Positions 1-64,000 of a stretch of 64,000 bases of DNA are shown piece by piece. The DNA comes from Leisingera daeponensis (GTDB taxonomy: Bacteria; Pseudomonadota; Alphaproteobacteria; Rhodobacterales; Rhodobacteraceae). The stretch covers positions 124,001 to 188,000 of the forward strand of contig NZ_JAHVJA010000003.1 in assembly GCF_019801465.1 (NCBI RefSeq). The letters run 5' to 3'. The notes beneath the pieces were generated by a model that worked only from the letters and a program-made list of their open reading frames with translations, was not told the DNA's origin and searched no databases. The translations under genes and the position numbers were made by a program. Each line of letters opens with the position of its first letter. The stretch's first letter is position 1.

Positions 1-74
1 CATTCCAGTGCTGCTTATATAGCCGGTCACAAATTTATACCAGCCTTCACGCAATCCCCGAAAGGACCGGAAAC

Positions 75-716
75 ATGAGCAAGAGCCCCCTGATCGAGAA
101 GCTGAACTGGCGTTACGCCACCAAGAAGATGGACCCCTCCAAAGCGGTCCCGCAGGAGAAGGTCGATCAGATCATCGAGGCGATCCGCATGGCGCCGACC
201 TCCTCCGGCACCCAGCCGTTCGAGGTTTTCGTGATCACCAGCCCGGAGATCCGCGCGCAGATCCGCCCGCACGCCTGGGACCAGGCCCAGATCACCGACG
301 GCTCGCATCTCATCGTCTTTGCCGCCTGGGACAACTACTCCGAAGACCGCATCGACGCGGTGACCCGCCAGATGACCGAGGAGCGCGGCGAGATCCCGAT
401 GCTGAACCAGTATTATGATAACCTCAAGGCCACCTACCTGCCGCGCGAGGAGCGCACCAACCACGACCACGCCGCCCGTCAGGCTTATATCGCGCTGGGC
501 TTTGCCCTGGCCGCCGCGGCGGAACTGGAGGTGGACAGCACTCCGATGGAAGGTTTCACGCCTGAGAAAATCGACGAAATCCTGGGGCTTCGCGAGAAGG
601 GCCTGCGCTCAGTCCTCCTGCTGCCGCTTGGCTACCGCCAGGAGGACGGCGACTGGCTGCTGCCGATGAAAAAGGTCCGCAAGTCCCGTGAAGCCATCGT
701 GACCGACATCGTCTGA
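75..716 (+). CDS. NAD(P)H-dependent nitroreductase-family oxidoreductase (NfsB-like)
   Basis: 213 aa, the usual length of NfsB-type flavin nitroreductases (about 217 aa). It has the family's N-terminal RYATKKMD segment, an APTSSGTQPFEVFV segment where NfsB has SPSSTNSQPWHFIV (FMN phosphate and ring contacts), and a C-terminal EKGLRSVLLLPLGYR segment matching the conserved EKGYTSLVVVPVGH stretch. The family uses FMN and NAD(P)H for two-electron reduction of nitroaromatics or quinones in the cytosol. The start has GAAAGGA about 9 nt upstream. It is monocistronic, followed by a GC-rich hairpin. The physiological substrate cannot be read from sequence. Confidence 0.88.
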   Translation: MSKSPLIEKLNWRYATKKMDPSKAVPQEKVDQIIEAIRMAPTSSGTQPFEVFVITSPEIRAQIRPHAWDQAQITDGSHLIVFAAWDNYSEDRIDAVTRQMTEERGEIPMLNQYYDNLKATYLPREERTNHDHAARQAYIALGFALAAAAELEVDSTPMEGFTPEKIDEILGLREKGLRSVLLLPLGYRQEDGDWLLPMKKVRKSREAIVTDIV

Positions 717-723
717 GGTCTTT

Positions 724-766
724 GCAGCGGCGGGGGCGGCCGGCACATCGCGCGGCCCGCCGCTGC
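724..766 (+). terminator. GC-rich hairpin downstream of the nitroreductase gene
   Basis: Perfect 11-bp arms GCAGCGGCGGG / CCCGCCGCTGC around a 21-nt loop, starting 8 nt after the stop codon. There is no T-tract, so it may stabilise the mRNA 3' end or work with Rho rather than terminate intrinsically. Confidence 0.4.
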
Positions 767-889
767 ACCTGCGGCCTTTCTGGCCGCCGGAAACCTTTAA
801 TATACTGAATTCAGATACGTTAGGCGGGAAGTCTTAGTTGCGAGTGATGGCGGCTTACCGGAAGCCGCGGTGATTTGGAGTGATGTGCC

Positions 890-1396
890 TTGGGCCGCCA
901 AAGCCTGTTTACGTCTGATTTTTCAGCGGGCGAACTGGCGCCGGAGCTGAAGGCCGTGTTCTTCCAGTGGCGGAATGCGTCGGAAGACGGAGCCTTTCCG
1001 AAGCTCACGGAGTTCGGCCTTCCCAACACCCCGCACGCCCCCAATATCCTCTCTGTCTATGAAATAGAGCGGTCGGAAACGGGAGAGCCAGCCGATTTCA
1101 AGGCGCTTTATGCGCGCAGCAGGATCAGCAACACGCTGCGCGACAAGTTCGTTGGCACCCGGCTGTCCGAACATGAGGGGTTTGGCCCGGGATCAAGGAT
1201 CTGGAGCTGCTTTTCAGAAGCCGCTGCCAGCCCCGGCCCTCTGCTGGTGTCTTTGCCCTACGTCGGCCCTTTGCCTGGCTACCGCAGCACTTCAGAAATC
1301 TACCTTCCCCTGCTTGGGGAAGCGGGCGGCGTGGACTATCTTCTGACGGCGGTGGTTCTGCTGGAGGATGAATACCGCGGCCCGGATCCCGGCTGA
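890..1396 (+). CDS. PAS_5-like hypothetical protein
   Basis: 168 aa with no confident named function. The layout (a conserved N-terminal acidic region, then LRDKFVGTRLSEHEGFGPGSRIW and a C-terminal GYRSTSEIYLPLLGEAGGVDYLLTAVVLL strand) resembles the PAS_5 family common in alphaproteobacteria, where a small sensory PAS fold stands alone. The start is TTG, with GGAG 9 nt upstream. No in-frame ATG exists in the whole frame, so a TTG or other rare start is required. It is monocistronic between the nitroreductase gene and rpsA. Confidence 0.6.
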   Translation: MGRQSLFTSDFSAGELAPELKAVFFQWRNASEDGAFPKLTEFGLPNTPHAPNILSVYEIERSETGEPADFKALYARSRISNTLRDKFVGTRLSEHEGFGPGSRIWSCFSEAAASPGPLLVSLPYVGPLPGYRSTSEIYLPLLGEAGGVDYLLTAVVLLEDEYRGPDPG

Positions 1397-1475
1397 CGCG
1401 GCCAAGGCGGCACCTGGGTGCGGCAGGCACCGGCGGTGCAAATGCGTTGCCCCCTTGCCATGAAGGGCTTTTCCC

Positions 1476-1504
1476 TTGCGCAACGTTGGGAAACCGCCTA
1501 TATC
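1476..1504 (+). promoter_or_regulatory. Probable rpsA promoter (-35 TTGCGC, 17-bp spacer, -10 TATATC)
   Basis: TTGCGC at 1476-1481 and TATATC at 1499-1504 with exactly 17 bp between them, about 180 bp ahead of rpsA. This leaves a long 5' leader, as is common for rpsA, which may hold autoregulatory structure. No competing promoter of similar quality was seen between 1397 and 1690. Confidence 0.55.
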
Positions 1505-1690
1505 GCGCGCTGTCAGAACATGGGCGGCTAACGTCCGGGCGGCATATCTGAGCAGGGCTGAGGAACACCTCGGCCCTTTGTGTTTGTTTGATCAGATATG
1601 CGCCGGGCCACGAACTGGACTGGCTGAACCAAGACCGGCGGAGACAACCGCATGGCCAGAAAACACTTAGTAAAGGAAACCTGAGACCTC

Positions 1691-3370
1691 ATGGCTCAAA
1701 ACGCATCGATGGAGGAATTCGAAGCCCTCCTGAACGAAAGCTTCGAAATGGACACTCCGGACGAAGGTTCGGTTGTCAAAGGCAAAGTGCTGGCAATTGA
1801 AGCCGGCCAGGCCATCATCGACGTCGGCTACAAAATGGAAGGCCGCGTTGATCTGAAAGAATTCGCAAACCCCGGCGAAGCGGCTGAAATCGCAGTCGGC
1901 GACGAAGTGGAAGTCTTCCTGCGCGCCGCTGAAAACGCCCGTGGCGAAGCCGTCATCTCCCGCGAGATGGCCCGCCGCGAGGAAGCCTGGGACCGCCTGG
2001 AAAAAGCCTACGCAGACGATCAGCGCGTCGAAGGCGCGATCTTCGGCCGCGTCAAAGGCGGCTTCACTGTCGACCTGGGCGGCGCTGTTGCCTTCCTGCC
2101 CGGCTCGCAGGTTGACGTGCGCCCCGTGCGCGACGCAGGCCCGCTGATGGGTCTGAAGCAGCCGTTCCAGATCCTGAAAATGGACCGCCGCCGCGGCAAC
2201 ATCGTTGTCTCCCGCCGCGCGATCCTCGAAGAGTCCCGCGCCGAGCAGCGCGCCGAAGTCATCGGCAACCTGTCCGAAGGCCAGGCAGTCGACGGTGTCG
2301 TCAAGAACATCACCGAATACGGTGCATTTGTTGACCTGGGCGGCGTTGACGGCCTGCTGCACGTCACCGACATGGCATGGCGCCGTGTGAACCACCCCTC
2401 CGAGATCCTGTCGATCGGCGAAACCGTCAAGGTTCAGGTCATCAAGATCAACAAAGAGACCCACCGCATCTCCCTCGGCATGAAGCAGCTGCAGGAAGAT
2501 CCGTGGGATCTGGTTGGCGCCAAGTACCCGCTGTCCTCCGTGCACAAGGGCCGCGTCACCAACATCACCGATTACGGTGCATTTGTTGAGCTGGAGCCGG
2601 GTGTCGAAGGTCTGGTCCACGTCTCCGAGATGTCCTGGACCAAGAAGAACGTCCACCCGGGCAAGATCGTCTCCACTTCCCAGGAAGTCGACGTCATGGT
2701 TCTGGAAATCGACGGTGCCAAGCGCCGCGTGTCCCTGGGCCTCAAGCAGACCATGCGCAACCCGTGGGAAGTCTTTGCGGAGACCCACCCGGAAGGCACC
2801 CAGGTCGAAGGCGAAGTCAAGAACATCACCGAATTCGGTCTGTTCATCGGCCTCGACGGCGACATCGACGGCATGGTTCACCTGTCCGACCTGTCCTGGG
2901 ACGAGCGCGGCGAAGATGCGATCCAGAACTACCGCAAAGGCGACATGGTTTCGGCCGTTGTCTCCGAAGTGGACGTCGAGAAAGAGCGTATCTCGCTGTC
3001 GATCAAAGCCCTGGGCGGTGACAAGTTCGCCGAAGCCGTGGGCGGCGTGAAGCGCGGCTCCATCGTGACCGTTGAAGTGACCGCAATCGAAGACGGCGGC
3101 ATCGAAGTGGAATATGAAGGCATGAAGTCCTTCATCCGCCGCTCCGACCTGTCCCGCGACCGTGCCGACCAGCGCCCCGAGCGTTTCTCGGTTGGCGACA
3201 AGGTCGACGTGCGCGTCACCAACGTCGACTCCAAGACCCGCCGCCTGGGCCTGTCCATCAAGGCGCGCGAGATCGCGGAAGAAAAAGAAGCAGTCGAGCA
3301 GTATGGCTCCTCGGACTCCGGCGCATCGCTGGGCGACATCCTGGGCGCCGCACTGAAGTCGGGCGACTAA
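1691..3370 (+). CDS. rpsA: 30S ribosomal protein S1
   Basis: 559 aa, normal for proteobacterial S1. Six successive S1/OB-fold repeats are visible, beginning near residues 25, 112, 195, 282, 369 and 455. The middle ones share the G-x-V-K-N-I-T-x-[YF]-G-[AL]-F core followed by G-L-x-H-V-T/S-[DE]-M. S1 binds mRNA on the small subunit and helps initiation on leaders with weak Shine-Dalgarno sites. The ATG follows AAAGGAAA at a suitable distance. Codon use is strongly biased, as expected for a highly expressed gene. In many relatives rpsA sits next to ihfB. Here about 4.2 kb of metal and ammonium genes lies between them. Confidence 0.98.
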   Translation: MAQNASMEEFEALLNESFEMDTPDEGSVVKGKVLAIEAGQAIIDVGYKMEGRVDLKEFANPGEAAEIAVGDEVEVFLRAAENARGEAVISREMARREEAWDRLEKAYADDQRVEGAIFGRVKGGFTVDLGGAVAFLPGSQVDVRPVRDAGPLMGLKQPFQILKMDRRRGNIVVSRRAILEESRAEQRAEVIGNLSEGQAVDGVVKNITEYGAFVDLGGVDGLLHVTDMAWRRVNHPSEILSIGETVKVQVIKINKETHRISLGMKQLQEDPWDLVGAKYPLSSVHKGRVTNITDYGAFVELEPGVEGLVHVSEMSWTKKNVHPGKIVSTSQEVDVMVLEIDGAKRRVSLGLKQTMRNPWEVFAETHPEGTQVEGEVKNITEFGLFIGLDGDIDGMVHLSDLSWDERGEDAIQNYRKGDMVSAVVSEVDVEKERISLSIKALGGDKFAEAVGGVKRGSIVTVEVTAIEDGGIEVEYEGMKSFIRRSDLSRDRADQRPERFSVGDKVDVRVTNVDSKTRRLGLSIKAREIAEEKEAVEQYGSSDSGASLGDILGAALKSGD

Positions 3371-3400
3371 GCTCCCCGGCCTCACGGCTGACAAAACTAA

Positions 3401-3429
3401 GCCCCGCAGGAAACTGCGGGGCTTTTTTT
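3401..3429 (+). terminator. Intrinsic terminator of rpsA
   Basis: GCCCCGCAG, a GAAA tetraloop, CTGCGGGGC, then seven T. Stem, loop and T-tract are all textbook. Confidence 0.95.
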
Positions 3430-3434
3430 GTCCA

Positions 3435-3458
3435 GGCTGGCTGTCCGGGCAGCCAGCC
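3435..3458. other. Perfect hairpin between the rpsA terminator and merR-like gene
   Basis: GGCTGGCTG, TCCGGG loop, CAGCCAGCC: 9-bp arms with no T-tract on either strand. It lies 12 bp beyond the stop of the minus-strand regulator and may protect or end that transcript. Confidence 0.4.
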
Positions 3459-3470
3459 CGCGCCTCCGCC

Positions 3471-3860
3471 TCAGCCGTCTTGCAGCCGGGTCAGCATCGG
3501 GCAGGAAACATTGCCGCTGTCACAGTTCCCGCTCAGCTCATGCAAGGCTGCGTCCAGGCGTTCCAGCTCGGCGATTTTGCTGCGCACATTGGCGATGTGC
3601 TGCTCTGCCAGCGCCTTGACCGATTGGCAATCGGTGCTGCCTTCCTCCGACAGGTCCAGCAGCGCCTTTGCGTCCGCCAGCGGGAAACCCAGCGCGCGGC
3701 ACTTCTTCAGAAGACGCAGACGCCCGACATCGCCGTCGGAGTACAGCCGCCGGTTGTTCGACGCCCGCGCAGGCTTGGGCACGATGCCCTCGCGCTCATA
3801 ATAGCGGATGGTCTCGATCCCGACGCCGCTCCGGCGGGACGCTTCTCCGATGGGGATCAT
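3471..3860 (-). CDS. MerR-family regulator of mercury-type
   Basis: 129 aa. The N-terminal winged helix-turn-helix has the MerR signature IGEASRRSGVGIETIRYYEREG. A long dimerisation helix and a C-terminal metal loop follow. Cysteines at 78, 113 and 120 correspond to the three Hg-binding cysteines of Tn501 MerR: the 35-residue gap between the first two is identical, while the second loop is two residues shorter. The tail GNVSCPMLTRLQ is nearly that of MerR (GNVSCPLIASLQ). I chose the ATG at 3860 because it starts the HTH directly and has GGAAAAAAAG before it. The open frame extends upstream but crosses the divergent promoter. It is divergent from the MerT-like gene. Mercury is the likely inducer by homology, though other soft metals are possible. 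Confidence 0.88.
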   Translation of the reverse strand: MIPIGEASRRSGVGIETIRYYEREGIVPKPARASNNRRLYSDGDVGRLRLLKKCRALGFPLADAKALLDLSEEGSTDCQSVKALAEQHIANVRSKIAELERLDAALHELSGNCDSGNVSCPMLTRLQDG

Positions 3861-3873
3861 CTTTTTTTCCTGC

Positions 3874-3904
3874 TTGATCCTGTAGTCGCTACAGGAAGTA
3901 TACC
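3874..3904 (+). promoter_or_regulatory. MerR-type promoter/operator driving the MerT-like gene
   Basis: -35 TTGATC (3874-3879), 19-bp spacer, -10 TATACC (3899-3904). The spacer carries the dyad TCCTGTAG-TCG-CTACAGGA (3878-3896). The over-long 19-bp spacer with a centred dyad is diagnostic of MerR activation by DNA untwisting. It reads rightwards into the MerT-like gene, and the regulator is transcribed leftwards from the same region. Confidence 0.9.
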
Positions 3905-3946
3905 TGCGGCCGGACCTTGCGGCAAACCCGCGCTGAAAGGCGGCAG

Positions 3947-4270
3947 ATGCAGAAATACCTGAGACTGAGTTACCTTGGATCCGCGTCGGCGCTGCTGGCG
4001 GCGGCCTGCTGTGTTTTGCCCGTGATGCTGATGCTTCTGGGAATCGGCGGCAGCGGACTTGCGGTATTTGGCCTGATCGCCGCCGCCAGCTATCACGTGC
4101 TGTTCCTGTCAACAGCGCTGCTGCTGGTCGCCGGATGGCTGTCGCACACGCGGGGGGCGCTGGCCCGTTTCAGGTGGTGGCTTGCCGGCAGTGCCGCGCT
4201 GACCGCCGTGGCCTGGCTGATCGCGCTGAACGAGAGCCGGATAAACGATTATCTTATTATGCAGATGTGA
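3947..4270 (+). CDS. MerT-like inner-membrane metal transport protein
   Basis: 107 aa with three hydrophobic segments (about 10-30, 36-62 and 74-96). The first contains the vicinal pair C21-C22 in an AACCVLPVMLMLLGIGGSG context, closely matching the first transmembrane helix of MerT, where the pair passes Hg(II) inward. The second Cys pair of classical MerT, in the cytoplasmic loop, is absent. The ATG at 3947 follows GAAAGGCGG. An upstream TTG would add only an unlikely ten residues. It lies just behind a MerR-type promoter and 4 bp ahead of the GDCCVxC gene. No merP or merA lies beside it, so this would be uptake or hand-off without local reduction. Confidence 0.78.
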   Translation: MQKYLRLSYLGSASALLAAACCVLPVMLMLLGIGGSGLAVFGLIAAASYHVLFLSTALLLVAGWLSHTRGALARFRWWLAGSAALTAVAWLIALNESRINDYLIMQM

Positions 4271-4274
4271 GCCG

Positions 4275-4493
4275 ATGACTGACCAGCCGATAGAATTGCA
4301 ATGCACCCTGACCTGCCCGGAGTGCGGCCATAGAGAGACGGAGACCATGCCAACGGAGACCTGCCAGTGGTTCTATGAATGCAGATCCTGCGGCATCGTT
4401 CTGAAGCCGCAGCCCGGCGATTGCTGCGTGTTCTGCTCTTACGCCACCGTCCCGTGCCCGCCGGTGCAGCGGGGCGGCGGCTGCTGTGGCTGA
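4275..4493 (+). CDS. GDCCVxC-motif cysteine-rich small protein
   Basis: 72 aa with 12 cysteines. It starts with a zinc-ribbon-like CTLTCPECGH, has a second CRSCG knuckle, then the family motif GDCCVFC and a C-terminal GGGCCG. Proteins with GDCCVxC are known mainly as small companions of mer-type genes, and some family members carry selenocysteine. Here all positions are Cys codons. The function is not established. The Cys density and operon position after the MerT-like gene suggest cytosolic binding or relay of a soft metal. Confidence 0.8.
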   Translation: MTDQPIELQCTLTCPECGHRETETMPTETCQWFYECRSCGIVLKPQPGDCCVFCSYATVPCPPVQRGGGCCG

Positions 4494-4526
4494 CCGCGGA
4501 CGCTGGCCCGGATCAGCCCTGTGGAA

Positions 4527-5183
4527 TCAGTGTGCCAGCATTTCGTGCACGATGTCTTCGCCGCTCATCGAGGCGGGGTAGTAAGTCGGCCAGTTGGTCA
4601 GCTCTTTCAGAACCTCGGCGCGAACATCGCCCCAGTACAGATGGTAATGGCTGACCTTTTCGGGCGCGATGCGGTGGTCGCTGAACTGGATGTAACCGGG
4701 GGCCGCCGCGTCGCCGCTTTCCTTCCTGAAGATATAGCGCACGCCGCGGTTGCCCTTGTCGTAGGTCAGGATCTCGTGGCCGTCGGAAACGTAGGTTCCG
4801 CTGACGGTGCCTGCATCCGTGGTGAAGCTTACCGTCTGCCCGTCGATGCGGATGCTGTCCGTTTCGGTGCCATAGCCCGTTGTGTAATAGGCGCGGTATT
4901 CCTCAACGGTTTTGCTGCCATGGGCGGCGCGGTCTTCCAGCACGGGGTCCAGTGTGCCGTTCTCCAGGTAGGGGAACACCGACTGCCAGTCGCCTTCCCA
5001 GTCGGACAGGGGGCGTGGCTGGATCTCGCTGTCCTCGAAATACCCCTTGTAGATGCGCTTTGCTGCCACGGTCTGCTCGTGACTGTGATTGTGCGTGCTA
5101 GCGGCAGCCGCAGGCAGCGCCGCCGAAAGCAGCAGCGCTCCGGCCGCAAGAGCAGGGAGGGAGATCAGTTTGGTCTTGGTCAT
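4527..5183 (-). CDS. zinT: Periplasmic zinc-binding protein ZinT (YodA family)
   Basis: 218 aa. A signal peptide (residues 1-27, ending ALPAAAA) is followed by a His-rich start (THNHSHEQ). The body is the ZinT calycin fold: PLSDWEGDWQSVFPYLENG near residue 60, then the C-terminal FSDHRIAPEKVSHYHLYWG with the metal-binding histidines. ZinT scavenges zinc or cadmium in the periplasm and passes zinc to ZnuA in species where this has been studied. I chose the ATG that begins the signal peptide. It converges on the mer-like operon with a 33-bp gap. A zinc-regulator-like palindrome lies just upstream. Confidence 0.93.
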   Translation of the reverse strand: MTKTKLISLPALAAGALLLSAALPAAAASTHNHSHEQTVAAKRIYKGYFEDSEIQPRPLSDWEGDWQSVFPYLENGTLDPVLEDRAAHGSKTVEEYRAYYTTGYGTETDSIRIDGQTVSFTTDAGTVSGTYVSDGHEILTYDKGNRGVRYIFRKESGDAAAPGYIQFSDHRIAPEKVSHYHLYWGDVRAEVLKELTNWPTYYPASMSGEDIVHEMLAH

Positions 5184-5204
5184 TGGATTCTCTCGCTGAT
5201 TGAA

Positions 5205-5216
5205 ATGTAATAACAT
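5205..5216 (-). promoter_or_regulatory. Candidate Zur-type operator upstream of zinT
   Basis: ATGTAATAACAT, ATGT/ACAT half-sites around an AT core in an AT-rich patch 22-33 bp upstream of the zinT start. It resembles Zur sites (GTTAT...ATAAC) but is imperfect. Confidence 0.35.
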
Positions 5217-5411
5217 AACTAACACTGACTAAAACTTTTGCCTGATCCTTGCAAGGGCGCTGGTCCATAGTTGGCGGGGGCACATGCACGGCGGGGGCCG
5301 GGCCGGGCGATATCCGCAGGCGCCCGGCTGCTGCCTGTGGCGCCGGGCGGGCGTTCTCCCCTGTCAGGTTGGCCTGCCCGGATACCGCGCAGACTGTACC
5401 GGTCGCCCTGC

Positions 5412-5609
5412 CTAGTTCGGCCGCACTGCCACCAGAACAACACCCAGTTCCTGTTCCAGTTCCTGCAGCTTCTTCAGCTGCTCCTCCGGCAGGGCGGCGG
5501 TGTTTGCCTCTACGCCTGCCAGCGCCACCACCGGGCTGCCGATGTCCTTTTCCAGGCTCTTGATCGCGTCCAGTTTGTCGGCCTCAAGCGAAGCAAGCGG
5601 GTACAGCAT
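5412..5609 (-). CDS. Small hypothetical protein, 65 aa
   Basis: The ATG at 5609 has an excellent GAGGAG site 7 nt upstream, which supports a real gene. The protein has no cysteine and no signal peptide. It is rich in Leu, Glu and Lys, with a C-terminal amphipathic helix (PEEQLKKLQELEQELG) that could form a coiled coil, and ends VVLVAVRPN. I do not recognise a family. It lies between zinT and the Amt-like gene on the same strand as both. The 5184-5411 stretch after it holds only a GC-rich region with no convincing frame. Confidence 0.6.
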   Translation of the reverse strand: MLYPLASLEADKLDAIKSLEKDIGSPVVALAGVEANTAALPEEQLKKLQELEQELGVVLVAVRPN

Positions 5610-5675
5610 GGTCGTCTCCTCTCTATTGATGACGCCGACTATAGCCGATTCTCGGGTCATCAGGCCTGCGGGAAC

Positions 5676-5704
5676 AAAAAAAGGCCCCGGCGTCTGCCGG
5701 GGCC
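5676..5704 (-). terminator. Intrinsic terminator of the Amt-like gene
   Basis: On the minus strand: GGCCCCGGC, AGAC loop, GCCGGGGCC, then seven T. It begins 24 bp after the stop codon. Confidence 0.95.
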
Positions 5705-5727
5705 TCTTCAGAATGCGTCAGGCGGGA

Positions 5728-7101
5728 TCAGGCACGCTGGGTGCTGTCAGCATGGGTAACAACATCCGGCTCCAGATCCCAGTTCTTGCCGTCCAGCCCG
5801 TCGATCTGGTCGTCCTCGGACACCTTCAGCCCCACGGTGCGCTCCAGCAGGAACGACAGGATCAGTGCGGTGACAACACCGGTGCCGATGCAGGCGGCGG
5901 TGCCTACGAGCTGCATCACCAGCGAGATCTCGCCGTGCTGGAAGGCATAGGCGCCTTCCTCGACGCCAAAGTAGCCGCCGCGCGGGGTGCCTGCCTTGAA
6001 CAGGCCCAGCAGCACCAGACCGAGGGTGCCGGAGCCCAGGAACAGCGGGAACAGCTTGTGCTCGTCAACACCGCGTTTCAGGGTGAACTCGTAAACCACG
6101 AAGGCCGCAAAAGGTGCCACCAGGCCGACGATGAAGGCCTGCCAGGGCAGGTAGACATCAAAGCCGGAGGCGCCCGCGACGTAGCCTGCCAGCGGCCCCA
6201 GCAGCGTATAGGCGTATTTGCCGGTGGCATAGGCGATGACCAGACCGGTCACCGCGCCGCCTGCCCAGACCAGGGCGTAATTGTTGATTGCAACGCCGAC
6301 ACTGGTGTCGGCCATGGTGATGCTGACCGCAAGCGCTTCGGGGTCAAAGAAGAACAGGCAGGACAGGATCACCATCGGCAGGCCGGCGAAGATCAGCAGC
6401 AGGCCCGGCGCGCAGAGGCCGATGCTGGGAGCCAGATAGGCCGAGATCCGCGGGTGCGGTTCCATCATGCCGGGGCGGGCGCCCAGCTTCGGGGTGAACA
6501 CCAGCGCCATGCCGGCTGGGAACAGATAGACGAAACCGACGCCGAAGAAGTCGTGGAAACCGGCATTGGTCAGCGGCCCGACCGAGCCCCAGGTCGCCCA
6601 GCTGAGCGCCGAGGACACCACCGCGGCCACGATGCAGGTGATGAAATAGGCCGAGGCCTTCATCCGCTCAGACACCGCGAAATGCAGCAGGATGTTGATG
6701 ATCCCGGCAAACACCGCCAGGAAGAAGACGAAGATCTGGAAGGTGTTCAGCCCCGGAAAGGTCGCCGGGTCGGTGTGATGCGCCAGAGCGTTTGTCATGG
6801 CGCCGCCCAGCCACCAGTCCCTGATGGAATCCATCATGGTGGCGCCTTCCATGATGTAATACTGCCCGGCCCACAGGCCGAAACCGATGACGTAGTAAGT
6901 GGCAAAGCCGAGGAAGAACCCCAGCGTCTTCTCGATGGTCGAGTTGAACAGGTTCCTGCGTCGCGCGGTGCCCGCGTCGATCAGCAGCAGGCCTACGACG
7001 ACCAGGATGGCCCCGACGATTCCCGATGCGTACAGGATGTTCTGCACCAGGGAATTCAGGGTAACTTGCTGCACATGTATCGTGCTCATGTCCAATGGCA
7101 T
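5728..7101 (-). CDS. Divergent Amt/Rh-family transporter lacking the twin pore histidines
   Basis: 457 aa, about 11 membrane segments. It aligns with E. coli AmtB, including an N-terminal GAILVVVGLLLIDAG, a central DFFGVGFVYLFPAGMAL, a late GSGTLGLVLLGLF, and the C-terminal ERTVGLKVSEDDQIDGLD tail. At the site of AmtB His168 (VVHINA) it has Tyr (FVYLFP). At His318 (FGVHGVCG) it has Phe (PLFLGSG). The Asp of DVFGVHG is Lys. These residues line the ammonium pathway in known Amt proteins, so the substrate or role may differ. The start was set at ATG 7101 because GGAGAG lies 8 nt before it, though the frame stays open another 36 codons. No glnK or glnB gene is adjacent. Confidence 0.8.
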   Translation of the reverse strand: MPLDMSTIHVQQVTLNSLVQNILYASGIVGAILVVVGLLLIDAGTARRRNLFNSTIEKTLGFFLGFATYYVIGFGLWAGQYYIMEGATMMDSIRDWWLGGAMTNALAHHTDPATFPGLNTFQIFVFFLAVFAGIINILLHFAVSERMKASAYFITCIVAAVVSSALSWATWGSVGPLTNAGFHDFFGVGFVYLFPAGMALVFTPKLGARPGMMEPHPRISAYLAPSIGLCAPGLLLIFAGLPMVILSCLFFFDPEALAVSITMADTSVGVAINNYALVWAGGAVTGLVIAYATGKYAYTLLGPLAGYVAGASGFDVYLPWQAFIVGLVAPFAAFVVYEFTLKRGVDEHKLFPLFLGSGTLGLVLLGLFKAGTPRGGYFGVEEGAYAFQHGEISLVMQLVGTAACIGTGVVTALILSFLLERTVGLKVSEDDQIDGLDGKNWDLEPDVVTHADSTQRA

Positions 7102-7566
7102 TTCCAGTTCTCTCCAAGTTGGTTTGCCGTCCTGCCGGTTGTTTGCCACCGGCTTTGGCAGGCCGGCGCCCGTTGCCGCCAGGAGGCGGGCGCGCCGGTT
7201 CGAAGGCACCGGGGCCTGTCAGTTTTCTGACGCGCCCGGTTCAGAAAAGGATGGGCGATGCCGGGCGCTTTACAAAGAAAAATTTTACCTAGCGGAAATA
7301 TAGTTTCATATGCGGCATCAGGGGCGGGCAGATGCCGCATCCGGCGCTGCCGGACCGGGATGGCGATGGCGTCCTGCCGCTTCCGGCTGCGGCCCGCGGC
7401 CTTCCGAATCAACCGGGCCTCTATGCGCTGCTCCGGCGCCGATGCCGCGCTGCGGCAGCGATTTGCCGCCCGGGAAACGCCCTTTGAGTCCGGAAAAGCG
7501 GGCAAACAGCTGCCGATTTGCCCGCCGGCCCCGCGGCATTTTGTTCCCCCGGGCTCGAATTTTTCC
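7102..7566. other. Intergenic region between the Amt-like gene and ihfB
   Basis: About 470 bp without a credible gene. The short open frames here have Arg/Pro-rich composition typical of GC-rich noise. There is an AT-rich patch at 7270-7312, probably holding the leftward Amt-like promoter, though no clean -35/-10 pair stands out. No sigma-54 -24/-12 pair was found. Confidence 0.5.
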
Positions 7567-7572
7567 TATACT
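7567..7572 (+). promoter_or_regulatory. Likely -10 element (TATACT) for ihfB
   Basis: TATACT, one mismatch from the sigma-70 consensus, in an AT-rich patch 48 bp ahead of the ihfB start. No good -35 at 17 bp was seen. Confidence 0.35.
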
Positions 7573-7619
7573 CTCAGAACAATAGCCAAAACATACCGGC
7601 ACCTGGGAGGAAAAAGAAC

Positions 7620-7904
7620 ATGATCCGCTCTGAGTTGATTCAGAAGATTGCAGATGAAAACCCGCACCTGTATCAGCGGGATGTAGAGAGGATCGTGAAC
7701 ACGGTGTTCGAGGAAGTGACCGACGCCATGGCCCGCGGCGACCGGGTCGAACTGCGCGGCTTCGGCGCCTTTTCGGTCAAGAAGCGGGACGCGCGCGTCG
7801 GCCGCAATCCGCGCACCGGCGAGACGGTCGAAGTCGAGGAAAAACATGTGCCGTTCTTCAAGACGGGTAAGCTCTTGAGGGACCGCCTGAACGGGAAAGC
7901 CTGA
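7620..7904 (+). CDS. ihfB: Integration host factor subunit beta
   Basis: 94 aa, exactly IHF-beta size. It begins [18 protein letters not shown] and has the DNA-bending arm motif [10 protein letters not shown] with the intercalating proline, followed by [15 protein letters not shown]. With IHF-alpha (not in this window) it forms a dimer that bends DNA sharply. The ATG is preceded by GGGAGG. It overlaps the next gene by one base (TGATG), so the two are probably translationally coupled. An adjacent ihfB, lapA-like gene and trpF is common in Rhodobacteraceae. Confidence 0.96.
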
Positions 7905-8254
7905 TGCGTTACATTCGCTACGCGGTTCTGGGGGCGCTGGCCGTTGTGCTGGTGTCCGTCTGTCTGGCCAACAGCAAGGTGGTTGAGCTGAAACTGATGC
8001 CGTCGGCATTGGCGGAGCTGTTTGGCTTCAACTACAGCATCGCGCTGCCGCTGTTTGTGGTGGTGCTGGGCGGGGTCGGTGCCGGGCTGGTGATCGGCTT
8101 CCTGTGGGAGTGGATCCGCGAGCACAAGCACCGCAGCGAAGCGGCCCAGAAAGCGCGCGAGGCGCGCAAGCTGAACCGCGAAGTGACCCGGCTCAAGAAG
8201 CAGAAGAACGAAGGCAAGGACGAGGTCCTGGCGCTTCTCGAAGACGCGAACTGA
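7904..8254 (+). CDS. LapA-domain (DUF1049) inner-membrane protein
   Basis: 116 aa with two transmembrane helices (about 5-22 and 46-68) joined by a short loop. A charged cytoplasmic tail follows (EHKHRSEAAQKAREARKLNREV onwards) and is predicted to be a coiled coil. This is the DUF1049/LapA layout. E. coli LapA acts with LapB in lipopolysaccharide assembly control, but that role is not shown for alphaproteobacterial versions. Coupled to ihfB by a TGATG overlap, and 20 bp ahead of trpF. Confidence 0.85.
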   Translation: MRYIRYAVLGALAVVLVSVCLANSKVVELKLMPSALAELFGFNYSIALPLFVVVLGGVGAGLVIGFLWEWIREHKHRSEAAQKAREARKLNREVTRLKKQKNEGKDEVLALLEDAN

Positions 8255-8274
8255 TACGGGAAAAGTAACGGGCC

Positions 8275-8928
8275 ATGACGGACATCCGGGTCAAGATCTG
8301 CGGACTCAGCACCCCGCAGGATGTGGCTGCCGTTGCAGCAGCCGGGGCGGCCTTTGCAGGCTTTGTGTTCTTCCCGAAATCGCCGCGCAATGTCTCCATC
8401 GCCCAGGCCGCCGCGCTGGCCGTCGAGGCGCCTATCGGGCTGTGCAAGGTGGCGCTGACGGTAAATGCCTCGGACGATGATCTGGACGCCATCACCGGCG
8501 CGGTGCCGCTCGACATGCTGCAGCTCCACGGCAAGGAAAGCCCGGAGCGTGTGGCCGAAGTGCGCGCCCGCTACGGCCTGCCGGTGATGAAGGCGGTGGG
8601 CATCGCCGATGCTTCGGACGTGCCGCAGATCGCGCTATATGAACAGGTGGCCGACCAGCTGCTGATCGATGCCAAGCCGCCCAAGGAGGCAGAGCTGCCA
8701 GGCGGCAACGGCCTCTCCTTCGACTGGCGGCTGCTGGCCGGGCGCAAATACTGGCAGAAACCCTGGATGCTGGCCGGCGGGCTGACGCCGGAAAACGTGG
8801 CGGAGGCCATCCGCATGACCGGAGCCCGGCAAGTGGATGTCTCCTCCGGCGTCGAAAGCGCACCGGGGGAGAAGGATTCGGGTCTGATCGAGGCCTTCAC
8901 GAAGGCAGCCTTGGCCGCCCGCGGCTGA
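8275..8928 (+). CDS. trpF: Phosphoribosylanthranilate isomerase
   Basis: 217 aa. TrpF is a (beta/alpha)8 barrel converting N-(5-phosphoribosyl)anthranilate to the CdRP ketose in tryptophan synthesis. It starts [12 protein letters not shown], which holds the catalytic Cys, and has the [12 protein letters not shown] strand and the phosphate-binding ends [12 protein letters not shown] and [15 protein letters not shown]. The catalytic Asp is expected in the LLIDAK segment. It is the last gene of the ihfB-lapA-trpF run. trpB follows after a 490-bp gap and trpA is 4 kb further on. Confidence 0.96.
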
Positions 8929-8975
8929 CGGCTCCCGCGGCTGCCCCTTAAGCCTGATTTGCAGAGAGCGGAATT

Positions 8976-9035
8976 TGAGTATTTGGAGAAAGATGAAAAC
9001 ACTGGGCCTGCGCCTTCATCTTTTTAAAAATACTC
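8976..9035. repeat. Head-to-head pair of AGTATTT-N4-AAAGATGAA elements forming a long hairpin
   Basis: GAGTATTT-ggag-AAAGATGAA at 8977-8997, and the same element inverted at 9015-9035 (GAGTATTT-ttaa-AAAGATGAA on the minus strand). Together they form a stem of 17 paired bases with a 4-base internal bulge and a 17-nt loop, ending in a T-run on the plus strand. A third direct copy lies at 55312-55332. It may end the trpF transcript. Confidence 0.65.
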
Positions 9036-9421
9036 ACAGCGCAACCGCAGCGCCCAAGGTGTTGCGCCCCCGGCGTACGCTGGTCACACGCGATCTTAAG
9101 TCCCATATGTCATGATCTTTCCTGATCGCGGTCACCAGCCGGGCCTGACACCCCCGGCACTTGGGAACTGGGCCCATTGGTACGGGCACGCACAGACGAC
9201 GTTTCGCGTGCGGGAGCAACCCTCCCGTCCCGCCTCCGCCCTGTGGCGGCGCCGCCATCCTTATCCGTCCGTCTCTCAGGACAGGCAGCAGACAGCAGAT
9301 AGCAGCAGCACACCGGCGGGGCAGGGGCCTTGGCCGGGCGCATCCGGTTGCGCAATCTCCCTTTACCCGGACCCCGCTGCGCTATAGTCATGGCGGGCGC
9401 TGCGAAAGTGAGGGAAGAACC
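9036..9421. other. Intergenic leader ahead of trpB
   Basis: About 385 bp. The trpB frame is open through part of it, but the translation ([15 protein letters not shown] and so on) is Arg/Pro-rich noise with no TrpB homology. A possible -10 TATAGT lies at 9383-9388 without a good -35. I saw no Trp-rich leader peptide. Confidence 0.45.
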
Positions 9422-10681
<1,260 letters not shown>

Positions 10682-10706
10682 GACCGGATATTACGGAAAA
10701 AGAACA

Positions 10707-10731
10707 GGCGCCCCGCGGGGCGCCTTTTTTT
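10707..10731 (+). terminator. Intrinsic terminator of trpB
   Basis: Self-complementary GGCGCCCCGCGGGGCGCC followed by seven T, 26 bp after the stop codon. Confidence 0.93.
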
Positions 10732-10755
10732 GTTGCAGTCTATCCGCGGGCGGGC

Positions 10756-11133
10756 TCAGGCCGGGTCGGCGGCGTAGCTTTGCAGCACGCTCAGCGGCAC
10801 GATGTCCAAGGCCCGCATGTGGGTGGCCTCCAGGTTTACCTTGGGCGCGCAGCCCTCGTCCGCGGCCTGCAGGAAACGGGCAGCGCACAGGCACCAGCGG
10901 TCGCCGGGCTGCAGGCCGGTGAAGCTGAACTCGGGGCGCGGGGTGGACAGGTCGTTGCCGACATATTTGGAAAACGCCAGGAACTCCGCCGTGGTCACCA
11001 CGCAGACGGTGTGGCTGCCCTGATCCTCGGCGCAGGTGTTGCAATGGCCGTCGCGGAAGAAGCCGGTCACCGGCGCGGTGGAGCAGGGGGCAAGCGGGCC
11101 GCCCAATACGTTGATGCTGTCGTCTTTGTTCAT
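10756..11133 (-). CDS. DUF2237 family protein
   Basis: 125 aa. The family pattern is clear: NVLGGPLAPCS, TGFFRDGHCNT, DQGSHTVCVVTTAEFLAFSKYVGNDLSTP, FPGL-like FTGLQPGDRWCLCAARF, and APKVNLEATHMRAL. Cysteines at conserved sites suggest metal or redox chemistry, but no function has been assigned. The ATG at 11133 gives the full family length. It converges on trpB. Confidence 0.85.
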   Translation of the reverse strand: MNKDDSINVLGGPLAPCSTAPVTGFFRDGHCNTCAEDQGSHTVCVVTTAEFLAFSKYVGNDLSTPRPEFSFTGLQPGDRWCLCAARFLQAADEGCAPKVNLEATHMRALDIVPLSVLQSYAADPA

Positions 11134-11284
11134 GGGGTGCCCCGTCCCTGATACGGTTGAGTGTAATGATAGGGCGAAACTGCCGCCCGTCCCGGTATTT
11201 CCGGCAGCGGGGGCGGGGCTGTCAAACGCAAACCGCCCGCCAGCGGGGCTGACGGGCGGCGGAAAACTATTCGGGACAAGCGGA

Positions 11285-12382
11285 TCAGGTGTTGAACAGG
11301 AAGTGCAGCACGTCGCCGTCCTTGACGACATAGCTCTTGCCTTCAGCCCGCATCTTGCCGGCTTCCTTGGCGCCCTGTTCGCCGCTGCAGGCGATGAAAT
11401 CATCATAGGCAATGGTTTCGGCCCGGATGAAGCCCTTCTCGAAATCGCCGTGGATGACGCCGGCGGCCTGCGGCGCAGCGGTGCCCTGGCGGATGGTCCA
11501 GGCGCGGGCTTCCTTGGGGCCGACGGTGAAATAGGTCTCCAGGTGCAGAAGGTCGTAGCCGGCACGGATCAGCCGGTCGAGGCCAGCTTCTTCCAGCCCC
11601 ATTTCCTCCAGGAACATCTGGGCTTCTTCGGCTTCCAGCTGGCTGATCTCTTCCTCGATCTGGGCGGAGATGATGACGTGGCTGTTGCCCTGCGCCGCGG
11701 CCATTTCCGCGACGTTGGCGGAATGGGCGTTGCCTTCGACCGATTCCGACTCGCCCACGTTGCAGACGTAAAGCACCGGCTTGGTGGTCAGAAGCTGCAG
11801 CATCTTCCAGGCCTTGGCGTCCTCGGCATCCACTTCGACCAGGCGGGCGGGCTTGCCGTCCTCCAGCATCGCCTGGGCGGCGGCCAGCAGGCGGTCCTGC
11901 TGCTGGGCCTCCTTGTCGTTGCCCTTCAGCTTGCGCACCAGGTTGGCGCGGCGCTTCTCGATGCTTTCGAGGTCGGCAAGCATCAGCTCGGTCTCGATCA
12001 CTTCGGCATCGGTCACCGGATCGACGCGGCCGTCCACATGGGTCACGTCGCCGTCTTCAAAGCAGCGCAGCACATGGGCGATGGCGTCGGTCTCGCGGAT
12101 GTTGGCCAGGAACTGGTTGCCGAGGCCTTCGCCCTTGGAGGCGCCCTTGACCAGGCCCGCGATGTCGACAAATGTCATCCGGGTCGGGATGATCTGCTTG
12201 GATTTGGCGATCGCCGCCAGCTTGTCCAGCCGGGCATCCGGAACTGCCACTTCGCCCACGTTGGGTTCAATGGTGCAGAACGGAAAGTTGGCCGCCTGCG
12301 CCGAGGCGGTCTTGGTCAGCGCGTTGAACAGTGTCGACTTACCCACGTTGGGCAGGCCGACGATTCCCATTTTAAAGCCCAT
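11285..12382 (-). CDS. ychF: Redox-regulated ATPase/GTPase YchF
   Basis: 365 aa, the standard length. The N-terminal G domain begins [20 protein letters not shown] (Walker A). [20 protein letters not shown] is the switch II/G3 region. The C-terminal TGS domain includes [27 protein letters not shown] and the terminal [15 protein letters not shown]. YchF belongs to the Obg group, prefers ATP, and binds ribosomes; it is linked to stress responses. I chose the ATG directly before GFKMGIVG. An upstream extension of 31 residues has no family support. Confidence 0.96.
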
Positions 12383-12606
12383 TCCGGCCTCCTGATGCCA
12401 CTTGGGAGCTGCTTCTAGGCAGCATTCGGCGTGCGCGCAAGGCACCTGTGGCAGGCAGCTGTGCCACTTTTGCAATCTGTGCGCGGGTTCACAGACAGCT
12501 TGCGCCCTGAAACAGCATAGAAGGCTTCAGATTTCGCAGCGAAGACCGTAACACTGGGCAGCGGAAAGCTGCCGGTCAGCTGCACGCAACGTTCGAGGGG
12601 CTTGAA

Positions 12607-13104
12607 ATGAAGAAGACAATTATGCTGGCGGCGGCGGTTTCGGCAGCCGTGGCGCTGCCTGCTGCGGCACAGGAGGTGGCCCTGGGGCTGGGGTATTCCG
12701 ACTATCACCGGGAAACCGCGGATGACGGGGCGGTGTTCTCGCTCGACTACCTGCATGCGCCGTTCCACGAGCGCGGCCGGCTGTCGGCGCGGTTCGGCGC
12801 CACGCTGGAGGTGCAGGATGCGGGCGACATTTTTGCCGGTGTCGGCATCAGCGGCGTGATCGACCTGAACAACGACTGGTTCATCGAAACCAGCGTGATG
12901 CCGGGGGCCTATCACGAAAGCTCGCGGGAGAATGATCTGGGCTCCGCCTTCGAGATCCGCAGCCTGCTGGCGGTGGGCAAACGGTTCCACAACGGCAAGG
13001 CGGTGTCGCTGGCGTTCAGCCACAAGTCCAACGCGTCCACCGCGGATGAGAACCCGGGCGTGAACTCGCTGACCCTGCGCTGGCATATTCCGCTGGGCGG
13101 CTGA
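12607..13104 (+). CDS. PagL-like outer-membrane protein (acyloxyacyl hydrolase family)
   Basis: 165 aa. A signal peptide (MKKTIMLAAAVSAAVALPAAAQ) is followed by alternating strands of an 8-stranded beta-barrel. The segment FSHKSNASTADENPGVN matches the lipid A 3-O-deacylase PagL signature H-x-S-N-A...N-[PE]-G, giving the catalytic His and Ser. The acidic third member of the P. aeruginosa triad would fall where this protein has Asn (GVN), so activity is not certain. It ends with an aromatic-rich strand (LRWHIPLGG) typical of outer-membrane insertion. It stands alone between ychF and trpA. Confidence 0.75.
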   Translation: MKKTIMLAAAVSAAVALPAAAQEVALGLGYSDYHRETADDGAVFSLDYLHAPFHERGRLSARFGATLEVQDAGDIFAGVGISGVIDLNNDWFIETSVMPGAYHESSRENDLGSAFEIRSLLAVGKRFHNGKAVSLAFSHKSNASTADENPGVNSLTLRWHIPLGG

Positions 13105-13186
13105 GCCAGGCCGCAAAACTGCGCGGGATTGATTTCCCGCGCAACATTCGGCACACCAAGGCGGACAGATTTTAAAAGGCCCGCCC

Positions 13187-13978
13187 ATGACCCGTATCGA
13201 TGCCAAATTCGCCGAACTGAACGCCGCCGGCAAGAAAGCCTTTGTCACCTATGTGATGGCGGGCGACCCCGACTACGACACCTCGCTGGAGGTGGTGAAG
13301 GGGCTGCCGGGCGCCGGTGTCGACATCATCGAACTGGGCCTGCCCTTCACCGATCCGATGGCGGACGGCCCGACCATCCAGCTGGCCGGCCAGCGTGCCC
13401 TGGACGGCGGCATGACGCTTGAGCGCACGCTGCAACTGGCCGCCGACTTCCGCAAGGAGGACGACACCACCCCGATCGTGCTGATGGGCTACTACAACCC
13501 GATCTACAACCGCGGCGTGGACAAATTTCTGGCCGACGCCAAGGCGGCGGGCATCGACGGGCTGATCGTGGTGGACCTGCCGCCCGAAGAAGATGACGAG
13601 CTGTGCATCCCGGCGCAGAAGGCGGGGCTGAACTTCATCCGCCTGGCCACCCCCACCACCGACGACGCGCGTCTGCCCAAGGTGCTGCAGAACACCTCCG
13701 GTTTTGTCTATTACGTGTCGATCACCGGCATCACCGGCGCCGCCGAGGCCGAGGCCGGCGACGTCGGCCCCGAGGTTGCCCGCATCAAGGCGGCGACTGA
13801 TCTGCCGATCATCGTGGGCTTTGGCATCAATACCCCGGAGAAAGCGCAGAACATCGCCTCGATCTCCGACGGCGCAGTGGTGGGCAGTGCCATCGTCAGC
13901 CAGATCGGCGCGGGCAAATCCCCGGCCGAAGTGCTGGCCTTTGTGAAGTCCCTGGCGGAGGGCGCCCACAAGGGCTGA
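13187..13978 (+). CDS. trpA: Tryptophan synthase alpha chain
   Basis: 263 aa TIM-barrel. Cleaves indole-3-glycerol phosphate to indole, which tunnels to TrpB. The catalytic Glu is in [12 protein letters not shown] and the catalytic Asp in MADGPTIQ. Phosphate-binding loops are [12 protein letters not shown] and GAVVGSAIV. It is separated from trpB by three unrelated genes, so the trp pathway here is scattered. A strong terminator follows. Confidence 0.97.
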
Positions 13979-14002
13979 GAAAGCCGCTGCCCGCAGGTTT
14001 GA

Positions 14003-14028
14003 AAACCGCTCCTTCGGGGGCGGTTTTT
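14003..14028 (+). terminator. Intrinsic terminator of trpA
   Basis: AAAACCGCTCC, TTCG tetraloop, GGGGCGGTTTTTG. The arms pair over about 10 bp and end in a T-tract. Confidence 0.92.
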
Positions 14029-14075
14029 GCGTTTCCAGGGTGCGGCAATGGCGGCGTTGCTAATGCACCGGTAAA

Positions 14076-14096
14076 TTGGTAAGGAAATTTTACCAA
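14076..14096. promoter_or_regulatory. Palindromic operator upstream of lldD, shared with glcD
   Basis: TTGGTAA-N7-TTACCAA, perfect 7-bp arms, 21-38 bp before the lldD start codon. The same palindrome with the same 7-bp spacing lies before glcD at 53804-53824. The GGT/ACC core is like FadR-subfamily GntR sites, but the wide spacing also fits a LysR T-N11-A box. The binding protein is not identified. Confidence 0.75.
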
Positions 14097-14117
14097 ATAA
14101 AAGCGGGAGAGAGACCG

Positions 14118-15284
14118 GTGCCGGTGATCACCAATATCAACGACCTGAAGCGCATCTATGAACGCCGGGTGCCCCGGATGTTCTATGACTATGCCGAAAG
14201 CGGCAGCTGGACCGAGCAGACCTTCCGCGAGAACACCTCGGATTTCGAGCGGATCCGCCTGCGCCAGCGGGTGGCGGTCGACATGACAGGGCGGACCACG
14301 GCAAGCCGGATGATCGGGCAGGACGTGGCAATGCCGGTGGCCCTGGCGCCGGTGGGGCTGACCGGCATGCAGCACGCCGACGGCGAGATCAAGGCGGCGA
14401 AGGCGGCTGGGGAGTTCGGGGTGCCCTTCACGCTCTCGACCATGTCGATCAACTCGATCGAGGAGGTGGCGGAGGCGACCTCCAAACCGTTCTGGTTCCA
14501 GCTTTATACCATGAAGGACGAGGATTATATCCGCCGCCTGATTCAGCGCGCTAAGGATGCGAAATGCTCGGCACTGGTGATCACGCTGGACCTGCAGATC
14601 CTGGGCCAGCGCCACAAGGACCTGAAGAACGGGCTGTCGGCGCCGCCCAAGCTGACCCCGAAAACCATCGCCAACCTGATGACCAAATGGGCCTGGGGCA
14701 TTGAAATGCTGGGCGCCAAGCGGCGCAACTTCGGCAATATCGTCGGCCATGTGCAGGGGGTCTCCGACACCTCGCAGCTTGGGGTCTGGACGGCGGAGCA
14801 GTTCGACCCGGCGCTGGACTGGGGCAAGGTCGAAAAGCTGATGGAGATGTGGGGCGGCAAGGTGATCCTGAAGGGGATCCTGGACGCCGAGGATGCACGC
14901 ATGGCCGCCAGGCTGGGCGCCGATGCCATCGTGGTTTCGAACCACGGCGGCCGCCAGCTGGACGGGGCGCTGAGCTCGATCCGCATGCTGCCGGAGATCA
15001 TGGATGCGGTCGGCGGCGACGTCGAGGTGCACCTGGACAGCGGTATCCGTTCCGGTCAGGACGTGCTGAAGGCGCTGGCGCTGGGCGCCACCGGCACCAT
15101 GATCGGCCGCGCCTTTGTCTATGGCCTGGGTGCAATGGGCCAGAAGGGCGTCAGCACGGCGCTGGAGGTGATTCGCAAAGAGCTGGATACTACCATGGCG
15201 CTGTGCGGAGAACGCTCTGTGGAGGGACTGGGGCGCCACAATCTGCTGGTGCCGCAGGATTTCGGCGGGCGCTGGCAGGAATAA
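14118..15284 (+). CDS. lldD: FMN-dependent L-lactate dehydrogenase / alpha-hydroxy-acid oxidase
   Basis: 388 aa. FMN TIM-barrel oxidising L-lactate (or another 2-hydroxy acid) to pyruvate at the inner membrane. Family marks: FYDYAESGSWTEQTF, PVALAPVGLTGMQHADGE, FWFQLYTMKDE, VITLDLQILGQRHKDLKNG, the catalytic-His motif VVSNHGGRQLDG, and LDSGIRSGQDVLKALALGA. I chose GTG at 14118, which has GGGAGAGA before it. The longer open frame back to 14076 would start inside the operator palindrome. Some TIM-barrel relatives act on mandelate or glycolate, so lactate is the best but not the only substrate. Confidence 0.9.
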   Translation: MPVITNINDLKRIYERRVPRMFYDYAESGSWTEQTFRENTSDFERIRLRQRVAVDMTGRTTASRMIGQDVAMPVALAPVGLTGMQHADGEIKAAKAAGEFGVPFTLSTMSINSIEEVAEATSKPFWFQLYTMKDEDYIRRLIQRAKDAKCSALVITLDLQILGQRHKDLKNGLSAPPKLTPKTIANLMTKWAWGIEMLGAKRRNFGNIVGHVQGVSDTSQLGVWTAEQFDPALDWGKVEKLMEMWGGKVILKGILDAEDARMAARLGADAIVVSNHGGRQLDGALSSIRMLPEIMDAVGGDVEVHLDSGIRSGQDVLKALALGATGTMIGRAFVYGLGAMGQKGVSTALEVIRKELDTTMALCGERSVEGLGRHNLLVPQDFGGRWQE

Positions 15285-15408
15285 TGCGCCGGCGGCACCG
15301 GGCTTGGGGCATTGCCCCTTCCCATGATCTGCTTTCCGGTCTATAGGCACGGCTTCACGCGGGGTGACAGCCTTGGAGGCATCCCGGTAGTCATATTGGA
15401 GAATTAAG

Positions 15409-16044
15409 ATGGCAAAAGAGATTCCTGATCTCGTAGTCCAGGAACGTGCGGGGACGGGCAAGGGCGCCGCTCGCGCTGCGCGCCGCGCAGGCATGGTTCC
15501 GGGTGTGGTTTACGGTGGCGATGCAGCGCCGCTGGCAATCCAGGTTCCGTTCAACGAGCTGCTGAAAAAGCTGAAGGCCGGCCAGTTCAAGTCCACCCTG
15601 TGGAACCTGAAAGTGGAAGGCCACGAAGACGTGCGCGTGATCTGCCGCGACGTTCAGCGTGACGTGGTCAAGGACCTGCCGACCCACCTCGACCTGATGC
15701 GCCTGCGCCGCACCTCGAAGATCAACCTGTTCATCCACGTTGAGTTCATCAACGAGGACAAGGCCCCCGGCATCAAGAAAGGCGGCATGCTGACCGTCGT
15801 GCGTCCGGAAGTCGAGCTGAGCGTCACCGCCGGCGATATCCCGGAGAAGATCGTTGTGGACCTGGAAGGCCTGAACATCGGCGACGTGGTCACCATCTCG
15901 TCCGTGGATCTGCCCGCAGGCGCCAAGCCGACCATCGACCGCGACTTCGTGATTGCGAACATCGCAGCGCCGGCAGGCCTGGCCTCTTCCGATGAGGAAG
16001 AAGGCGAAGAAGGCGAAGAAGCAGAAGCAGCTGCTGAAGAATAA
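15409..16044 (+). CDS. rplY: 50S ribosomal protein L25/general stress protein Ctc
   Basis: 211 aa, the long TL5/CTC form. The N-terminal 5S rRNA-binding domain has the [22 protein letters not shown] start. The C-terminal beta domain is followed by a very acidic tail ([18 protein letters not shown]). It binds 5S rRNA in the large subunit. Shine-Dalgarno is TTGGAGAA. In many alphaproteobacteria pth follows directly, but here a flavoprotein gene intervenes. Strong codon bias suggests high expression. Confidence 0.96.
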
Positions 16045-16072
16045 GAACCAGCGCCCATCGGGCAACGGTTTC

Positions 16073-16099
16073 ACGGGCTCCCTACCGGGGGCCCGTTTT
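16073..16099 (+). terminator. Intrinsic terminator of rplY
   Basis: ACGGGCTCCC, TACC loop, GGGGGCCCGT (10-bp stem, one T-G wobble) followed by TTTCTTTT. It separates rplY from the downstream flavoprotein gene. Confidence 0.9.
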
Positions 16100-16184
16100 C
16101 TTTTGTGCGGCAGGCCGTCCGCAAGCGATTGACTTTTGCCTGCCCCGCTGCCCCAGTTCCGCCTGAGGACGGGAGGAGACGGGC

Positions 16185-17426
16185 ATGGCGGATTACGATA
16201 TTGCCGTCGCGGGCGCAGGGGCGGTGGGCATGAGCTGCGCGCTGTGGGCGCAGATGCGCGGCCACAAGGTGCTGCTGATCGATCCGGAGGATCCGGGGTC
16301 CGGTACCAGTTACGGCAATGCTTGCACCCTGGCGACCTATGCCTGCCTGCCCGTGAATGATCCCTCAGTGCTGACCTCGCTGCCCGGCCTGATGTTTTCC
16401 AAGGACAGCCCGCTGTCGCTGTCTTATGCCCACGCGCTGCGCAACCCGGGCTGGATGCTGTCTTTCCTGGCCAACTGCCGCCCCGGCCCGTCGCGGCGGA
16501 TCGCAGGCCATCTGGCGGATCTGCTGTCGCACGCCGACGCCGGGATCAATCCGCTGATCGAGGCCGCGGGCGCGCAGGATCTGCTGGTCGAGCGCGGCCA
16601 GCTGTCGGTCTGGTCGACAGCGAAGGCCGCCAAGGCCGCAACGGCTGGGCTGGAGCGCCGCCGCGCCCTGGGCGTGCCCTGGCGGGAGGTGGGTCCTGAC
16701 GAAGCGCTGGAGATGGAGCCGGGGCTGCAGCTGCCCATAAAGCGCGCGGTGCATTTTCACGCCGCCCGCAGCCTGCGCGATCCGCTGGAATTCATCACCC
16801 GGATGCACAAGGCGTTCACGGACCTGGGCGGCACCACCCTGCGCGCCAGGGCCGACGCGGTGAGGGTTTCAGACACCGGCGTGGAAGTGCAGGCCGGCGG
16901 CCAAAGCCTTACCGCGGGCCATGCAGTGATTGCCAGCGGTGCATTCTCCAAGCAGATCGCGGGGGCAGGGGCGGAGCGTCTGCCCCTGGGCACCGAGCGC
17001 GGCTACCACGTGATGTATGAAGGCGAGGCGCACCGGGTGACGCGGCCGGTGGGCTGGGGCGAGGCCGGGTTTTACGCGGTGCCCCATGCAAAGGGGTTGC
17101 GGCTGACCGGCACGGTGGAGATCGCGGCGCTGGATGCGCCCATGAACACGCGGCGGCTGGCCTACATCGCCCGCAAGGGGGCGGAGATGCTGGGGGATCT
17201 GCCCGCACCCGGCAGCGAATGGCTGGGCTACCGCCCGACGATGCCGGACTCGCTGCCGGTCATCGGCCGCAGCCCGCAGTCGGAGCGGGTGCTTTATGCC
17301 TTCGGGCACCAGCACATCGGGCTGACCCTGGGCGGCATCACCGGGCGCTTGATCGCGGATCTGGCGGAGGGCCGCCAGCCGAATGTCGATCTGGCACCCT
17401 ATGCGGCCGGCCGCAGCTATGTCTGA
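16185..17426 (+). CDS. DadA-like FAD-dependent amino-acid oxidoreductase
   Basis: 413 aa, DAO superfamily, close in layout to D-amino-acid dehydrogenase DadA. The N-terminal ADP-binding fold is DIAVAGAGAVGMSCALWAQMRGH, followed by the GTSYGNACTLATYACLPVNDP segment that DadA-type enzymes share. The C-terminal FAD end is WLGYRPTMPDSLPVIGRSP...ALGH-like FGHQHIGLTLGGITGRLIADL. These enzymes deaminate D-amino acids or N-substituted glycines and pass electrons to the quinone pool. The specific substrate is not readable. Sited between rplY and pth, with a terminator before it, so it has its own transcript. Confidence 0.85.
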   Translation: MADYDIAVAGAGAVGMSCALWAQMRGHKVLLIDPEDPGSGTSYGNACTLATYACLPVNDPSVLTSLPGLMFSKDSPLSLSYAHALRNPGWMLSFLANCRPGPSRRIAGHLADLLSHADAGINPLIEAAGAQDLLVERGQLSVWSTAKAAKAATAGLERRRALGVPWREVGPDEALEMEPGLQLPIKRAVHFHAARSLRDPLEFITRMHKAFTDLGGTTLRARADAVRVSDTGVEVQAGGQSLTAGHAVIASGAFSKQIAGAGAERLPLGTERGYHVMYEGEAHRVTRPVGWGEAGFYAVPHAKGLRLTGTVEIAALDAPMNTRRLAYIARKGAEMLGDLPAPGSEWLGYRPTMPDSLPVIGRSPQSERVLYAFGHQHIGLTLGGITGRLIADLAEGRQPNVDLAPYAAGRSYV

Positions 17427-17502
17427 AGCCGCGCGGCTCTGGATTCCGGGCGCCAAATAGGGCATCACTCGGTTTCCTTGAAACGCAGATTGAGCTCCGC
17501 CC

Positions 17503-18186
17503 ATGAAACTCTTTGTCGGCCTTGGCAATCCCGGCCCGAAATATGAGCGCAACCGCCATAACATCGGCTTCATGGCGCTGGACCGGATTGCCGGCGATCA
17601 CGGGTTTTCTCCGTGGAAATCCAAGTTCCAGGCGCTGATCTGCGAGGGCAATCTGGGCGGCGAGAAGGTGCTGCTGCTGAAGCCGCAAACCTTCATGAAT
17701 CTCTCTGGCCAGTCGGTGGGGGAGGCAATGCGGTTCTACAAGCTGACGCCCGCCGATGTGGTGGTGCTGCATGACGAGCTGGATCTGGCGCCGGGCAAGG
17801 CGCGCATGAAACAGGGCGGCGGCCATGCCGGCCACAACGGGCTGCGCTCGATCCATTCCCATATCGGCGCCGACTACGCGCGGGTGCGGCTGGGGATCGG
17901 CCATCCGGGCCATAAGGATGCGGTGGCGGGCTATGTGCTGCGCGATTTCCCCAGGGCGGACGAGGGTTGGCTGGACGACCTGATGCGCGGAATTTCCGAC
18001 GGCGCGGCAGAGCTGGCCAAGGGGGACGGCGGCAAGTTCATGAATGCCGTTGCCTTGAGGGTCGCACCGCCGCGCAGCTCCAACAGCAAGCCCAAGGCGG
18101 AGGCCAAGGCAGACAAAGTTGCCATGGATGAGGTGGCGCCGGACACCCGCTCGCCGCTGGAGAAACTGATGGACAAGTTCAAGTAA
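17503..18186 (+). CDS. pth: Peptidyl-tRNA hydrolase
   Basis: 227 aa. Releases peptides from stalled peptidyl-tRNA. The start MKLFVGLGNPGPKYERNRHNIGF carries the active-site His and Asn. LLLKPQTFMNLSGQSV, VLHDELDLAPGKARMKQGGGHAGHNGLRS and GIGHPG are all present and intact. The Lys-rich C-terminal extension (from about residue 180) is longer than in E. coli Pth, which is common in alphaproteobacteria. A nucleoside hydrolase gene follows by 16 bp. Confidence 0.97.
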   Translation: MKLFVGLGNPGPKYERNRHNIGFMALDRIAGDHGFSPWKSKFQALICEGNLGGEKVLLLKPQTFMNLSGQSVGEAMRFYKLTPADVVVLHDELDLAPGKARMKQGGGHAGHNGLRSIHSHIGADYARVRLGIGHPGHKDAVAGYVLRDFPRADEGWLDDLMRGISDGAAELAKGDGGKFMNAVALRVAPPRSSNSKPKAEAKADKVAMDEVAPDTRSPLEKLMDKFK

Positions 18187-18202
18187 GCCGGGAGGCAGGC
18201 AG

Positions 18203-19123
18203 ATGGTGAAACTGATTATCGACACCGATCCGGGCATCGACGATGCGATGGCGATCTTCTATGCCGCCGCGGCCCCGGACATCGACCTCTTGGGCCTGAC
18301 CACGATCTTCGGCAATGTGACCACGGCAACCGCCACCCGCAACGCGCTGCGCCTGCTGGAAGCGGCGGATCTGGACGTGCCGGTTGCCGCAGGCGCCACC
18401 GCACCGCTGGTGCTGCCGCCGTTCAAGCCCTCGTCGCATGTGCACGGCGAGGAAGGTTTTGGCGACATCCCCGCGGCGGAGCCCAAGGGCAAACCGCTGG
18501 AGGAGGAGGCCGCGGATTTCCTCTGCCGCATGGCGCGCGAGCACAAGGGCGAGCTGGTGGTCTGCCCGATCGGCCCGCTGACCAACATCGCGCTGGCGAT
18601 GCAGCGCGATCCGGAGTTCATCAAGAACGTCAAATCTATCGTGGTGATGGGCGGCTCTTTGGAAGAGGGCGGCAATATCACGCCCCAGGCCGAGGCCAAC
18701 ATCTATCACGACCCGCATGCGGCGGACCTGGTCTGCCAGGGCGGCGGCAAGGTGGTGTTCGTCGGGCTGGACGTCACCCACCGCATCCTCTGCCTGGCCG
18801 AGGACTTCGAGGTGATCGCCTCCAAGTCGCCGGAGCTGGGCGGCATGCTGCAGGAGATGTCATATTTCTATCTGAAGTTCTACCTGGAGGTCGCGGGCAA
18901 GAACGGCTGCTCGCTGCATGATCCGGCGGCGGTGATCGCCTGCACCAATCCGGAGCTGTTCGGGATGCGCGACGTGCCGCTTGAGGTGTCCTGCGAGGGC
19001 GAAACCTCCGGCGCCACCCTGGCCGCGCCGGACAGCGGGCGCGATCCGGTCAAGGTCTGCATGACGGTGGATGCGGAGGCGGTGAAGGGGCTGTTTCTCA
19101 AGCGGTTGGCGCTGCTGCCGTAA
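18203..19123 (+). CDS. Inosine-uridine-type nucleoside hydrolase
   Basis: 306 aa. The N-terminal calcium-binding signature DTDPGIDDAMAI is exact. The ANIYHDPHAADLV segment and the late LHDPAAV Asp complete the Ca/ribose site. The enzyme hydrolyses ribonucleosides to base and ribose for salvage; the base preference cannot be decided. ATG 18203 is preceded by GGGAGG. It is 16 bp behind pth and probably co-transcribed. Confidence 0.92.
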   Translation: MVKLIIDTDPGIDDAMAIFYAAAAPDIDLLGLTTIFGNVTTATATRNALRLLEAADLDVPVAAGATAPLVLPPFKPSSHVHGEEGFGDIPAAEPKGKPLEEEAADFLCRMAREHKGELVVCPIGPLTNIALAMQRDPEFIKNVKSIVVMGGSLEEGGNITPQAEANIYHDPHAADLVCQGGGKVVFVGLDVTHRILCLAEDFEVIASKSPELGGMLQEMSYFYLKFYLEVAGKNGCSLHDPAAVIACTNPELFGMRDVPLEVSCEGETSGATLAAPDSGRDPVKVCMTVDAEAVKGLFLKRLALLP

Positions 19124-19146
19124 CCCGCCTGGCGGCCTGCGGGCCG

Positions 19147-20010
19147 TCACGCATAGCGCTTGGCCCCGGCGACGCAGAGCACCACGAAGGCGGTGGCGCC
19201 CAGCATGGCGGGGGCGATGGGCTCTGACAGCAGCCAGGCCGCCAGGATCAGGCCCAGGAACGGCTGCAGCAACTGCAGCTGCCCGACGCCCGTGGTGCCG
19301 CCAAGCGCCAGGCCGCGGTACCAGAACACAAAGCCGATCAGCATCGAGAACATCGAGACATAGCCCAGGCTGATCCAGACCGGCAGACTTAGCCCCGAAA
19401 GGGTTTCGGGCCGGAAGGCAATGGCGGCTGCGGCCATCACCGGCAGCGCCAGCGCCAGTGCCCAGGAAATCACCTGCCAGCCGCCAAGCCGCCGTGACAG
19501 CTGCGCGCCCTCGGCGTAGCCAAGCCCGCACAAGGTGATGGCGGCCAGCATCAGCGCGTCGCCGGCCAGCGACACATCCGCATTCTGCGACAGCGCAAAG
19601 CCTGCCACCGCCAGGCTGCCGAGGACGGAAAACAGCCAGAACAGCGGGCCGGGGCGCTCGCCGCCGCGGAGCACGCCGAAGAGCGCGGTTGCCAGCGGCA
19701 GCAGGCCGATGAAAACCGTCGAATGGGCCGCTGTTATGTGCTGGAGTGCCATCGCCGTGAGCAGCGGGAAGCCGATCACAACGCCGGCTGCCACCACGGC
19801 CAGAGACGGCAAATCCCGCCGCTGAGGCCACGGCTGGCGCAGCACGAGCAGCAGCGCGGCGCCAAGGAGGGCGGCAATGGCAGCGCGGGCCGAAGTCAGG
19901 AACAGCGGGTCCAGCATACCAACCGCAACGCGTGTCGCGGGCAGGGATCCGCTGAAGATCACTACGCCCAGCAGTCCGCTGCCCCAGCCCGAAAACGACG
20001 CCTGCATCAT
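19147..20010 (-). CDS. EamA/DMT-family transporter
   Basis: 287 aa, ten predicted membrane helices in two homologous EamA halves (about 5-135 and 145-285). Conserved LPATRVAVGMLDPLFLTSARAAIAALL at the start and PFLGLILAAWLLSEPIAPAMLGATAFVVL at the end are typical of drug/metabolite transporters. It is divergent from the MocR-type regulator over a 113-bp intergenic operator. This pairing is seen in many proteobacteria, where the regulator controls the exporter. The substrate is probably an amino acid or vitamer. Two ATG codons are adjacent; the second (20007) has the better spacing to GGAGAG. Confidence 0.88.
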   Translation of the reverse strand: MMQASFSGWGSGLLGVVIFSGSLPATRVAVGMLDPLFLTSARAAIAALLGAALLLVLRQPWPQRRDLPSLAVVAAGVVIGFPLLTAMALQHITAAHSTVFIGLLPLATALFGVLRGGERPGPLFWLFSVLGSLAVAGFALSQNADVSLAGDALMLAAITLCGLGYAEGAQLSRRLGGWQVISWALALALPVMAAAAIAFRPETLSGLSLPVWISLGYVSMFSMLIGFVFWYRGLALGGTTGVGQLQLLQPFLGLILAAWLLSEPIAPAMLGATAFVVLCVAGAKRYA

Positions 20011-20071
20011 CTCTCTCCTGTGTTTTTAGCTTTCTAGGTCTGTCTTGCTGCATTAGACAGATACGGAGTCA

Positions 20072-20112
20072 TACAGTTTTCCAAAACTGTACTGGTTCTT
20101 GAAGCAGTACAG
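20072..20112. promoter_or_regulatory. Compound palindromic operator between the EamA and MocR genes
   Basis: Two overlapping inverted repeats: TACAGTTTT-CC-AAAACTGTA (20072-20091) and CTGTACTG-N10-CAGTACAG (20087-20112). MocR/PdxR-type regulators bind paired repeats in such divergent gaps. The second repeat ends 11 bp before the regulator's ATG, consistent with autorepression. Confidence 0.8.
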
Positions 20113-20123
20113 CGAGGTTCCCC

Positions 20124-21542
20124 ATGGCACAGCCCTCCCGCCGTGCGCTGGTCATCAACGATATCCGGCGGCGCATCACCTCGCGGGCGCTGGTGGCGGG
20201 CGACAAGCTGCCGTCGGTCCGGGGCTGCGCGGCCAGGCTGGGCGTGTCGCCGTCAACCGTGGCCGAAGCCTACGATGTTCTGGCGGCCGAAGGGATCATT
20301 CTGGCCCGTCGGGGCGCGGGTTTCTTTGTGGCCGCCAAGCCGCAGCCCTTTGCGGTATCAGAGACCGGACCGCAGCTGGCGCGGGAGGTGGATCCGTTGT
20401 GGGTGGCGCGGCAGTCGCTCGATGCAGGCACGGACGCGCCCAAGCCCGGATGCGGCTGGCTGCCGGAGGATTGGATGCCGGTTGCCGCCCTGCGCCGGGC
20501 GATGCGCGCGCTGGCGGCGGCACCCGACGCGGTGCTGACCGAATACGGCAGTTCTAAGGGCGCCGCCGGGCTGCGCCGCCATATCAGCCGCCTGCTGTTC
20601 GACCAGGGTCTGGCCTGCCCGCCGGACCAGGTGCTGCTGACCGGCTCGGGTTCGCAGGCGCTGGATCTGGTCTGCCGGATGCTGCTGCGGCCGGGCGATA
20701 CCGTGCTGGTCGATGATCCCTGCTACTTCAATTTCCAGGCGCTGCTGCGGGCGCATCAGATCCGCATCGTCGGGGTGCCCTACACGCCGGAAGGTCCGGA
20801 CCTGGACCGTTTTGAAGCGGCCCTGGGCAAACACCGCCCGCGGCTCTACCTGACCAACTCGGCGCTGCACAACCCGACCGGCGCGACGATTTCGGCGCCG
20901 GTTGCGCACCGGGTGCTGGCGCTGGCCGCGCAGCATGACCTGATTATCGTCGAGGACGATATCTTTGCCGCCTTTGAGCCTGACCTGTCGCCGCGGCTGG
21001 CGACGCTGGACGGGCTGGAGCGGGTGGTGCGGACCGGAAGCTTTTCCAAGACCCTGTCGGCTTCGCTGCGCTGCGGCTACATCGCGGCCCGCGGCGACTG
21101 GATCGAGGCGCTGACCGACCTGCAGGTCGCGGTGAACTTCAGCGGCCCCAGCCCGATGGTGGCGGAGCTGCTGCATGCGGTGCTGACGGACGGCAGCTGC
21201 CGCAAGCACCTGGAGGCCCTGCGCAACCGGCTGAGCCGTTGCCGGGCGGAGACGCAGTCGCAGCTTGCGGATCTCGGGATCCGGCCCTGGGTGCAGCCGC
21301 GCGGCGGGTTCTACCTGTGGTGCGAGCTGCCGGGCGGGGCGGACGCGGCTGCCATCGCGCGGGCGGCGCTTCAGGAGGGCCTGGTGCTGGCGCCGGGCAA
21401 TGTGTTCAGCGTGTCGCAAAGCATGACGCCGTTCATGCGGTTCAATGTGAGCCAGATGCAGGACCGCTCCTGCGGCCGGATTCTTGGCCGGCTGCTGGAA
21501 GCCGCGACGCGCCGGCCTCCCGGCGGGCAAGGTGAACCTTGA
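20124..21542 (+). CDS. MocR-type regulator: GntR HTH fused to class I aminotransferase domain
   Basis: 472 aa. Residues 8-70 form a GntR winged helix (LVAGDKLPSVRGCAARLGVSPSTVAEAYDVLAAEG). From about 110 on it is a fold-type I aminotransferase domain with the PLP lysine K309 in RTGSFSKTLSASLRCGYI and the VEDDIFAAFEP segment. MocR proteins use PLP or its amino-acid adducts as effector. The Arg of the substrate carboxylate site lies in MTPFMRFN. ATG 20124 has GAGGT before it. Gene order indicates that it controls the divergent EamA transporter. Confidence 0.92.
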   Translation: MAQPSRRALVINDIRRRITSRALVAGDKLPSVRGCAARLGVSPSTVAEAYDVLAAEGIILARRGAGFFVAAKPQPFAVSETGPQLAREVDPLWVARQSLDAGTDAPKPGCGWLPEDWMPVAALRRAMRALAAAPDAVLTEYGSSKGAAGLRRHISRLLFDQGLACPPDQVLLTGSGSQALDLVCRMLLRPGDTVLVDDPCYFNFQALLRAHQIRIVGVPYTPEGPDLDRFEAALGKHRPRLYLTNSALHNPTGATISAPVAHRVLALAAQHDLIIVEDDIFAAFEPDLSPRLATLDGLERVVRTGSFSKTLSASLRCGYIAARGDWIEALTDLQVAVNFSGPSPMVAELLHAVLTDGSCRKHLEALRNRLSRCRAETQSQLADLGIRPWVQPRGGFYLWCELPGGADAAAIARAALQEGLVLAPGNVFSVSQSMTPFMRFNVSQMQDRSCGRILGRLLEAATRRPPGGQGEP

Positions 21543-21772
21543 GCGCAATCTGTGCGGAGCAGGGGCTTGGCCCGGCGCCGGCCCATTGGACCGAGCAAGC
21601 CGTCAGGTCGCTGGCTGAAACCCCTGTAACTCAAACGCTTGGCACTGCGATCAGGCGTTTGGGAAGCCAGCGGCGCCTGGGGCGTGACGGTCAGATGCAG
21701 CCGCAAGAATTTTCTGTGGATAAGGCATTTTGCCCTTGTTCTCCGCGCCCAAGCGCTGATAGACGGGTCAGC

Positions 21773-21862
21773 GGAGACGTGGCCGAGTGGTCGAAGGCGC
21801 TCCCCTGCTAAGGGAGTAGGCGGGAAACCGTCTCGTGGGTTCGAATCCCATCGTCTCCGCCA
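21773..21862 (+). tRNA. tRNA-Ser (GCT anticodon)
   Basis: 90 nt including an encoded CCA. The acceptor stem GGAGACG pairs with CGTCTCC. The anticodon arm is CTCCC-CTGCTAA-GGGAG with GCT at 21807-21809. A long class II variable arm (TAGGCGGGAAACCGTCT region) marks a serine tRNA. The T-arm has GTGGGTTCGAATCCCAT. It reads AGC/AGU codons. Confidence 0.98.
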
Positions 21863-22245
21863 TAATCATATAAAAACACATGGCTTCTGCTGCTTCGAAG
21901 GCGGACGATATGCCATTTGATGAGCTGCGCTGCAAACGGATGTTCGGCGTAGCGTCTTGTCTGTACCGACTATGATTTCGACTTAGGTTACAAACTTCTG
22001 ATAGTGGGCGGGCGCTGGCCGTGCTGTTCGGCATGGGCCGGGGTATTGCCACGGGTAACCAGCGCTTAAGGCGCCTTCCGTCCGGAATGCAGGGCTGCCC
22101 GGGAAACGAAGAGTTCCTCGCCGCCTGAGCCGGACGCGGACACTGGGAGCTGGCCGGTTACAAGCGATGGAAGCTGAAAAGATTAAGGCCGCGGATCAAC
22201 ACGTTGCCAGGGCAAAGCTTCATCGGACTGCTGATTGCAGTTTAA
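21863..22245. other. Intergenic region after tRNA-Ser
   Basis: About 380 bp with no supported gene. Composition is less GC-rich than the surroundings and no open frame has protein-like composition. I checked for a duplicated tRNA 3' end (attachment site) and for an integrase and found neither. Confidence 0.45.
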
Positions 22246-22268
22246 GCCGGGGCGCGCTGCGCCCCGGC
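22246..22268 (-). terminator. Hairpin downstream of the OFA transporter
   Basis: GCCGGGGCGC-gct-GCGCCCCGGC: perfect 10-bp stem 9 bp after the stop codon. On the minus strand it is followed by TTAAAC only, so terminator strength is uncertain. Confidence 0.55.
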
Positions 22269-22276
22269 GGGCGGCA

Positions 22277-23998
22277 TTATTCTCCCGGAACGGCCCGAAG
22301 TTCCGGTTCGTCATGGTGGTGATGCTCTTTCACCGGTCGCATGGCGAGATTGGCAAAGAAGGCCACCGCCAGCAGCGCCGCCATGCAATACATCGTTGTA
22401 TTGTAGAGGCTGGGCGTCGGATCCACGGTGCCCGCGGGTGCGATCTCCATCAGCTTGGCAATGGTCACGGTCTTGGCTGCCACCAGCTGGTCCAACTGAG
22501 CAACGGGCGCGCCGAATTTCGCGGCAAAGGCGGCAGGATCCACTTTGGCAGCCAGATCCTGGACCGCGCTGGTCACCGACATCTGCCGCAGCGAGGTGAT
22601 CGCCAGCGGCCCCAGCACGCCCGCGGTCGACCAGGCGGTCAGCAGCCGCCCGTGGATGCCGCCCACATGCATGGTGCCGAACATATCCGCCAGATAAGCC
22701 GGGATGGTGGCAAAGCCGCCGCCGTACATCGAGAAGATCAGCATGGTGGCCAGGTAGAAGCCGCCGAGATACAGCAGCGAGGGGTTGGCCGCAGCCGCCG
22801 AGGCGAAATAGGGGATCGACAGGTACAGCGCCGTGCCCAGCACGAAGAAGCACATGTAGGTCGCCTTGCGCCCGATGTAGTCCGAGGTCGAGGCCCAGAA
22901 GAAGCGCCCGACCATGTTGAAGACCGAAATCATCAGCACGTAGGTCGAGGCAAAGGCCGCGGTCGCCACCAGCGGCATGACCGAGCCGAAGATCTCGGAC
23001 ATCATGGTCTTGGCGACGCCGATCACGCCGATGCCGGCGGTCACATTGAAGCACAGCATCACCCACAGCTGCCAGAACTGCGGCGTCTTCAGCGCCTGGT
23101 CGATATGCACGTTGTTCTGCGTCACCAGCCCCGAGGCGGCAGGTTTCGGCTGCCAGCCTTCCGGCGCCCAGTCCTTGGCCGGAACCCGGTATTGGAAGGC
23201 GGCCAGGATCATCACCACCAGGTAAACGATGCCCAGGGTCATGAAGGTCTGCGCTGCACCGGTGTTGCCGGTGCCTACCACATAGATGCCGGCCTCGCCG
23301 CCGAACTCGGCAGCCTGCGCCGCGCTGGCGATCACCACCTCGATCTTGCCCTGTGCGGTTGCGGCAAAGACCCGGCCGTTTTCGACCACGGTCTGCACCG
23401 CATCCCTGGCGCCCAGATAGGTCGGCGCGGTTGCATAGAAGTCCAGCAGCCAGCCCTTGACCGGCGCGGCGATCATCGCGCCGCCGCCAAAGCCCATGAT
23501 GGCCATGCCGGTGGCCATGCCGCGCCGGTCTGGAAACCAGCGGATCAGGGTCGAGACCGGCGAGACATAGCCCAGCCCCAGCCCGCAGCCGCCGAGCACG
23601 CCGTAGCCCAGATAGACCAGCCACAGCTGATGGCTGGAAATGCCGAAAGACCCGACAATGAAGCCGCCGCCCCAGAGCAGCGCGGCCACCACGCCCACCA
23701 TGCGCGGGCCGACTTCCTCCAGCCATTTGCCGGCGAACGCGGCGGCCAGGCCGAGGAAGACAATGGCGACCGAGAAGATCCAGACAACGGAGCCGAGGCT
23801 CCAGTCATCGGCGCTGGAGGCCACCACCCCCAGCTCGCGGGTGAGCGGCGGGTTGAACACAGACCAGGCGTAAACCGAGCCGATGCAGAGGTGGATGGCG
23901 ATGGATGCCGGCGGAACGCGCCAGCGGTTGAAACCTGGTTTGGCTATAATGTGATGCTTGTGCAGAAAGCTCAGCCCGCCGGATGATGGCGTACTCAT
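22277..23998 (-). CDS. OFA-family MFS transporter (oxalate/formate antiporter family)
   Basis: 573 aa, longer than OxlT (about 420 aa). It has the OFA start WRVPPASIAIHLCIGSVYAWSVFNPPLTRELG and the MFS loop PDRRGMATGMAIMGFGGGAMI, with 12 core helices plus about two extra. Two non-membrane insertions of about 60 residues each (near residues 185-250 and 460-520) account for the added length; such long OFA members exist. Family members exchange oxalate, formate or other small carboxylates. The gene follows a two-component system and the fds operon on the same strand. Shine-Dalgarno is AGGGAGG. A perfect hairpin lies in the leader. Confidence 0.85.
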   Translation of the reverse strand: MSTPSSGGLSFLHKHHIIAKPGFNRWRVPPASIAIHLCIGSVYAWSVFNPPLTRELGVVASSADDWSLGSVVWIFSVAIVFLGLAAAFAGKWLEEVGPRMVGVVAALLWGGGFIVGSFGISSHQLWLVYLGYGVLGGCGLGLGYVSPVSTLIRWFPDRRGMATGMAIMGFGGGAMIAAPVKGWLLDFYATAPTYLGARDAVQTVVENGRVFAATAQGKIEVVIASAAQAAEFGGEAGIYVVGTGNTGAAQTFMTLGIVYLVVMILAAFQYRVPAKDWAPEGWQPKPAASGLVTQNNVHIDQALKTPQFWQLWVMLCFNVTAGIGVIGVAKTMMSEIFGSVMPLVATAAFASTYVLMISVFNMVGRFFWASTSDYIGRKATYMCFFVLGTALYLSIPYFASAAAANPSLLYLGGFYLATMLIFSMYGGGFATIPAYLADMFGTMHVGGIHGRLLTAWSTAGVLGPLAITSLRQMSVTSAVQDLAAKVDPAAFAAKFGAPVAQLDQLVAAKTVTIAKLMEIAPAGTVDPTPSLYNTTMYCMAALLAVAFFANLAMRPVKEHHHHDEPELRAVPGE

Positions 23999-24025
23999 GT
24001 TGTGTCCTCCCTAGTGCGGTTCCGG

Positions 24026-24050
24026 CGGCCGCAACCTCCTATTGCGGCCG
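24026..24050 (-). promoter_or_regulatory. Perfect inverted repeat in the OFA transporter leader
   Basis: CGGCCGCAA-N7-TTGCGGCCG, 28-52 bp upstream of the start codon. On the transcript strand the loop reads TAGGAGG, an exposed Shine-Dalgarno-like sequence, while the real site is AGGGAGG nearer the ATG. It could be an operator or an RNA stem-loop. Confidence 0.5.
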
Positions 24051-24246
24051 TCCCGAATGGCCCGCGGCAATGTGCCGTAGCTTGACAAAGGCGGAGAGCT
24101 GGCCCAGCTGTCAAATAAATAATTCAGCAATAACAGTAACTTATCATGACTTCTTGTCTGCTCCGCCGAGCCGCTGCCGACCATATCGGGACATTCTGTC
24201 CGCGCCAGTGAGACAACACCTGAATTTTTGCGCCAATTTGTCCCGA

Positions 24247-26211
24247 TCAAGCGCCGGCGGGCGAGGGGAGAAAAATTTCGAACCGGGTGCCCTGTCCGGG
24301 CTCGGATTGCACGGTGATACGGCCGCCTGCGCGACTCACCAGCTGGTGGCTGATCGACAGGCCCAGTCCGGTTCCCTGCGCTTGCTTTGTGGTGAAAAAC
24401 GGATCGAAGATGCGGTTCAGCAGGTCCGCGGGGATGCCGGTGCCGGTATCCTCTGCGGTCAGCAGCACCCCGTCCGGGGCATCCTCGGCGCTCAGCGTCA
24501 GGCGGCCGCCGCCGGGCATCGCCTGCACCGCATTCAGGATGAGATTGACGATCACCTGCTGCAATTCCGTGCGCGACATCCGGACTTGGCCGGTACTGGC
24601 CAGATGCGCCTCTGCCTCGATCCCGGTGGCCTCGATCTGATGGCGGGTCAGCACCAGGCAGTCGGCCACAACTTCGGCCGGAGAAATCAGCCCGGCAGCG
24701 CCGGAATATTCTTCGGGCCGGGCGAATTGAAGCAGCTTGGAGACGATCACGCCGATACGGTAGACCTGATCGTCGATCAGCCGGAATTCCTCCTCGACCG
24801 GTTCCGCGTGGCGGCCCAGCACCGTCCGGGCCAGATCCAGGTTGCCCTGGATTACCGCCACCGGGTTGTTGATTTCATGCGCGACAGAGGCGGTGATCTC
24901 GCCGACCGCGGCGAGTTTCTCGGAGACAATCAGCCTCTCGGTGGTCCGTTCCAGCCTCTGGTTTGCCTCGCGCAGATCCGCGGTGCGCTCCTCGACCTTG
25001 GCCTCCAGGCTTTCCCCCCAGCCGCGCAACTGCCGGTCGCGCTCCTGCACCTGATCCAGCAGGCTGTCGAAATGCGCCGCCACGCGGGCAATCTCGCCGC
25101 CGTCCTGCTGCGGGCGGTTGCGGGCGGTCAAGTCGCCCTGTTCGACCAGTGCGATGGTTTGGGTCATGCCCTCGAGCGGGCGGAAGATGCGCCCGGCCCA
25201 CCGCAGGAAAAGCGGAACTGACAGCGCAGCGATCAGCAGGAAAGCGCCGCCGAGAGACAGCGCGGAGCTGCGCTTGGCTTGGCGGAACGGGGTTTCCAGA
25301 AAGCCGACATAGAGCATTCCGGCCCGGTTGCCGTGGCTGTCGAGGATTGGCTCGTAGGCGGAAATGTACCAATCGTTCACCACAAAAGCCCGGTCGAGCC
25401 AGGTGTCGCCGCGCCCCAGCACCTGGCCGCGCACCTCGGCCGAGACCCGGGTGCCGAGCGCGCGCACGTTTTCGAACAGCCGCACATTGGTGGAGATCCG
25501 CACGTCCTCCAGAAACAGCGTTGCGGTGCCCTGGCTGCCCTCCGGCAGGCTTTGCTCGCGGTAGACCAGCGCGTTGATGGTGTCGATGAAATCCAGGTTG
25601 CGGTTCAGCAGCCGCCCGCCCACCAGCACCGCTTTCTGGCCGTCCGGCAGGGCGACCGGGGCCGCGGAGTGGATGATCATGCCGCGGGTCTCGGCGGTGC
25701 GGTCCGTGGGCACAGCCGCTTCGGTCGCCACCAGCGGGATGGCTGCGCGGGCGGCGAGGCCGGGGGCCAGCGCATCAAGCTGGGAGGCATCAAGAATGTC
25801 GACGGCACTTTGCCATTGGCCTTGCAGCGCGCCGCGGATGACCGGCCAGTCGGCGGGCGAGAAAGCGGCCCGGCCACCGGGGCCGGCGAGATAGAGGAAA
25901 TCGAGACCGAGCCGGGTCCGTTCCTGTGCGAGGAAATCCGTGCTGCTGCCCGCGGCGAGAGCGCTGCGGAACCGGACAGATTGCGCCACCGCATCCAGCA
26001 GCTCGCCCGAGGTGGCAGTCAGCCTGGCCAGATACTGGTCGGCAATGGTCAGATCTCCGTTCACCTTGCTGATCAGCAGGCCGTCGATTTTTTCCGACCA
26101 GCGCCAGGTGGCAATACCGAGCAGCAGCGGCATCAGCACCAGCATCGGCAGCAGCGCGATCAGCAGCAACCGGACCCGGACCGACTGCATGAGCGAACGA
26201 AGCCTTCGCAC
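24247..26211 (-). CDS. Membrane sensor histidine kinase with periplasmic Cache-type domain
   Basis: 654 aa. TM1 at about 13-35, a periplasmic sensor region of about 280 residues with Cache-like features (ending WYISAYEPILDSHGNRAGMLYVGF), and TM2 at about 318-337. HAMP spans about 338-390, followed by a coiled coil. The HisKA box AVGEITASVAHEINNP carries H445. HATPase motifs are NLILNAVQAM, DTGTGIP and GTGLGLSIS. This is the NtrB/DctB-like kinase type that works with NtrC-type regulators. The stop of the regulator gene is 3 bp before its start, so they form one operon. The ligand is probably a small carboxylate, given the OFA transporter downstream and the fds genes upstream; this is inference. 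Confidence 0.9.
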   Translation of the reverse strand: MRRLRSLMQSVRVRLLLIALLPMLVLMPLLLGIATWRWSEKIDGLLISKVNGDLTIADQYLARLTATSGELLDAVAQSVRFRSALAAGSSTDFLAQERTRLGLDFLYLAGPGGRAAFSPADWPVIRGALQGQWQSAVDILDASQLDALAPGLAARAAIPLVATEAAVPTDRTAETRGMIIHSAAPVALPDGQKAVLVGGRLLNRNLDFIDTINALVYREQSLPEGSQGTATLFLEDVRISTNVRLFENVRALGTRVSAEVRGQVLGRGDTWLDRAFVVNDWYISAYEPILDSHGNRAGMLYVGFLETPFRQAKRSSALSLGGAFLLIAALSVPLFLRWAGRIFRPLEGMTQTIALVEQGDLTARNRPQQDGGEIARVAAHFDSLLDQVQERDRQLRGWGESLEAKVEERTADLREANQRLERTTERLIVSEKLAAVGEITASVAHEINNPVAVIQGNLDLARTVLGRHAEPVEEEFRLIDDQVYRIGVIVSKLLQFARPEEYSGAAGLISPAEVVADCLVLTRHQIEATGIEAEAHLASTGQVRMSRTELQQVIVNLILNAVQAMPGGGRLTLSAEDAPDGVLLTAEDTGTGIPADLLNRIFDPFFTTKQAQGTGLGLSISHQLVSRAGGRITVQSEPGQGTRFEIFLPSPAGA

Positions 26212-26214
26212 GGA

Positions 26215-27573
<1,359 letters not shown>

Positions 27574-27778
27574 ACCTGCCGCTCTTCAGTGGGGGCGGTA
27601 TTGGACTATTGTCGCTTTCCATTGCTTTGTCGAGAGACCAGGGGCAGCGCCGCTGCCGGCCGGGCGCAATCAGTCAGCCGCTGCGTGAAGAAGCCTTTAA
27701 ATCCCGGCGCCCGTGCCGCAGCGGGCTGCTTTTTGTGCCCCGCTGCGGGAAGGACCGGTCAGGAGAGGCGCGGCAGGT
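27574..27778. other. Gap between fdsD and the two-component genes
   Basis: About 205 bp. It should hold the promoter of the regulator-kinase operon. No clear terminator follows fdsD, so read-through from the fds operon is possible. Confidence 0.4.
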
Positions 27779-28000
27779 CTACACCTCCGCGGGTGCCCGG
27801 ACCGAGCTGAGTGCCGATTGCACCAGAGGGTCCAGGCCTGTTGCCCCGGTGGCGGCATAGCCGATCAGCTGGCTGCGCATCCGCGGTTCCCAGAAGTCGT
27901 TGATATGGGCCGCCACATTTTCAGCCTGGCCGCTGCCAGGCTGGGTTTTAAAGAAGGTGGCAATCTGGTTGGCCATCATCACCATTTTCTCAGGCGACAT
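27779..28000 (-). CDS. fdsD: NAD-dependent formate dehydrogenase delta subunit
   Basis: 73 aa, matching FdsD of other Mo-dependent NAD-linked formate dehydrogenases. It has the family opening EKMVMMANQIATFFKTQPG, then AAHINDFWEPRMRSQLIGY. FdsD is a small subunit needed for assembly or activity of the FdsGBA complex. Its start overlaps the 3' end of fdhD by 11 bp, so it is translationally coupled. Last gene of the fds operon. Confidence 0.93.
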   Translation of the reverse strand: MSPEKMVMMANQIATFFKTQPGSGQAENVAAHINDFWEPRMRSQLIGYAATGATGLDPLVQSALSSVRAPAEV

Positions 28001-28811
28001 GTTTCTCTCCGTCAGTGATCCGCTCTGGGCAGGAATAAAGGTCAAAGCCGCCGCCGCGGGCAAAGGCGGCGAGTGTCAGGTTGGCGCCTCGGGCCAGACG
28101 CAAGGCATGGGCGGTGGGAGCCGAGACAGCAACCAGGCTGCGGGCGCCGGCCACAACGGTCTTTTGAACCATTTCGACCGAAACCCGGCTGGTCAGCACA
28201 AAGGCGCCTGACGCCGGATCCTTCCCGGCGCGGGCCAGCGCCCCGATCAGCTTGTCCAGGGCATTATGGCGCCCGACGTCCTCCCGTGCCAGGACAATAC
28301 CCTGTCCCGGCAGCAGGAATCCCGCCGCGTGGGTGGCGCGGGTCTGGTCGTGCAGAGGCTGGTGGCCGCGCAGATCGTCCGCGGCGCGGGCGATTTCGGC
28401 CGCCGAGAATTCCGGGCCGCCCAGGGGCAGCACCGGCAGCGGGCGCAGGGCCTGGTCCAGGCTGTCGATGCCGCAGAGCCCGCATCCCACCGGCCCCATC
28501 ATCGCCCGGCGGCGCGCCTTCAGATCCGCGGCGCGTTCCGGCGGCAGCCAGAACCGGGCCTCGATACCGCCGCCATGCTCGGCGGTTTCAAGGTCACAGA
28601 TTTCACCGGGATGCCGGACGTAGCCCTCGCTGAGGGCGAAGCCGATGGCGAAATCCTCAATGTCCTGCGGTGTTGCCATCATCACGCCTTGGGTGCTGCC
28701 GTCGAAGACCATCGCAACCGGCAGTTCCTCCGGCAGGCTGCGCAGCACGGGGCGCTGCCCGTCGCGATGAACGGACAGGCCCGGCAGGCTTTGGGCTGAG
28801 CAGAGCGCCAT
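27990..28811 (-). CDS. fdhD: Formate dehydrogenase accessory sulfurtransferase FdhD
   Basis: 273 aa. FdhD (FdsC) transfers sulfur from a cysteine desulfurase to the bis-MGD cofactor before insertion in the catalytic subunit. The catalytic pair is C110-x-x-C113 in GPVGCGLCGIDSL. Other marks are EELPVAMVFDGSTQGVMMATPQDIEDFAIGFALSEG and LAREDVGRHNALDKLIGA. Lies between fdsA (3 bp gap) and fdsD (overlap), as in the fdsGBACD operons of Cupriavidus and Rhodobacter. Confidence 0.95.
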   Translation of the reverse strand: MALCSAQSLPGLSVHRDGQRPVLRSLPEELPVAMVFDGSTQGVMMATPQDIEDFAIGFALSEGYVRHPGEICDLETAEHGGGIEARFWLPPERAADLKARRRAMMGPVGCGLCGIDSLDQALRPLPVLPLGGPEFSAAEIARAADDLRGHQPLHDQTRATHAAGFLLPGQGIVLAREDVGRHNALDKLIGALARAGKDPASGAFVLTSRVSVEMVQKTVVAGARSLVAVSAPTAHALRLARGANLTLAAFARGGGFDLYSCPERITDGEKHVA

Positions 28812-28814
28812 CGG

Positions 28815-31712
28815 TTACTCCGCCGCTGGAAGAATGCGGCGGGAGCGCTGGGCCTGGGAGGCATAGTCTTCCTGCCATTCCGTGGGGCCGTTCGACAGGC
28901 TCACCTGCACGGCTGTCACCTTGTACTCCGGGCAATTGGTGGCCCAGTCCGAGAAATCGGTTGTGATGACATTGGCCTGCGTGTCCGGGTGGTGGAATGT
29001 GGTGTAGACCACACCAGGGCTCACCCTGTCGGTCAGCTCGGCCCGCAAGGTGGTTTCGCCTGAACGCGAGGCCAGCTTGATCCAGTCGCCCTGTTTCACC
29101 CCGCGGACCTCGGCGTCATGGGGGTGGATCTCCAGAAGATCCTGGTCATGCCAGACCACGTTCCCAGTGCGCCGCGTCTGGGCACCCACGTTGTACTGGC
29201 TGAGGATTCGGCCCGTTGTCAGAAGCAGCGGGAAACGCGGCCCTGTCTTTTCGTCCGTCGCCACATATTCGGTGACGATGAAGCGCCCCTTGCCGCGCAC
29301 GAAGCCGTCCACATGCATTAGCGGCGTGCCGCCGGGGTGAGCCTCGTTGCAGGGCCACTGGACCGATCCCTTTTCCTCCAGGAGCGTGTAGTCGACGCCG
29401 GCGAAGGAGGGGGTGGTTGCAGCGATCTCGTCCATGATCTGAGACGGGTGGGTATAGGTCCAGCCAGCCCCCATCGCGTTGGCCAGCAACTGGGTCACCT
29501 CCCAGTCGGCGTAACCGTTCATCGGTGCCATCACCCTGCGCACGCGGTTGATGCGGCGTTCTGCGTTGGTGAAGGTGCCGTCCTTTTCCAGGAAGGTGGA
29601 GCCGGGCAGGAACACATGCGCGTAGTTGGCGGTTTCGTTCAGGAACAGGTCATGGACGATAACGCATTCCATGGCTGCAAGGCCGGCTGCAACGTGTTTG
29701 GTGTCCGGGTCTGACTGCAGGATGTCTTCGCCCTGGCAGTAAAGCCCCTTGAAGCTGCCGTCGACTGCCGCGTCCAGCATGTTGGGAATGCGCAGTCCTG
29801 GCTCCGGGTCGATTTCGACACCCCATGCCTGTTCGAAGACCGCGCGCACCTCGGGCAGTTTCACATGCCGGTAACCCGGAAGCTCATGCGGGAAAGAGCC
29901 CATGTCGCAGGAGCCCTGCACGTTGTTCTGGCCGCGCAGCGGGTTCACGCCCACGCCTTTGCGGCCGATGTTGCCGGTCAGCATCGCAAGGTTGGCGATG
30001 CCCATCACCGTAGTCGAACCCTGGCTGTGCTCGGTCACGCCGAGGCCATAGTAAATCGCCCCGTTGCCGCCAGTGGCAAACAGCCGGGCTGCGGCGCGCA
30101 GTTCTGCGGCCGGCACGCCGGTCAGCAGTTCGGTTGCTTCCGGGCTGTGGCGCGGGGCGGAGGCAAACTCGGCATAGACCTGAAACTCTTCCCAGTCGCA
30201 GCGGGTGCGGATGAACGCCTCATCCATCAGCCCTTCGGTCACGATCACATGCGCCAGTGCAGTGACCACGGCAACATTGGTGCCGGGACGCAGTGCAAGG
30301 TGGTGCGCTGCCTGGATATGCGGCGATTTCACCAGGTTGGTGCGGCGGGGGTCGATCACGATCAGCTCGGCCCCGTCCCGCAGCCGTTTTTTCAGGCGGC
30401 TGGCGAAGACCGGGTGGCCGTCGGTCGGGTTGGCGCCGATCACGATCACCACGTCGGTATGCTCGACCGAGTCGAAATCCTGGGTGCCGGCCGAGGTGCC
30501 GAAGGTCTGGCCCAGCCCATAACCGGTGGGGGAGTGGCAGACACGGGCGCAGGTGTCGGTGTTGTTGTTGCCGAACACACCGCGGGCAAGTTTCTGCACC
30601 AGGAAGGTTTCCTCGTTGGTGCAGCGGCTGGAGGTGATCACGCCAATCGACTTCTTGCCGTACTTCTCCTGCAGGCCGCGCATCCGGCTGGCGGCGAAGC
30701 CAAGAGCTTCCTCCCAGGAGACCTCGCGCCACGGCTCGTCAATGCTGTCGCGGATCATCGGGTTCAGGATGCGGTCCTTGTGCTTGGCATAGCCGTAGGC
30801 GAAGCGCCCCTTGACGCAGGAGTGGCCGCGGTTTGCCTTGCCGTGCTTGTAAGGCACCATCCGGACCAGCTCATCGCCGTTCAGCTCCGCCTTGAAGGAA
30901 CAGCCGACGCCGCAATAGGCACAGGTGGTGATGACGGAGCGTTCCGGCGTGCCCAGCTCGATCACCGATTTCTCCTGCAGGGTCGCGGTCGGGCAGGCCT
31001 GCACGCAGGCGCCGCAGCTGACGCAGTCGGAGGACAGGAAATCATCCGCCGCGGTGCCTGCGCTGACACGGCTGTCAAATCCGCGGCCCGCGATGGTCAG
31101 AGCGAAGGTGCCCTGCACCTCCTCGCACGCCCGCACGCAGCGGTTGCAGACGATGCATTTTGAAGGATCGTAGGTGAAGTAGGGATTACTGTCGTCCTTG
31201 GGAACGTACTGCGGATTAGCTTCGCCGTTCTGCCGTGCTTCGAAGTGGTTGGACATGCCGCCGTCCGCCGGTGCCTGATACCGCACATCGCGCAGGCCGG
31301 TGGCACCGGCCATGTCCTGAAGCTCGCAATCGCCGTTGGCAGCACAGGTCAGGCAATCGAGCGGGTGGTCGGAGATGTAAAGCTCCATCACCCCCTTGCG
31401 GATCTTCTTCACCTTCTCCGACTGGGTCCGCACCACCATCCCCGGCGCCACAGGCGTGGTGCAGGAGGCGGGCGTGCCGCGGCGGCCTTCGATCTCGACC
31501 ACGCAGAGGCGGCAGGACCCGAAGGCCTCCAGGCTGTCGGTGGCGCAAAGCTTGGGGATCTGGAAGCCGGCTTCGGCCGCGGCCCGCATGACCGAGGTGC
31601 CCTCCGGCACGGTGATGTCAAAGCCGTCGATGGTCAGGGTTACCGGGGCGCCCTCGCGAGCAGGCGTGCCCATGTCGCGGTCGTTGTCCCGCGGGATAAT
31701 CAGGTCTTTCAT
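28815..31712 (-). CDS. fdsA: NAD-dependent formate dehydrogenase alpha (molybdenum) subunit
   Basis: 965 aa. N-terminal [2Fe-2S] ferredoxin-like domain (C56, C67, C70, C84), a His-Cys-type cluster (HPLDCLTCAANGDCELQ), two [4Fe-4S] clusters (about 186-240: CIVCNRCVRAC and CVSCGACVQAC), the CAYCGVGC cluster near 264, then the bis-MGD oxidoreductase domain. The Mo ligand is a Cys (C392 in ARVCHSPTGYG), not selenocysteine. It oxidises formate to CO2 and sends electrons through FdsB to NAD in the cytosol. ATG 31712 overlaps the fdsB stop by 4 bp. A 71-residue upstream extension has no homology. Confidence 0.97.
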   Translation of the reverse strand: MKDLIIPRDNDRDMGTPAREGAPVTLTIDGFDITVPEGTSVMRAAAEAGFQIPKLCATDSLEAFGSCRLCVVEIEGRRGTPASCTTPVAPGMVVRTQSEKVKKIRKGVMELYISDHPLDCLTCAANGDCELQDMAGATGLRDVRYQAPADGGMSNHFEARQNGEANPQYVPKDDSNPYFTYDPSKCIVCNRCVRACEEVQGTFALTIAGRGFDSRVSAGTAADDFLSSDCVSCGACVQACPTATLQEKSVIELGTPERSVITTCAYCGVGCSFKAELNGDELVRMVPYKHGKANRGHSCVKGRFAYGYAKHKDRILNPMIRDSIDEPWREVSWEEALGFAASRMRGLQEKYGKKSIGVITSSRCTNEETFLVQKLARGVFGNNNTDTCARVCHSPTGYGLGQTFGTSAGTQDFDSVEHTDVVIVIGANPTDGHPVFASRLKKRLRDGAELIVIDPRRTNLVKSPHIQAAHHLALRPGTNVAVVTALAHVIVTEGLMDEAFIRTRCDWEEFQVYAEFASAPRHSPEATELLTGVPAAELRAAARLFATGGNGAIYYGLGVTEHSQGSTTVMGIANLAMLTGNIGRKGVGVNPLRGQNNVQGSCDMGSFPHELPGYRHVKLPEVRAVFEQAWGVEIDPEPGLRIPNMLDAAVDGSFKGLYCQGEDILQSDPDTKHVAAGLAAMECVIVHDLFLNETANYAHVFLPGSTFLEKDGTFTNAERRINRVRRVMAPMNGYADWEVTQLLANAMGAGWTYTHPSQIMDEIAATTPSFAGVDYTLLEEKGSVQWPCNEAHPGGTPLMHVDGFVRGKGRFIVTEYVATDEKTGPRFPLLLTTGRILSQYNVGAQTRRTGNVVWHDQDLLEIHPHDAEVRGVKQGDWIKLASRSGETTLRAELTDRVSPGVVYTTFHHPDTQANVITTDFSDWATNCPEYKVTAVQVSLSNGPTEWQEDYASQAQRSRRILPAAE

Positions 31713-33226
31713 TCTGCGGCCTCCTTTGCGGTGGCGAAATCGTCGGGGAAATGGGTAAGAGCGGACATCACCGGATACGGGGTGAAACCGCCCAGAGCGC
31801 AAAGCGAGCCGTCCGTCATCGTCTCGCAGAGATCGGTCAGAAGCGGGACCGCAGCGGGATCGCCTGCGGCAATACGGTCGATGGTTTCCACGCCGCGCAC
31901 CGCGCCGATCCGGCAGGGGGTGCATTTGCCGCAGCTTTCGACGGCGCAGAATTCCATCGCGAACCGTGCCATCTGCAACATGTCTGCGCTGTCGTCGAAT
32001 ACCACGATGCCGGCATGACCGATCAGCCCGCCTGCACCGTCGAATTCCTCGTAGCCGAAGGGAGTCTCGAATTTGCCGCAGGGCATGTAGGCGCCCAACG
32101 GCCCGCCGACCTGCACCGCCTTGACCGGGCGGCCCGAGGCAGTCCCCCCGGCAATGTCCAGCACCAGTTCGCCCAGAGGCATGCCGAAGGCCGTTTCGAA
32201 CAGCCCGCCGTATTTCACGTTGCCTGCAATCTGGACCGGAATGGTGCCGCGCGACCGGCCAAGGCCGAAATCGGCGTAATGATCTGCGCCTTTCTCAAGG
32301 ATCACCGGCACAGTGGCGAGGCTGATCACGTTGTTGACCACCGTGGGGCGGCCCCTGAATCCCTCCAGTGCCGGCAGCGGCGGCTTGGCGCGGACCACGC
32401 CGCGCTTGCCTTCGAGGCTGTTCAGCAGCGAAGTTTCCTCGCCGCAAACGTAAGCGCCGGCGCCAGTGCGGATTTCCATGTCGAACGACCGGCCCGACGC
32501 CAGAATGCCGGCGCCGAGAATGCCATTGGCGCGGGCGATGCGCACCGCCTCCTGCATCACGCGGATGGCATCGGGGTACTCAGAGCGCAGGTAGACGTAG
32601 CCCTTGGTCGCGCCGACGGCGAGACCGGCGATCGCCATGCCCTCGATCAGGCAGAAGGGGTCGCCTTCCATGATCATCCGGTCGGCAAAGGTGCCGCTGT
32701 CGCCCTCGTCCGCGTTGCAGACAATGTATTTCTGATCCGCTTGGGCCTGCAGAACCGTGTTCCACTTGATGCCGGTGGGGAAGCCGGCACCGCCGCGCCC
32801 GCGCAAGCCGGACCGGGTCACCTCTTCGACGATCTCCGCGCCGCTCATGGCGGCTGCCCGGCGCAGGCCGGCAAGCCCGCCGTTTGCTTCGTAGTCGCTC
32901 AGGCTCAGGGGATCTGTCACGCCGCAGCGGGCAAAGGTGAGCCGCGTCTGCCTGGCGAAGAACGGGATGTTTTCAACCGGACCGAGACTGTCCAGCGTGC
33001 CGTCCAGCAGCGCAGGCACATCGGCAGCTGTGACCGGGCCATAGCCCTCGCGGCCTGCGCCACGGTCGATCTCGACCAGGGGTTCCAGCCAGATCATGCC
33101 GCGGGTGCCGTTGCGGATCAGGTCGATGTCCAATCCGCGGCTGGCGGCCTCGGCGGCGATTGCCGCGGCCACTTCATCGGCGCCAAGCGCCTTGGCGGCG
33201 CTGTCCATGGGAACGTAGATCTTCAT
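31709..33226 (-). CDS. fdsB: NAD-dependent formate dehydrogenase beta (flavin) subunit
   Basis: 505 aa, NuoF-like with an extra N-terminal domain of about 110 residues as in other FdsB proteins. FMN/NADH site: GRGGAGFPTGIKW and NADEGDSGTFADR. The [4Fe-4S] ligands lie in ESCGKCTPCRIG. It passes electrons from FdsA iron-sulfur centres to NAD. Overlaps both neighbours by 4 bp (ATGA), giving tight coupling with fdsG and fdsA. Confidence 0.97.
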   Translation of the reverse strand: MKIYVPMDSAAKALGADEVAAAIAAEAASRGLDIDLIRNGTRGMIWLEPLVEIDRGAGREGYGPVTAADVPALLDGTLDSLGPVENIPFFARQTRLTFARCGVTDPLSLSDYEANGGLAGLRRAAAMSGAEIVEEVTRSGLRGRGGAGFPTGIKWNTVLQAQADQKYIVCNADEGDSGTFADRMIMEGDPFCLIEGMAIAGLAVGATKGYVYLRSEYPDAIRVMQEAVRIARANGILGAGILASGRSFDMEIRTGAGAYVCGEETSLLNSLEGKRGVVRAKPPLPALEGFRGRPTVVNNVISLATVPVILEKGADHYADFGLGRSRGTIPVQIAGNVKYGGLFETAFGMPLGELVLDIAGGTASGRPVKAVQVGGPLGAYMPCGKFETPFGYEEFDGAGGLIGHAGIVVFDDSADMLQMARFAMEFCAVESCGKCTPCRIGAVRGVETIDRIAAGDPAAVPLLTDLCETMTDGSLCALGGFTPYPVMSALTHFPDDFATAKEAAE

Positions 33227-33699
33227 GCCCCGGCCTCCGCCAGCAGTTTCTCCATGCGGGTTTCATCGACGCGGCCCAGAACCTTGCCGTCGACCATCGC
33301 GGCGGGGCCGCAGGCGCACAGGCCCAGGCAATAGACCGGCTCGATGGTGACAGCGCCGTTGCGGGTTGTGCCGTGCCACTCCACGCCCAGCCGGGCGAGC
33401 GCGGCCTCAGCCAGGGGGGTGGCCCCCATTGCCTGGCAGGCCTCGGCGCGGCAGATTTTCACCACATGGCGGCCTGCAGGCACCTCGCGGAAGTCATGGT
33501 AGAAGCTGATCACACCGTGCACTTCGGCCCGGGAAATGTTCAGAGCGTCCGCAATCAGCGGGGTCGCGGCCTCGGGAATGTGGCCGTAAACCTCCTGCAG
33601 CGCATAGAGGATCGGCAGCAGCGCCCCCTCCAGCTGCAGGTGTTCAGAAATGATGTTGCGCATGTCCGTTTCGGACGGCGCTGGCGTTCGTGGTTGCAT
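33223..33699 (-). CDS. fdsG: NAD-dependent formate dehydrogenase gamma subunit
   Basis: 158 aa, NuoE-like thioredoxin fold with a [2Fe-2S] centre. Ligands are the Cys of KICRAEACQAMG and of YCLGLCACGPAAMVDG. Early HIPEAATPLIADALNISRAEVHGVISFYHDF is the typical NuoE/FdsG segment. First gene of the fds operon. The ATG has GGAGG 7 nt upstream. Confidence 0.96.
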   Translation of the reverse strand: MQPRTPAPSETDMRNIISEHLQLEGALLPILYALQEVYGHIPEAATPLIADALNISRAEVHGVISFYHDFREVPAGRHVVKICRAEACQAMGATPLAEAALARLGVEWHGTTRNGAVTIEPVYCLGLCACGPAAMVDGKVLGRVDETRMEKLLAEAGA

Positions 33700-33772
33700 A
33701 GCTGGCCTCCGGCAATTTGCCCAAGGAAAACCAGAGCGTGTATAGTCAGATCAATAACGCCGTTTCGTTGAG

Positions 33773-33791
33773 TGATAGAGGCCTTCTATCA
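33773..33791. promoter_or_regulatory. Candidate operator ahead of the fds operon
   Basis: TGATAGA-N5-TCTATCA, perfect 7-bp arms, overlapping the stop codon of the LysR gene and about 75 bp upstream of fdsG. It is a dyad of LysR-box size and could bind the adjacent LysR protein. Confidence 0.45.
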
Positions 33792-34676
33792 GCGGGTCTC
33801 AGACATCCGCCGTGCCTCCGTAAGCAAGGCCTGTAAAACAGGGGTATGGGGCTCTCGGTAAGGGGCCACGAGGCCGACGGTATGGACGGCCTCCACGGCG
33901 CCCATCGGCACGATTTTGAGCGGTTTCCCGACCGCAAGAGAGCGCGCCATGTCGGCCGGCAGCACCGTGAGCCAGCCGCCGTCCTCCACATTTGCGGTCA
34001 GGACGATGGTGGAATTTGATTCGATCCAGGCCTCCGGGCTGACCCCTGCTTCCCGGAAATTCTTGTTGATGATCCGCCTGTTCTGCATGTCAGGCGTCAG
34101 CAGGCACAGTTTCTGGCCGTCGAGTTCCGCCCAGCCCACCGACTTTCGCTGTGCAAAGGGCGAATCGCGGTGGCATACCAGCATGTAATGCTCGCGGTAG
34201 AGCGGCTCTGAGCTGACTTTGCCCATGGGCTCGTTGTCGAGATAGGAAATGCCCGCATCGACAGAGAAATTTTCGATCATCGACAAGATCTCGGCCGAGG
34301 TGCGGGACAGGATCGTGAACCGCACCTTGGGGTGTTTTTCGCTGAACCGCGCGGTCAGCCGGGCGGCCCAGGTCAGCGCGGTCGGGATCACGGCAATCCG
34401 CAGCTGGCCGGTCAGGCCATGGCGTGTGAACCGCATCTCCTCTTTCAGCTGCCGCGTGTCGCCGACGATCTTTCTGGCCCAGTTCAGCGCGCTTTGCCCT
34501 TCCGGCGTCAGCCCGCCATAGCGCGACCCGCGGAAAATAAGCCGCACGCCAAGCTGGTCCTCCAACTGTTTGACGCCCGCAGACAGCGTTGGCTGGGTAA
34601 TGCCGAGGGCTGCGGCTGCGCGCCCGAAATGCTCTTCCCTGGCGACCGCGATGAACATCTCAAGTTTGTCGAGCAT
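33789..34676 (-). CDS. LysR-family regulator next to fds operon (FdsR-like)
   Basis: 295 aa. N-terminal LysR HTH (FIAVAREEHFGRAAAALGITQPTLSAGVKQLEDQLGVRLIFRG) and a C-terminal effector domain from about residue 92. LysR genes near fds operons control formate dehydrogenase in other bacteria, but there they are usually divergent. Here the gene reads in the same direction, 89 bp ahead of fdsG, so read-through is possible. The effector could be formate or a related acid; this is inference from position. Confidence 0.88.
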   Translation of the reverse strand: MLDKLEMFIAVAREEHFGRAAAALGITQPTLSAGVKQLEDQLGVRLIFRGSRYGGLTPEGQSALNWARKIVGDTRQLKEEMRFTRHGLTGQLRIAVIPTALTWAARLTARFSEKHPKVRFTILSRTSAEILSMIENFSVDAGISYLDNEPMGKVSSEPLYREHYMLVCHRDSPFAQRKSVGWAELDGQKLCLLTPDMQNRRIINKNFREAGVSPEAWIESNSTIVLTANVEDGGWLTVLPADMARSLAVGKPLKIVPMGAVEAVHTVGLVAPYREPHTPVLQALLTEARRMSETR

Positions 34677-35176
34677 GATGGAAATTCACTATCAAAGTTG
34701 TATGTTTTGGCATGGCTACCGCAATGATTGCGTCTTGGCACCACTGGAAACCGGCTTGGGCACCTGCTTTTGCGGCGCTGGCAGATTAAGACCTGCAGAG
34801 GGGAATAGCCCTTTGCAGGCCGTTCACGAGTATCTGGAGTTTCCGTCACTTGCGTGCGGGCAGGTACCAAACTGCTCCGCAACAGGGGCTTGCGCGGGCT
34901 GACGCAGGGCGGAGCGGATTCGTTGTTCAGCGCCGGAGGAGGAGCGGGGGCTGTTGCCTTGTCTGTGTTCTGTCTCCTGCGGGCCTTGATCTCCTTTGCC
35001 AGCCGGAGTTACAGGCGCAGGCGCGGCAATAAGCGGTTAAGCCTCTGAACTGGGTGAGATATTCCTGCAGCGCATGGCCCCGATGTGCATCCTGCATACC
35101 CTATGCGATATCGGCATTTCACAGTTCCGGTCCCGCGGGATAGCGTTTGCCGCATAATCACAGGGGAGTATGCCTA
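34677..35176. other. 500-bp divergent intergenic region
   Basis: Lies between the leftward LysR gene and the rightward ABC importer. No protein-like frame. It must hold both promoters, but I could not pick convincing -35/-10 pairs. Confidence 0.4.
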
Positions 35177-36736
35177 ATGACGAAATTTGTCAGAAGCCTG
35201 GCGGCTGCAGCGGTGGTGGCGATGGCACCGGTTGCCTATGCCGAAACCACCGTGCGCGTTGCCTATGACGCTGACCCGGTCTCGCTGGATCCGCATGAAC
35301 AGCTGTCCGGCGGCACGCTGCAGTTGTCGCACATGGTCTTTGACCCGCTGGTGCGCTGGACCCAGGACCTGCAGTTCGAACCGCGCCTGGCTGAAAGCTG
35401 GGAGCAGATCGACGACACCACCATGCGCTTCAAGCTGCGCAGCGGCGTCACATTCCACAGCGGCAACCCGCTGACCGCAAATGACGTGGACTGGACTTTT
35501 GACCGGCTGAAGCAGAGCGACGACTTCAAAGGTATCTTTGCTCCCTTTACTGATGTCGAAGTCGTCGATGACATGACCTTCGACCTAAAGACCGCGGAGC
35601 CTTATCCGCTGGTCCTGCACACCGCGACCTACATCTTCCCGATGGACAGCGCGTTTTACACCGGCACCACGGATGACGGCAAAGACAAGGCCGAAGTGGT
35701 CAAGCACGGCAACAGCTTTGCGTCCCGGAACGTTTCCGGCACCGGTCCGTTTGTGGTCTCCGAGCGTGAGCAGGGCGTGCGCGTCGTGTTCGACCGTTTC
35801 GACGGCTACTGGGATGCCGATGCAGGCAATGTCGACAAGATCGTGCTGACCCCGATCAAGGAAGACCCGACCCGTGTGGCAGCGCTGCTGTCGGGCGACG
35901 TGGACTTCATCGCGCCGGTTCCGCCGACCGATCTTAAGCGCGTGGAAGAGGCCGAGGGCGTTGACCTGATCACCATGCCCGGCACCCGCATCATCACCTT
36001 CCAGATGAACCAGAACCGCGTTGAAGCCTTCAAGGACGCCCGCGTCCGCAAGGCAATCGACTATGCCGTGAACAACGCCGGGATCGTTGACCGCATCATG
36101 CGCGGCTTCGGCACCGTGGGCGCGCAGGCAAGCCCGGCAGGCTACCTGGGCTACGACGAGGCCCTGGCGCCGCGTTTCGACCTGGAGAAAGCCAAGGCGC
36201 TGATGGCTGAGGCAGGCTATGCTGACGGCTTCTCGATCACCATGATGGCGCCGAACAACCGCTATGTGAACGACGACAAGATCGCTCAGGCGGTGGCCTC
36301 GATGCTGGCGCAGATCAACATCAAGGTCGACCTGCAGACCATGCCCAAGGCGCAGTACTGGCCGGCCTTTGACGAGCGCGCAGCGGACATGATGATGATC
36401 GGCTGGCACGCGGACACCGAAGACTCCGCCAACTTCCACCAGTTCCTGACGGCCTGCCCGAACCCGGAAAACGGCAACGGCCAGTACAACTCGGGCAATT
36501 ACTGCAACGAGGAAGCCGATGCGCTGATGGATGCCGCCAACGCGGAAACCGATCCGGACAAGCGTGCGGAACTGCTGCAGAAGCTGGAAGGCATCCTGTA
36601 CGAAGAAGCGGCCTTCATCCCGCTGCACTGGCAGAACCTGGCATGGGGTTCCAAGTCCGGCATGAACGCTGCAGAGATCGTGAATGCGCTGAACTTCCCC
36701 TACTTTGGCGATCTGGTCGTCGAGACCGGCAGCTAA
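35177..36736 (+). CDS. Peptide-type ABC transporter substrate-binding protein
   Basis: 519 aa, SBP family 5 (DppA/OppA-like). Signal peptide MTKFVRSLAAAAVVAMAPVAYA. Family signature PRLAESWEQIDDTTMRFKLRSGVTFHSGNPLTANDVDWTF. C-terminal LEGILYEEAAFIPLHWQNLAWG. These lipid-free periplasmic proteins bind di/oligopeptides, opines, or glycosides; the ligand is not predictable. ATG 35177 follows AGGGGAG. First gene of a five-gene importer operon, with a stable hairpin after it that would favour excess SBP. Confidence 0.93.
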   Translation: MTKFVRSLAAAAVVAMAPVAYAETTVRVAYDADPVSLDPHEQLSGGTLQLSHMVFDPLVRWTQDLQFEPRLAESWEQIDDTTMRFKLRSGVTFHSGNPLTANDVDWTFDRLKQSDDFKGIFAPFTDVEVVDDMTFDLKTAEPYPLVLHTATYIFPMDSAFYTGTTDDGKDKAEVVKHGNSFASRNVSGTGPFVVSEREQGVRVVFDRFDGYWDADAGNVDKIVLTPIKEDPTRVAALLSGDVDFIAPVPPTDLKRVEEAEGVDLITMPGTRIITFQMNQNRVEAFKDARVRKAIDYAVNNAGIVDRIMRGFGTVGAQASPAGYLGYDEALAPRFDLEKAKALMAEAGYADGFSITMMAPNNRYVNDDKIAQAVASMLAQINIKVDLQTMPKAQYWPAFDERAADMMMIGWHADTEDSANFHQFLTACPNPENGNGQYNSGNYCNEEADALMDAANAETDPDKRAELLQKLEGILYEEAAFIPLHWQNLAWGSKSGMNAAEIVNALNFPYFGDLVVETGS

Positions 36737-36755
36737 CCCGGATCTACAAAACACA

Positions 36756-36781
36756 CCGGGGCGGCGCATCTGCCGCCCCGG
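36756..36781 (+). other. Stable hairpin between the SBP and permease genes
   Basis: CCGGGGCGGC-N6-GCCGCCCCGG, perfect 10-bp stem with no T-tract. Such stems after SBP genes protect the upstream mRNA or attenuate downstream expression, giving more binding protein than permease. Confidence 0.7.
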
Positions 36782-36881
36782 CCACCCAGCCAGAAGAACT
36801 GCAGCCACCGGGCTGCGCGTGCGGGAGCTGTGCCAGATGGCGCATCCTGCGTGCTGAACAAATTCTACAAAGGTCAGGAAG

Positions 36882-37862
36882 ATGTTTGCCTATCTCGCCA
36901 AGCGAGTGATCCAGGCGATTGCCGTGATGTTCGTCATCTCGCTGATCGCCTTTGCCATCCAGGGCAACCTGGGCGACCCGCTGCGCGAGCTGGTCGGCCA
37001 GTCCGTCTCGGAGGAAGTGCGCCAGCAACTGCGCGATGAGCTGGGGCTGAATGACAGCTTCGTGACCCAATACCTGCGGTTTGCAGGCAATGCCCTGCAG
37101 GGCGATCTGGGCACATCTTACTTCTTCAAGGAACCGGCGCTGGACGTCATCCTGAAGAAGCTGCCGGCGACGCTGGAACTGGTGTTCGGCGCGACGCTGA
37201 TCATTATCGGTTTCTCGGTGCCGCTGGGGGTTTATACCGCGATCAAGCCGGACAGCATTCTGAGCCGTATCATCATGGGCCTGTCGATTGTCGGCATTTC
37301 GATCCCGGTGTTTCTGACCGCGATCCTGATGATCTTTGTATTCTCTGTGGAATACGGCTGGTTCCCCTCTTACGGGCGCGGCGACACCGTGCATGTCTGG
37401 GGCTACTGGCAGACCAACTTTGCCACCGCAGACGGCTGGATGCACATCATCCTGCCCTCGATCGCGCTGGCCTCGATCATGCTGCCGCTGTTTGTCCGCC
37501 TGATCCGCGCCGAGATGATGGAAGTGCTGCAGTCGGAATACGTGAAATACGCCAAGGCCAAGGGTATCAACCCGTGGCGGATCTACTTTGTGCATGCGCT
37601 GAAGAACACGCTGCTGCCGGTGATCACGGTAGGCGGGGTGCAGATCGGCACTATGGTGGCCTATACTATCCTGACCGAGACAGTGTTCCAGTGGCCGGGC
37701 ATGGGCTTCATGTTCCTTGAGGCGGTGAACCGCGTCGATACCCCGCTGATCGTAGCCTACCTGATTGTTGTCGGCTTCATCTTCGTGGTCACCAACACCA
37801 TTGTCGATCTGATCTATGGCCTGGTGAACCCGACCGTGAACATTGCGAGGATGGGCGCATGA
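36882..37862 (+). CDS. Peptide-type ABC transporter permease, DppB-like
   Basis: 326 aa, six helices. N-terminal AKRVIQAIAVMFVISLIAFAI and the conserved permease loop EYVKYAKAKGINPWRIYFVHALKNTLLPVITV (EAA motif contacting the ATPase). The C-terminus has TETVFQWPGMGFMFLEAVNRVDTPLIVAYL. Its stop overlaps the start of the second permease by 4 bp. Confidence 0.94.
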   Translation: MFAYLAKRVIQAIAVMFVISLIAFAIQGNLGDPLRELVGQSVSEEVRQQLRDELGLNDSFVTQYLRFAGNALQGDLGTSYFFKEPALDVILKKLPATLELVFGATLIIIGFSVPLGVYTAIKPDSILSRIIMGLSIVGISIPVFLTAILMIFVFSVEYGWFPSYGRGDTVHVWGYWQTNFATADGWMHIILPSIALASIMLPLFVRLIRAEMMEVLQSEYVKYAKAKGINPWRIYFVHALKNTLLPVITVGGVQIGTMVAYTILTETVFQWPGMGFMFLEAVNRVDTPLIVAYLIVVGFIFVVTNTIVDLIYGLVNPTVNIARMGA

Positions 37863-38809
37863 GCATCGAAACGCTTTCCCCGAAACCCGAACCGTCGCGC
37901 TGGTCCAAGGCCTGGAACTCCAACATGGGCTACAGTTTCCGCCGCAACCCGGTGGCGGTGGTCAGCATGATCGTCTTCCTGCTGATCGCGGCGGCGTCCT
38001 TCCTGGCACCGGTGATCGCGCCCTATGATCCCTATGACCCGGGCTCGATCGACATCATGAACTCCGAATACCCGCCGGTATGGATCGACGGCGCGCTGCC
38101 GGAGTTCATGCTGGGCACCGACGACCAGGGCCGCGACTTGTGGTCGACGATCCTGTACGGCACCCGCCTGTCGCTGCTGATCGGCATCTGCGCGGTTGCA
38201 CTGCAAGCGTTCCTCGGCATCTCCATCGGGCTGCTGGCCGGCTATGTCGGCGGCCGCCTGGACAGCCTGCTGATGCGGCTGGCGGACATCCAGCTGTCGT
38301 TCTCCACTCTGATGGTGGCGATCATCTTTCTGGCCGTGACGCAGGCGATGTTCGGCTCCGACACCTTCAACCAGTATGCGGTGATCTTCCTGATCGCAGT
38401 GATCGGGGTGGCGGAATGGCCGCAGTATGCCCGCACCGTCCGTGCCACCGTGCTGGCCGAGAAGAAGAAGGAATACGTCGACAGCGCCCGCGTGCTGGGC
38501 TTCGGGCCGATGCGGATCATGGTGCGGCACATCCTGCCGAACTCGCTGTCGCCGATTTTCGTGATCTCCACTGTGCAGGTCGCCAATGCGATCATCTCCG
38601 AAGCCTCGCTCAGCTTTCTTGGCCTTGGCATGCCGCCGAGCCAGCCGTCGCTGGGCTCGCTTATTTCTTCCGGCTTCGACTACATCTTCTCGGGCAGCTG
38701 GTGGATCACCGCCATTCCCGGCGTGGTTCTGGTGGTTCTGGTCCTTGTCATCAACCTGCTGGGCGACTGGATGCGCGACGTCCTGAACCCGAAACTCTAC
38801 AAGGGGTAA
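37859..38809 (+). CDS. Peptide-type ABC transporter permease, DppC-like
   Basis: 316 aa. Typical DppC layout: N-terminal RRNPVAVVSMIVFLLIAAASFLAPVIAPYDP, LGTDDQGRDLWSTILYGTRLSL, the EAA loop EYVDSARVLGFGPMRIMVRHILPNSLSPIFV, and LSFLGLGMPPSQPSLGSLIS. Pairs with the preceding permease to form the channel. Coupled by ATGA overlap. Confidence 0.94.
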   Translation: MSIETLSPKPEPSRWSKAWNSNMGYSFRRNPVAVVSMIVFLLIAAASFLAPVIAPYDPYDPGSIDIMNSEYPPVWIDGALPEFMLGTDDQGRDLWSTILYGTRLSLLIGICAVALQAFLGISIGLLAGYVGGRLDSLLMRLADIQLSFSTLMVAIIFLAVTQAMFGSDTFNQYAVIFLIAVIGVAEWPQYARTVRATVLAEKKKEYVDSARVLGFGPMRIMVRHILPNSLSPIFVISTVQVANAIISEASLSFLGLGMPPSQPSLGSLISSGFDYIFSGSWWITAIPGVVLVVLVLVINLLGDWMRDVLNPKLYKG

Positions 38810-38813
38810 CGCG

Positions 38814-39809
38814 ATGAGCCTTCTTTCCGTTCGCGACCTCACCGTCAAATTCGCCATGCGCGACCAGACGGTCACCGCACTCAACGGCATTTCCTTCGAT
38901 CTTGCCAAGGGCGAGCGCTTGGGCATCGTCGGCGAAAGCGGCGCCGGCAAGTCAATCACCGGGTTTTCGCTGATGAACCTGCTGAGCCGCCCGGGCTATA
39001 TCGACAGCGGCCAGATCCTGTTCGAGGGTGAGGATGTCGTTCAGATGAACGACAAGCGTCTTCGCAACCTGCGCGGCAACCGGATGGCGATGATCTTCCA
39101 GGATCCGATGGTGACGCTGAACCCGGTGCTGACCATCGGCCAGCAGATGATCGAAACCCTGATGGCGCACCGCAAGCTGAGCCGCGAGGAAGCGCGCCAG
39201 ATCGCTATCGTCAAGCTGCGCGAGGTTTATATCCCGTCGCCGGAGGAGCGTCTGGAGCAATACCCGCACGAGCTGTCGGGCGGCATGCGCCAGCGGATCA
39301 TCATCGCGATTGCTCTCTTGCTGGACCCGCAGCTGATCATCGCGGATGAGCCGACCACCGCGCTGGACGTGACCATTCAGGCCGACATCATGGAGCTGAT
39401 GCTGGAGCTGTGCCAGTCCAATCAGGTGGGGCTGATCCTGATCACCCACGACCTGGGCGTGGTCAGCCAGATGACCGAGCGCACGCTGGTGATGTATGCC
39501 GGCCGCATCATCGAAGCCGGGCGCACCCGCGAGATCATCAATGATCCGCAGCACCCCTACACCCAGGGGCTGATCAACGCGCTGCCGCAGCAGACGGTGC
39601 CGGGCCAGCGGCTGAAGCAGATCCCGGGAAATATGCCCGGACTTGCCAGCATCCCCCCGGGTTGCGCCTTCAACCCGCGCTGCAAATACGCCACCGACCT
39701 GTGCCGTGCCCGGGTGCCGGAAATCGTGCAATACAGCGAGGTTGCAGTGGCCTGCCACGAGGTGCAGCGCCTGCACAGCGATGAAGACCGTCAGGAGGCA
39801 CGGGCATGA
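38814..39809 (+). CDS. Peptide-type ABC transporter ATP-binding protein, DppD-like
   Basis: 331 aa. Walker [10 protein letters not shown]-loop [17 protein letters not shown], signature LSGGMRQR, Walker [13 protein letters not shown], and H-loop ITHDLGVV. The C-terminal oligopeptide domain has the Cys-containing [17 protein letters not shown] segment that can bind an iron-sulfur cluster in some DppD proteins. Starts 4 bp after the permease and overlaps the next ATPase by 4 bp. Confidence 0.95.
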
Positions 39810-40849
39810 GTGACGCAAAAACAGACCGCCCGCTCTTGGAGATCAGGAATCTGGAAAAGCGGTTCGACCTCGATCACGGTTTTCTGGAAACGCTCAAGTT
39901 CAAGAAAGGCAAGATCGTGCGGGAAAGCCGCTCGGTCCATGCGGTGAACAACATCTCACTGGAGGCCCGCAAGGGCGAGGCACTGTGCGTGGTGGGCGAG
40001 TCGGGTTGCGGCAAGTCAACCGTTGCTCGGCTTGTGGCCGGGCTGCTGACCCCAACAGCGGGGGAAATCCACTACGGCGGGCAGCGCATCGACAACCTGT
40101 CGCGCGGCGACATGCAGCCGCTGCGCAAAAAGATCCAGATGATCTTTCAGAACCCCTATGCCTCGCTGAACCCGCGAATGACCATCCGGCAGGCGCTGGA
40201 GGAGCCGGTGCGCCATCACTACCCCAGTGCTTCGGCGGCGGAGGTTCGCGACAAGGTGACAGAGGTGATGCTGTCGGTCGGCGTCGATCCCAGCTGGGCC
40301 AAACGCTACCCTCACGAGTTCTCCGGCGGCCAGCGCCAGCGGATCGCCATTGCCCGCGCCCTGACGGTGGACCCGGAGTTCATCATCGCGGATGAGCCGA
40401 TCAGCGCGCTGGACGTGTCGATCCAGGCGCAGGTTCTGAACCTGATGCTGGAAGCCAAGGAAAGCCGCGGGCTCACCTATCTGTTCATCACCCACGATCT
40501 GAGCGTGGTGGAGCATTTCGGCACCCGCGTCGCAGTTCTTTACCTCGGGTCGGTTTGCGAAGTTGCGGACACCGCGACATTGTTCTCCAACCCCAAACAC
40601 CCTTATACTCGGGCCTTGCTGTCCGCGGTGCCGCAGCTGAAGGACGACCGGCCGAACCATATCCGCCTCAAGGGCGAGATCCCGACGCCGATCAACCTGC
40701 CGACCGGCTGCCCGTTCCAAAGCCGCTGCGCCTTTGCGGACGCACGATGCAAGAGTGAAAAGCCCAAAGCCATTCACCAGCCCGATGGCAGCACCGTTGC
40801 GTGCCACGCCGTTGAAGAAGACAGGCTGGATGCGGTGGCTGCCGGCTAG
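39806..40849 (+). CDS. Peptide-type ABC transporter ATP-binding protein, DppF-like
   Basis: 347 aa. Walker A GESGCGKS, Q-loop FQNPYASLNPRMTIRQ, signature FSGGQRQR, Walker B IIADEPISALD, H-loop ITHDLSVV. C-terminal LPTGCPFQSRCAFADARC domain as in DppD. Forms a heterodimer with the preceding ATPase. Confidence 0.95.
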   Translation: MSDAKTDRPLLEIRNLEKRFDLDHGFLETLKFKKGKIVRESRSVHAVNNISLEARKGEALCVVGESGCGKSTVARLVAGLLTPTAGEIHYGGQRIDNLSRGDMQPLRKKIQMIFQNPYASLNPRMTIRQALEEPVRHHYPSASAAEVRDKVTEVMLSVGVDPSWAKRYPHEFSGGQRQRIAIARALTVDPEFIIADEPISALDVSIQAQVLNLMLEAKESRGLTYLFITHDLSVVEHFGTRVAVLYLGSVCEVADTATLFSNPKHPYTRALLSAVPQLKDDRPNHIRLKGEIPTPINLPTGCPFQSRCAFADARCKSEKPKAIHQPDGSTVACHAVEEDRLDAVAAG

Positions 40850-40863
40850 GACGGGACGCCCAG

Positions 40864-41784
40864 TTGGATATCATCTGGCTAAAGGACTTCGAGGCTTTGG
40901 TCGCGTGCAAGAATTTCTCGCGCGCGGCCGAAGAGCGCAATGTCAGCCAGCCCGCTTTCTCCCGCAGGATCCGGGCGCTGGAGAATGAGATCGGTGTGCG
41001 GCTGATCAACCGCGAGACGCTGCCGCTGACCCTGACCCCGGCCGGGGAGGTGTTCCTGTCGCAGTCCCGCATTATGCTGCGCACCTACGAGGAAACCATC
41101 GAGCGCTGCCAGACCATCGATGCGGCGGGTGAAAACGTGATCCGTTTTGCCGCTTCGCAGTCGCTCTACATGACGCACTACAAGACCCTGATTGCGCCCT
41201 TGGCCAGCGAGGGCGGGGTGGATACCGACCTCAATTCCACATCTTGGGCCGCCGACCAGTTCGTCAGTGCGCTGCAGCAGGGCTATTGCGATGTGATCCT
41301 GACCTATTGGCACCCGTCAATGGATTTCCTGGGACCCTTGGAAGTTGCCAATTTCGAGTATCTGACGCTGTCCACCGACCGGTATGTGCCAGTTTCCCGC
41401 ACGACCCCGGACGGTGCGGCGGAGTTTGCCTTCAAGACCGGCAGCAAGGACGCGGTGCCGCTCCTGTCTTACGGTGCGGTTTCGGCACTGCGCTCCGTGC
41501 AGGAGTTTGCCCTGACCCAGCTTTTGCCCGGACAGAAAGTGTTTGTCGTGAACCAGAACGCGCTGGCCAACAGCGTCAAGGCGATGATCCAGGAGGGCTT
41601 TGGCATCGGCTGGCTGCCGCTGAGCCTGTGCCGCCAGGAAATCGCCTCTGGCCGGTTTGCTGTGGTTGATGAACGGCTGGGCACCGATCTGGAAATCCGC
41701 CTTTATCGCGATCCGCGCAGCACCAAGCAGACGCTGGATGTGCTGTGGAAGCAGCTGAAACGCTCGGCGATGAAAGCGGCCTGA
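40864..41784 (+). CDS. LysR-family regulator at the end of the ABC importer operon
   Basis: 306 aa. LysR HTH: KDFEALVACKNFSRAAEERNVSQPAFSRRIRALENEIGVRLINRE. Effector domain from about residue 90. It has a TTG start 14 bp after the last ATPase gene, with only a weak Shine-Dalgarno, so it is likely expressed at low level by read-through of the importer operon. Probably regulates the importer, either as feedback or as an activator. Confidence 0.86.
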   Translation: MDIIWLKDFEALVACKNFSRAAEERNVSQPAFSRRIRALENEIGVRLINRETLPLTLTPAGEVFLSQSRIMLRTYEETIERCQTIDAAGENVIRFAASQSLYMTHYKTLIAPLASEGGVDTDLNSTSWAADQFVSALQQGYCDVILTYWHPSMDFLGPLEVANFEYLTLSTDRYVPVSRTTPDGAAEFAFKTGSKDAVPLLSYGAVSALRSVQEFALTQLLPGQKVFVVNQNALANSVKAMIQEGFGIGWLPLSLCRQEIASGRFAVVDERLGTDLEIRLYRDPRSTKQTLDVLWKQLKRSAMKAA

Positions 41785-41895
41785 GCCGGGCAGGGCCGCG
41801 GCGTGTTCGCCCTCTGAATGCGCTGGCAGGCTTGCGGTAATTCTGTCATTGCTTGGGCAGGCGGACGGACTGCCGCGCGGCGCTAGCGGGGACGG

Positions 41896-43101
41896 GTGGA
41901 AATGCACTATCTCAAACGCGAGCTGTATGAGCTGGTCAAAAGCGACGAGGCGATTTTCGACTTTTTGCAGATCGGTTCGCTCGACGGGATCTGGTATTGG
42001 GACCTGGAAAACCCCGAGCATGAATGGATGAGTCCGGAACTCTGGCGTCTGTTCGGTGTCGACCCGGAGACCAAGGGCCATTTTGCCTCCGAATGGCAGG
42101 ATCTGATTCATCCTGACGACCTGGCGCTGGCGCTTGAGAATTTCCAAAAGCATCTGGAAGACCCGGACCATCCCTATGATCAGATCGTGCGCTACCGCCA
42201 CGCCAAGGGCCACATGGTCACCGTGCGCTGCCGCGGCCTGGCAATTCGGGATGAAAACGGAACACCGGTGCGGATGCTGGGGGCGCACAACGACCTGACG
42301 AAGCTGAAGGCGCGGGAGGCCGAACTGGCTGCGGCGAATGTTGAACTTGCCTCTGAAGTGGTGCGCGCCAATACCGCTGTCGAAGCCCGCACTGCCTTTC
42401 TGGCAACGATGAGCCACGAGATCCGCACACCGCTCAATGTGATTTTGGGGCTGTTCCACCTGATCAAGAGCGATGAGACGGCTTCGGGTAAAACCCGGGA
42501 GCGGGCCGATGTCGGACACCGGGCGGCGGAGATGCTGATGACCCATCTGGTCAATGTGCTGGAGGCGGCGCGGCTGGATTCCGATGCTTTGGAATTCGAT
42601 CCGAAGCCGGTTGAGACAGCGAGCCTGACAGCGCTGTGGCGCGAGGCGCTCGAAGCTTGCACCACCCGTTACGGAAAGCCTTTGCGCGTCTGTGTGGACG
42701 CCCCGGACGGGCTGCCGGAAACGCTCCTGATCGACCATGCCAAGGTTACACAGATCGTGAACAACCTGATCGACAATGCCGTGAAATTCACCGCGCAGGG
42801 CAGCGTCTGCATCGTGCTGGAACATGACGCCGCGGCGGCATGCCCCGTCAGCATCACGGTGTTGGACACGGGGCCTGGCATAGCAGCGGAGGATCGCGGC
42901 CAGGCGTTTGAGCGGTTCCAGCAACTCGAAAGTGCAGTGTCGCAGCACAAGGGCGGGTCCGGGCTGGGCTTGTCCATTTGCGACGAACTGGCGGCGTTGA
43001 TGGGCGGGACGCTGACCATTCTGGATCGTCCGCCGGACGGGTTCAGCCTGGGGATCAGGCTGCAAGTGCCCGAGAAGAAAAGCGGTCTCAGGAAAAGGTG
43101 A
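41896..43101 (+). CDS. Orphan soluble PAS histidine kinase
   Basis: 401 aa without transmembrane segments. PAS fold at about 22-135 (GIWYWDLENPEHEWMSPELWRLFG...RCRGLAIRDENGTPVRMLGAHNDLT), a short coiled coil, HisKA with H174 in FLATMSHEIRTPLN, and HATPase (NNLIDNAVKF, DTGPGIA, GGSGLGLSI). No receiver domain and no adjacent response regulator. The frame starts at GTG 41896, but ATG 41902 is equally possible. About 110 bp after the LysR gene and followed by a terminator region. Confidence 0.88.
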   Translation: MEMHYLKRELYELVKSDEAIFDFLQIGSLDGIWYWDLENPEHEWMSPELWRLFGVDPETKGHFASEWQDLIHPDDLALALENFQKHLEDPDHPYDQIVRYRHAKGHMVTVRCRGLAIRDENGTPVRMLGAHNDLTKLKAREAELAAANVELASEVVRANTAVEARTAFLATMSHEIRTPLNVILGLFHLIKSDETASGKTRERADVGHRAAEMLMTHLVNVLEAARLDSDALEFDPKPVETASLTALWREALEACTTRYGKPLRVCVDAPDGLPETLLIDHAKVTQIVNNLIDNAVKFTAQGSVCIVLEHDAAAACPVSITVLDTGPGIAAEDRGQAFERFQQLESAVSQHKGGSGLGLSICDELAALMGGTLTILDRPPDGFSLGIRLQVPEKKSGLRKR

Positions 43102-43162
43102 CCACCTGCGGGAGGAGGCCTGCGTGCTGGCATTCCGAAGCGGCAGGATCGCTTTAGGCAAC

Positions 43163-43185
43163 AAAAAAAGGCGCCCAAAGGCGCC
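43163..43185 (-). terminator. Terminator shared by tRNA-Pro and the histidine kinase gene
   Basis: GGCGCC-CAAA-GGCGCC with seven A on the left and TTGTTTT on the right. It is a good intrinsic terminator for the leftward tRNA and a weaker one rightwards. Confidence 0.85.
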
Positions 43186-43194
43186 TTGTTTTAT

Positions 43195-43271
43195 TGGTCG
43201 GAGTGAGAGGATTCGAACCTCCGACCCCTGCCTCCCGAAGACAGTGCTCTACCAGGCTGAGCTACACTCCG
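43195..43271 (-). tRNA. tRNA-Pro (CGG anticodon)
   Basis: 77 nt including encoded CCA. The acceptor stem CGGAGTG pairs with CACTCCG, and the D-arm has GTAGCTCAGCCTGGTAGAGC. The anticodon arm is CTGTC-TTCGGGA-GGCAG with anticodon CGG, and the T-arm has GGAGGTTCGAATCCTC. Decodes CCG. Confidence 0.98.
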
Positions 43272-43385
43272 ACCGTGGAGGGCGAAATAGCCCAGGGCGC
43301 GGGGTTTGACAAGGGTGATTTCACAGAAAGATGCGGATTTCGGGATTTCTTTTTCGCACTGCAGGCCCGACGGCTGAAGGCCACG

Positions 43386-43418
43386 AAAAAGCCCCGCGCC
43401 GGGGGCCGGGCGGGGCTT
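43386..43418 (-). terminator. Intrinsic terminator of leuB
   Basis: On the minus strand: AAGCCCCGC, 12-nt loop, GCGGGGC, then TTTTTCG. Located 28 bp after the leuB stop. Confidence 0.85.
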
Positions 43419-43445
43419 TGATTTTTTCAGTTTTGCGACCGGAAA

Positions 43446-44549
43446 TCAGAGGCTTGCGTCCAGAGCGGCAATCACCGCATCGCCCATCTGGCTGGTCGAG
43501 ACCGGCTCCACGCCTTCGCTGGCCAGCAGGTCGGCGGTGCGCACGCCGTCAGCCAGGACTTTCTCCACTGCGGCTTCCAGCCGGTCGGCTTCAGCGCCCT
43601 GGTCAAAGCTGTAGCGCAGCGCCATGGCAAAGCTCAGGATGCAGGCGATCGGGTTCGCCTTGCCTTGGCCTGCGATATCGGGGGCGGAGCCGTGCACGGG
43701 TTCATACAGCGCCTTGGGGCGGCCGTTGGCCATCGGCGCACCGAGCGAGGCGGAAGGCAGCATGCCAAGGCTGCCGGTCAGCATCGCGGCGCAGTCGGAC
43801 AGGATGTCGCCGAACAGGTTGTCGGTCAGGATGACGTCGAACTGCTTGGGCGCGCGCACCAGTTGCATGGCGCCGTTGTCGGCATACATGTGGCTGAGCT
43901 CGACCTCGGGGTAGTCCTTGCCGACGCGGGTCACCACCTCGCGCCACAGGATCCCGGATTCCATCACGTTGGCCTTCTCCATCGAGCAGACTTTTTTGTT
44001 GCGGCGCATCGCCAGCTCAAACGCCGAACGGGCGGCACGCTCGATCTCGGACTCAGTGTAGCGCTGGGTGTTGATGCCGACGCGCTCGTTGCCTTCCTCG
44101 AAGATGCCGCGCGGCTCGCCGAAGTAGACGCCGGAGGTCAGCTCGCGCACAATCATGATGTCGAGGCCGGCAACGATGTCCTTCTTCAGCGAGGAGAAGT
44201 CCGCCAGCGCGTCAAAGCACTGCGCCGGGCGCAGGTTGGAATAGAGATCCATCTCCTTGCGCAGGCGCAAGAGGCCGCGCTCGGGTTTCACCGAGAAGTC
44301 CAGATCGTCATAGGCGGGGCCGCCCACGGCGCCGAGCAGCACCGCGTCGACTTCCTGCGCCTTGGCCATGGTCTCATCCGCCAGCGGCTTGCCATGCTTG
44401 TCATAGGCGGCGCCGCCGACCAGATCCTCGCTCACATCGAACTGCAGGCCGCGCTTGTCGCCGAACCAGGTGATGATCTTGCGCACCTCGGTCATGACTT
44501 CGGGGCCGATCCCGTCTCCGGGCAGAATCAGAATCGATGGGTTGGGCAT
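43446..44549 (-). CDS. leuB: 3-isopropylmalate dehydrogenase
   Basis: 367 aa. NAD-dependent oxidative decarboxylation in leucine synthesis. [15 protein letters not shown] at the start, [27 protein letters not shown], and [20 protein letters not shown] (Mg/IPM site) are all intact. I set the start at ATG 44549 ([11 protein letters not shown]) with AGGATCC-type spacing. A 65-residue upstream frame has no homology. Separated from leuCD by about 2.4 kb. Confidence 0.97.
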
Positions 44550-44673
44550 GGGGATCCTCCTAAAAACAGCTGGCACGGGCGTAGCGGGACAGCGGAGCAG
44601 GGTCAATAACGGCCCTTGGGAATAAAGGGCAAAGATGAGGATTTGCCCGCGCAATGAAGTTGTGGCAGGCTGG

Positions 44674-45717
44674 TCAGTCCAGCAGCAAATCCACCCAGAC
44701 CAGCCGATGGCGGCTGGCGATCGCCGCGGGGTCGTCCGGTCCATCCGGCCAAACCACGCCGCCGCCGGTTACCGTAAGCTCGGCAGAGGCGAGCACATAA
44801 TCTACCCGCATGGGGCCCGCATTCTGCCATTCCACAGTAGCGGTGCCGCCCTGCGGGCTTTGCGGGCGCGGGTCCTGCAAGCGCGGGTCCGCCAGCAGGC
44901 TGCGGATGGCTGCCTTGTGGCCCTCGCCGTGCTCCGGGTCGAGATTGGCGTCTCCGGCAATCACAAAGGGACCTTCAGGCGCGGGCCCAAGCTGGCCGTC
45001 CAGCAGCAGCTGCCACAGGCGGATTTCGTCACGGTTGCGCAAACCATTGCGGTCTTCCGGCCCGTCAAACAGCGGTGGAGTGGCATGAAAGGTCATGACA
45101 TTCAGGCGGCTGCCATCCGGCAGTTGCAGCGGCACCATCCAATGGGCGGTGGCGGACAGGCGCTGTACTGCTTGCGCTTCGGGCGAAGGGAATGGGCTTC
45201 CGTCCGGGTGCTGCGGCAGCAAGGCGCCGGGCAGGTTCCGCCACAGGAGCGCGCTGAAGTCACGGATGCCTGCGCGGCCGACCGGCAGCCGCGACAGCAG
45301 CGCGATGCCGCCCTGGCCGCGGAACCGTCCATAGCCCTGGTTGTCGCGCGGCTCGCCGGCTTTGCCGTTGCCATCCATGTCCAGCGGAGCAGGCGGCGGC
45401 AGGCCGGAATTGGGCTGCAGCGCAACGTGGTAAGGGTAGTCCAGCCCTTGGTCCGCCAGCCGTGCAGTCAGCGCTGCCAGAGCCCGGCCCTCGTAATCCC
45501 AGTCGATGCCTTGCAGCGCCAGGACATCCGGCCGGGCGGCGGCGATCACAGCCGTCACCGCGGCAATCTGCGGATCCTTGCCGCGCTCGATATCGCGCAG
45601 CAGCAGGCCTGGGCCCTTGCGGGAAAGTTCAGTGTTGAAGGTCGCGATCCGGAGCGTGTCCGCCCAGCCCGGCCCGGCGGCATGGATCAGGAGAAGAACC
45701 GCCGCCAGCCGCCTCAT
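44674..45717 (-). CDS. Exported endonuclease/exonuclease/phosphatase-family protein
   Basis: 347 aa. Signal peptide of about 19 residues ([19 protein letters not shown]), then the EEP fold: [24 protein letters not shown] (Gln where the catalytic Glu often lies), [18 protein letters not shown] (catalytic Asp-x-Asn), MRVDYVLAS and the terminal catalytic His [10 protein letters not shown]. The '[20 protein letters not shown]' segment is typical of extracellular Roseobacter members annotated only as EEP. Possible nuclease or phosphodiesterase. Overlaps the preceding membrane-protein gene by 4 bp. Confidence 0.85.
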
Positions 45718-46550
45718 GCGGTTTGCAGGGTCTCGTCGGGATCAGCACAGGCAGCGCGGCGTTTCTGTGCGATCAGCCCGGCGATGCGCAGCATCGCCAT
45801 GCCGCGCATGATCATCGAGGCCGGCACCAGCGCCCAGGCGCTGATCACCCAGATCAGCATGTGCGGCGCGGCCAGCATGCCCGGATCCACCAGGCCTGAG
45901 GCGAGCTTGACCGCGGCGGGCAGGGCAAAGGGCAGGAGAACGCCGCCAACGATGTTGACACGCCCGTCGCGCTGCAGCCGCTGAACCACGTCGCCGCCGG
46001 TGGTGGGATCGAACAGCGGCAGGTTGACCCAGACGTTGAAAGCGCCGCTGCCCACAGGCCAGTGGCCGACCCGGACCACCAGCGCAAAGATGGCGATAGC
46101 GGTCGCCGCCACCGCACTGGCGAGCCCGGCTGCATCCCGCACTGTCAAAATCAGCGCTTCCGGCACCTGCGGCGGCATCATCAGCACCGTCAGCTGCACC
46201 GGGGAGTAGGCGAAGTCGAGCTGGCCGCCCAGCCAGCCGCCCAGACGCTGCACAAGGGCTGTCAGCCCGGTCGGCGCCAGTGGGTGCGCTGCCAGCAGGC
46301 TCAGCGCGCCGACAGTAACTGCTGCGGCTCCAAAGCGCATCCGGTTGATCGGCGGAGCGTTGCGGAATTCGACAAAACTGGGGAAAAGGGAGGCGTATTC
46401 GCTGAAGGCCAAGGCTGATCCCAGCAGCGCGATAAACAGGATGATCTCCGGGGACTCGGTGGCGGATGCCGGCAGAATCAGCGTCGGCATCGCAAAAAGC
46501 ATGGCCACCAGTATGCCGCGGAACGCCGCGCCTGTGATGCGTGCAAACAC
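45714..46550 (-). CDS. Conserved membrane protein of unknown function
   Basis: 278 aa, five to six membrane segments (for example 10-30, 37-57, 72-92, 138-160, 195-215, 225-247). A possible signal anchor is at the N-terminus. I do not recognise a named family. It forms a two-gene operon with the EEP protein (ATGA overlap). Confidence 0.7.
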   Translation of the reverse strand: MFARITGAAFRGILVAMLFAMPTLILPASATESPEIILFIALLGSALAFSEYASLFPSFVEFRNAPPINRMRFGAAAVTVGALSLLAAHPLAPTGLTALVQRLGGWLGGQLDFAYSPVQLTVLMMPPQVPEALILTVRDAAGLASAVAATAIAIFALVVRVGHWPVGSGAFNVWVNLPLFDPTTGGDVVQRLQRDGRVNIVGGVLLPFALPAAVKLASGLVDPGMLAAPHMLIWVISAWALVPASMIMRGMAMLRIAGLIAQKRRAACADPDETLQTA

Positions 46551-46862
46551 GTCTTACATTCCCTTCAAACCGGTGCGGGCGTTGTTTGCCTCTCGTGTCC
46601 GGATTTGAAGCCCCCCGGGAAGCGGTCCAGGGCGCTCTGCCTCATTTTCGCCCCATTGTGGCCGGCTGGCGGCTCTCCGCTCAAGGGGCAGCTGCAGGCA
46701 AGGGGCCACTTTCCCGGACGCACTGGTGCGGGTTTGCATCAGGGTTTTGCTTCTATTTGAGGGGCTTGGCCGAGTGCATACCAGATGATGTGTGCCCGCG
46801 CGCCAAGAGCACAATTAAGGCACCGGTCCGCAATTAAGGCGGAAATGCGGCGCGAATCTGGC
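46551..46862. other. Intergenic region upstream of the membrane-protein operon
   Basis: About 310 bp with no supported gene. It holds a 10-bp direct repeat CAATTAAGGC at 46812-46821 and 46831-46840, spaced 19 bp apart, followed by the leuD terminator. Confidence 0.45.
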
Positions 46863-46898
46863 GGGGCAAAAGAAAACCGCCCCAGGGCAGGGCGGTTT
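46863..46898 (-). terminator. Intrinsic terminator of the leuC-leuD operon
   Basis: On the minus strand: AAACCGCCC, 7-nt loop, GGGCGGTTT, then TCTTTTG. Located about 28 bp after the leuD stop. Confidence 0.9.
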
Positions 46899-46925
46899 CC
46901 AAATTGTTCAACGGTCAGGTCCGGA

Positions 46926-47531
46926 TCAGACCCAGGGGCGCTCCTGGGCGGCCTTGTCCTCGAAGGTCTTGATCGAGTCGGCCTTTTCCATGGTCAGGCC
47001 GATGTCATCGAGGCCGTTCAGCAGGCAGTGCTTTTTGAAGGCGTCCACTTCGAACGGAATGACTTCGCCGTCAGAGGTGGTGATCTCCTGTGCTTCCAGA
47101 TCGACGGTCATACGGGCGTTTTCGCCTTTTTCCGCATCGGCCATCAGGATGTCGACCTGCTCCTGCGGCAGCACGATCGGCAGAATGCCGTTCTTGAAGC
47201 TGTTGTTGTAGAAGATGTCGGCGAAAGAGGTCGAGATGATGCACTTGATGCCGAAATCAGCGATCGCCCACGGCGCGTGCTCGCGCGAGGAGCCGCAGCC
47301 GAAGTTGTCGCCCGCCACCAGGATCTCGGCGTTGCGGTACTGCGGCTTGTTCAGCACGAAGTCCTCGATCTCGGTGCCATCGCGGTTATAGCGCATCTCG
47401 TCGAACAGGTTCTTGCCGAAGCCGGTACGCTGGATGGATTTCAGGAACACCTTGGGGATGATCATGTCGGTGTCGATGTTCACCAGCGGCATCGGGGCTG
47501 CGATACCCTGCAGTTTCTGGAACTTTTCCAT
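46926..47531 (-). CDS. leuD: 3-isopropylmalate dehydratase small subunit
   Basis: 201 aa, normal LeuD length. Start [33 protein letters not shown], then [16 protein letters not shown]. Forms the aconitase-like isomerase with LeuC. Its ATG overlaps the stop of the upstream glycosyltransferase gene by one base (TAATG). Confidence 0.97.
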
Positions 47532-48358
47532 TACTCGTTTCCTTGTTTCTGATGCTTCAAACCGCTGAGATCAAAACCGATCTCCTGCGCGTGGCGTGCG
47601 ATGAAGCTGTGTTTTTCGGGCCGGTGCGCCTTGTGGTAGCGGCGCACCATGGATGCGTAGAGATGAACGGCCAGCGTGTTGTCCGTCAGCCAGCCGTCTT
47701 CCTGGCAGCTGCCGCTGAACAGCACGTCAGTCAGCACGCCCCGGATCGGGTAAAAGACGTCCGGCTCCCGGACATGCTCGACCTCTCCGGTCAGGTGCAG
47801 CGTGTAGTCCAGCGCCCGGGGGCCAAGCGACGGGCGCTGCAGCTCGAAGGCTGTCAGCAGCCGTTTGCCGGGCGGTGCGGCTTCGACTTCCTTGCGGATT
47901 TTGCGGCCAAGCCAGGGCGGCACGAACTCGGGGTCCTCGAACCAGTCCAGCAGGTGGTTCAGCGTTGCCGAGCTTTTCGGCAGCCGCAGAACCGCACCGT
48001 TGATCGACCGGGTCGGCTCATAGCCGACGTGATAGTCCGCGTCCGGTAAAGGCCGGCAGCAGAGCATATCGGTGTCGATCCAGATCATGTCCGTCTTCTT
48101 CAGCAGATGAAGACGGAACAGATCCGACAGCATCGAGGCCGGCGCCTCCCCGTGCCCTGCCTTGGCAGGGTCCCAGATTTCCGCCGCCGGGCAGGTGCGG
48201 ACACCTGCCGGAACCGGCGGTGCCGCAGGCCCGGTGTGGAACAGCACAACCTCATGACCGCGCTGCACGAAACTGGCCAAGGACAGTTCGTGCAGCCAGT
48301 TGAGGCTGTCACCGATCCACAGGCTTGCGACTGCGGGCAGGGAAGGGCTGGACGGCAT
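47531..48358 (-). CDS. Glycosyltransferase-like protein with DXD motif, embedded in leu operon
   Basis: 275 aa. Resembles the glycosyltransferase fold of the DXD sugar-binding type: early [55 protein letters not shown] with D95-T-D97, and a middle DxH-like [10 protein letters not shown]-terminal [16 protein letters not shown]. Uses a nucleotide sugar and Mn in studied relatives; acceptor unknown. Lies 16 bp after leuC and is TAATG-coupled to leuD. Confidence 0.8.
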
Positions 48359-48374
48359 CGGCGGCCCCTCAGGC

Positions 48375-49778
48375 TCAGATCAACTCACGCACATCCGTCA
48401 GCCGGCCGGTCAGCGCGGCGGCGGCGGCCATCGCAGGCGACACCAGATGGGTGCGGCCTTTATAGCCCTGGCGGCCTTCGAAGTTGCGGTTTGAGGTGGC
48501 GGCGCAACGCTCGCCCGGGGCCAGCTGGTCAGGGTTCATCGCCAGGCACATGGAGCAGCCCGCAAGCCGCCACTCGAAACCGGCTGCTTCAAAGATCTCG
48601 GCCAGGCCTTCTTCCTCGGCCTGCGCCCGCACCAGGCCGGAGCCCGGAACGATCATCGCACGCATGCCGTCCTTGATCTTCTTGCCCTTCACCACCTCGG
48701 CCACGGCGCGCAGATCCTCAATGCGGCCGTTGGTGCAGGATCCGATGAACACGGTGTCGATCTCTATGTCGGTCAGCTTCTGGCCGGGGGTCAGCCCCAT
48801 GTATTCGATCGAGCGGCGGGCTGCTTCAACCTTGCCGCCGGTGAAGTCCTCGGGGTTCGGCACCACGCCGGTGATCGGCAGAACGTCCTCGGGGGAGGTG
48901 CCCCAGGTCACAACCGGCTGGATGTCTTCGCCCTTCAGCGTGACAACCTTGTCGAAATGCGCGCCTTCGTCGGTGTAAAGCGTCTTCCACCAGTCCAGCG
49001 CCGCCTCCCACTGAGCACCCTTGGGGGCGTGCGGGCGGCCCTTGACGTATTCAAAGGTGGTCTCGTCCGGCGCGATCAGACCGGCGCGGGCGCCGCCTTC
49101 GATCGCCATATTGCAGACGGTCATGCGGCCTTCCATCGACAAATCGCGGATCGCTTCACCGCAATATTCGATGACATAGCCGGTGCCGCCGGCGGTGCCG
49201 GTCTCGCCGATTACCGCCAGGGTGATGTCCTTGGCGGTGACGCCCGGCTTCAGCTTGCCGGTGATCTCCACCTTCATGTTCTTGGACTTCTTCTGGATCA
49301 GCGTCTGGGTCGCGAGCACATGCTCCACTTCCGAGGTGCCGATGCCATGCGCCAGCGCGCCGAAGGCGCCGTGGGTGGCGGTGTGGCTGTCGCCGCAGAC
49401 CACGGTCATGCCGGGCAAGGTCCAGCCCTGTTCCGGGCCGACGATGTGCACGATGCCCTGGCGGACGTCATCCACCGGGTAATAATGCACGCCGAATTCC
49501 TTGGCGTTCTTGTCGAGCGCTTCGACCTGGATGCGGCTTTCCTCATTCTCGATGCCTTTGGCACGGTCCAGGGTGGTCGGCACGTTGTGGTCCGGCACCG
49601 CGATGGTCTTGTCCGGAGCATGCACCTTGCGCCCGGCCATGCGCAGGCCTTCGAAGGCCTGCGGGCTGGTCACTTCGTGGACCAGGTGGCGGTCGATATA
49701 GAGCAGGCAGGTGCCGTCCTCTGCTTCATGCGCAACATGCGCATCCCAGATCTTGTCATAGAGTGTCTTGGGGGACAT
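48375..49778 (-). CDS. leuC: 3-isopropylmalate dehydratase large subunit
   Basis: 467 aa. Aconitase-family enzyme with a [4Fe-4S] cluster held by Cys in [10 protein letters not shown] and in [10 protein letters not shown]. Also [30 protein letters not shown] and [16 protein letters not shown]. First gene of the leuC-GT-leuD operon. The ATG is preceded by GGGAGAGGA. Confidence 0.97.
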
Positions 49779-50141
49779 GGGTCCTCTCCCGTGATGTATT
49801 TGGGTATGCTGGCTTTGGGCTGGGCAAGCACCTTATAGGCGCGCCAGGACCGTGCGGGCGGCGCCAAAGAACCGCTCGCGCAGCCGCGCGCGGTCTTGCA
49901 GTTCGATCTTTTGCGCCAATACGAGGGTCATGGCTGTCAGATACATCTGCTGTGGCCGGCAATCAAGATTCGTTCGCAGGGCGCTGCGCCAGCCATTGCA
50001 TGGGGGCGCAGCGCTCTGCGGCCCCGGTATGCGCTTGGGGCTTCCGGCTCAGCCCCGGAGCGGCTGCGGCCTGTCTCCATTCTTGCTCCGGCTTGATCGA
50101 AACCGGGCAGGACGGCACACTGGGAAAAAAAGGGGGGCGCA
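49779..50141. other. Divergent intergenic region leuC / mscS
   Basis: About 360 bp, no supported gene. A TATAAG hexamer about 45 bp upstream of leuC may be its -10, with no good -35. No leucine-rich leader peptide was recognised. Confidence 0.4.
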
Positions 50142-51518
50142 ATGGAGCCGGAAGAGCAGACACCACCCAGGGACGCGATTGCGGAGAGCACGGCCGAGGC
50201 GCTGGAGCTGGGCCAGCAGCTGTGGGCTCTGGCCGCCGGCGGGCTTGAGATGCTGCTCAGGCCCTGGAACGCTTATCAGGCGGGTATCGTGCTGGCCGTC
50301 TTTGTGGCGGCCACCCTGATCGCGCGGCCGATTGCCAATGCCTTCCACAACTGGCTGCGGACCCGCGAGGGCTGGCCGCGCTGGCGGATGCGGGCGGGGC
50401 TGGTGCTGCACAAGCGGATCCGCGGCATCCTGTTTGTGCTGCTGATCTGGACCGTGGTGCTGGTGATGCAGGAAATGACGTGGCCCAGCCGGTCCCGGCT
50501 GCTCACGGTGATCGCCAACCTGTCGCTGGCCTGGCTGATCGTATCCTTTGCCACCCGGCTGGTCGGCAATCCGTTGCTGCGCAACCTGGTGAAATACGGG
50601 GCCTGGATCTGGATTACCCTGAGAATCCTGGGCATTACCGAAGATGCGATACATCTGATGGACGGCATCGCCATCAATTTCGGCGATCTCAGGATTTCAC
50701 TGTTTCTGGTTGTTCAGGCGATTGTGATACTGGGCGTCATGCTGACGCTGGCGCGGGTGATCTCGTCAGTGGCCTCGAACCGGATACGCGCCAATTCCGA
50801 TATCTCGCCCTCCATGCAGGTGCTCGGCGCCAAACTGGCACAGATCCTGCTGTTCGGCGGCGCCTTCTTTATCGGGTTGAAGGCCATCGGCATCGACCTC
50901 ACCGGCCTTGCGGTGCTGTCCGGCGCCATTGGCGTCGGCCTGGGTTTCGGCCTGCAGAAGGTGGTTTCGAACTTGGTGTCAGGCCTGATCATCCTCCTGG
51001 ATAAGTCGATCAAACCGGGTGACGTGATCTCGCTGGGCGATACCTTCGGCTGGATCAACGCGCTGGGCGCGCGCTATGTTTCTGTGGTGACCCGCGACGG
51101 ACGGGAATATCTGATCCCGAACGAGGACCTGATCACGACCCAGGTGGTGAACTGGTCGCATTCTGACAAGTATGTCCGGCTGGACCTGCATTTCGGCACC
51201 GGTTATGGCGATGATCCCCATAAGGTCCGCAAGATTGCGATTGACGCGGCCTGCGGGGTCACGCGGGTGCTGCAATACGGCAGCAAGAAACCGGTCTGCC
51301 ACATTACCGGCTTCGGCGACAGCAGCGTCGATTATGTGCTCCGGTTCTGGATCGACGACCCCACCGGCGGTCTCACCAATATCCGCGGCAACGTCTATCT
51401 GGCGCTGTGGGATGCATTCCAGGCAGAAGGCATTTCGATCCCCTTCCCGCAGCGCGAGGTGCGGATGCTGAACGACCCGCTGCCGGTCAGGGTTGCACCT
51501 GGCGAAGATGACGGATAA
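50142..51518 (+). CDS. MscS-family mechanosensitive channel
   Basis: 458 aa, larger than E. coli MscS (286 aa), with about five transmembrane helices. The pore helix region is AVLSGAIGVGLGFGLQKVVSNLVSGLIILLD (Gly/Ala packing as in MscS TM3), then the beta domain KPGDVISLGDTFGWINALGARYVSVVTRDGREYLIPN and the C-terminal vestibule. Releases osmolytes on hypo-osmotic shock. The start is the ATG at 50142; upstream is A/G-rich (GGAAAAAAAGGGGGG). Confidence 0.92.
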   Translation: MEPEEQTPPRDAIAESTAEALELGQQLWALAAGGLEMLLRPWNAYQAGIVLAVFVAATLIARPIANAFHNWLRTREGWPRWRMRAGLVLHKRIRGILFVLLIWTVVLVMQEMTWPSRSRLLTVIANLSLAWLIVSFATRLVGNPLLRNLVKYGAWIWITLRILGITEDAIHLMDGIAINFGDLRISLFLVVQAIVILGVMLTLARVISSVASNRIRANSDISPSMQVLGAKLAQILLFGGAFFIGLKAIGIDLTGLAVLSGAIGVGLGFGLQKVVSNLVSGLIILLDKSIKPGDVISLGDTFGWINALGARYVSVVTRDGREYLIPNEDLITTQVVNWSHSDKYVRLDLHFGTGYGDDPHKVRKIAIDAACGVTRVLQYGSKKPVCHITGFGDSSVDYVLRFWIDDPTGGLTNIRGNVYLALWDAFQAEGISIPFPQREVRMLNDPLPVRVAPGEDDG

Positions 51519-51552
51519 AGCACATGGCTTGCATCGCGGGGCAGGGCTTTCA

Positions 51553-51581
51553 TTGAAAGTTTACCCTCTGGTTGCTACATT
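51553..51581 (+). promoter_or_regulatory. Probable rsfS promoter (TTGAAA, 17 bp, TACATT)
   Basis: TTGAAA at 51553-51558 and TACATT at 51576-51581, spacer 17 bp. Places transcription start about 40 bp before the leader ORF. Confidence 0.5.
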
Positions 51582-51629
51582 ATTAACAGGCCCGGCGCCG
51601 GGGCGTGGCGGCGCGTTGTAAGGAGGACC

Positions 51630-51686
51630 ATGTCCTGTCACCCGTACCTCAAGCGGCGGATGCCGCTGTTAATGGGGCAGCCGTGA
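51630..51686 (+). CDS. 18-codon leader ORF overlapping the rsfS start
   Basis: Starts ATG 51630 with a perfect AGGAGG (51621-51626), 3 nt before. Encodes MSCHPYLKRRMPLLMGQP and ends in TGA whose last base is the A of the rsfS ATG (TGATG). rsfS itself has no comparable Shine-Dalgarno, so ribosomes probably reach it by re-initiation. Not recognised as a known leader peptide. Confidence 0.5.
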   Translation: MSCHPYLKRRMPLLMGQP

Positions 51687-52057
51687 TGGCCGCCCAGTCC
51701 CAGCCCACCAGCGAACAGCTGCTGGAGCGGATTCTCTCCTCACTCAGCGATGACAAAGCCGAAGATGTTGTGCAGATCGATCTGCGCGGCAAGACTTCGA
51801 TCGGCGATTACATGGTGCTGGCCTCCGGCCGCTCCACCCGTCAGGTCGCGGCCATGGCGGAAAAGCTGACCGACCGGCTCAAACAGGAGTTCCGGATCAC
51901 CTGCAAGGTTGAAGGCAAGGATGCCGGCGACTGGGTGCTGATCGACTCCGGTGACGTGATTGTCCATATCTTCCGCCCGGAAGTGCGCGAGTTCTATCAA
52001 CTCGAGAAGATGTGGATGCCCGCTGGCACCGAGGCTGCACCGGCAGCTGAAGGCTGA
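51686..52057 (+). CDS. rsfS: Ribosome silencing factor RsfS
   Basis: 123 aa from ATG 51686 (MAAQSQPTSEQLLERILSSL). Family marks: KAEDVVQIDLRGKTSIGDYMVLASGRSTRQV and KDAGDWVLIDSGDVIVHIFRPEVREFYQLEKMW. Binds L14 of the large subunit and blocks subunit joining in starvation. The frame is open upstream to a GTG at 51605, but that extension has no homology and no ribosome site. Followed by rlmH, a conserved order. Confidence 0.95.
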   Translation: MAAQSQPTSEQLLERILSSLSDDKAEDVVQIDLRGKTSIGDYMVLASGRSTRQVAAMAEKLTDRLKQEFRITCKVEGKDAGDWVLIDSGDVIVHIFRPEVREFYQLEKMWMPAGTEAAPAAEG

Positions 52058-52118
52058 TCCAAGGCTGATTTGATGCAGGCCCGCGCATGGGTGCGGGCCG
52101 GATTGCTTCGGGAATTTC

Positions 52119-52589
52119 ATGCGTCTGCATATCTGTGCGGCCGGGCGTCTACGCTCCGGCCCGGAAAAATCCCTCATCGACGATTACCTCACCCGGTTCG
52201 ACCGGACCGGGCGCGCGCTGGGTCTGGGGCCTGCGCGGGTGGTGGAGATTGAAGATAAGAAAAACGCAGGCATGGCCGCCGAGGCAGCACTCTTGCGCAA
52301 GGCGCTGCCCAAGGGCGCGGTGATCTGCACCCTGGACGAGCGCGGCAAGGTGATCTCCTCCCCGGATTTCGCGGACAAGCTGGCCGGCTGGCGCGACAGC
52401 GGCCGCCAGGATCTGGCGCTGATCATCGGCGGTGCCGACGGGATCGATCCCTCGCTGCGGGCTGAGGCCGATTTCTCGATCTCCTTCGGCAAGATGGTCT
52501 GGCCGCATATGCTGGTGCGGGTGATGCTGGCCGAGCAGATCTACCGCGCGGCGACGATTCTGGCCGGCAGCCCCTATCACCGCGTTTGA
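52119..52589 (+). CDS. rlmH: 23S rRNA (pseudouridine1915-N3)-methyltransferase
   Basis: 156 aa SPOUT-family enzyme. Carries the SAM-knot segment IIGGADGIDPSLRAEADFSISFGKMVWPHMLVRVMLAEQIYRA with the terminal SPYHR motif. Methylates the modified 1915 position of helix 69. ATG 52119 is 61 bp after rsfS. Confidence 0.96.
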   Translation: MRLHICAAGRLRSGPEKSLIDDYLTRFDRTGRALGLGPARVVEIEDKKNAGMAAEAALLRKALPKGAVICTLDERGKVISSPDFADKLAGWRDSGRQDLALIIGGADGIDPSLRAEADFSISFGKMVWPHMLVRVMLAEQIYRAATILAGSPYHRV

Positions 52590-52619
52590 CTGCGCCGGGC
52601 AGTGGCGGACTGCGGTGCG

Positions 52620-52638
52620 GGTATTTTCTGAAATGAAA
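52620..52638 (+). repeat. Degenerate copy of the AGTATTT-N4-AAAGATGAA element
   Basis: GGTATTTTCTGAAATGAAA, which matches the element apart from changes in the second half. It lies between two convergent genes. Confidence 0.35.
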
Positions 52639-52642
52639 TGCG

Positions 52643-52999
52643 TCAGGGCAGAGTGTAGGTATAGACTGCCTTGCTCCAGCCGTCCGTCAGGCAGCGGGCC
52701 TGGATTTGCACCTGGGTCGCGCCCTCCGGGAGTTGCACGCGGCTGAGTGAGCGGGTGAAGGGCTGTTCGTGCTCGTGCGGATGTGCAAGTACCCGCAGGC
52801 CCAGCTCGTTTCCGTCCATATCCAGCACCCGCCAGCCGTCAGCATAGTGATCCCACCCGGTGTCCGGGTGAGAGAGGGTGACGCTGAAAGTCCAGCCGCC
52901 TCCGCTCTGACGCGCGGTGACAGCTTCTACCACCGGTTCATCGGCAAGTGCGGGCAGGGCGGAGGCGCAGAATGCGCCAGTGAGAAACAGATGTCTCAT
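52643..52999 (-). CDS. Exported hypothetical protein, 118 aa
   Basis: Signal peptide MRHLFLTGAFCASALPALA and a mature domain of about 98 residues, beta-rich, with WDHYADGWRVLDMDGNELGLRVLAHPHEHEQPFTRS. It resembles small Rhodobacteraceae secreted proteins of unknown function. One Cys near the C-terminus (ARCLTDGWS). Function unknown. The frame is open upstream but that part lacks protein-like composition. Confidence 0.75.
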   Translation of the reverse strand: MRHLFLTGAFCASALPALADEPVVEAVTARQSGGGWTFSVTLSHPDTGWDHYADGWRVLDMDGNELGLRVLAHPHEHEQPFTRSLSRVQLPEGATQVQIQARCLTDGWSKAVYTYTLP

Positions 53000-53034
53000 C
53001 ACCGCACCATAGCCGCGGGCGGTCCGGGCTGCAG

Positions 53035-53757
53035 TCACGAAACCGTGTCCCCTTGGCTTTCGGGCGGGATGCGCAGCAGGATAGCGCGTGAATGCGAGGC
53101 GAATTCCCGCCGGTACAGCACCGCGAGGGTGATCAGAGCCGCACCTGCCAGCGGCAGTGCACCTGCCAGCCATGCGACGGCGGCCAGCGCGAAGTATGTT
53201 GACCTCATGCCCCGGTTGAAGCTGCGTGCGGCGGTGATGCTGATCTCAGCGGCCTGCGCGGCGCGGGGGTAAGCAAGGTCATGGCCGGGATCATTCGGCA
53301 CCGCAGCCATCAGCACTGAGCAATATCCGAACAGCCGGTGCGCCCAAACGTATTTCAGAAATGCGTTGGACAGGAACAGCAGAACTGTCAGGATTTTCAC
53401 CTCCCAGACAAAGGCGGGGATGCTGTCCTGGATCAGGTCTTCGGCAATGCCTGCCAGCTGCTCGGTGTTGCCGATCAGCGCCAGCCCTCCGCCGATGGCG
53501 ATCATCGCGGCAGAGGCAAAGAAAGCGGTGCCCTGGCGCAGGTTGCCGACCAGCTGGGCATCAAAAATCCGCGGATCGCGCTCCACCATCCGTTTCATCC
53601 AGTCGCGCCGGAAATCAGCCATCAGCCAGGAAACGGAAGGCCGCCCTGCGGGCGGGTTTTCGATGCGCCAGCCGATCCACAGCCAGCCCGCGATCAGCAG
53701 GGTCAGCGCAGCGAGGTCAAAAAGGGAAAACTGGGTCAGACGGTCAGGCCAAATCAT
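53035..53757 (-). CDS. DUF599 membrane protein
   Basis: 240 aa with about four membrane helices. Family marks: WMKRMVERDPRIFDAQLVGNLRQGTAFFASAAMIAIGGGLALIG near residue 53, then FLKYVWAHRLFGYCSVLMAAVPN and ARSFNRGMRSTYFALAAVAWLAG. Function unknown. It is 35 bp upstream of the exported protein on the same strand and divergent from glcD. Confidence 0.85.
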   Translation of the reverse strand: MIWPDRLTQFSLFDLAALTLLIAGWLWIGWRIENPPAGRPSVSWLMADFRRDWMKRMVERDPRIFDAQLVGNLRQGTAFFASAAMIAIGGGLALIGNTEQLAGIAEDLIQDSIPAFVWEVKILTVLLFLSNAFLKYVWAHRLFGYCSVLMAAVPNDPGHDLAYPRAAQAAEISITAARSFNRGMRSTYFALAAVAWLAGALPLAGAALITLAVLYRREFASHSRAILLRIPPESQGDTVS

Positions 53758-53803
53758 GGCCTGAACCTAGCGCGGCAATCTGCCCCTTGCCAGACGCATT
53801 TAA

Positions 53804-53824
53804 TTGGTAATATTATTTTACCAA
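53804..53824. promoter_or_regulatory. Palindromic operator upstream of glcD, same as at lldD
   Basis: TTGGTAA-N7-TTACCAA with TATTATT as spacer, ending 13 bp before the glcD start. Identical arms and spacing to the site at 14076-14096. Overlap with the ribosome-binding region suggests repression. Confidence 0.75.
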
Positions 53825-53837
53825 ACAGGAGAGCCCG

Positions 53838-55286
53838 ATGGAAATGCCATCCCCGAACCCCGCCGTTCTGGCCCGCAAGGCGCGGCTTGCCGCGCGGCTG
53901 CAGTCGGTGCTGCCGTCCGACGCGGTGATCCAGGACGAGGCAGAAACGCGGGCCTATGAATGCGATGCGCTCACCGCCTACAGGTGCCCGCCGCTGCTGG
54001 CGGTTCTGCCGAGAACCACACAGGAAGTTTCCGCGGTGCTGCGGATCTGCCACGAGGAAGGCGTGCCGGTGGTTCCGCGCGGGGCGGGCACCTCGCTTGC
54101 GGGCGGAGCGCTGCCGACAGCGGATTGTGTGATCCTGGGCGTGGCCCGGATGAACGAGGTGCTGGAGACCGATTACCGGAACCGCATTATCCGGGTGCAG
54201 ACCGGCCGCACCAACCTGAGCGTCTCCGGCGCGGTGGAAGAGGAGGAGTTCTTTTACGCTCCCGACCCGTCCTCACAGCTGGCCTGTGCCATTGCCGGCA
54301 ATATCGCGATGAACTCCGGCGGCGCGCATTGCCTGAAATACGGGGTGACCACCAACAACCTGCTGGGCGTGACCATGGTGATGATGGACGGCACCGTGGT
54401 GGAGATCGGAGGTGCCCATCTGGACGCTGGCGGGCTGGATCTTCTGGGGGTGATCTGCGGCAGCGAGGGGCAGTTGGGCGTGGTGACCGAAGCCACCCTG
54501 CGCATTCTGCGCAAGCCGGAGGGCGCCCGGCCGGTGCTGATCGGTTTTGACAGCAACGAGGTGGCGGGCGCCTGCGTATCGGACATTATCAAGGCAGGCG
54601 TGCTGCCGGTGGCCATCGAGTTCATGGACCGCCCCTGCATCGAGGCCTGCGAGGCCTTTGCCAAGGCAGGCTACCCGATGTGCGAAGCCCTTCTGATCAT
54701 CGAGGTCGAGGGCAGCCCGGCGGAAATCGATCACCAGCTGGGGCTGATCATCGGGATCGCCAAGTCCCACAACCCGGTGGAGCTGCGCGAGGCCGGGGAT
54801 GCGGATGAGGCGGCCCGCATCTGGCTGGGCCGCAAATCGGCCTTTGGCGCCATGGGGCAGATCAACGATTACATGTGCCTGGACGGGACTATCCCGGTGT
54901 CCTCGCTGCCGTTTGTGCTGCGCCGGATCGGCGAAATGAGCAAGGAATTCGGTCTCGACGTGGCCAATGTCTTCCACGCGGGCGACGGCAATATGCACCC
55001 GCTGATCCTGTTCGATGCCAACAAGCCGGGCGACCTGGAAACCTGCGAGGCCTTCGGAGCCGAGATCCTGAAGCTGTGCGTCGAGGCAGGCGGCTGCCTG
55101 ACCGGCGAACATGGAGTGGGGATCGAGAAGCGCGATCTGATGCTGCACCAGTACAGCGAGGCGGATCTGGAGGCGCAGCTGAAGGTCAAGGATGTGTTTG
55201 ACCCCAAGTGGCTGCTCAATCCGTCCAAAGTGTTTCCGCTGCCGGTGACCGAAGGCCGCCGGGCCGTGGCGCTGGCCGCGGAATGA
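53838..55286 (+). CDS. glcD: Glycolate oxidase FAD-linked subunit
   Basis: 482 aa. FAD-binding PP-loop GVPVVPRGAGTSLAGGALP, GNIAMNSGGAHCLKYGVTTNNLLG, GSEGQLGVVTEATLRI, and C-terminal NVFHAGDGNMHPLI and GEHGVGIEKRDLM. Oxidises glycolate (and often D-lactate) to glyoxylate with GlcE and GlcF at the membrane. Opens the glcDEF operon. Preceded by the operator shared with lldD. Confidence 0.96.
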   Translation: MEMPSPNPAVLARKARLAARLQSVLPSDAVIQDEAETRAYECDALTAYRCPPLLAVLPRTTQEVSAVLRICHEEGVPVVPRGAGTSLAGGALPTADCVILGVARMNEVLETDYRNRIIRVQTGRTNLSVSGAVEEEEFFYAPDPSSQLACAIAGNIAMNSGGAHCLKYGVTTNNLLGVTMVMMDGTVVEIGGAHLDAGGLDLLGVICGSEGQLGVVTEATLRILRKPEGARPVLIGFDSNEVAGACVSDIIKAGVLPVAIEFMDRPCIEACEAFAKAGYPMCEALLIIEVEGSPAEIDHQLGLIIGIAKSHNPVELREAGDADEAARIWLGRKSAFGAMGQINDYMCLDGTIPVSSLPFVLRRIGEMSKEFGLDVANVFHAGDGNMHPLILFDANKPGDLETCEAFGAEILKLCVEAGGCLTGEHGVGIEKRDLMLHQYSEADLEAQLKVKDVFDPKWLLNPSKVFPLPVTEGRRAVALAAE

Positions 55287-55311
55287 TTGGGGGCTAGCCC
55301 CCAAACCCCCA

Positions 55312-55332
55312 AAGTATTTCCGGAAAGATGAA
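55312..55332 (+). repeat. Third copy of AGTATTT-N4-AAAGATGAA, overlapping the glcE start
   Basis: AGTATTT-ccgg-AAAGATGAA, matching the elements at 8977-8997 and 9015-9035 except for the 4-bp centre. The ATG inside it is the first possible start codon of glcE, and just upstream is a GGGGGCTAGCCCCC hairpin. Confidence 0.6.
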
Positions 55333-56434
55333 GATGATGACACCAGGGAGCGAGGCGGAACTGGCCGAAGCCATTGCAGGCGCAAACGGGCCACTCTGCA
55401 TTCAGGGCGGCGGCAGCCGCGGGCTGGCGGTGGAGGGGGACGTTCTGAGCACCCGCGGATTGTCGGGTGTGGAGCTTTATGAGCCCGGCGCGCTGACACT
55501 GGTGGTCAAGGCGGGCACGCCCGTTGCCGAGGTTGAAACGCTGCTGGCCGCGCAAAACCAGCAGCTGGCCTTTGAGCCGATGGACCACCGCGGGATGCTG
55601 GGCACCGAGGGCGAGCCGACCATTGGCGGGGTGATTGCTGCAAATGTCTCCGGTCCCCGGCGCATCCAGGCTGGCGCGGCGCGCGATCACCTGCTGGGCG
55701 TGCGGTTCGTGGATGGCAGCGGCCAGGCGGTGAAAAACGGCGGCCGGGTGATGAAAAACGTGACCGGCTATGACCTGGTCAAGCTGATGTGCGGCGCCCA
55801 TGGCACGCTAGGGGTGCTGACGGAAGTCTCGCTCAAGGTGCTGCCGCGGGCAGAGGCCTCTGCGACCGTGACCGTGACCGGTGTCGATCTGCCCGGTGCG
55901 ATCCGGATGATGTCGGCGGCTTTGGGCTCCCCTTATGATGTCACCGGTGCGGCCTATGACGCGGACACTTACCAGGTGCATGTCCGGGTGGAAGGGTTTC
56001 AGGATTCCGCCGCTTACCGCAGCGCCAAGCTGGTCGAACTGCTGTCGCCATCCGGGCTGGCGGAGGTGCGGGAGGATGCCGGAGTCTTGTGGAAGGGCAT
56101 TCGCGACGTTTCTGCCTTTGACAGCCGGCCGGGCGATATCTGGCGGATCTCGGTGAAGCCGTCGGATGCGGCGGATCTGGCGCCTCGGCTGGAGGCTGAA
56201 GCGCTGCAGTTCGATTGGGGCGGCGGGCTGATCTGGGCGCTGGTGCCGGATGGCACCGATCTGCGCGCCCGTATCAATGTGCCGGGCCATGCCACGCTGG
56301 TGCGGGCCTCGCAGGACACCCGTGCGCGGCTTGGGGTCTTCCAGCCGCAGCCCGCACCGCTGGCGGCCATCTCCGCGGGGCTGCGGAGCCAGTTCGATCC
56401 GCGCAGCATCCTCAACCCGGGACTGATGGGGTAA
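55328..56434 (+). CDS. glcE: Glycolate oxidase subunit GlcE
   Basis: 368 aa. FAD-binding type-4 fold shorter than GlcD: PLCIQGGGSRGLA, AFEPMDHRGMLGTEGEPTIGGVIAANVSGPRRIQAGAARDHLLGVRFV, GRVMKNVTGYDLVKLMCGAHGTLGVLTEVSLKVLP. C-terminal SIL-NPGLMG. The first ATG lies inside a repeat element. ATG 55334 or 55337 are alternatives. Part of glcDEF, 41 bp after glcD and 3 bp before glcF. Confidence 0.94.
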   Translation: MKMMTPGSEAELAEAIAGANGPLCIQGGGSRGLAVEGDVLSTRGLSGVELYEPGALTLVVKAGTPVAEVETLLAAQNQQLAFEPMDHRGMLGTEGEPTIGGVIAANVSGPRRIQAGAARDHLLGVRFVDGSGQAVKNGGRVMKNVTGYDLVKLMCGAHGTLGVLTEVSLKVLPRAEASATVTVTGVDLPGAIRMMSAALGSPYDVTGAAYDADTYQVHVRVEGFQDSAAYRSAKLVELLSPSGLAEVREDAGVLWKGIRDVSAFDSRPGDIWRISVKPSDAADLAPRLEAEALQFDWGGGLIWALVPDGTDLRARINVPGHATLVRASQDTRARLGVFQPQPAPLAAISAGLRSQFDPRSILNPGLMG

Positions 56435-56437
56435 GTT

Positions 56438-57760
56438 ATGCAGACCACATTCACCGAAGAACAGCTGCAAGACCCTGGCACCAAACGCGCCAATGAAATT
56501 CTGCGCACCTGCGTGCATTGCGGTTTCTGCACCGCGACCTGCCCGACCTATCAGGTGCTGGGCGACGAGCTCGATTCCCCGCGCGGCCGCATCTACCTGA
56601 TCAAGGACATGCTGGAGAACGAGCGGGTGCCGGACGCCAAAACCGTCAAGCACATCGACCGCTGCCTCAGTTGCCTGGCCTGCATGACCACCTGCCCCTC
56701 GGGCGTGCACTACATGCACTTGGTGGATCATGCGCGCGCCTATATCGAAAAGCACTATGACCGCCCATGGAGCGACCGTGCCTTGCGCTGGCTGCTGGCC
56801 CGGATCCTGCCCTATCCGGGACGGTTCCGGCTGGCGCTCTTGGGGGCCAAGCTTGCGAAGCCGTTCAAGGGGCTGCTGCCGGACGAACGGCTGCGCGCGA
56901 TGCTGGACATGGCGCCCGAAACCATCCCGCCGGTCAGCCGCAATGACGATCCGCAGAGCTTTGCCCCCGCCGCGCCGCGCAAGAAGCGCGTGGCGCTGAT
57001 GACCGGCTGCGCCCAGAGGGCGCTGAACACCGATATCAATGACGCCACCATCCGCCTGTTGACCCGGCTGGGCTGCGAGGTGGTGGTGGCCGAGGGCGCG
57101 GGCTGCTGCGGCGCGCTGACCCACCACATGGGACGCGAGGACGAGAGCCACGCCACCGCGGCCAAGAACATCCGCGCCTGGGCGGCTGAGATGGACGGGC
57201 AGGGGCTGGACGCCATTGTCATCAACACCTCCGGCTGCGGCACCACGGTCAAGGACTACGGCCACATGTTCCGCAACGCGCCGCTGGCAGCAGATGCGGC
57301 TCGGGTGTCTGGCATCGCGATGGATATCTCCGAATTGCTGATGCAGCTGGACCTGCCCGGGGGCGCAGAAAAGGGGCTGACCGTGGCCTACCACGCCGCC
57401 TGCTCGCTGCAGCACGGCCAGCAGATCAAGACCCACCCAAAGACATTGCTGAAACGTGCTGGCTTCAGCGTGGTAGAGCCCGCCGACAGCCACCTCTGCT
57501 GCGGCTCGGCAGGCACCTACAACCTGATGCAGCCGGAAATCTCAGCTCAGCTGAAGGCGCGCAAGGTCAGGGCGCTGGAGGCCAAAGAGCCCGACGTGAT
57601 CGCTGCGGGCAACATTGGCTGCATGATGCAGATCGGTTCCGGCACGGAGGTGCCGATTGTGCATACGGTGGAGCTGCTGGACTGGGCAACAGGCGGCCCG
57701 CAGCCGCCTGCGCTGACGGCACCGGGCAGGCGGGCGCCGGAGGTACCCATCCTGCGCTGA
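56438..57760 (+). CDS. glcF: Glycolate oxidase iron-sulfur subunit
   Basis: 440 aa. Two 4Fe-4S motifs: CVHCGFCTATCPTY and CLSCLACMTTCPSG, then CCG-type repeats (GAGCCGALTHHMG, SHLCCGSAGTYNLMQ) of the heterodisulfide-reductase-like domain. Transfers electrons to the quinone pool. Confidence 0.96.
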   Translation: MQTTFTEEQLQDPGTKRANEILRTCVHCGFCTATCPTYQVLGDELDSPRGRIYLIKDMLENERVPDAKTVKHIDRCLSCLACMTTCPSGVHYMHLVDHARAYIEKHYDRPWSDRALRWLLARILPYPGRFRLALLGAKLAKPFKGLLPDERLRAMLDMAPETIPPVSRNDDPQSFAPAAPRKKRVALMTGCAQRALNTDINDATIRLLTRLGCEVVVAEGAGCCGALTHHMGREDESHATAAKNIRAWAAEMDGQGLDAIVINTSGCGTTVKDYGHMFRNAPLAADAARVSGIAMDISELLMQLDLPGGAEKGLTVAYHAACSLQHGQQIKTHPKTLLKRAGFSVVEPADSHLCCGSAGTYNLMQPEISAQLKARKVRALEAKEPDVIAAGNIGCMMQIGSGTEVPIVHTVELLDWATGGPQPPALTAPGRRAPEVPILR

Positions 57761-57859
57761 AATTTCTGCAAGGAATCGGGCTGCACAAACCGCGCATTTG
57801 CCGTAATTTTGCCGGAACAGACAGTTAATCTCCCAGCCGGTGGATAAGAGGAGACGCAT

Positions 57860-58669
57860 GTGAGGCAGTGGTTTCTTGCGGTTGCAGCGCTGTTGCTGCC
57901 AGCCGCAGCAATGGCGCAGGACAGCCGGTTGCAGCGGATGGATACGCTGGATGCGGGGCGCAAGTGGGAAGCCGTGGGCCGGCTTGATGTGAACGGCGAG
58001 GGGTTTTGCACCGGCGCCCTGATCGCTCCGGACCTGGTGCTGACCGCAGCGCATTGCCTGTATGACAGCCGCACAAAGGCACCGATTGACCCTGCCACAA
58101 TCGAGTTTCTGGCCGGCTGGCGCAACGGCCGTGCCTCAGCCTACCGCAGTGTGCGACGGGCGGTGCAGCATCCCTCCTATGTTTATGACGGGGAGCTGTC
58201 GACGGACCGGGTGCGCAATGACATTGCCCTGCTGCAACTGCAGCGCCCCATCCGCAATACCACGGTTACGCCGTTTGAAACTGACGAACGCCCGCGCAAG
58301 GGCGCCAAAATCGGTGTGGTCTCCTACGCCCATGACCGCTCCGAGGCGCCCTCCTTGCAGGAGGTCTGCGCGGTGATGGCGCGCCAGCAAGGGGTGCTTG
58401 TGATGTCCTGCGACGTGGACTTCGGCTCCTCGGGCGCACCTGTGTTCTCCTTCGACGGCGGCTCCCCGCGCATTGTTTCAGTAATTTCCGCCAAGGCGGA
58501 GGTGAGCGGCAAACGGGTCTCACTCGGATCTGCCTTGGCAGAAGAACTGACACTTTTGCAGGCGCAGCTGACTGGCGTTGCCACCGGCGGTCGGCTGCCG
58601 CCTGGCGTGGGCCGGGTCAAAGTGGGAGAGCGTGCCAGCTCTTCCGGTGCCAAGTTCATCAAGCAGTGA
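57860..58669 (+). CDS. Trypsin-like serine protease, first of tandem pair
   Basis: 269 aa. Signal peptide MRQWFLAVAALLLPAAAMA. Catalytic triad: His in LTAAHC, Asp in RNDIALLQL, Ser in DFGSSGAPVF. The S1 family core is compact and there is a C-terminal Lys/Arg-rich tail. GTG start with AGAGGAG upstream. Probably periplasmic or secreted. Overlaps the next protease by 4 bp. Confidence 0.88.
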   Translation: MRQWFLAVAALLLPAAAMAQDSRLQRMDTLDAGRKWEAVGRLDVNGEGFCTGALIAPDLVLTAAHCLYDSRTKAPIDPATIEFLAGWRNGRASAYRSVRRAVQHPSYVYDGELSTDRVRNDIALLQLQRPIRNTTVTPFETDERPRKGAKIGVVSYAHDRSEAPSLQEVCAVMARQQGVLVMSCDVDFGSSGAPVFSFDGGSPRIVSVISAKAEVSGKRVSLGSALAEELTLLQAQLTGVATGGRLPPGVGRVKVGERASSSGAKFIKQ

Positions 58670-59478
58670 ACTGGCGGGCACTGATTCTGGCTGCTGTCAC
58701 CCTGGCGCACGGAGCCGGCGCAACGGCCCAGGGCAGCGGCCTGCGGCGGCTGACTGACCGCGATGACCTGTTCGGCTGGGAAGCTGTCGGCAGGCTGGAA
58801 CTGGACGGGCAGGGCTTCTGCACCGGCACGCTGATCGCACCGGATCTGGTGCTGACCGCGGCGCATTGCGTCTATGACCAAGAGGATAATCTGCGCCCGG
58901 TGGAGCAGATCAGCTTCCGTGCAGGCCTGCGCGACGGGGTCGCGATCGCCGAAAGCCAAGCGCTGCAGATCGCGGCGCATCCGGGTTACAACCCGCGCAC
59001 CCGCCTGAGTATGGAGAACATCCGCCATGATGTGGCGCTGATCCGCCTTGCAGAGCCGGTGCAGAGCGGCCGGGCAGATGCTTTTGCGCTGCATTCCGGG
59101 CGCGGCTACGGCAGCGATATCTCTGTAACCTCCTATGGCGTGGGCCGGGCCGAGGCGCTCTCGCGCCAGCGCCAATGCAATCTGATGGGCGAACATGACG
59201 ATGTGCTGATGATTGATTGCAACGTTACTTTCGGCTCCTCCGGGGCACCGGTGTTTTCCCGGGTGGGAGGGCGCGGGCGTATCCTGGCGCTGGTTTCCGG
59301 CGGCGGCAGTTACCGGGGCAAACAGGTGGCATTCGGCATGAAGCTGCCGGAGCGCGTGGCCGAGCTGAAAGCGCAGTTGCGCCGCAATCCGGTGGCCGCA
59401 CCTGACCGGAGGATCAAGCGGATCCGGGTTGGCGGCGGCACTGCGGGCGGTGCTAAATTTGTCAGCGTTGGCGACTGA
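58666..59478 (+). CDS. Trypsin-like serine protease, second of tandem pair
   Basis: 270 aa. Signal peptide about 1-21 (MNWRALILAAVTLAHGAGATA). Triad: His in LTAAHC, Asp in RHDVALIRL, Ser in TFGSSGAPVF. Clear paralogue of the upstream protease, sharing DLVLTAAHC, FCTGTLIAPD-type stretches and the C-terminal GAKF[IV] end. GTG start overlaps the upstream TGA (GTGA). Confidence 0.88.
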   Translation: MNWRALILAAVTLAHGAGATAQGSGLRRLTDRDDLFGWEAVGRLELDGQGFCTGTLIAPDLVLTAAHCVYDQEDNLRPVEQISFRAGLRDGVAIAESQALQIAAHPGYNPRTRLSMENIRHDVALIRLAEPVQSGRADAFALHSGRGYGSDISVTSYGVGRAEALSRQRQCNLMGEHDDVLMIDCNVTFGSSGAPVFSRVGGRGRILALVSGGGSYRGKQVAFGMKLPERVAELKAQLRRNPVAAPDRRIKRIRVGGGTAGGAKFVSVGD

Positions 59479-59485
59479 CCCCCCT

Positions 59486-59513
59486 CTTGAAGCCGCATTT
59501 TCCATCCCTATCT
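59486..59513 (+). promoter_or_regulatory. RpoH (sigma-32)-type promoter of hsp20
   Basis: CTTGAA (59486-59491), 14-bp spacer, CCCTATCT (59506-59513), against the sigma-32 consensus CTTGAA-N13/17-CCCCATNT. Transcription would begin near 59520, giving about a 90-nt leader. Confidence 0.7.
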
Positions 59514-59519
59514 CGTGAT

Positions 59520-59610
59520 TATCCGGGCAGCCGCTGATTGGGGCCTGGAGCAAAACAGCCTGTCCCCGCGGGGAAGGCATCCTGAAATCGCTCATGAATG
59601 AGGATGGAAT
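59520..59610 (+). promoter_or_regulatory. ROSE-like RNA thermometer in hsp20 leader (candidate)
   Basis: Leader length matches ROSE elements. CATCCT (59578-59583) is the exact complement of AGGATG (59601-59606), which holds the Shine-Dalgarno. A competing inner hairpin CTCA-TGAA-TGAG also buries it, and TCGCT fits the ROSE U[U/C]GCU motif. A TCCC-CGCG-GGGA hairpin lies upstream. Confidence 0.6.
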
Positions 59611-60075
59611 ATGCGTACCTTTGACTTTGCACCGCTGCACCGTGCCACCATCGGCTTTGACCAGATTGCCAGCCTGATGGACCGCGCCTTGAGCGCCGAT
59701 GCCGCCCAGTCCAGCTACCCGCCCTACAACATCGAGAAGACTGACGCTGACAGCTACCGCATTTCGATCGCTGTTGCCGGTTTTTCTGACGACGACTTGA
59801 ATGTTGAAGTTAAGGAAAACGCGCTGGTCGTGTCCGCGAAGAAAGCAGAGGACGGTGAAGACCGCACTTTCCTGCACCGTGGCATTGCCACCCGCGCATT
59901 CGAACGCCGTTTCACCCTGGCCGACCACGTCCACGTGACCGGTGCCAGCCATGAAAACGGCATGCTGCACATCGATCTGCACCGCGAGGTGCCGGAGGCG
60001 CTGAAACCGCGCCGGATCGAAATCTCCTCCTCCCGCCCGAACCGCCCGGAGATCGAGGCCAAAGCGGTCAACTGA
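59611..60075 (+). CDS. Small heat-shock protein Hsp20 (IbpA/HspA class)
   Basis: 154 aa. N-terminal TFDFAPLHRATIGFDQIASLMDRAL as in IbpA-type proteins, the alpha-crystallin domain YNIEKTDADSYRISIAVAGFSDDDLNVEV, FERRFTLADHVHVTGASHENGMLHIDLHREVPEALKPRRIEI. Holdase preventing aggregation in heat. RpoH-like promoter and thermometer-like leader agree with heat induction. Confidence 0.94.
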   Translation: MRTFDFAPLHRATIGFDQIASLMDRALSADAAQSSYPPYNIEKTDADSYRISIAVAGFSDDDLNVEVKENALVVSAKKAEDGEDRTFLHRGIATRAFERRFTLADHVHVTGASHENGMLHIDLHREVPEALKPRRIEISSSRPNRPEIEAKAVN

Positions 60076-60102
60076 TCACCCGGACCCCGGTTCGCGCACG
60101 AG

Positions 60103-60133
60103 AAGCCCCCTGGCCTTGCCAGGGGGCTTTTTT
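60103..60133 (+). terminator. Intrinsic terminator of hsp20
   Basis: AAGCCCCCTGGC-CTT-GCCAGGGGGCTT followed by T4: 12-bp stem with T-tract. Confidence 0.93.
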
Positions 60134-60290
60134 AGTGGCTTGCCGGGGTGCGCCTTAGGCGGGTTCGCATGAGGCCTCTGAGGCGCAATCAGTTGTTAGG
60201 AATTGGGCGGCACAATGGGGCGGTGAATGGTATTGCAACGGCGTCCTGGCCGCCCGCCGCTGCAATGGGCGCGCGGCCTTGGCAGGTAGC

Positions 60291-60689
60291 ATGGAACCAA
60301 GAGAGATACAGTATGTTCAGCAAAGCTTTGCCGGGGTATTTGCCCGCAAGGCAGATCTGGCAGAACGGTTCTATGTGCATCTCTTCACCCGCCTACCGGC
60401 AGCGCGGGCGATGTTCCGCGGTAATTTTGTGAAGCAGAAAATGATGCTGACGGCGATGATCGCATCCTGTGTACGCAACCTGGATGACCCGCGCAGGCTG
60501 GAAGAGATCGGCACCCGGCTGTCTCGGGAGCACGCTCACCTGGATCTCGGCCCGCGTGAGACGGAGGCAGCAAAGCGGGCGCTGATCGCCGCTTTGCGCG
60601 ATGTTCTGGGGGATGAACTGGACCCTGCGACCGAGTTCGCATGGGCGAGTGCCATCAGCCGGGTGGCCGGGGCGATGCCCCGGCACTGA
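60291..60689 (+). CDS. Single-domain globin
   Basis: 132 aa. Globin of the flavohaemoglobin/Vgb type. The alignment gives proximal His H81 (SREHAHLDLG vs Vgb KHCQAGV) and CD1 Phe F42 (AMFRGN). The C-terminal ALRDVLGDELDPATEFAWASAISRVAGAM matches Vgb helix G-H. No reductase domain. Possible O2 or NO binding. ATG 60291 chosen, with AGGT upstream; a TTG 12 bp earlier is less likely. Confidence 0.82.
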   Translation: MEPREIQYVQQSFAGVFARKADLAERFYVHLFTRLPAARAMFRGNFVKQKMMLTAMIASCVRNLDDPRRLEEIGTRLSREHAHLDLGPRETEAAKRALIAALRDVLGDELDPATEFAWASAISRVAGAMPRH

Positions 60690-60727
60690 GCCATTTTCAG
60701 CCCGGCTGTGCTGTTTCGCCGGGCGGA

Positions 60728-62200
60728 TCAGACCGACATGCAGATGTATTTCATTTCCAGATAGTCCTCGATGCCGTGGTGGCTGCCTTCGCGGCCCAGA
60801 CCGGACTGCTTGACGCCGCCGAACGGGGCCACCTCAGTGGAAATGATGCCGGTGTTGACCCCGACGATCCCGTATTCCAGCGCTTCGGCCACCTTGTACA
60901 CCCGGCTGAGGTCCTTCGCATAAAAATAGGACGCCAGGCCAAAAATGGTGTCATTGGCCATCGCGATCACCTCGTCCTCGTCCTCGAACTTGAACAGCGG
61001 GGCGAGGGGGCCGAAGGTCTCGTCGGTGGCAAAGGCCATGTTCTGGGTTGCACCCTTGACGATGGTCGGCTGGAAGAAGCTTCCGCCCAGTTCCGACGGG
61101 TTGCCGCCCAAGATCACTTCGCCGCCCTTGGAGGTGGCATCAGCAATGTGCTCCTGCACCTTCTCGACCGCTTCCATGTTGATCAGCGGGCCGAAATGGA
61201 TGCCGTCCTTGAGGCCGTCGCCGACGTTCATCTTTTCGACTGCGGCCTTCAGTTTCTCCGCAAAGGCATCGTAAACGCCGGACTGCACATAGATCCGGTT
61301 GGCGCAGACGCAGGTCTGGCCGTTGTTGCGGAACTTGCACATGATGGCGCCTTCGACTGCGGCATCGAGATCAGCGTCATCGAACACGATGAAAGGCGCG
61401 TTGCCGCCCAGTTCCATCGAGCATTTCATCACCGTGTCCGCGGCCTGGCGCAGCAGGATGCGGCCCACTTCGGTGGAGCCGGTGAAGGTCAGCTTGCGCA
61501 CCGCGTCGTTCTCGCAGAATTCCTTGCCGATGTCGGAAGCGCGCGACGACGGCACCACGCTGAACACGCCCGCCGGGATGCCCGCACGGTCGGCCAGCAC
61601 TGCCAGCACGATCGCCGACAACGGGGTTTCGGCGGCGGGGCGGGCGATAAAGGAACAGCCCGCGGCCAGCGCCGGGCCTGCCTTGCGGGTGATCATCGCA
61701 TTGGGGAAGTTCCAGGGCGTGATTGAGGCCGCAACACCGATCGGCTGTTTAAGCACGGTGATGCGCTTGTCGCGCTGGTGGCCGGGGATGGTCTCGCCGT
61801 AGATCCGCTTGGCTTCTTCCGCGAAGAATTCGATGAAGGAGGCGCCATAGGCGATCTCACCGCGGGACTCCGCCAGCGGCTTGCCCATTTCTGCGGTCAG
61901 GATGACCGCCAGGTCCTCCTGGTTCTCCATCATCAGGTCATACCAATTGCGCAGCACATTGGCGCGCTCCTTGCCGGTCCATTTGGCCCATTCCTTCTGC
62001 GCGGCATCGGCCTGGGCGATGGCGCCGGCAACTTGCGCGCGGCTGGTATCGGCCACCTGGGCGATCACGTCGCCGCGTGCCGGGTTGGTCACGTCAAAGG
62101 TGCCTTCGCCGTCTACGAACTGGCCGCCGATGTAGGCGCGGGCTTCCAGCAGGCTGGGGTCATTGAGCAGGGATTTCAGGTCAGTGGTTGCGTCAAGCAT
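60728..62200 (-). CDS. gabD: NAD(P)-dependent succinate-semialdehyde dehydrogenase
   Basis: 490 aa, ALDH superfamily GabD class. ITPWNFPNAMITRKAGPALAAG, the FTGSTEVGR glycine loop, catalytic Glu in MELGGNAPFIV and catalytic Cys in NNGQTCVCANR, with the second Cys of the GabD redox switch. The C-terminus NTGIISTEVAPFGGVKQSGLGREGS is diagnostic for GabD. The site usually KPA is RPA, which may affect cofactor choice. Divergent from the hydrolase gene. Confidence 0.92.
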   Translation of the reverse strand: MLDATTDLKSLLNDPSLLEARAYIGGQFVDGEGTFDVTNPARGDVIAQVADTSRAQVAGAIAQADAAQKEWAKWTGKERANVLRNWYDLMMENQEDLAVILTAEMGKPLAESRGEIAYGASFIEFFAEEAKRIYGETIPGHQRDKRITVLKQPIGVAASITPWNFPNAMITRKAGPALAAGCSFIARPAAETPLSAIVLAVLADRAGIPAGVFSVVPSSRASDIGKEFCENDAVRKLTFTGSTEVGRILLRQAADTVMKCSMELGGNAPFIVFDDADLDAAVEGAIMCKFRNNGQTCVCANRIYVQSGVYDAFAEKLKAAVEKMNVGDGLKDGIHFGPLINMEAVEKVQEHIADATSKGGEVILGGNPSELGGSFFQPTIVKGATQNMAFATDETFGPLAPLFKFEDEDEVIAMANDTIFGLASYFYAKDLSRVYKVAEALEYGIVGVNTGIISTEVAPFGGVKQSGLGREGSHHGIEDYLEMKYICMSV

Positions 62201-62254
62201 TGCGGGCCTCCCGGGGGTTCTGTTGCGGAATGCAAAGCAGCTGTGCCTTGATAT

Positions 62255-62353
62255 GTCCAGAACGATTGATGAGTCCAGAATTTGATCAAATTACAGGTGA
62301 AGATTTTTGAACCACAATTTGACATATCCTGTGCCAGACTGTCTGGTAGCAGC
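62255..62353. promoter_or_regulatory. Regulatory region between gabD and the hydrolase gene
   Basis: Contains direct repeats GTCCAGAA at 62255-62262 and 62273-62280, the perfect palindrome AATTTGATCAAATT (62279-62292), and the palindrome CCAGA-CTG-TCTGG. AT-rich against the surroundings. Probably bound by one or more regulators not in this window. Confidence 0.5.
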
Positions 62354-62380
62354 CAACAATAAGAACAGGGGAGATAGGGC

Positions 62381-63166
62381 ATGGAATTAGACGATGCCTA
62401 TGCCAACGGGGCCTATATCGAGAACGCCGCCAAATACCCGCCGCGCTGGGCGGCCTCGGCGGAGGATTTCCGCAACAGCCTGCATGAGCGCGCCCGGCTG
62501 GACATCCCCTATGGCGAAAGTGCCCGGCAGAGGTTCGACCTGTTTCTGCCGGCAGGCAAGCCAAAGGGGCTGTTTGTCTTTGTGCACGGGGGTTACTGGC
62601 TGGCTTTCGACAAGAGCTCCTGGTCGCATCTGGCGCGTGGCGCTCTGGCGCATGGCTGGGCAGTGGCAATGCCGTCGTATGACCTCTGCCCGGATGTGCG
62701 TATTGCCGATATTACACGGCAGGTCGCGGCCGCGGTGACCCGGATTGCGGCGGAGGTGGATGGCCCCATTTCCCTCGCAGGACATTCGGCAGGCGGCCAT
62801 CTTGTGGCAAGGATGCTGGACAAAACGCTGCTGCCGCCTGCGGTGGGCGGGCGGATCAAGACGGTGATCCCGATCTCGCCGCTTTCCGATCTGCTGCCCC
62901 TGCTGCGGACCTCGATGAACCAGAAGTTCAAGATGGATTCCGCCGCCGCCGTGGCTGAAAGCCCGGTGGAGATGAAGGACCGCTATCCGGCTGAGGTGAC
63001 GGTCTGGGTCGGCGGTGAAGAACGCCCGGCATTCCTGGATCAGGCGATCTGGCTGGTGGAGGCCTGGGGCGCTGATCACGTGATTGCATTTGGCAAACAC
63101 CATTTCAATGTGATTGACCCGCTGGCCGACCCGGAGAGCGATCTGGTGGCGCTGATCGTGAACTGA
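62381..63166 (+). CDS. Alpha/beta hydrolase, kynurenine-formamidase-like
   Basis: 261 aa. HGGYW oxyanion motif (FVHGGYWLAFDKSSW), nucleophile Ser in AGHSAGGHL, acidic residue region near WVGGEERPAFLDQA and His in FGKHHFNVID. This is the esterase/arylformamidase layout. Specific substrate unknown. Next to creatinase and gabD, so an amide or ester in a nitrogenous-compound catabolic route is possible. Confidence 0.82.
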   Translation: MELDDAYANGAYIENAAKYPPRWAASAEDFRNSLHERARLDIPYGESARQRFDLFLPAGKPKGLFVFVHGGYWLAFDKSSWSHLARGALAHGWAVAMPSYDLCPDVRIADITRQVAAAVTRIAAEVDGPISLAGHSAGGHLVARMLDKTLLPPAVGGRIKTVIPISPLSDLLPLLRTSMNQKFKMDSAAAVAESPVEMKDRYPAEVTVWVGGEERPAFLDQAIWLVEAWGADHVIAFGKHHFNVIDPLADPESDLVALIVN

Positions 63167-63187
63167 CTGCGTGGTGGCAGGCAGTAG

Positions 63188-63209
63188 CACACGCCCTGCT
63201 GGGCGTGTG
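63188..63209 (+). terminator. Hairpin after the hydrolase gene
   Basis: CACACGCCC-TGCT-GGGCGTGTG, perfect 9-bp stem 21 bp after the stop, no T-tract. May end or protect the transcript ahead of the creatinase gene. Confidence 0.55.
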
Positions 63210-63389
63210 TGATGACGGGCTTCCCTCGTTCATCAGGCGGAAGATTTCGCTTGCCAGAATCCTCTTTCCGCCGCATCTTCCAGCCCAAGGGCCGGGCGAT
63301 GGCGTCGCCGCATGGATTACATGCCAGCCCCCACATTCCAAATCTGTCCTGAACGCCGGGACCTTTCTTGTAAGAAGGAAGGGTCTGAT

Positions 63390-64000
63390 ATGACTGCACG
63401 TCCTGAAATGTACCGTTTCCACAATGGTGAGAAGGCGCCGCTGCAATTTGCTGTCTCCGAATACGAGGCGCGGATTGCCGGCCTGCGCAAGATTATGGCC
63501 GACAAAGGGGTGGATGCTGCTGTCTTCACCTCGATGCACAACATCTCCTACTACTCGGGCTTCACCTACTGCGCCTTCGGCCGGCCCTACGGCCTCGTCG
63601 TGACCGCAAGCGAGGCGGTGACCATCAGCGCAGGCATCGATGCGGGCCAGCCCTGGCGGCGCTCGTTCTGCGACAACATCACCTACACCGACTGGCAGCG
63701 CGACAATTTCTGGCGCGCGATCAAGTCGGTATCCGGCGAGGGCGCGGTGGTCGGCTTTGAAAGCGATCACCTGACCCTGCTGCAGAAGGCCAGGCTGGAG
63801 GGTTTCCTGAAGCCCAAGCAATTGGTTGACCTTTATGAGCCGACCATGCGCCAGCGGATGGGCAAATCCGCGGCCGAGCTGGACATGATCCGGGCCGGCG
63901 CCGCGGTCGCCGACGTGGGCGGTTTTGCCATCCGCGACGCGGTCAAGGAAGGCGCGCGGGAGATCGATGTGGCAATGGCGGGCCGCGATGCAATGGAGCT
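63390..64000 (+). CDS. Creatinase (5' part; cut by the window end)
   Basis: About 203 residues are present. They align closely with Pseudomonas creatinase: RFHNGEKAP, VFTSMHNISYYSGFTYCAFGRPY, GIDAGQPWRRSF, YTDWQRDN. Creatinase (M24 pita-bread fold) hydrolyses creatine to sarcosine and urea; the metal-free active-site half lies beyond the window. ATG 63390 follows AAGGAAGGG. Probably separate from the upstream hydrolase because of the 223-bp gap with a hairpin. Confidence 0.93.
   Translation, partial: MTARPEMYRFHNGEKAPLQFAVSEYEARIAGLRKIMADKGVDAAVFTSMHNISYYSGFTYCAFGRPYGLVVTASEAVTISAGIDAGQPWRRSFCDNITYTDWQRDNFWRAIKSVSGEGAVVGFESDHLTLLQKARLEGFLKPKQLVDLYEPTMRQRMGKSAAELDMIRAGAAVADVGGFAIRDAVKEGAREIDVAMAGRDAME

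Follow-up and report, generated by a model that had tools for sequence, protein, structure and literature searches.

Two palindromes with identical arms, which precede the L-lactate dehydrogenase gene lldD and the glycolate oxidase genes glcDEF of Leisingera daeponensis, are very probably operators of one repressor of hydroxy-acid oxidation, which an inducer would release. The candidate repressor is a GntR/FCD protein encoded on contig C6 of the same genome (the C6 regulator). Its probable targets are lldD, glcDEF, a gene for an AEC-type permease and the regulator gene itself. Environmental bacteria draw on glycolate and lactate as major small carbon sources. In most of the family genomes sampled, a precisely defined operator can be linked to a single probable regulator, which would be a clear example of a FadR-type protein whose operator spacing is unusual. 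Systems of this kind are known; the regulator candidate, its own operator, the permease target, the tolerance for TTGGTHA arms and the -35/-10 context are added here to what an earlier note had proposed. The features are collected in Table 1, in which the window is the whole stretch of 64,000 nucleotides that was analysed.

Table 1. Operators, genes and promoter elements. Bare numbers are window positions; the others give genome, contig and position.
Feature	Position	Strand	Basis
Operator before lldD, TTGGTAA-GGAAATT-TTACCAA	14076..14096	.	exact match
Operator before glcDEF, TTGGTAA-TATTATT-TTACCAA	53804..53824	.	exact match
Third conserved operator (L003), TTGGTCA-N7-TTACCAA	G000:C10:47528-47548		few bp before AEC-type permease gene
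Candidate regulator, GntR/FCD (FadR-subfamily) protein, 256 aa	G000:C6:99377-100144	-	outside the window
lldD, FMN-dependent L-lactate dehydrogenase family	14118..15284	+	FMN_dh 441 bits
glcD, glycolate oxidase FAD subunit	53838..55286	+	FAD_binding_4 and FAD-oxidase_C
glcE, glycolate oxidase FAD-binding subunit	55328..56434	+	NCBIfam GlcE 270 bits, under cut-off 284
glcF, glycolate oxidase iron-sulfur subunit	56438..57760	+	NCBIfam GlcF 468 bits, above cut-off 333
TTGCTA, probable lldD -35 element	14057..14062	+	TTGC kept at same offset in 25 family lldD sites; function inferred
TAAGGA, possible lldD -10 region inside operator	14080..14085	+	17-bp spacer from 14057-14062; inferred from spacing
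TTGCCA, probable glcD -35 element	53787..53792	+	kept over 39 family glcD sites; function inferred
TATTAT, possible glcD -10 region in operator core	53811..53816	+	18-bp spacer; inferred

The palindromes and their target genes

An earlier note on this DNA had reported two palindromes with equal arms and spacing, had judged their chance occurrence very unlikely and had proposed a lactate/glycolate regulon. The first two points hold, and the third is supported. The 7-base arms and the N7 length are the same in both sites, and the spacer letters differ (GGAAATT versus TATTATT). Between the end of the site and the start codon lie 21 bp at lldD, which starts with GTG, and 13 bp at glcD, which starts with ATG. 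The genome-wide scan that the note had called for revealed no scatter: among 4,890,691 bases the exact motif TTGGTAA-N7-TTACCAA occurs twice, both times in the window, and the reversed-pattern control is absent. An independent-base estimate from the composition of the window gives about 0.0019 exact matches per 4.89 Mb; a shuffle of the window allowed three mismatches, and its expected value of 0.48 is no measure for the exact match. When two mismatches were permitted, the source genome gave six matches versus five for the control, no excess beyond the closer sites, and three places found in this way (L004-L006) were dropped as lying at chance level.

In the genus, the exact site was found in 20 of 21 genomes, 16 of which carry it twice, and every genome matches if one mismatch is allowed. 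It occupies the same place in all ten lldD loci examined and was found at 11 glcD loci, those of the source genome included, and in each of these 21 loci the target gene follows directly 3' of the site. Also, a one-mismatch site, TTGGAAA...TTACCAA, is common to three genus genomes (G002, G015 and G018; L183-L185). In the family, sampled as 198 genomes with one per genus, 63 genomes contain the exact site and none the reversed pattern. Outside the source genome there are 73 exact sites in 62 genomes, and 72 of them precede hydroxy-acid genes, namely glcD (39), lldD (25), the TRAP transporter gene dctP (4), malate synthase G (3) and dld (1); for L096, L128 and L108 the query had been taken from the site's own target and so matched itself, and the gene families were assigned by a separate check. 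The remaining site (L095, genome G156) has no such gene adjacent. At class level the motif was matched in 8 of 240 genomes, three of which belong to the source family. The motif is short, which would suit a chance or generic repeat; with two sites found versus about 0.002 expected, and with related genes behind 72 of the 73 sites in the family, that explanation is already refuted and retains practically no probability.

The assignment of the window genes is supported by their protein families. LldD scores 420.6 bits with the NCBIfam model for L-lactate dehydrogenase (NF008398; cut-off 376) and stays below the exception model for LldD (371 of 550), and GlcD reaches 518 bits with its model, under the equivalog cut-off of 897.

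A third conserved site, TTGGTCA-N7-TTACCAA, is present in 20 of 21 genus genomes. In 15 of the 21 loci checked it accompanies an AEC-type permease gene (PF03547), and in all 15, which represent at least nine different genomes since some loci are duplicates, it ends 5-8 bp before the permease start. The permease is a candidate for the transport of lactate or glycolate. Only five sites in the source genome come within one mismatch of TTGGTHA-N7-TDACCAA: those at lldD, glcD, the permease gene and the regulator gene, and one beside a ParB-like gene (called by eye), which looks like something other than a part of the regulon. Palindromes resembling TAGGTCAG...CTGACCAA are repeated on many genus contigs, among the matches listed. 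One lies at L323 1501-1521 (G000:C8:50151-50171), next to TTTCGCGCGCGAAA, between two genes read by eye, one UDP-glucose dehydrogenase-like and the other ParB/RepB-like. Such elements may serve in the partition of plasmids or chromids, outside the hydroxy-acid regulon.

The candidate regulator and its distribution

The earlier note had placed the regulator outside the window, and there is indeed no FCD-type GntR gene among the window genes. A profile search for FCD-GntR proteins in the 73 family-site regions (up to about 20 kb, frames of at least 150 aa) gave matches in L087 only, and there is no FCD gene within 10 kb of the exact sites of G252, G334, G438 (four sites) and the family genome G239. 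The L087 frames (65% like the own FCD protein L041; 31% like L032; an over-long frame with a 60-aa match) were rejected, as none resembles the C6 regulator. An FCD-like frame also lies upstream of glcD in the L306 region.

Because linkage to the family sites gave no regulator, it was found through relatives outside the family. In G250, a genome of another family, an FMN_dh gene (lldD-like, read by eye) and a divergent GntR gene have the exact motif between them, and in G378 the same GntR gene adjoins the exact motif. The source genome encodes 21 FCD regulators, and the C6 protein is the one most similar to these two proteins (43-44% identity, 159-166 bits), the next reaching 54-59 bits. It consists of an N-terminal GntR winged helix (PF00392, 71.8 bits) and a C-terminal FCD domain (PF07729, 83.5 bits), both above cut-off, which is the domain composition of the FadR subfamily. 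Its FCD domain keeps the D/H/H/H residues, taken as a metal site, which fits a carboxylate effector held by a metal as in the family. The regulator gene is unlinked to its targets, glcDEF being located on contig C3.

The promoter of the C6 gene contains GTGGTCA-TATATCT-TGACCAA 17 bp before the ATG (TTGGTCA-N7-TGACCAC if read the other way). Regulator promoters of the genus carry a site scoring 13/14, mostly GTGGTCA-N7-TGACCAA, at 16-17 bp before the ATG in 21 of 21 cases. Among 29 further orthologue loci of the family, 18 score at least 12/14 within 150 bp and the other 11 score lower; over 80 orthologue loci, partly from the same genomes, 73 score at least 11/14 and seven stay below 11. Autoregulation thus appears widespread in the genus and not universal in the family. 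Since the arms of the regulator's own site read GGTCA instead of GGTAA, the case for shared recognition rests on co-occurrence and on sites with mixed arms, namely TTGGTCA-N7-TTACCAA before the permease gene and TTGGTAA...TGACCAA in G016.

Eight genus genomes contain a second GntR paralogue (about 40% identity; L215-L222), and the promoters of these eight paralogues have no such site. In the one locus examined, at L220 1222-1242, CTGGTAA-ATATTGT-TGACCAA stands before a dctP gene that is divergent from the paralogue, perhaps a duplicated switch for the TRAP transporter. A 91% identical copy of the C6 regulator was found in a record titled Nocardioides marinus (L335), which is probably mislabelled or contaminated.

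Comparison of the family genomes establishes the sites, their targets and the fact that the sites are present or absent together with this regulator's orthologue. Orthologues of the C6 regulator (E <= 1e-70; lowest listed identity 53%) were detected in at least 146 of the 198 genomes; up to 13 first-look candidates were scored per genome, so some orthologues counted as absent may have been missed. Of the 63 genomes that carry the exact motif, 62 have an orthologue, versus 84 of the 135 others (Fisher p 2e-9, kinship ignored). The one exception, G156, has its exact motif away from the usual targets and no glcD match at 1e-170 among the matches listed. A point against the link is that 84 genomes have an orthologue and lack the exact motif, of which 40 were looked at. 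Where glcD promoters lack the exact motif, a near-motif (at least 12/14 within 150 bp of glcD) was present in 40 of 40 genomes with the orthologue versus 1 of 20 without it (p 1e-14, kinship ignored), and shuffled glcD promoters average 7.6-8.8. The left arm is TTGGTTA in 33 of these 40 near-motifs. The single exception among the 20, G189 (L281), has a 13/14 site before glcD. These 20 comprise all of the 52 orthologue-less genomes with a glcD place among the matches listed. The 40 combined the top 20 by rank with 20 from further down among about 97 eligible genomes without the exact motif at glcD, with G115 and G211 of the eligible lower range left out. Two of the 60 stretches, L263 and L299, end at contig ends yet contain the required 150 bp. 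Shared ancestry could inflate the co-occurrence of motif and orthologue.

These distributions also bear on whether a different regulator, of the LysR type or another of the 21 FCD proteins, binds the window sites. The LysR box is T-N11-A, which the motif formally fits, and one of the 21 FCD regulators was profiled against the motif. Such a regulator is nevertheless improbable: presence of the GntR orthologue predicts the glcD site with hardly an exception in the sample described above, the promoter of the C6 gene keeps the same layout across the genus, and a divergent GntR gene stands beside such sites in Paracoccus denitrificans, P. zhejiangensis, a Sulfitobacter plasmid and G250. Of the two regulator types guessed in the earlier note, GntR is supported and LysR is not required. 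There is about an even chance that this one GntR orthogroup, present in some three quarters of the sampled family genera and apart from GlcR, LldR and GlcC, serves as a general 2-hydroxy-acid switch that governs the oxidation of L-lactate, D-lactate and glycolate together with uptake and the use of glyoxylate, and that reads half-sites set wider than in classical FadR-type operators.

Promoter layout and proposed mode of action

Upstream regions of family glcD and lldD genes, aligned on the operator, share a TTGC sequence. At glcD the TTGCCA starts 16 bp before the site in 39 family regions and 17 bp before it in the window, with 1.1-1.3 bits of information at TTGC; at lldD, TTGC starts 19 bp before the site, with 1.2-1.4 bits at TTG over 25 family regions. 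Other upstream positions mostly carry 0.5 bits or less, except for the bases next to the site. Since the conserved TTGC looks like a -35 element, the -10 region would lie inside the operator, and TAT is kept at the TATTAT position in family glcD sites. In 59 of the 64 glcD and lldD loci of the family, 12-30 bp separate the end of the operator from the start codon. An operator over the -10 region is a repressor position, so repression is likely, as far as the sequence can tell.

The GntR protein might instead be an activator here, or both activator and repressor, as in the case of Escherichia coli GlcC, a 36% identical relative that is described as activating glcDEF (PMC11323563). This is unlikely, given the site over the presumed -10 region, its close and regular distance from the start codon and the finding that the Paracoccus protein GlcR represses (PMC11323563).

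Another reading of the palindrome is an RNA hairpin near the ribosome-binding site that exerts translational control, and a 7-bp stem with a 7-nt loop so close to the start codon would be suitable. It is highly improbable, however. The TTGGTTA left arm common in near-motif glcD promoters mostly goes with a TTACCAA right arm, so that the sixth pair is lost; the same pair is missing in the permease site (TTGGTCA...TTACCAA); and the conserved spacing from the -35-like sequence would have transcription begin within the site or downstream of it.

We infer direct binding, repression and an effector. A dimer of the C6 regulator would bind two TTGGTHA half-sites, the arm variation that is tolerated, with GT and AC 11 bp apart. 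Bound over the -10 region, it would exclude RNA polymerase and therefore repress. A 2-hydroxy acid such as glycolate or lactate, or a close product, would release the regulator, and uptake and oxidation would be switched on together. The FadR-DNA complex serves as the comparison for the placement of the dimer; the half-sites are 8 bp further apart than those of the FadR type, and therefore the dimer would sit on the DNA differently. A DUF599 gene (window 53035-53757) is divergent from glcD and starts 46 bp from the operator. Some of the family loci also have it next to glcD, so it might be co-regulated.

Comparison with known regulators

The E. coli proteins GlcC, LldR and PdhR resemble the C6 regulator in belonging to the FadR subfamily, in acting on related pathways and in having TGGT/ACCA-type half-sites. 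They differ in spacing: GT and AC are 11 nt apart in both window sites, whereas the distance given for the FadR subfamily is usually 3 nt, and 2 nt in some groups (PMC4494728). That source lists exceptions, so a spacing of 2-3 nt is typical and not strictly defining. The C6 regulator also stays under the NCBIfam equivalog cut-offs for PdhR (202 of 330 bits), LldR (186 of 311) and GlcC (149 of 301). In alphaproteobacteria, GlcC motifs are stated to differ in spacer length from those of beta- and gammaproteobacteria (PMC5343134, 2016). The alphaproteobacterial GlcC motif may have the same architecture as the window sites, and GT-N11-AC may therefore already be catalogued. Among the openly available papers listed in a literature search, judged by titles and the beginnings of abstracts, none was recognised as naming the C6 regulator or its motif.

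In a tree of 63 proteins, for which the bootstrap had not settled and long branches were flagged, the C6 orthologues form a clade of their own (99/99), joined by the genus paralogues (98/90). GlcR-type proteins and the G250 and G378 regulators form another clade (99/93), next to which stands E. coli GlcC (90/54). The C6 regulator thus lies outside the clade of P. denitrificans GlcR, and a single part of the tree, with weak support, unites both clades with E. coli PdhR, LldR and GlcC.

The nearest described system is GlcR (Pden_4400) of P. denitrificans, a glycolate-responsive repressor of glcDEF, which binds the glc promoter region less in the presence of glycolate (PMC11323563). The main text of that paper contains neither the word operator nor TTGG, and no GlcR site is named in its section 6. 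A plasmid record of another P. denitrificans strain has TGGTCT-GAAAATT-ATACCA between glcD and the GntR gene divergent from it, which is taken as glcR by position. The encoded protein is 41% identical to the C6 protein (162 bits; the next FCD protein reaches 62 bits). Similar sites adjoin glcR-like genes in P. zhejiangensis and on the Sulfitobacter plasmid, and GT-N11-AC is kept in all three. In the stretches fetched for four other plasmid glcD regions (two from Sinorhizobium, one each from NT-25 and Haematobacter) there was no FCD gene. On the Sulfitobacter plasmid (L253) the glcR-like gene and glcDEF stand beside transposition genes, so plasmids can carry the switch and its enzyme along together.

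GlcR and the C6 regulator are thus alike in being GntR/FCD proteins with glcDEF as a target, and the imperfect GT-N11-AC palindrome in the glcR-glcD gap, presumably the GlcR site, resembles the operators described here. They differ in that glcR adjoins glcDEF whereas the C6 regulator gene is unlinked, in sequence (41% identity), in their separate clades and in the arms of their sites. In addition, sites of the C6 type also target lldD and, elsewhere, dld, transporter and malate synthase genes.
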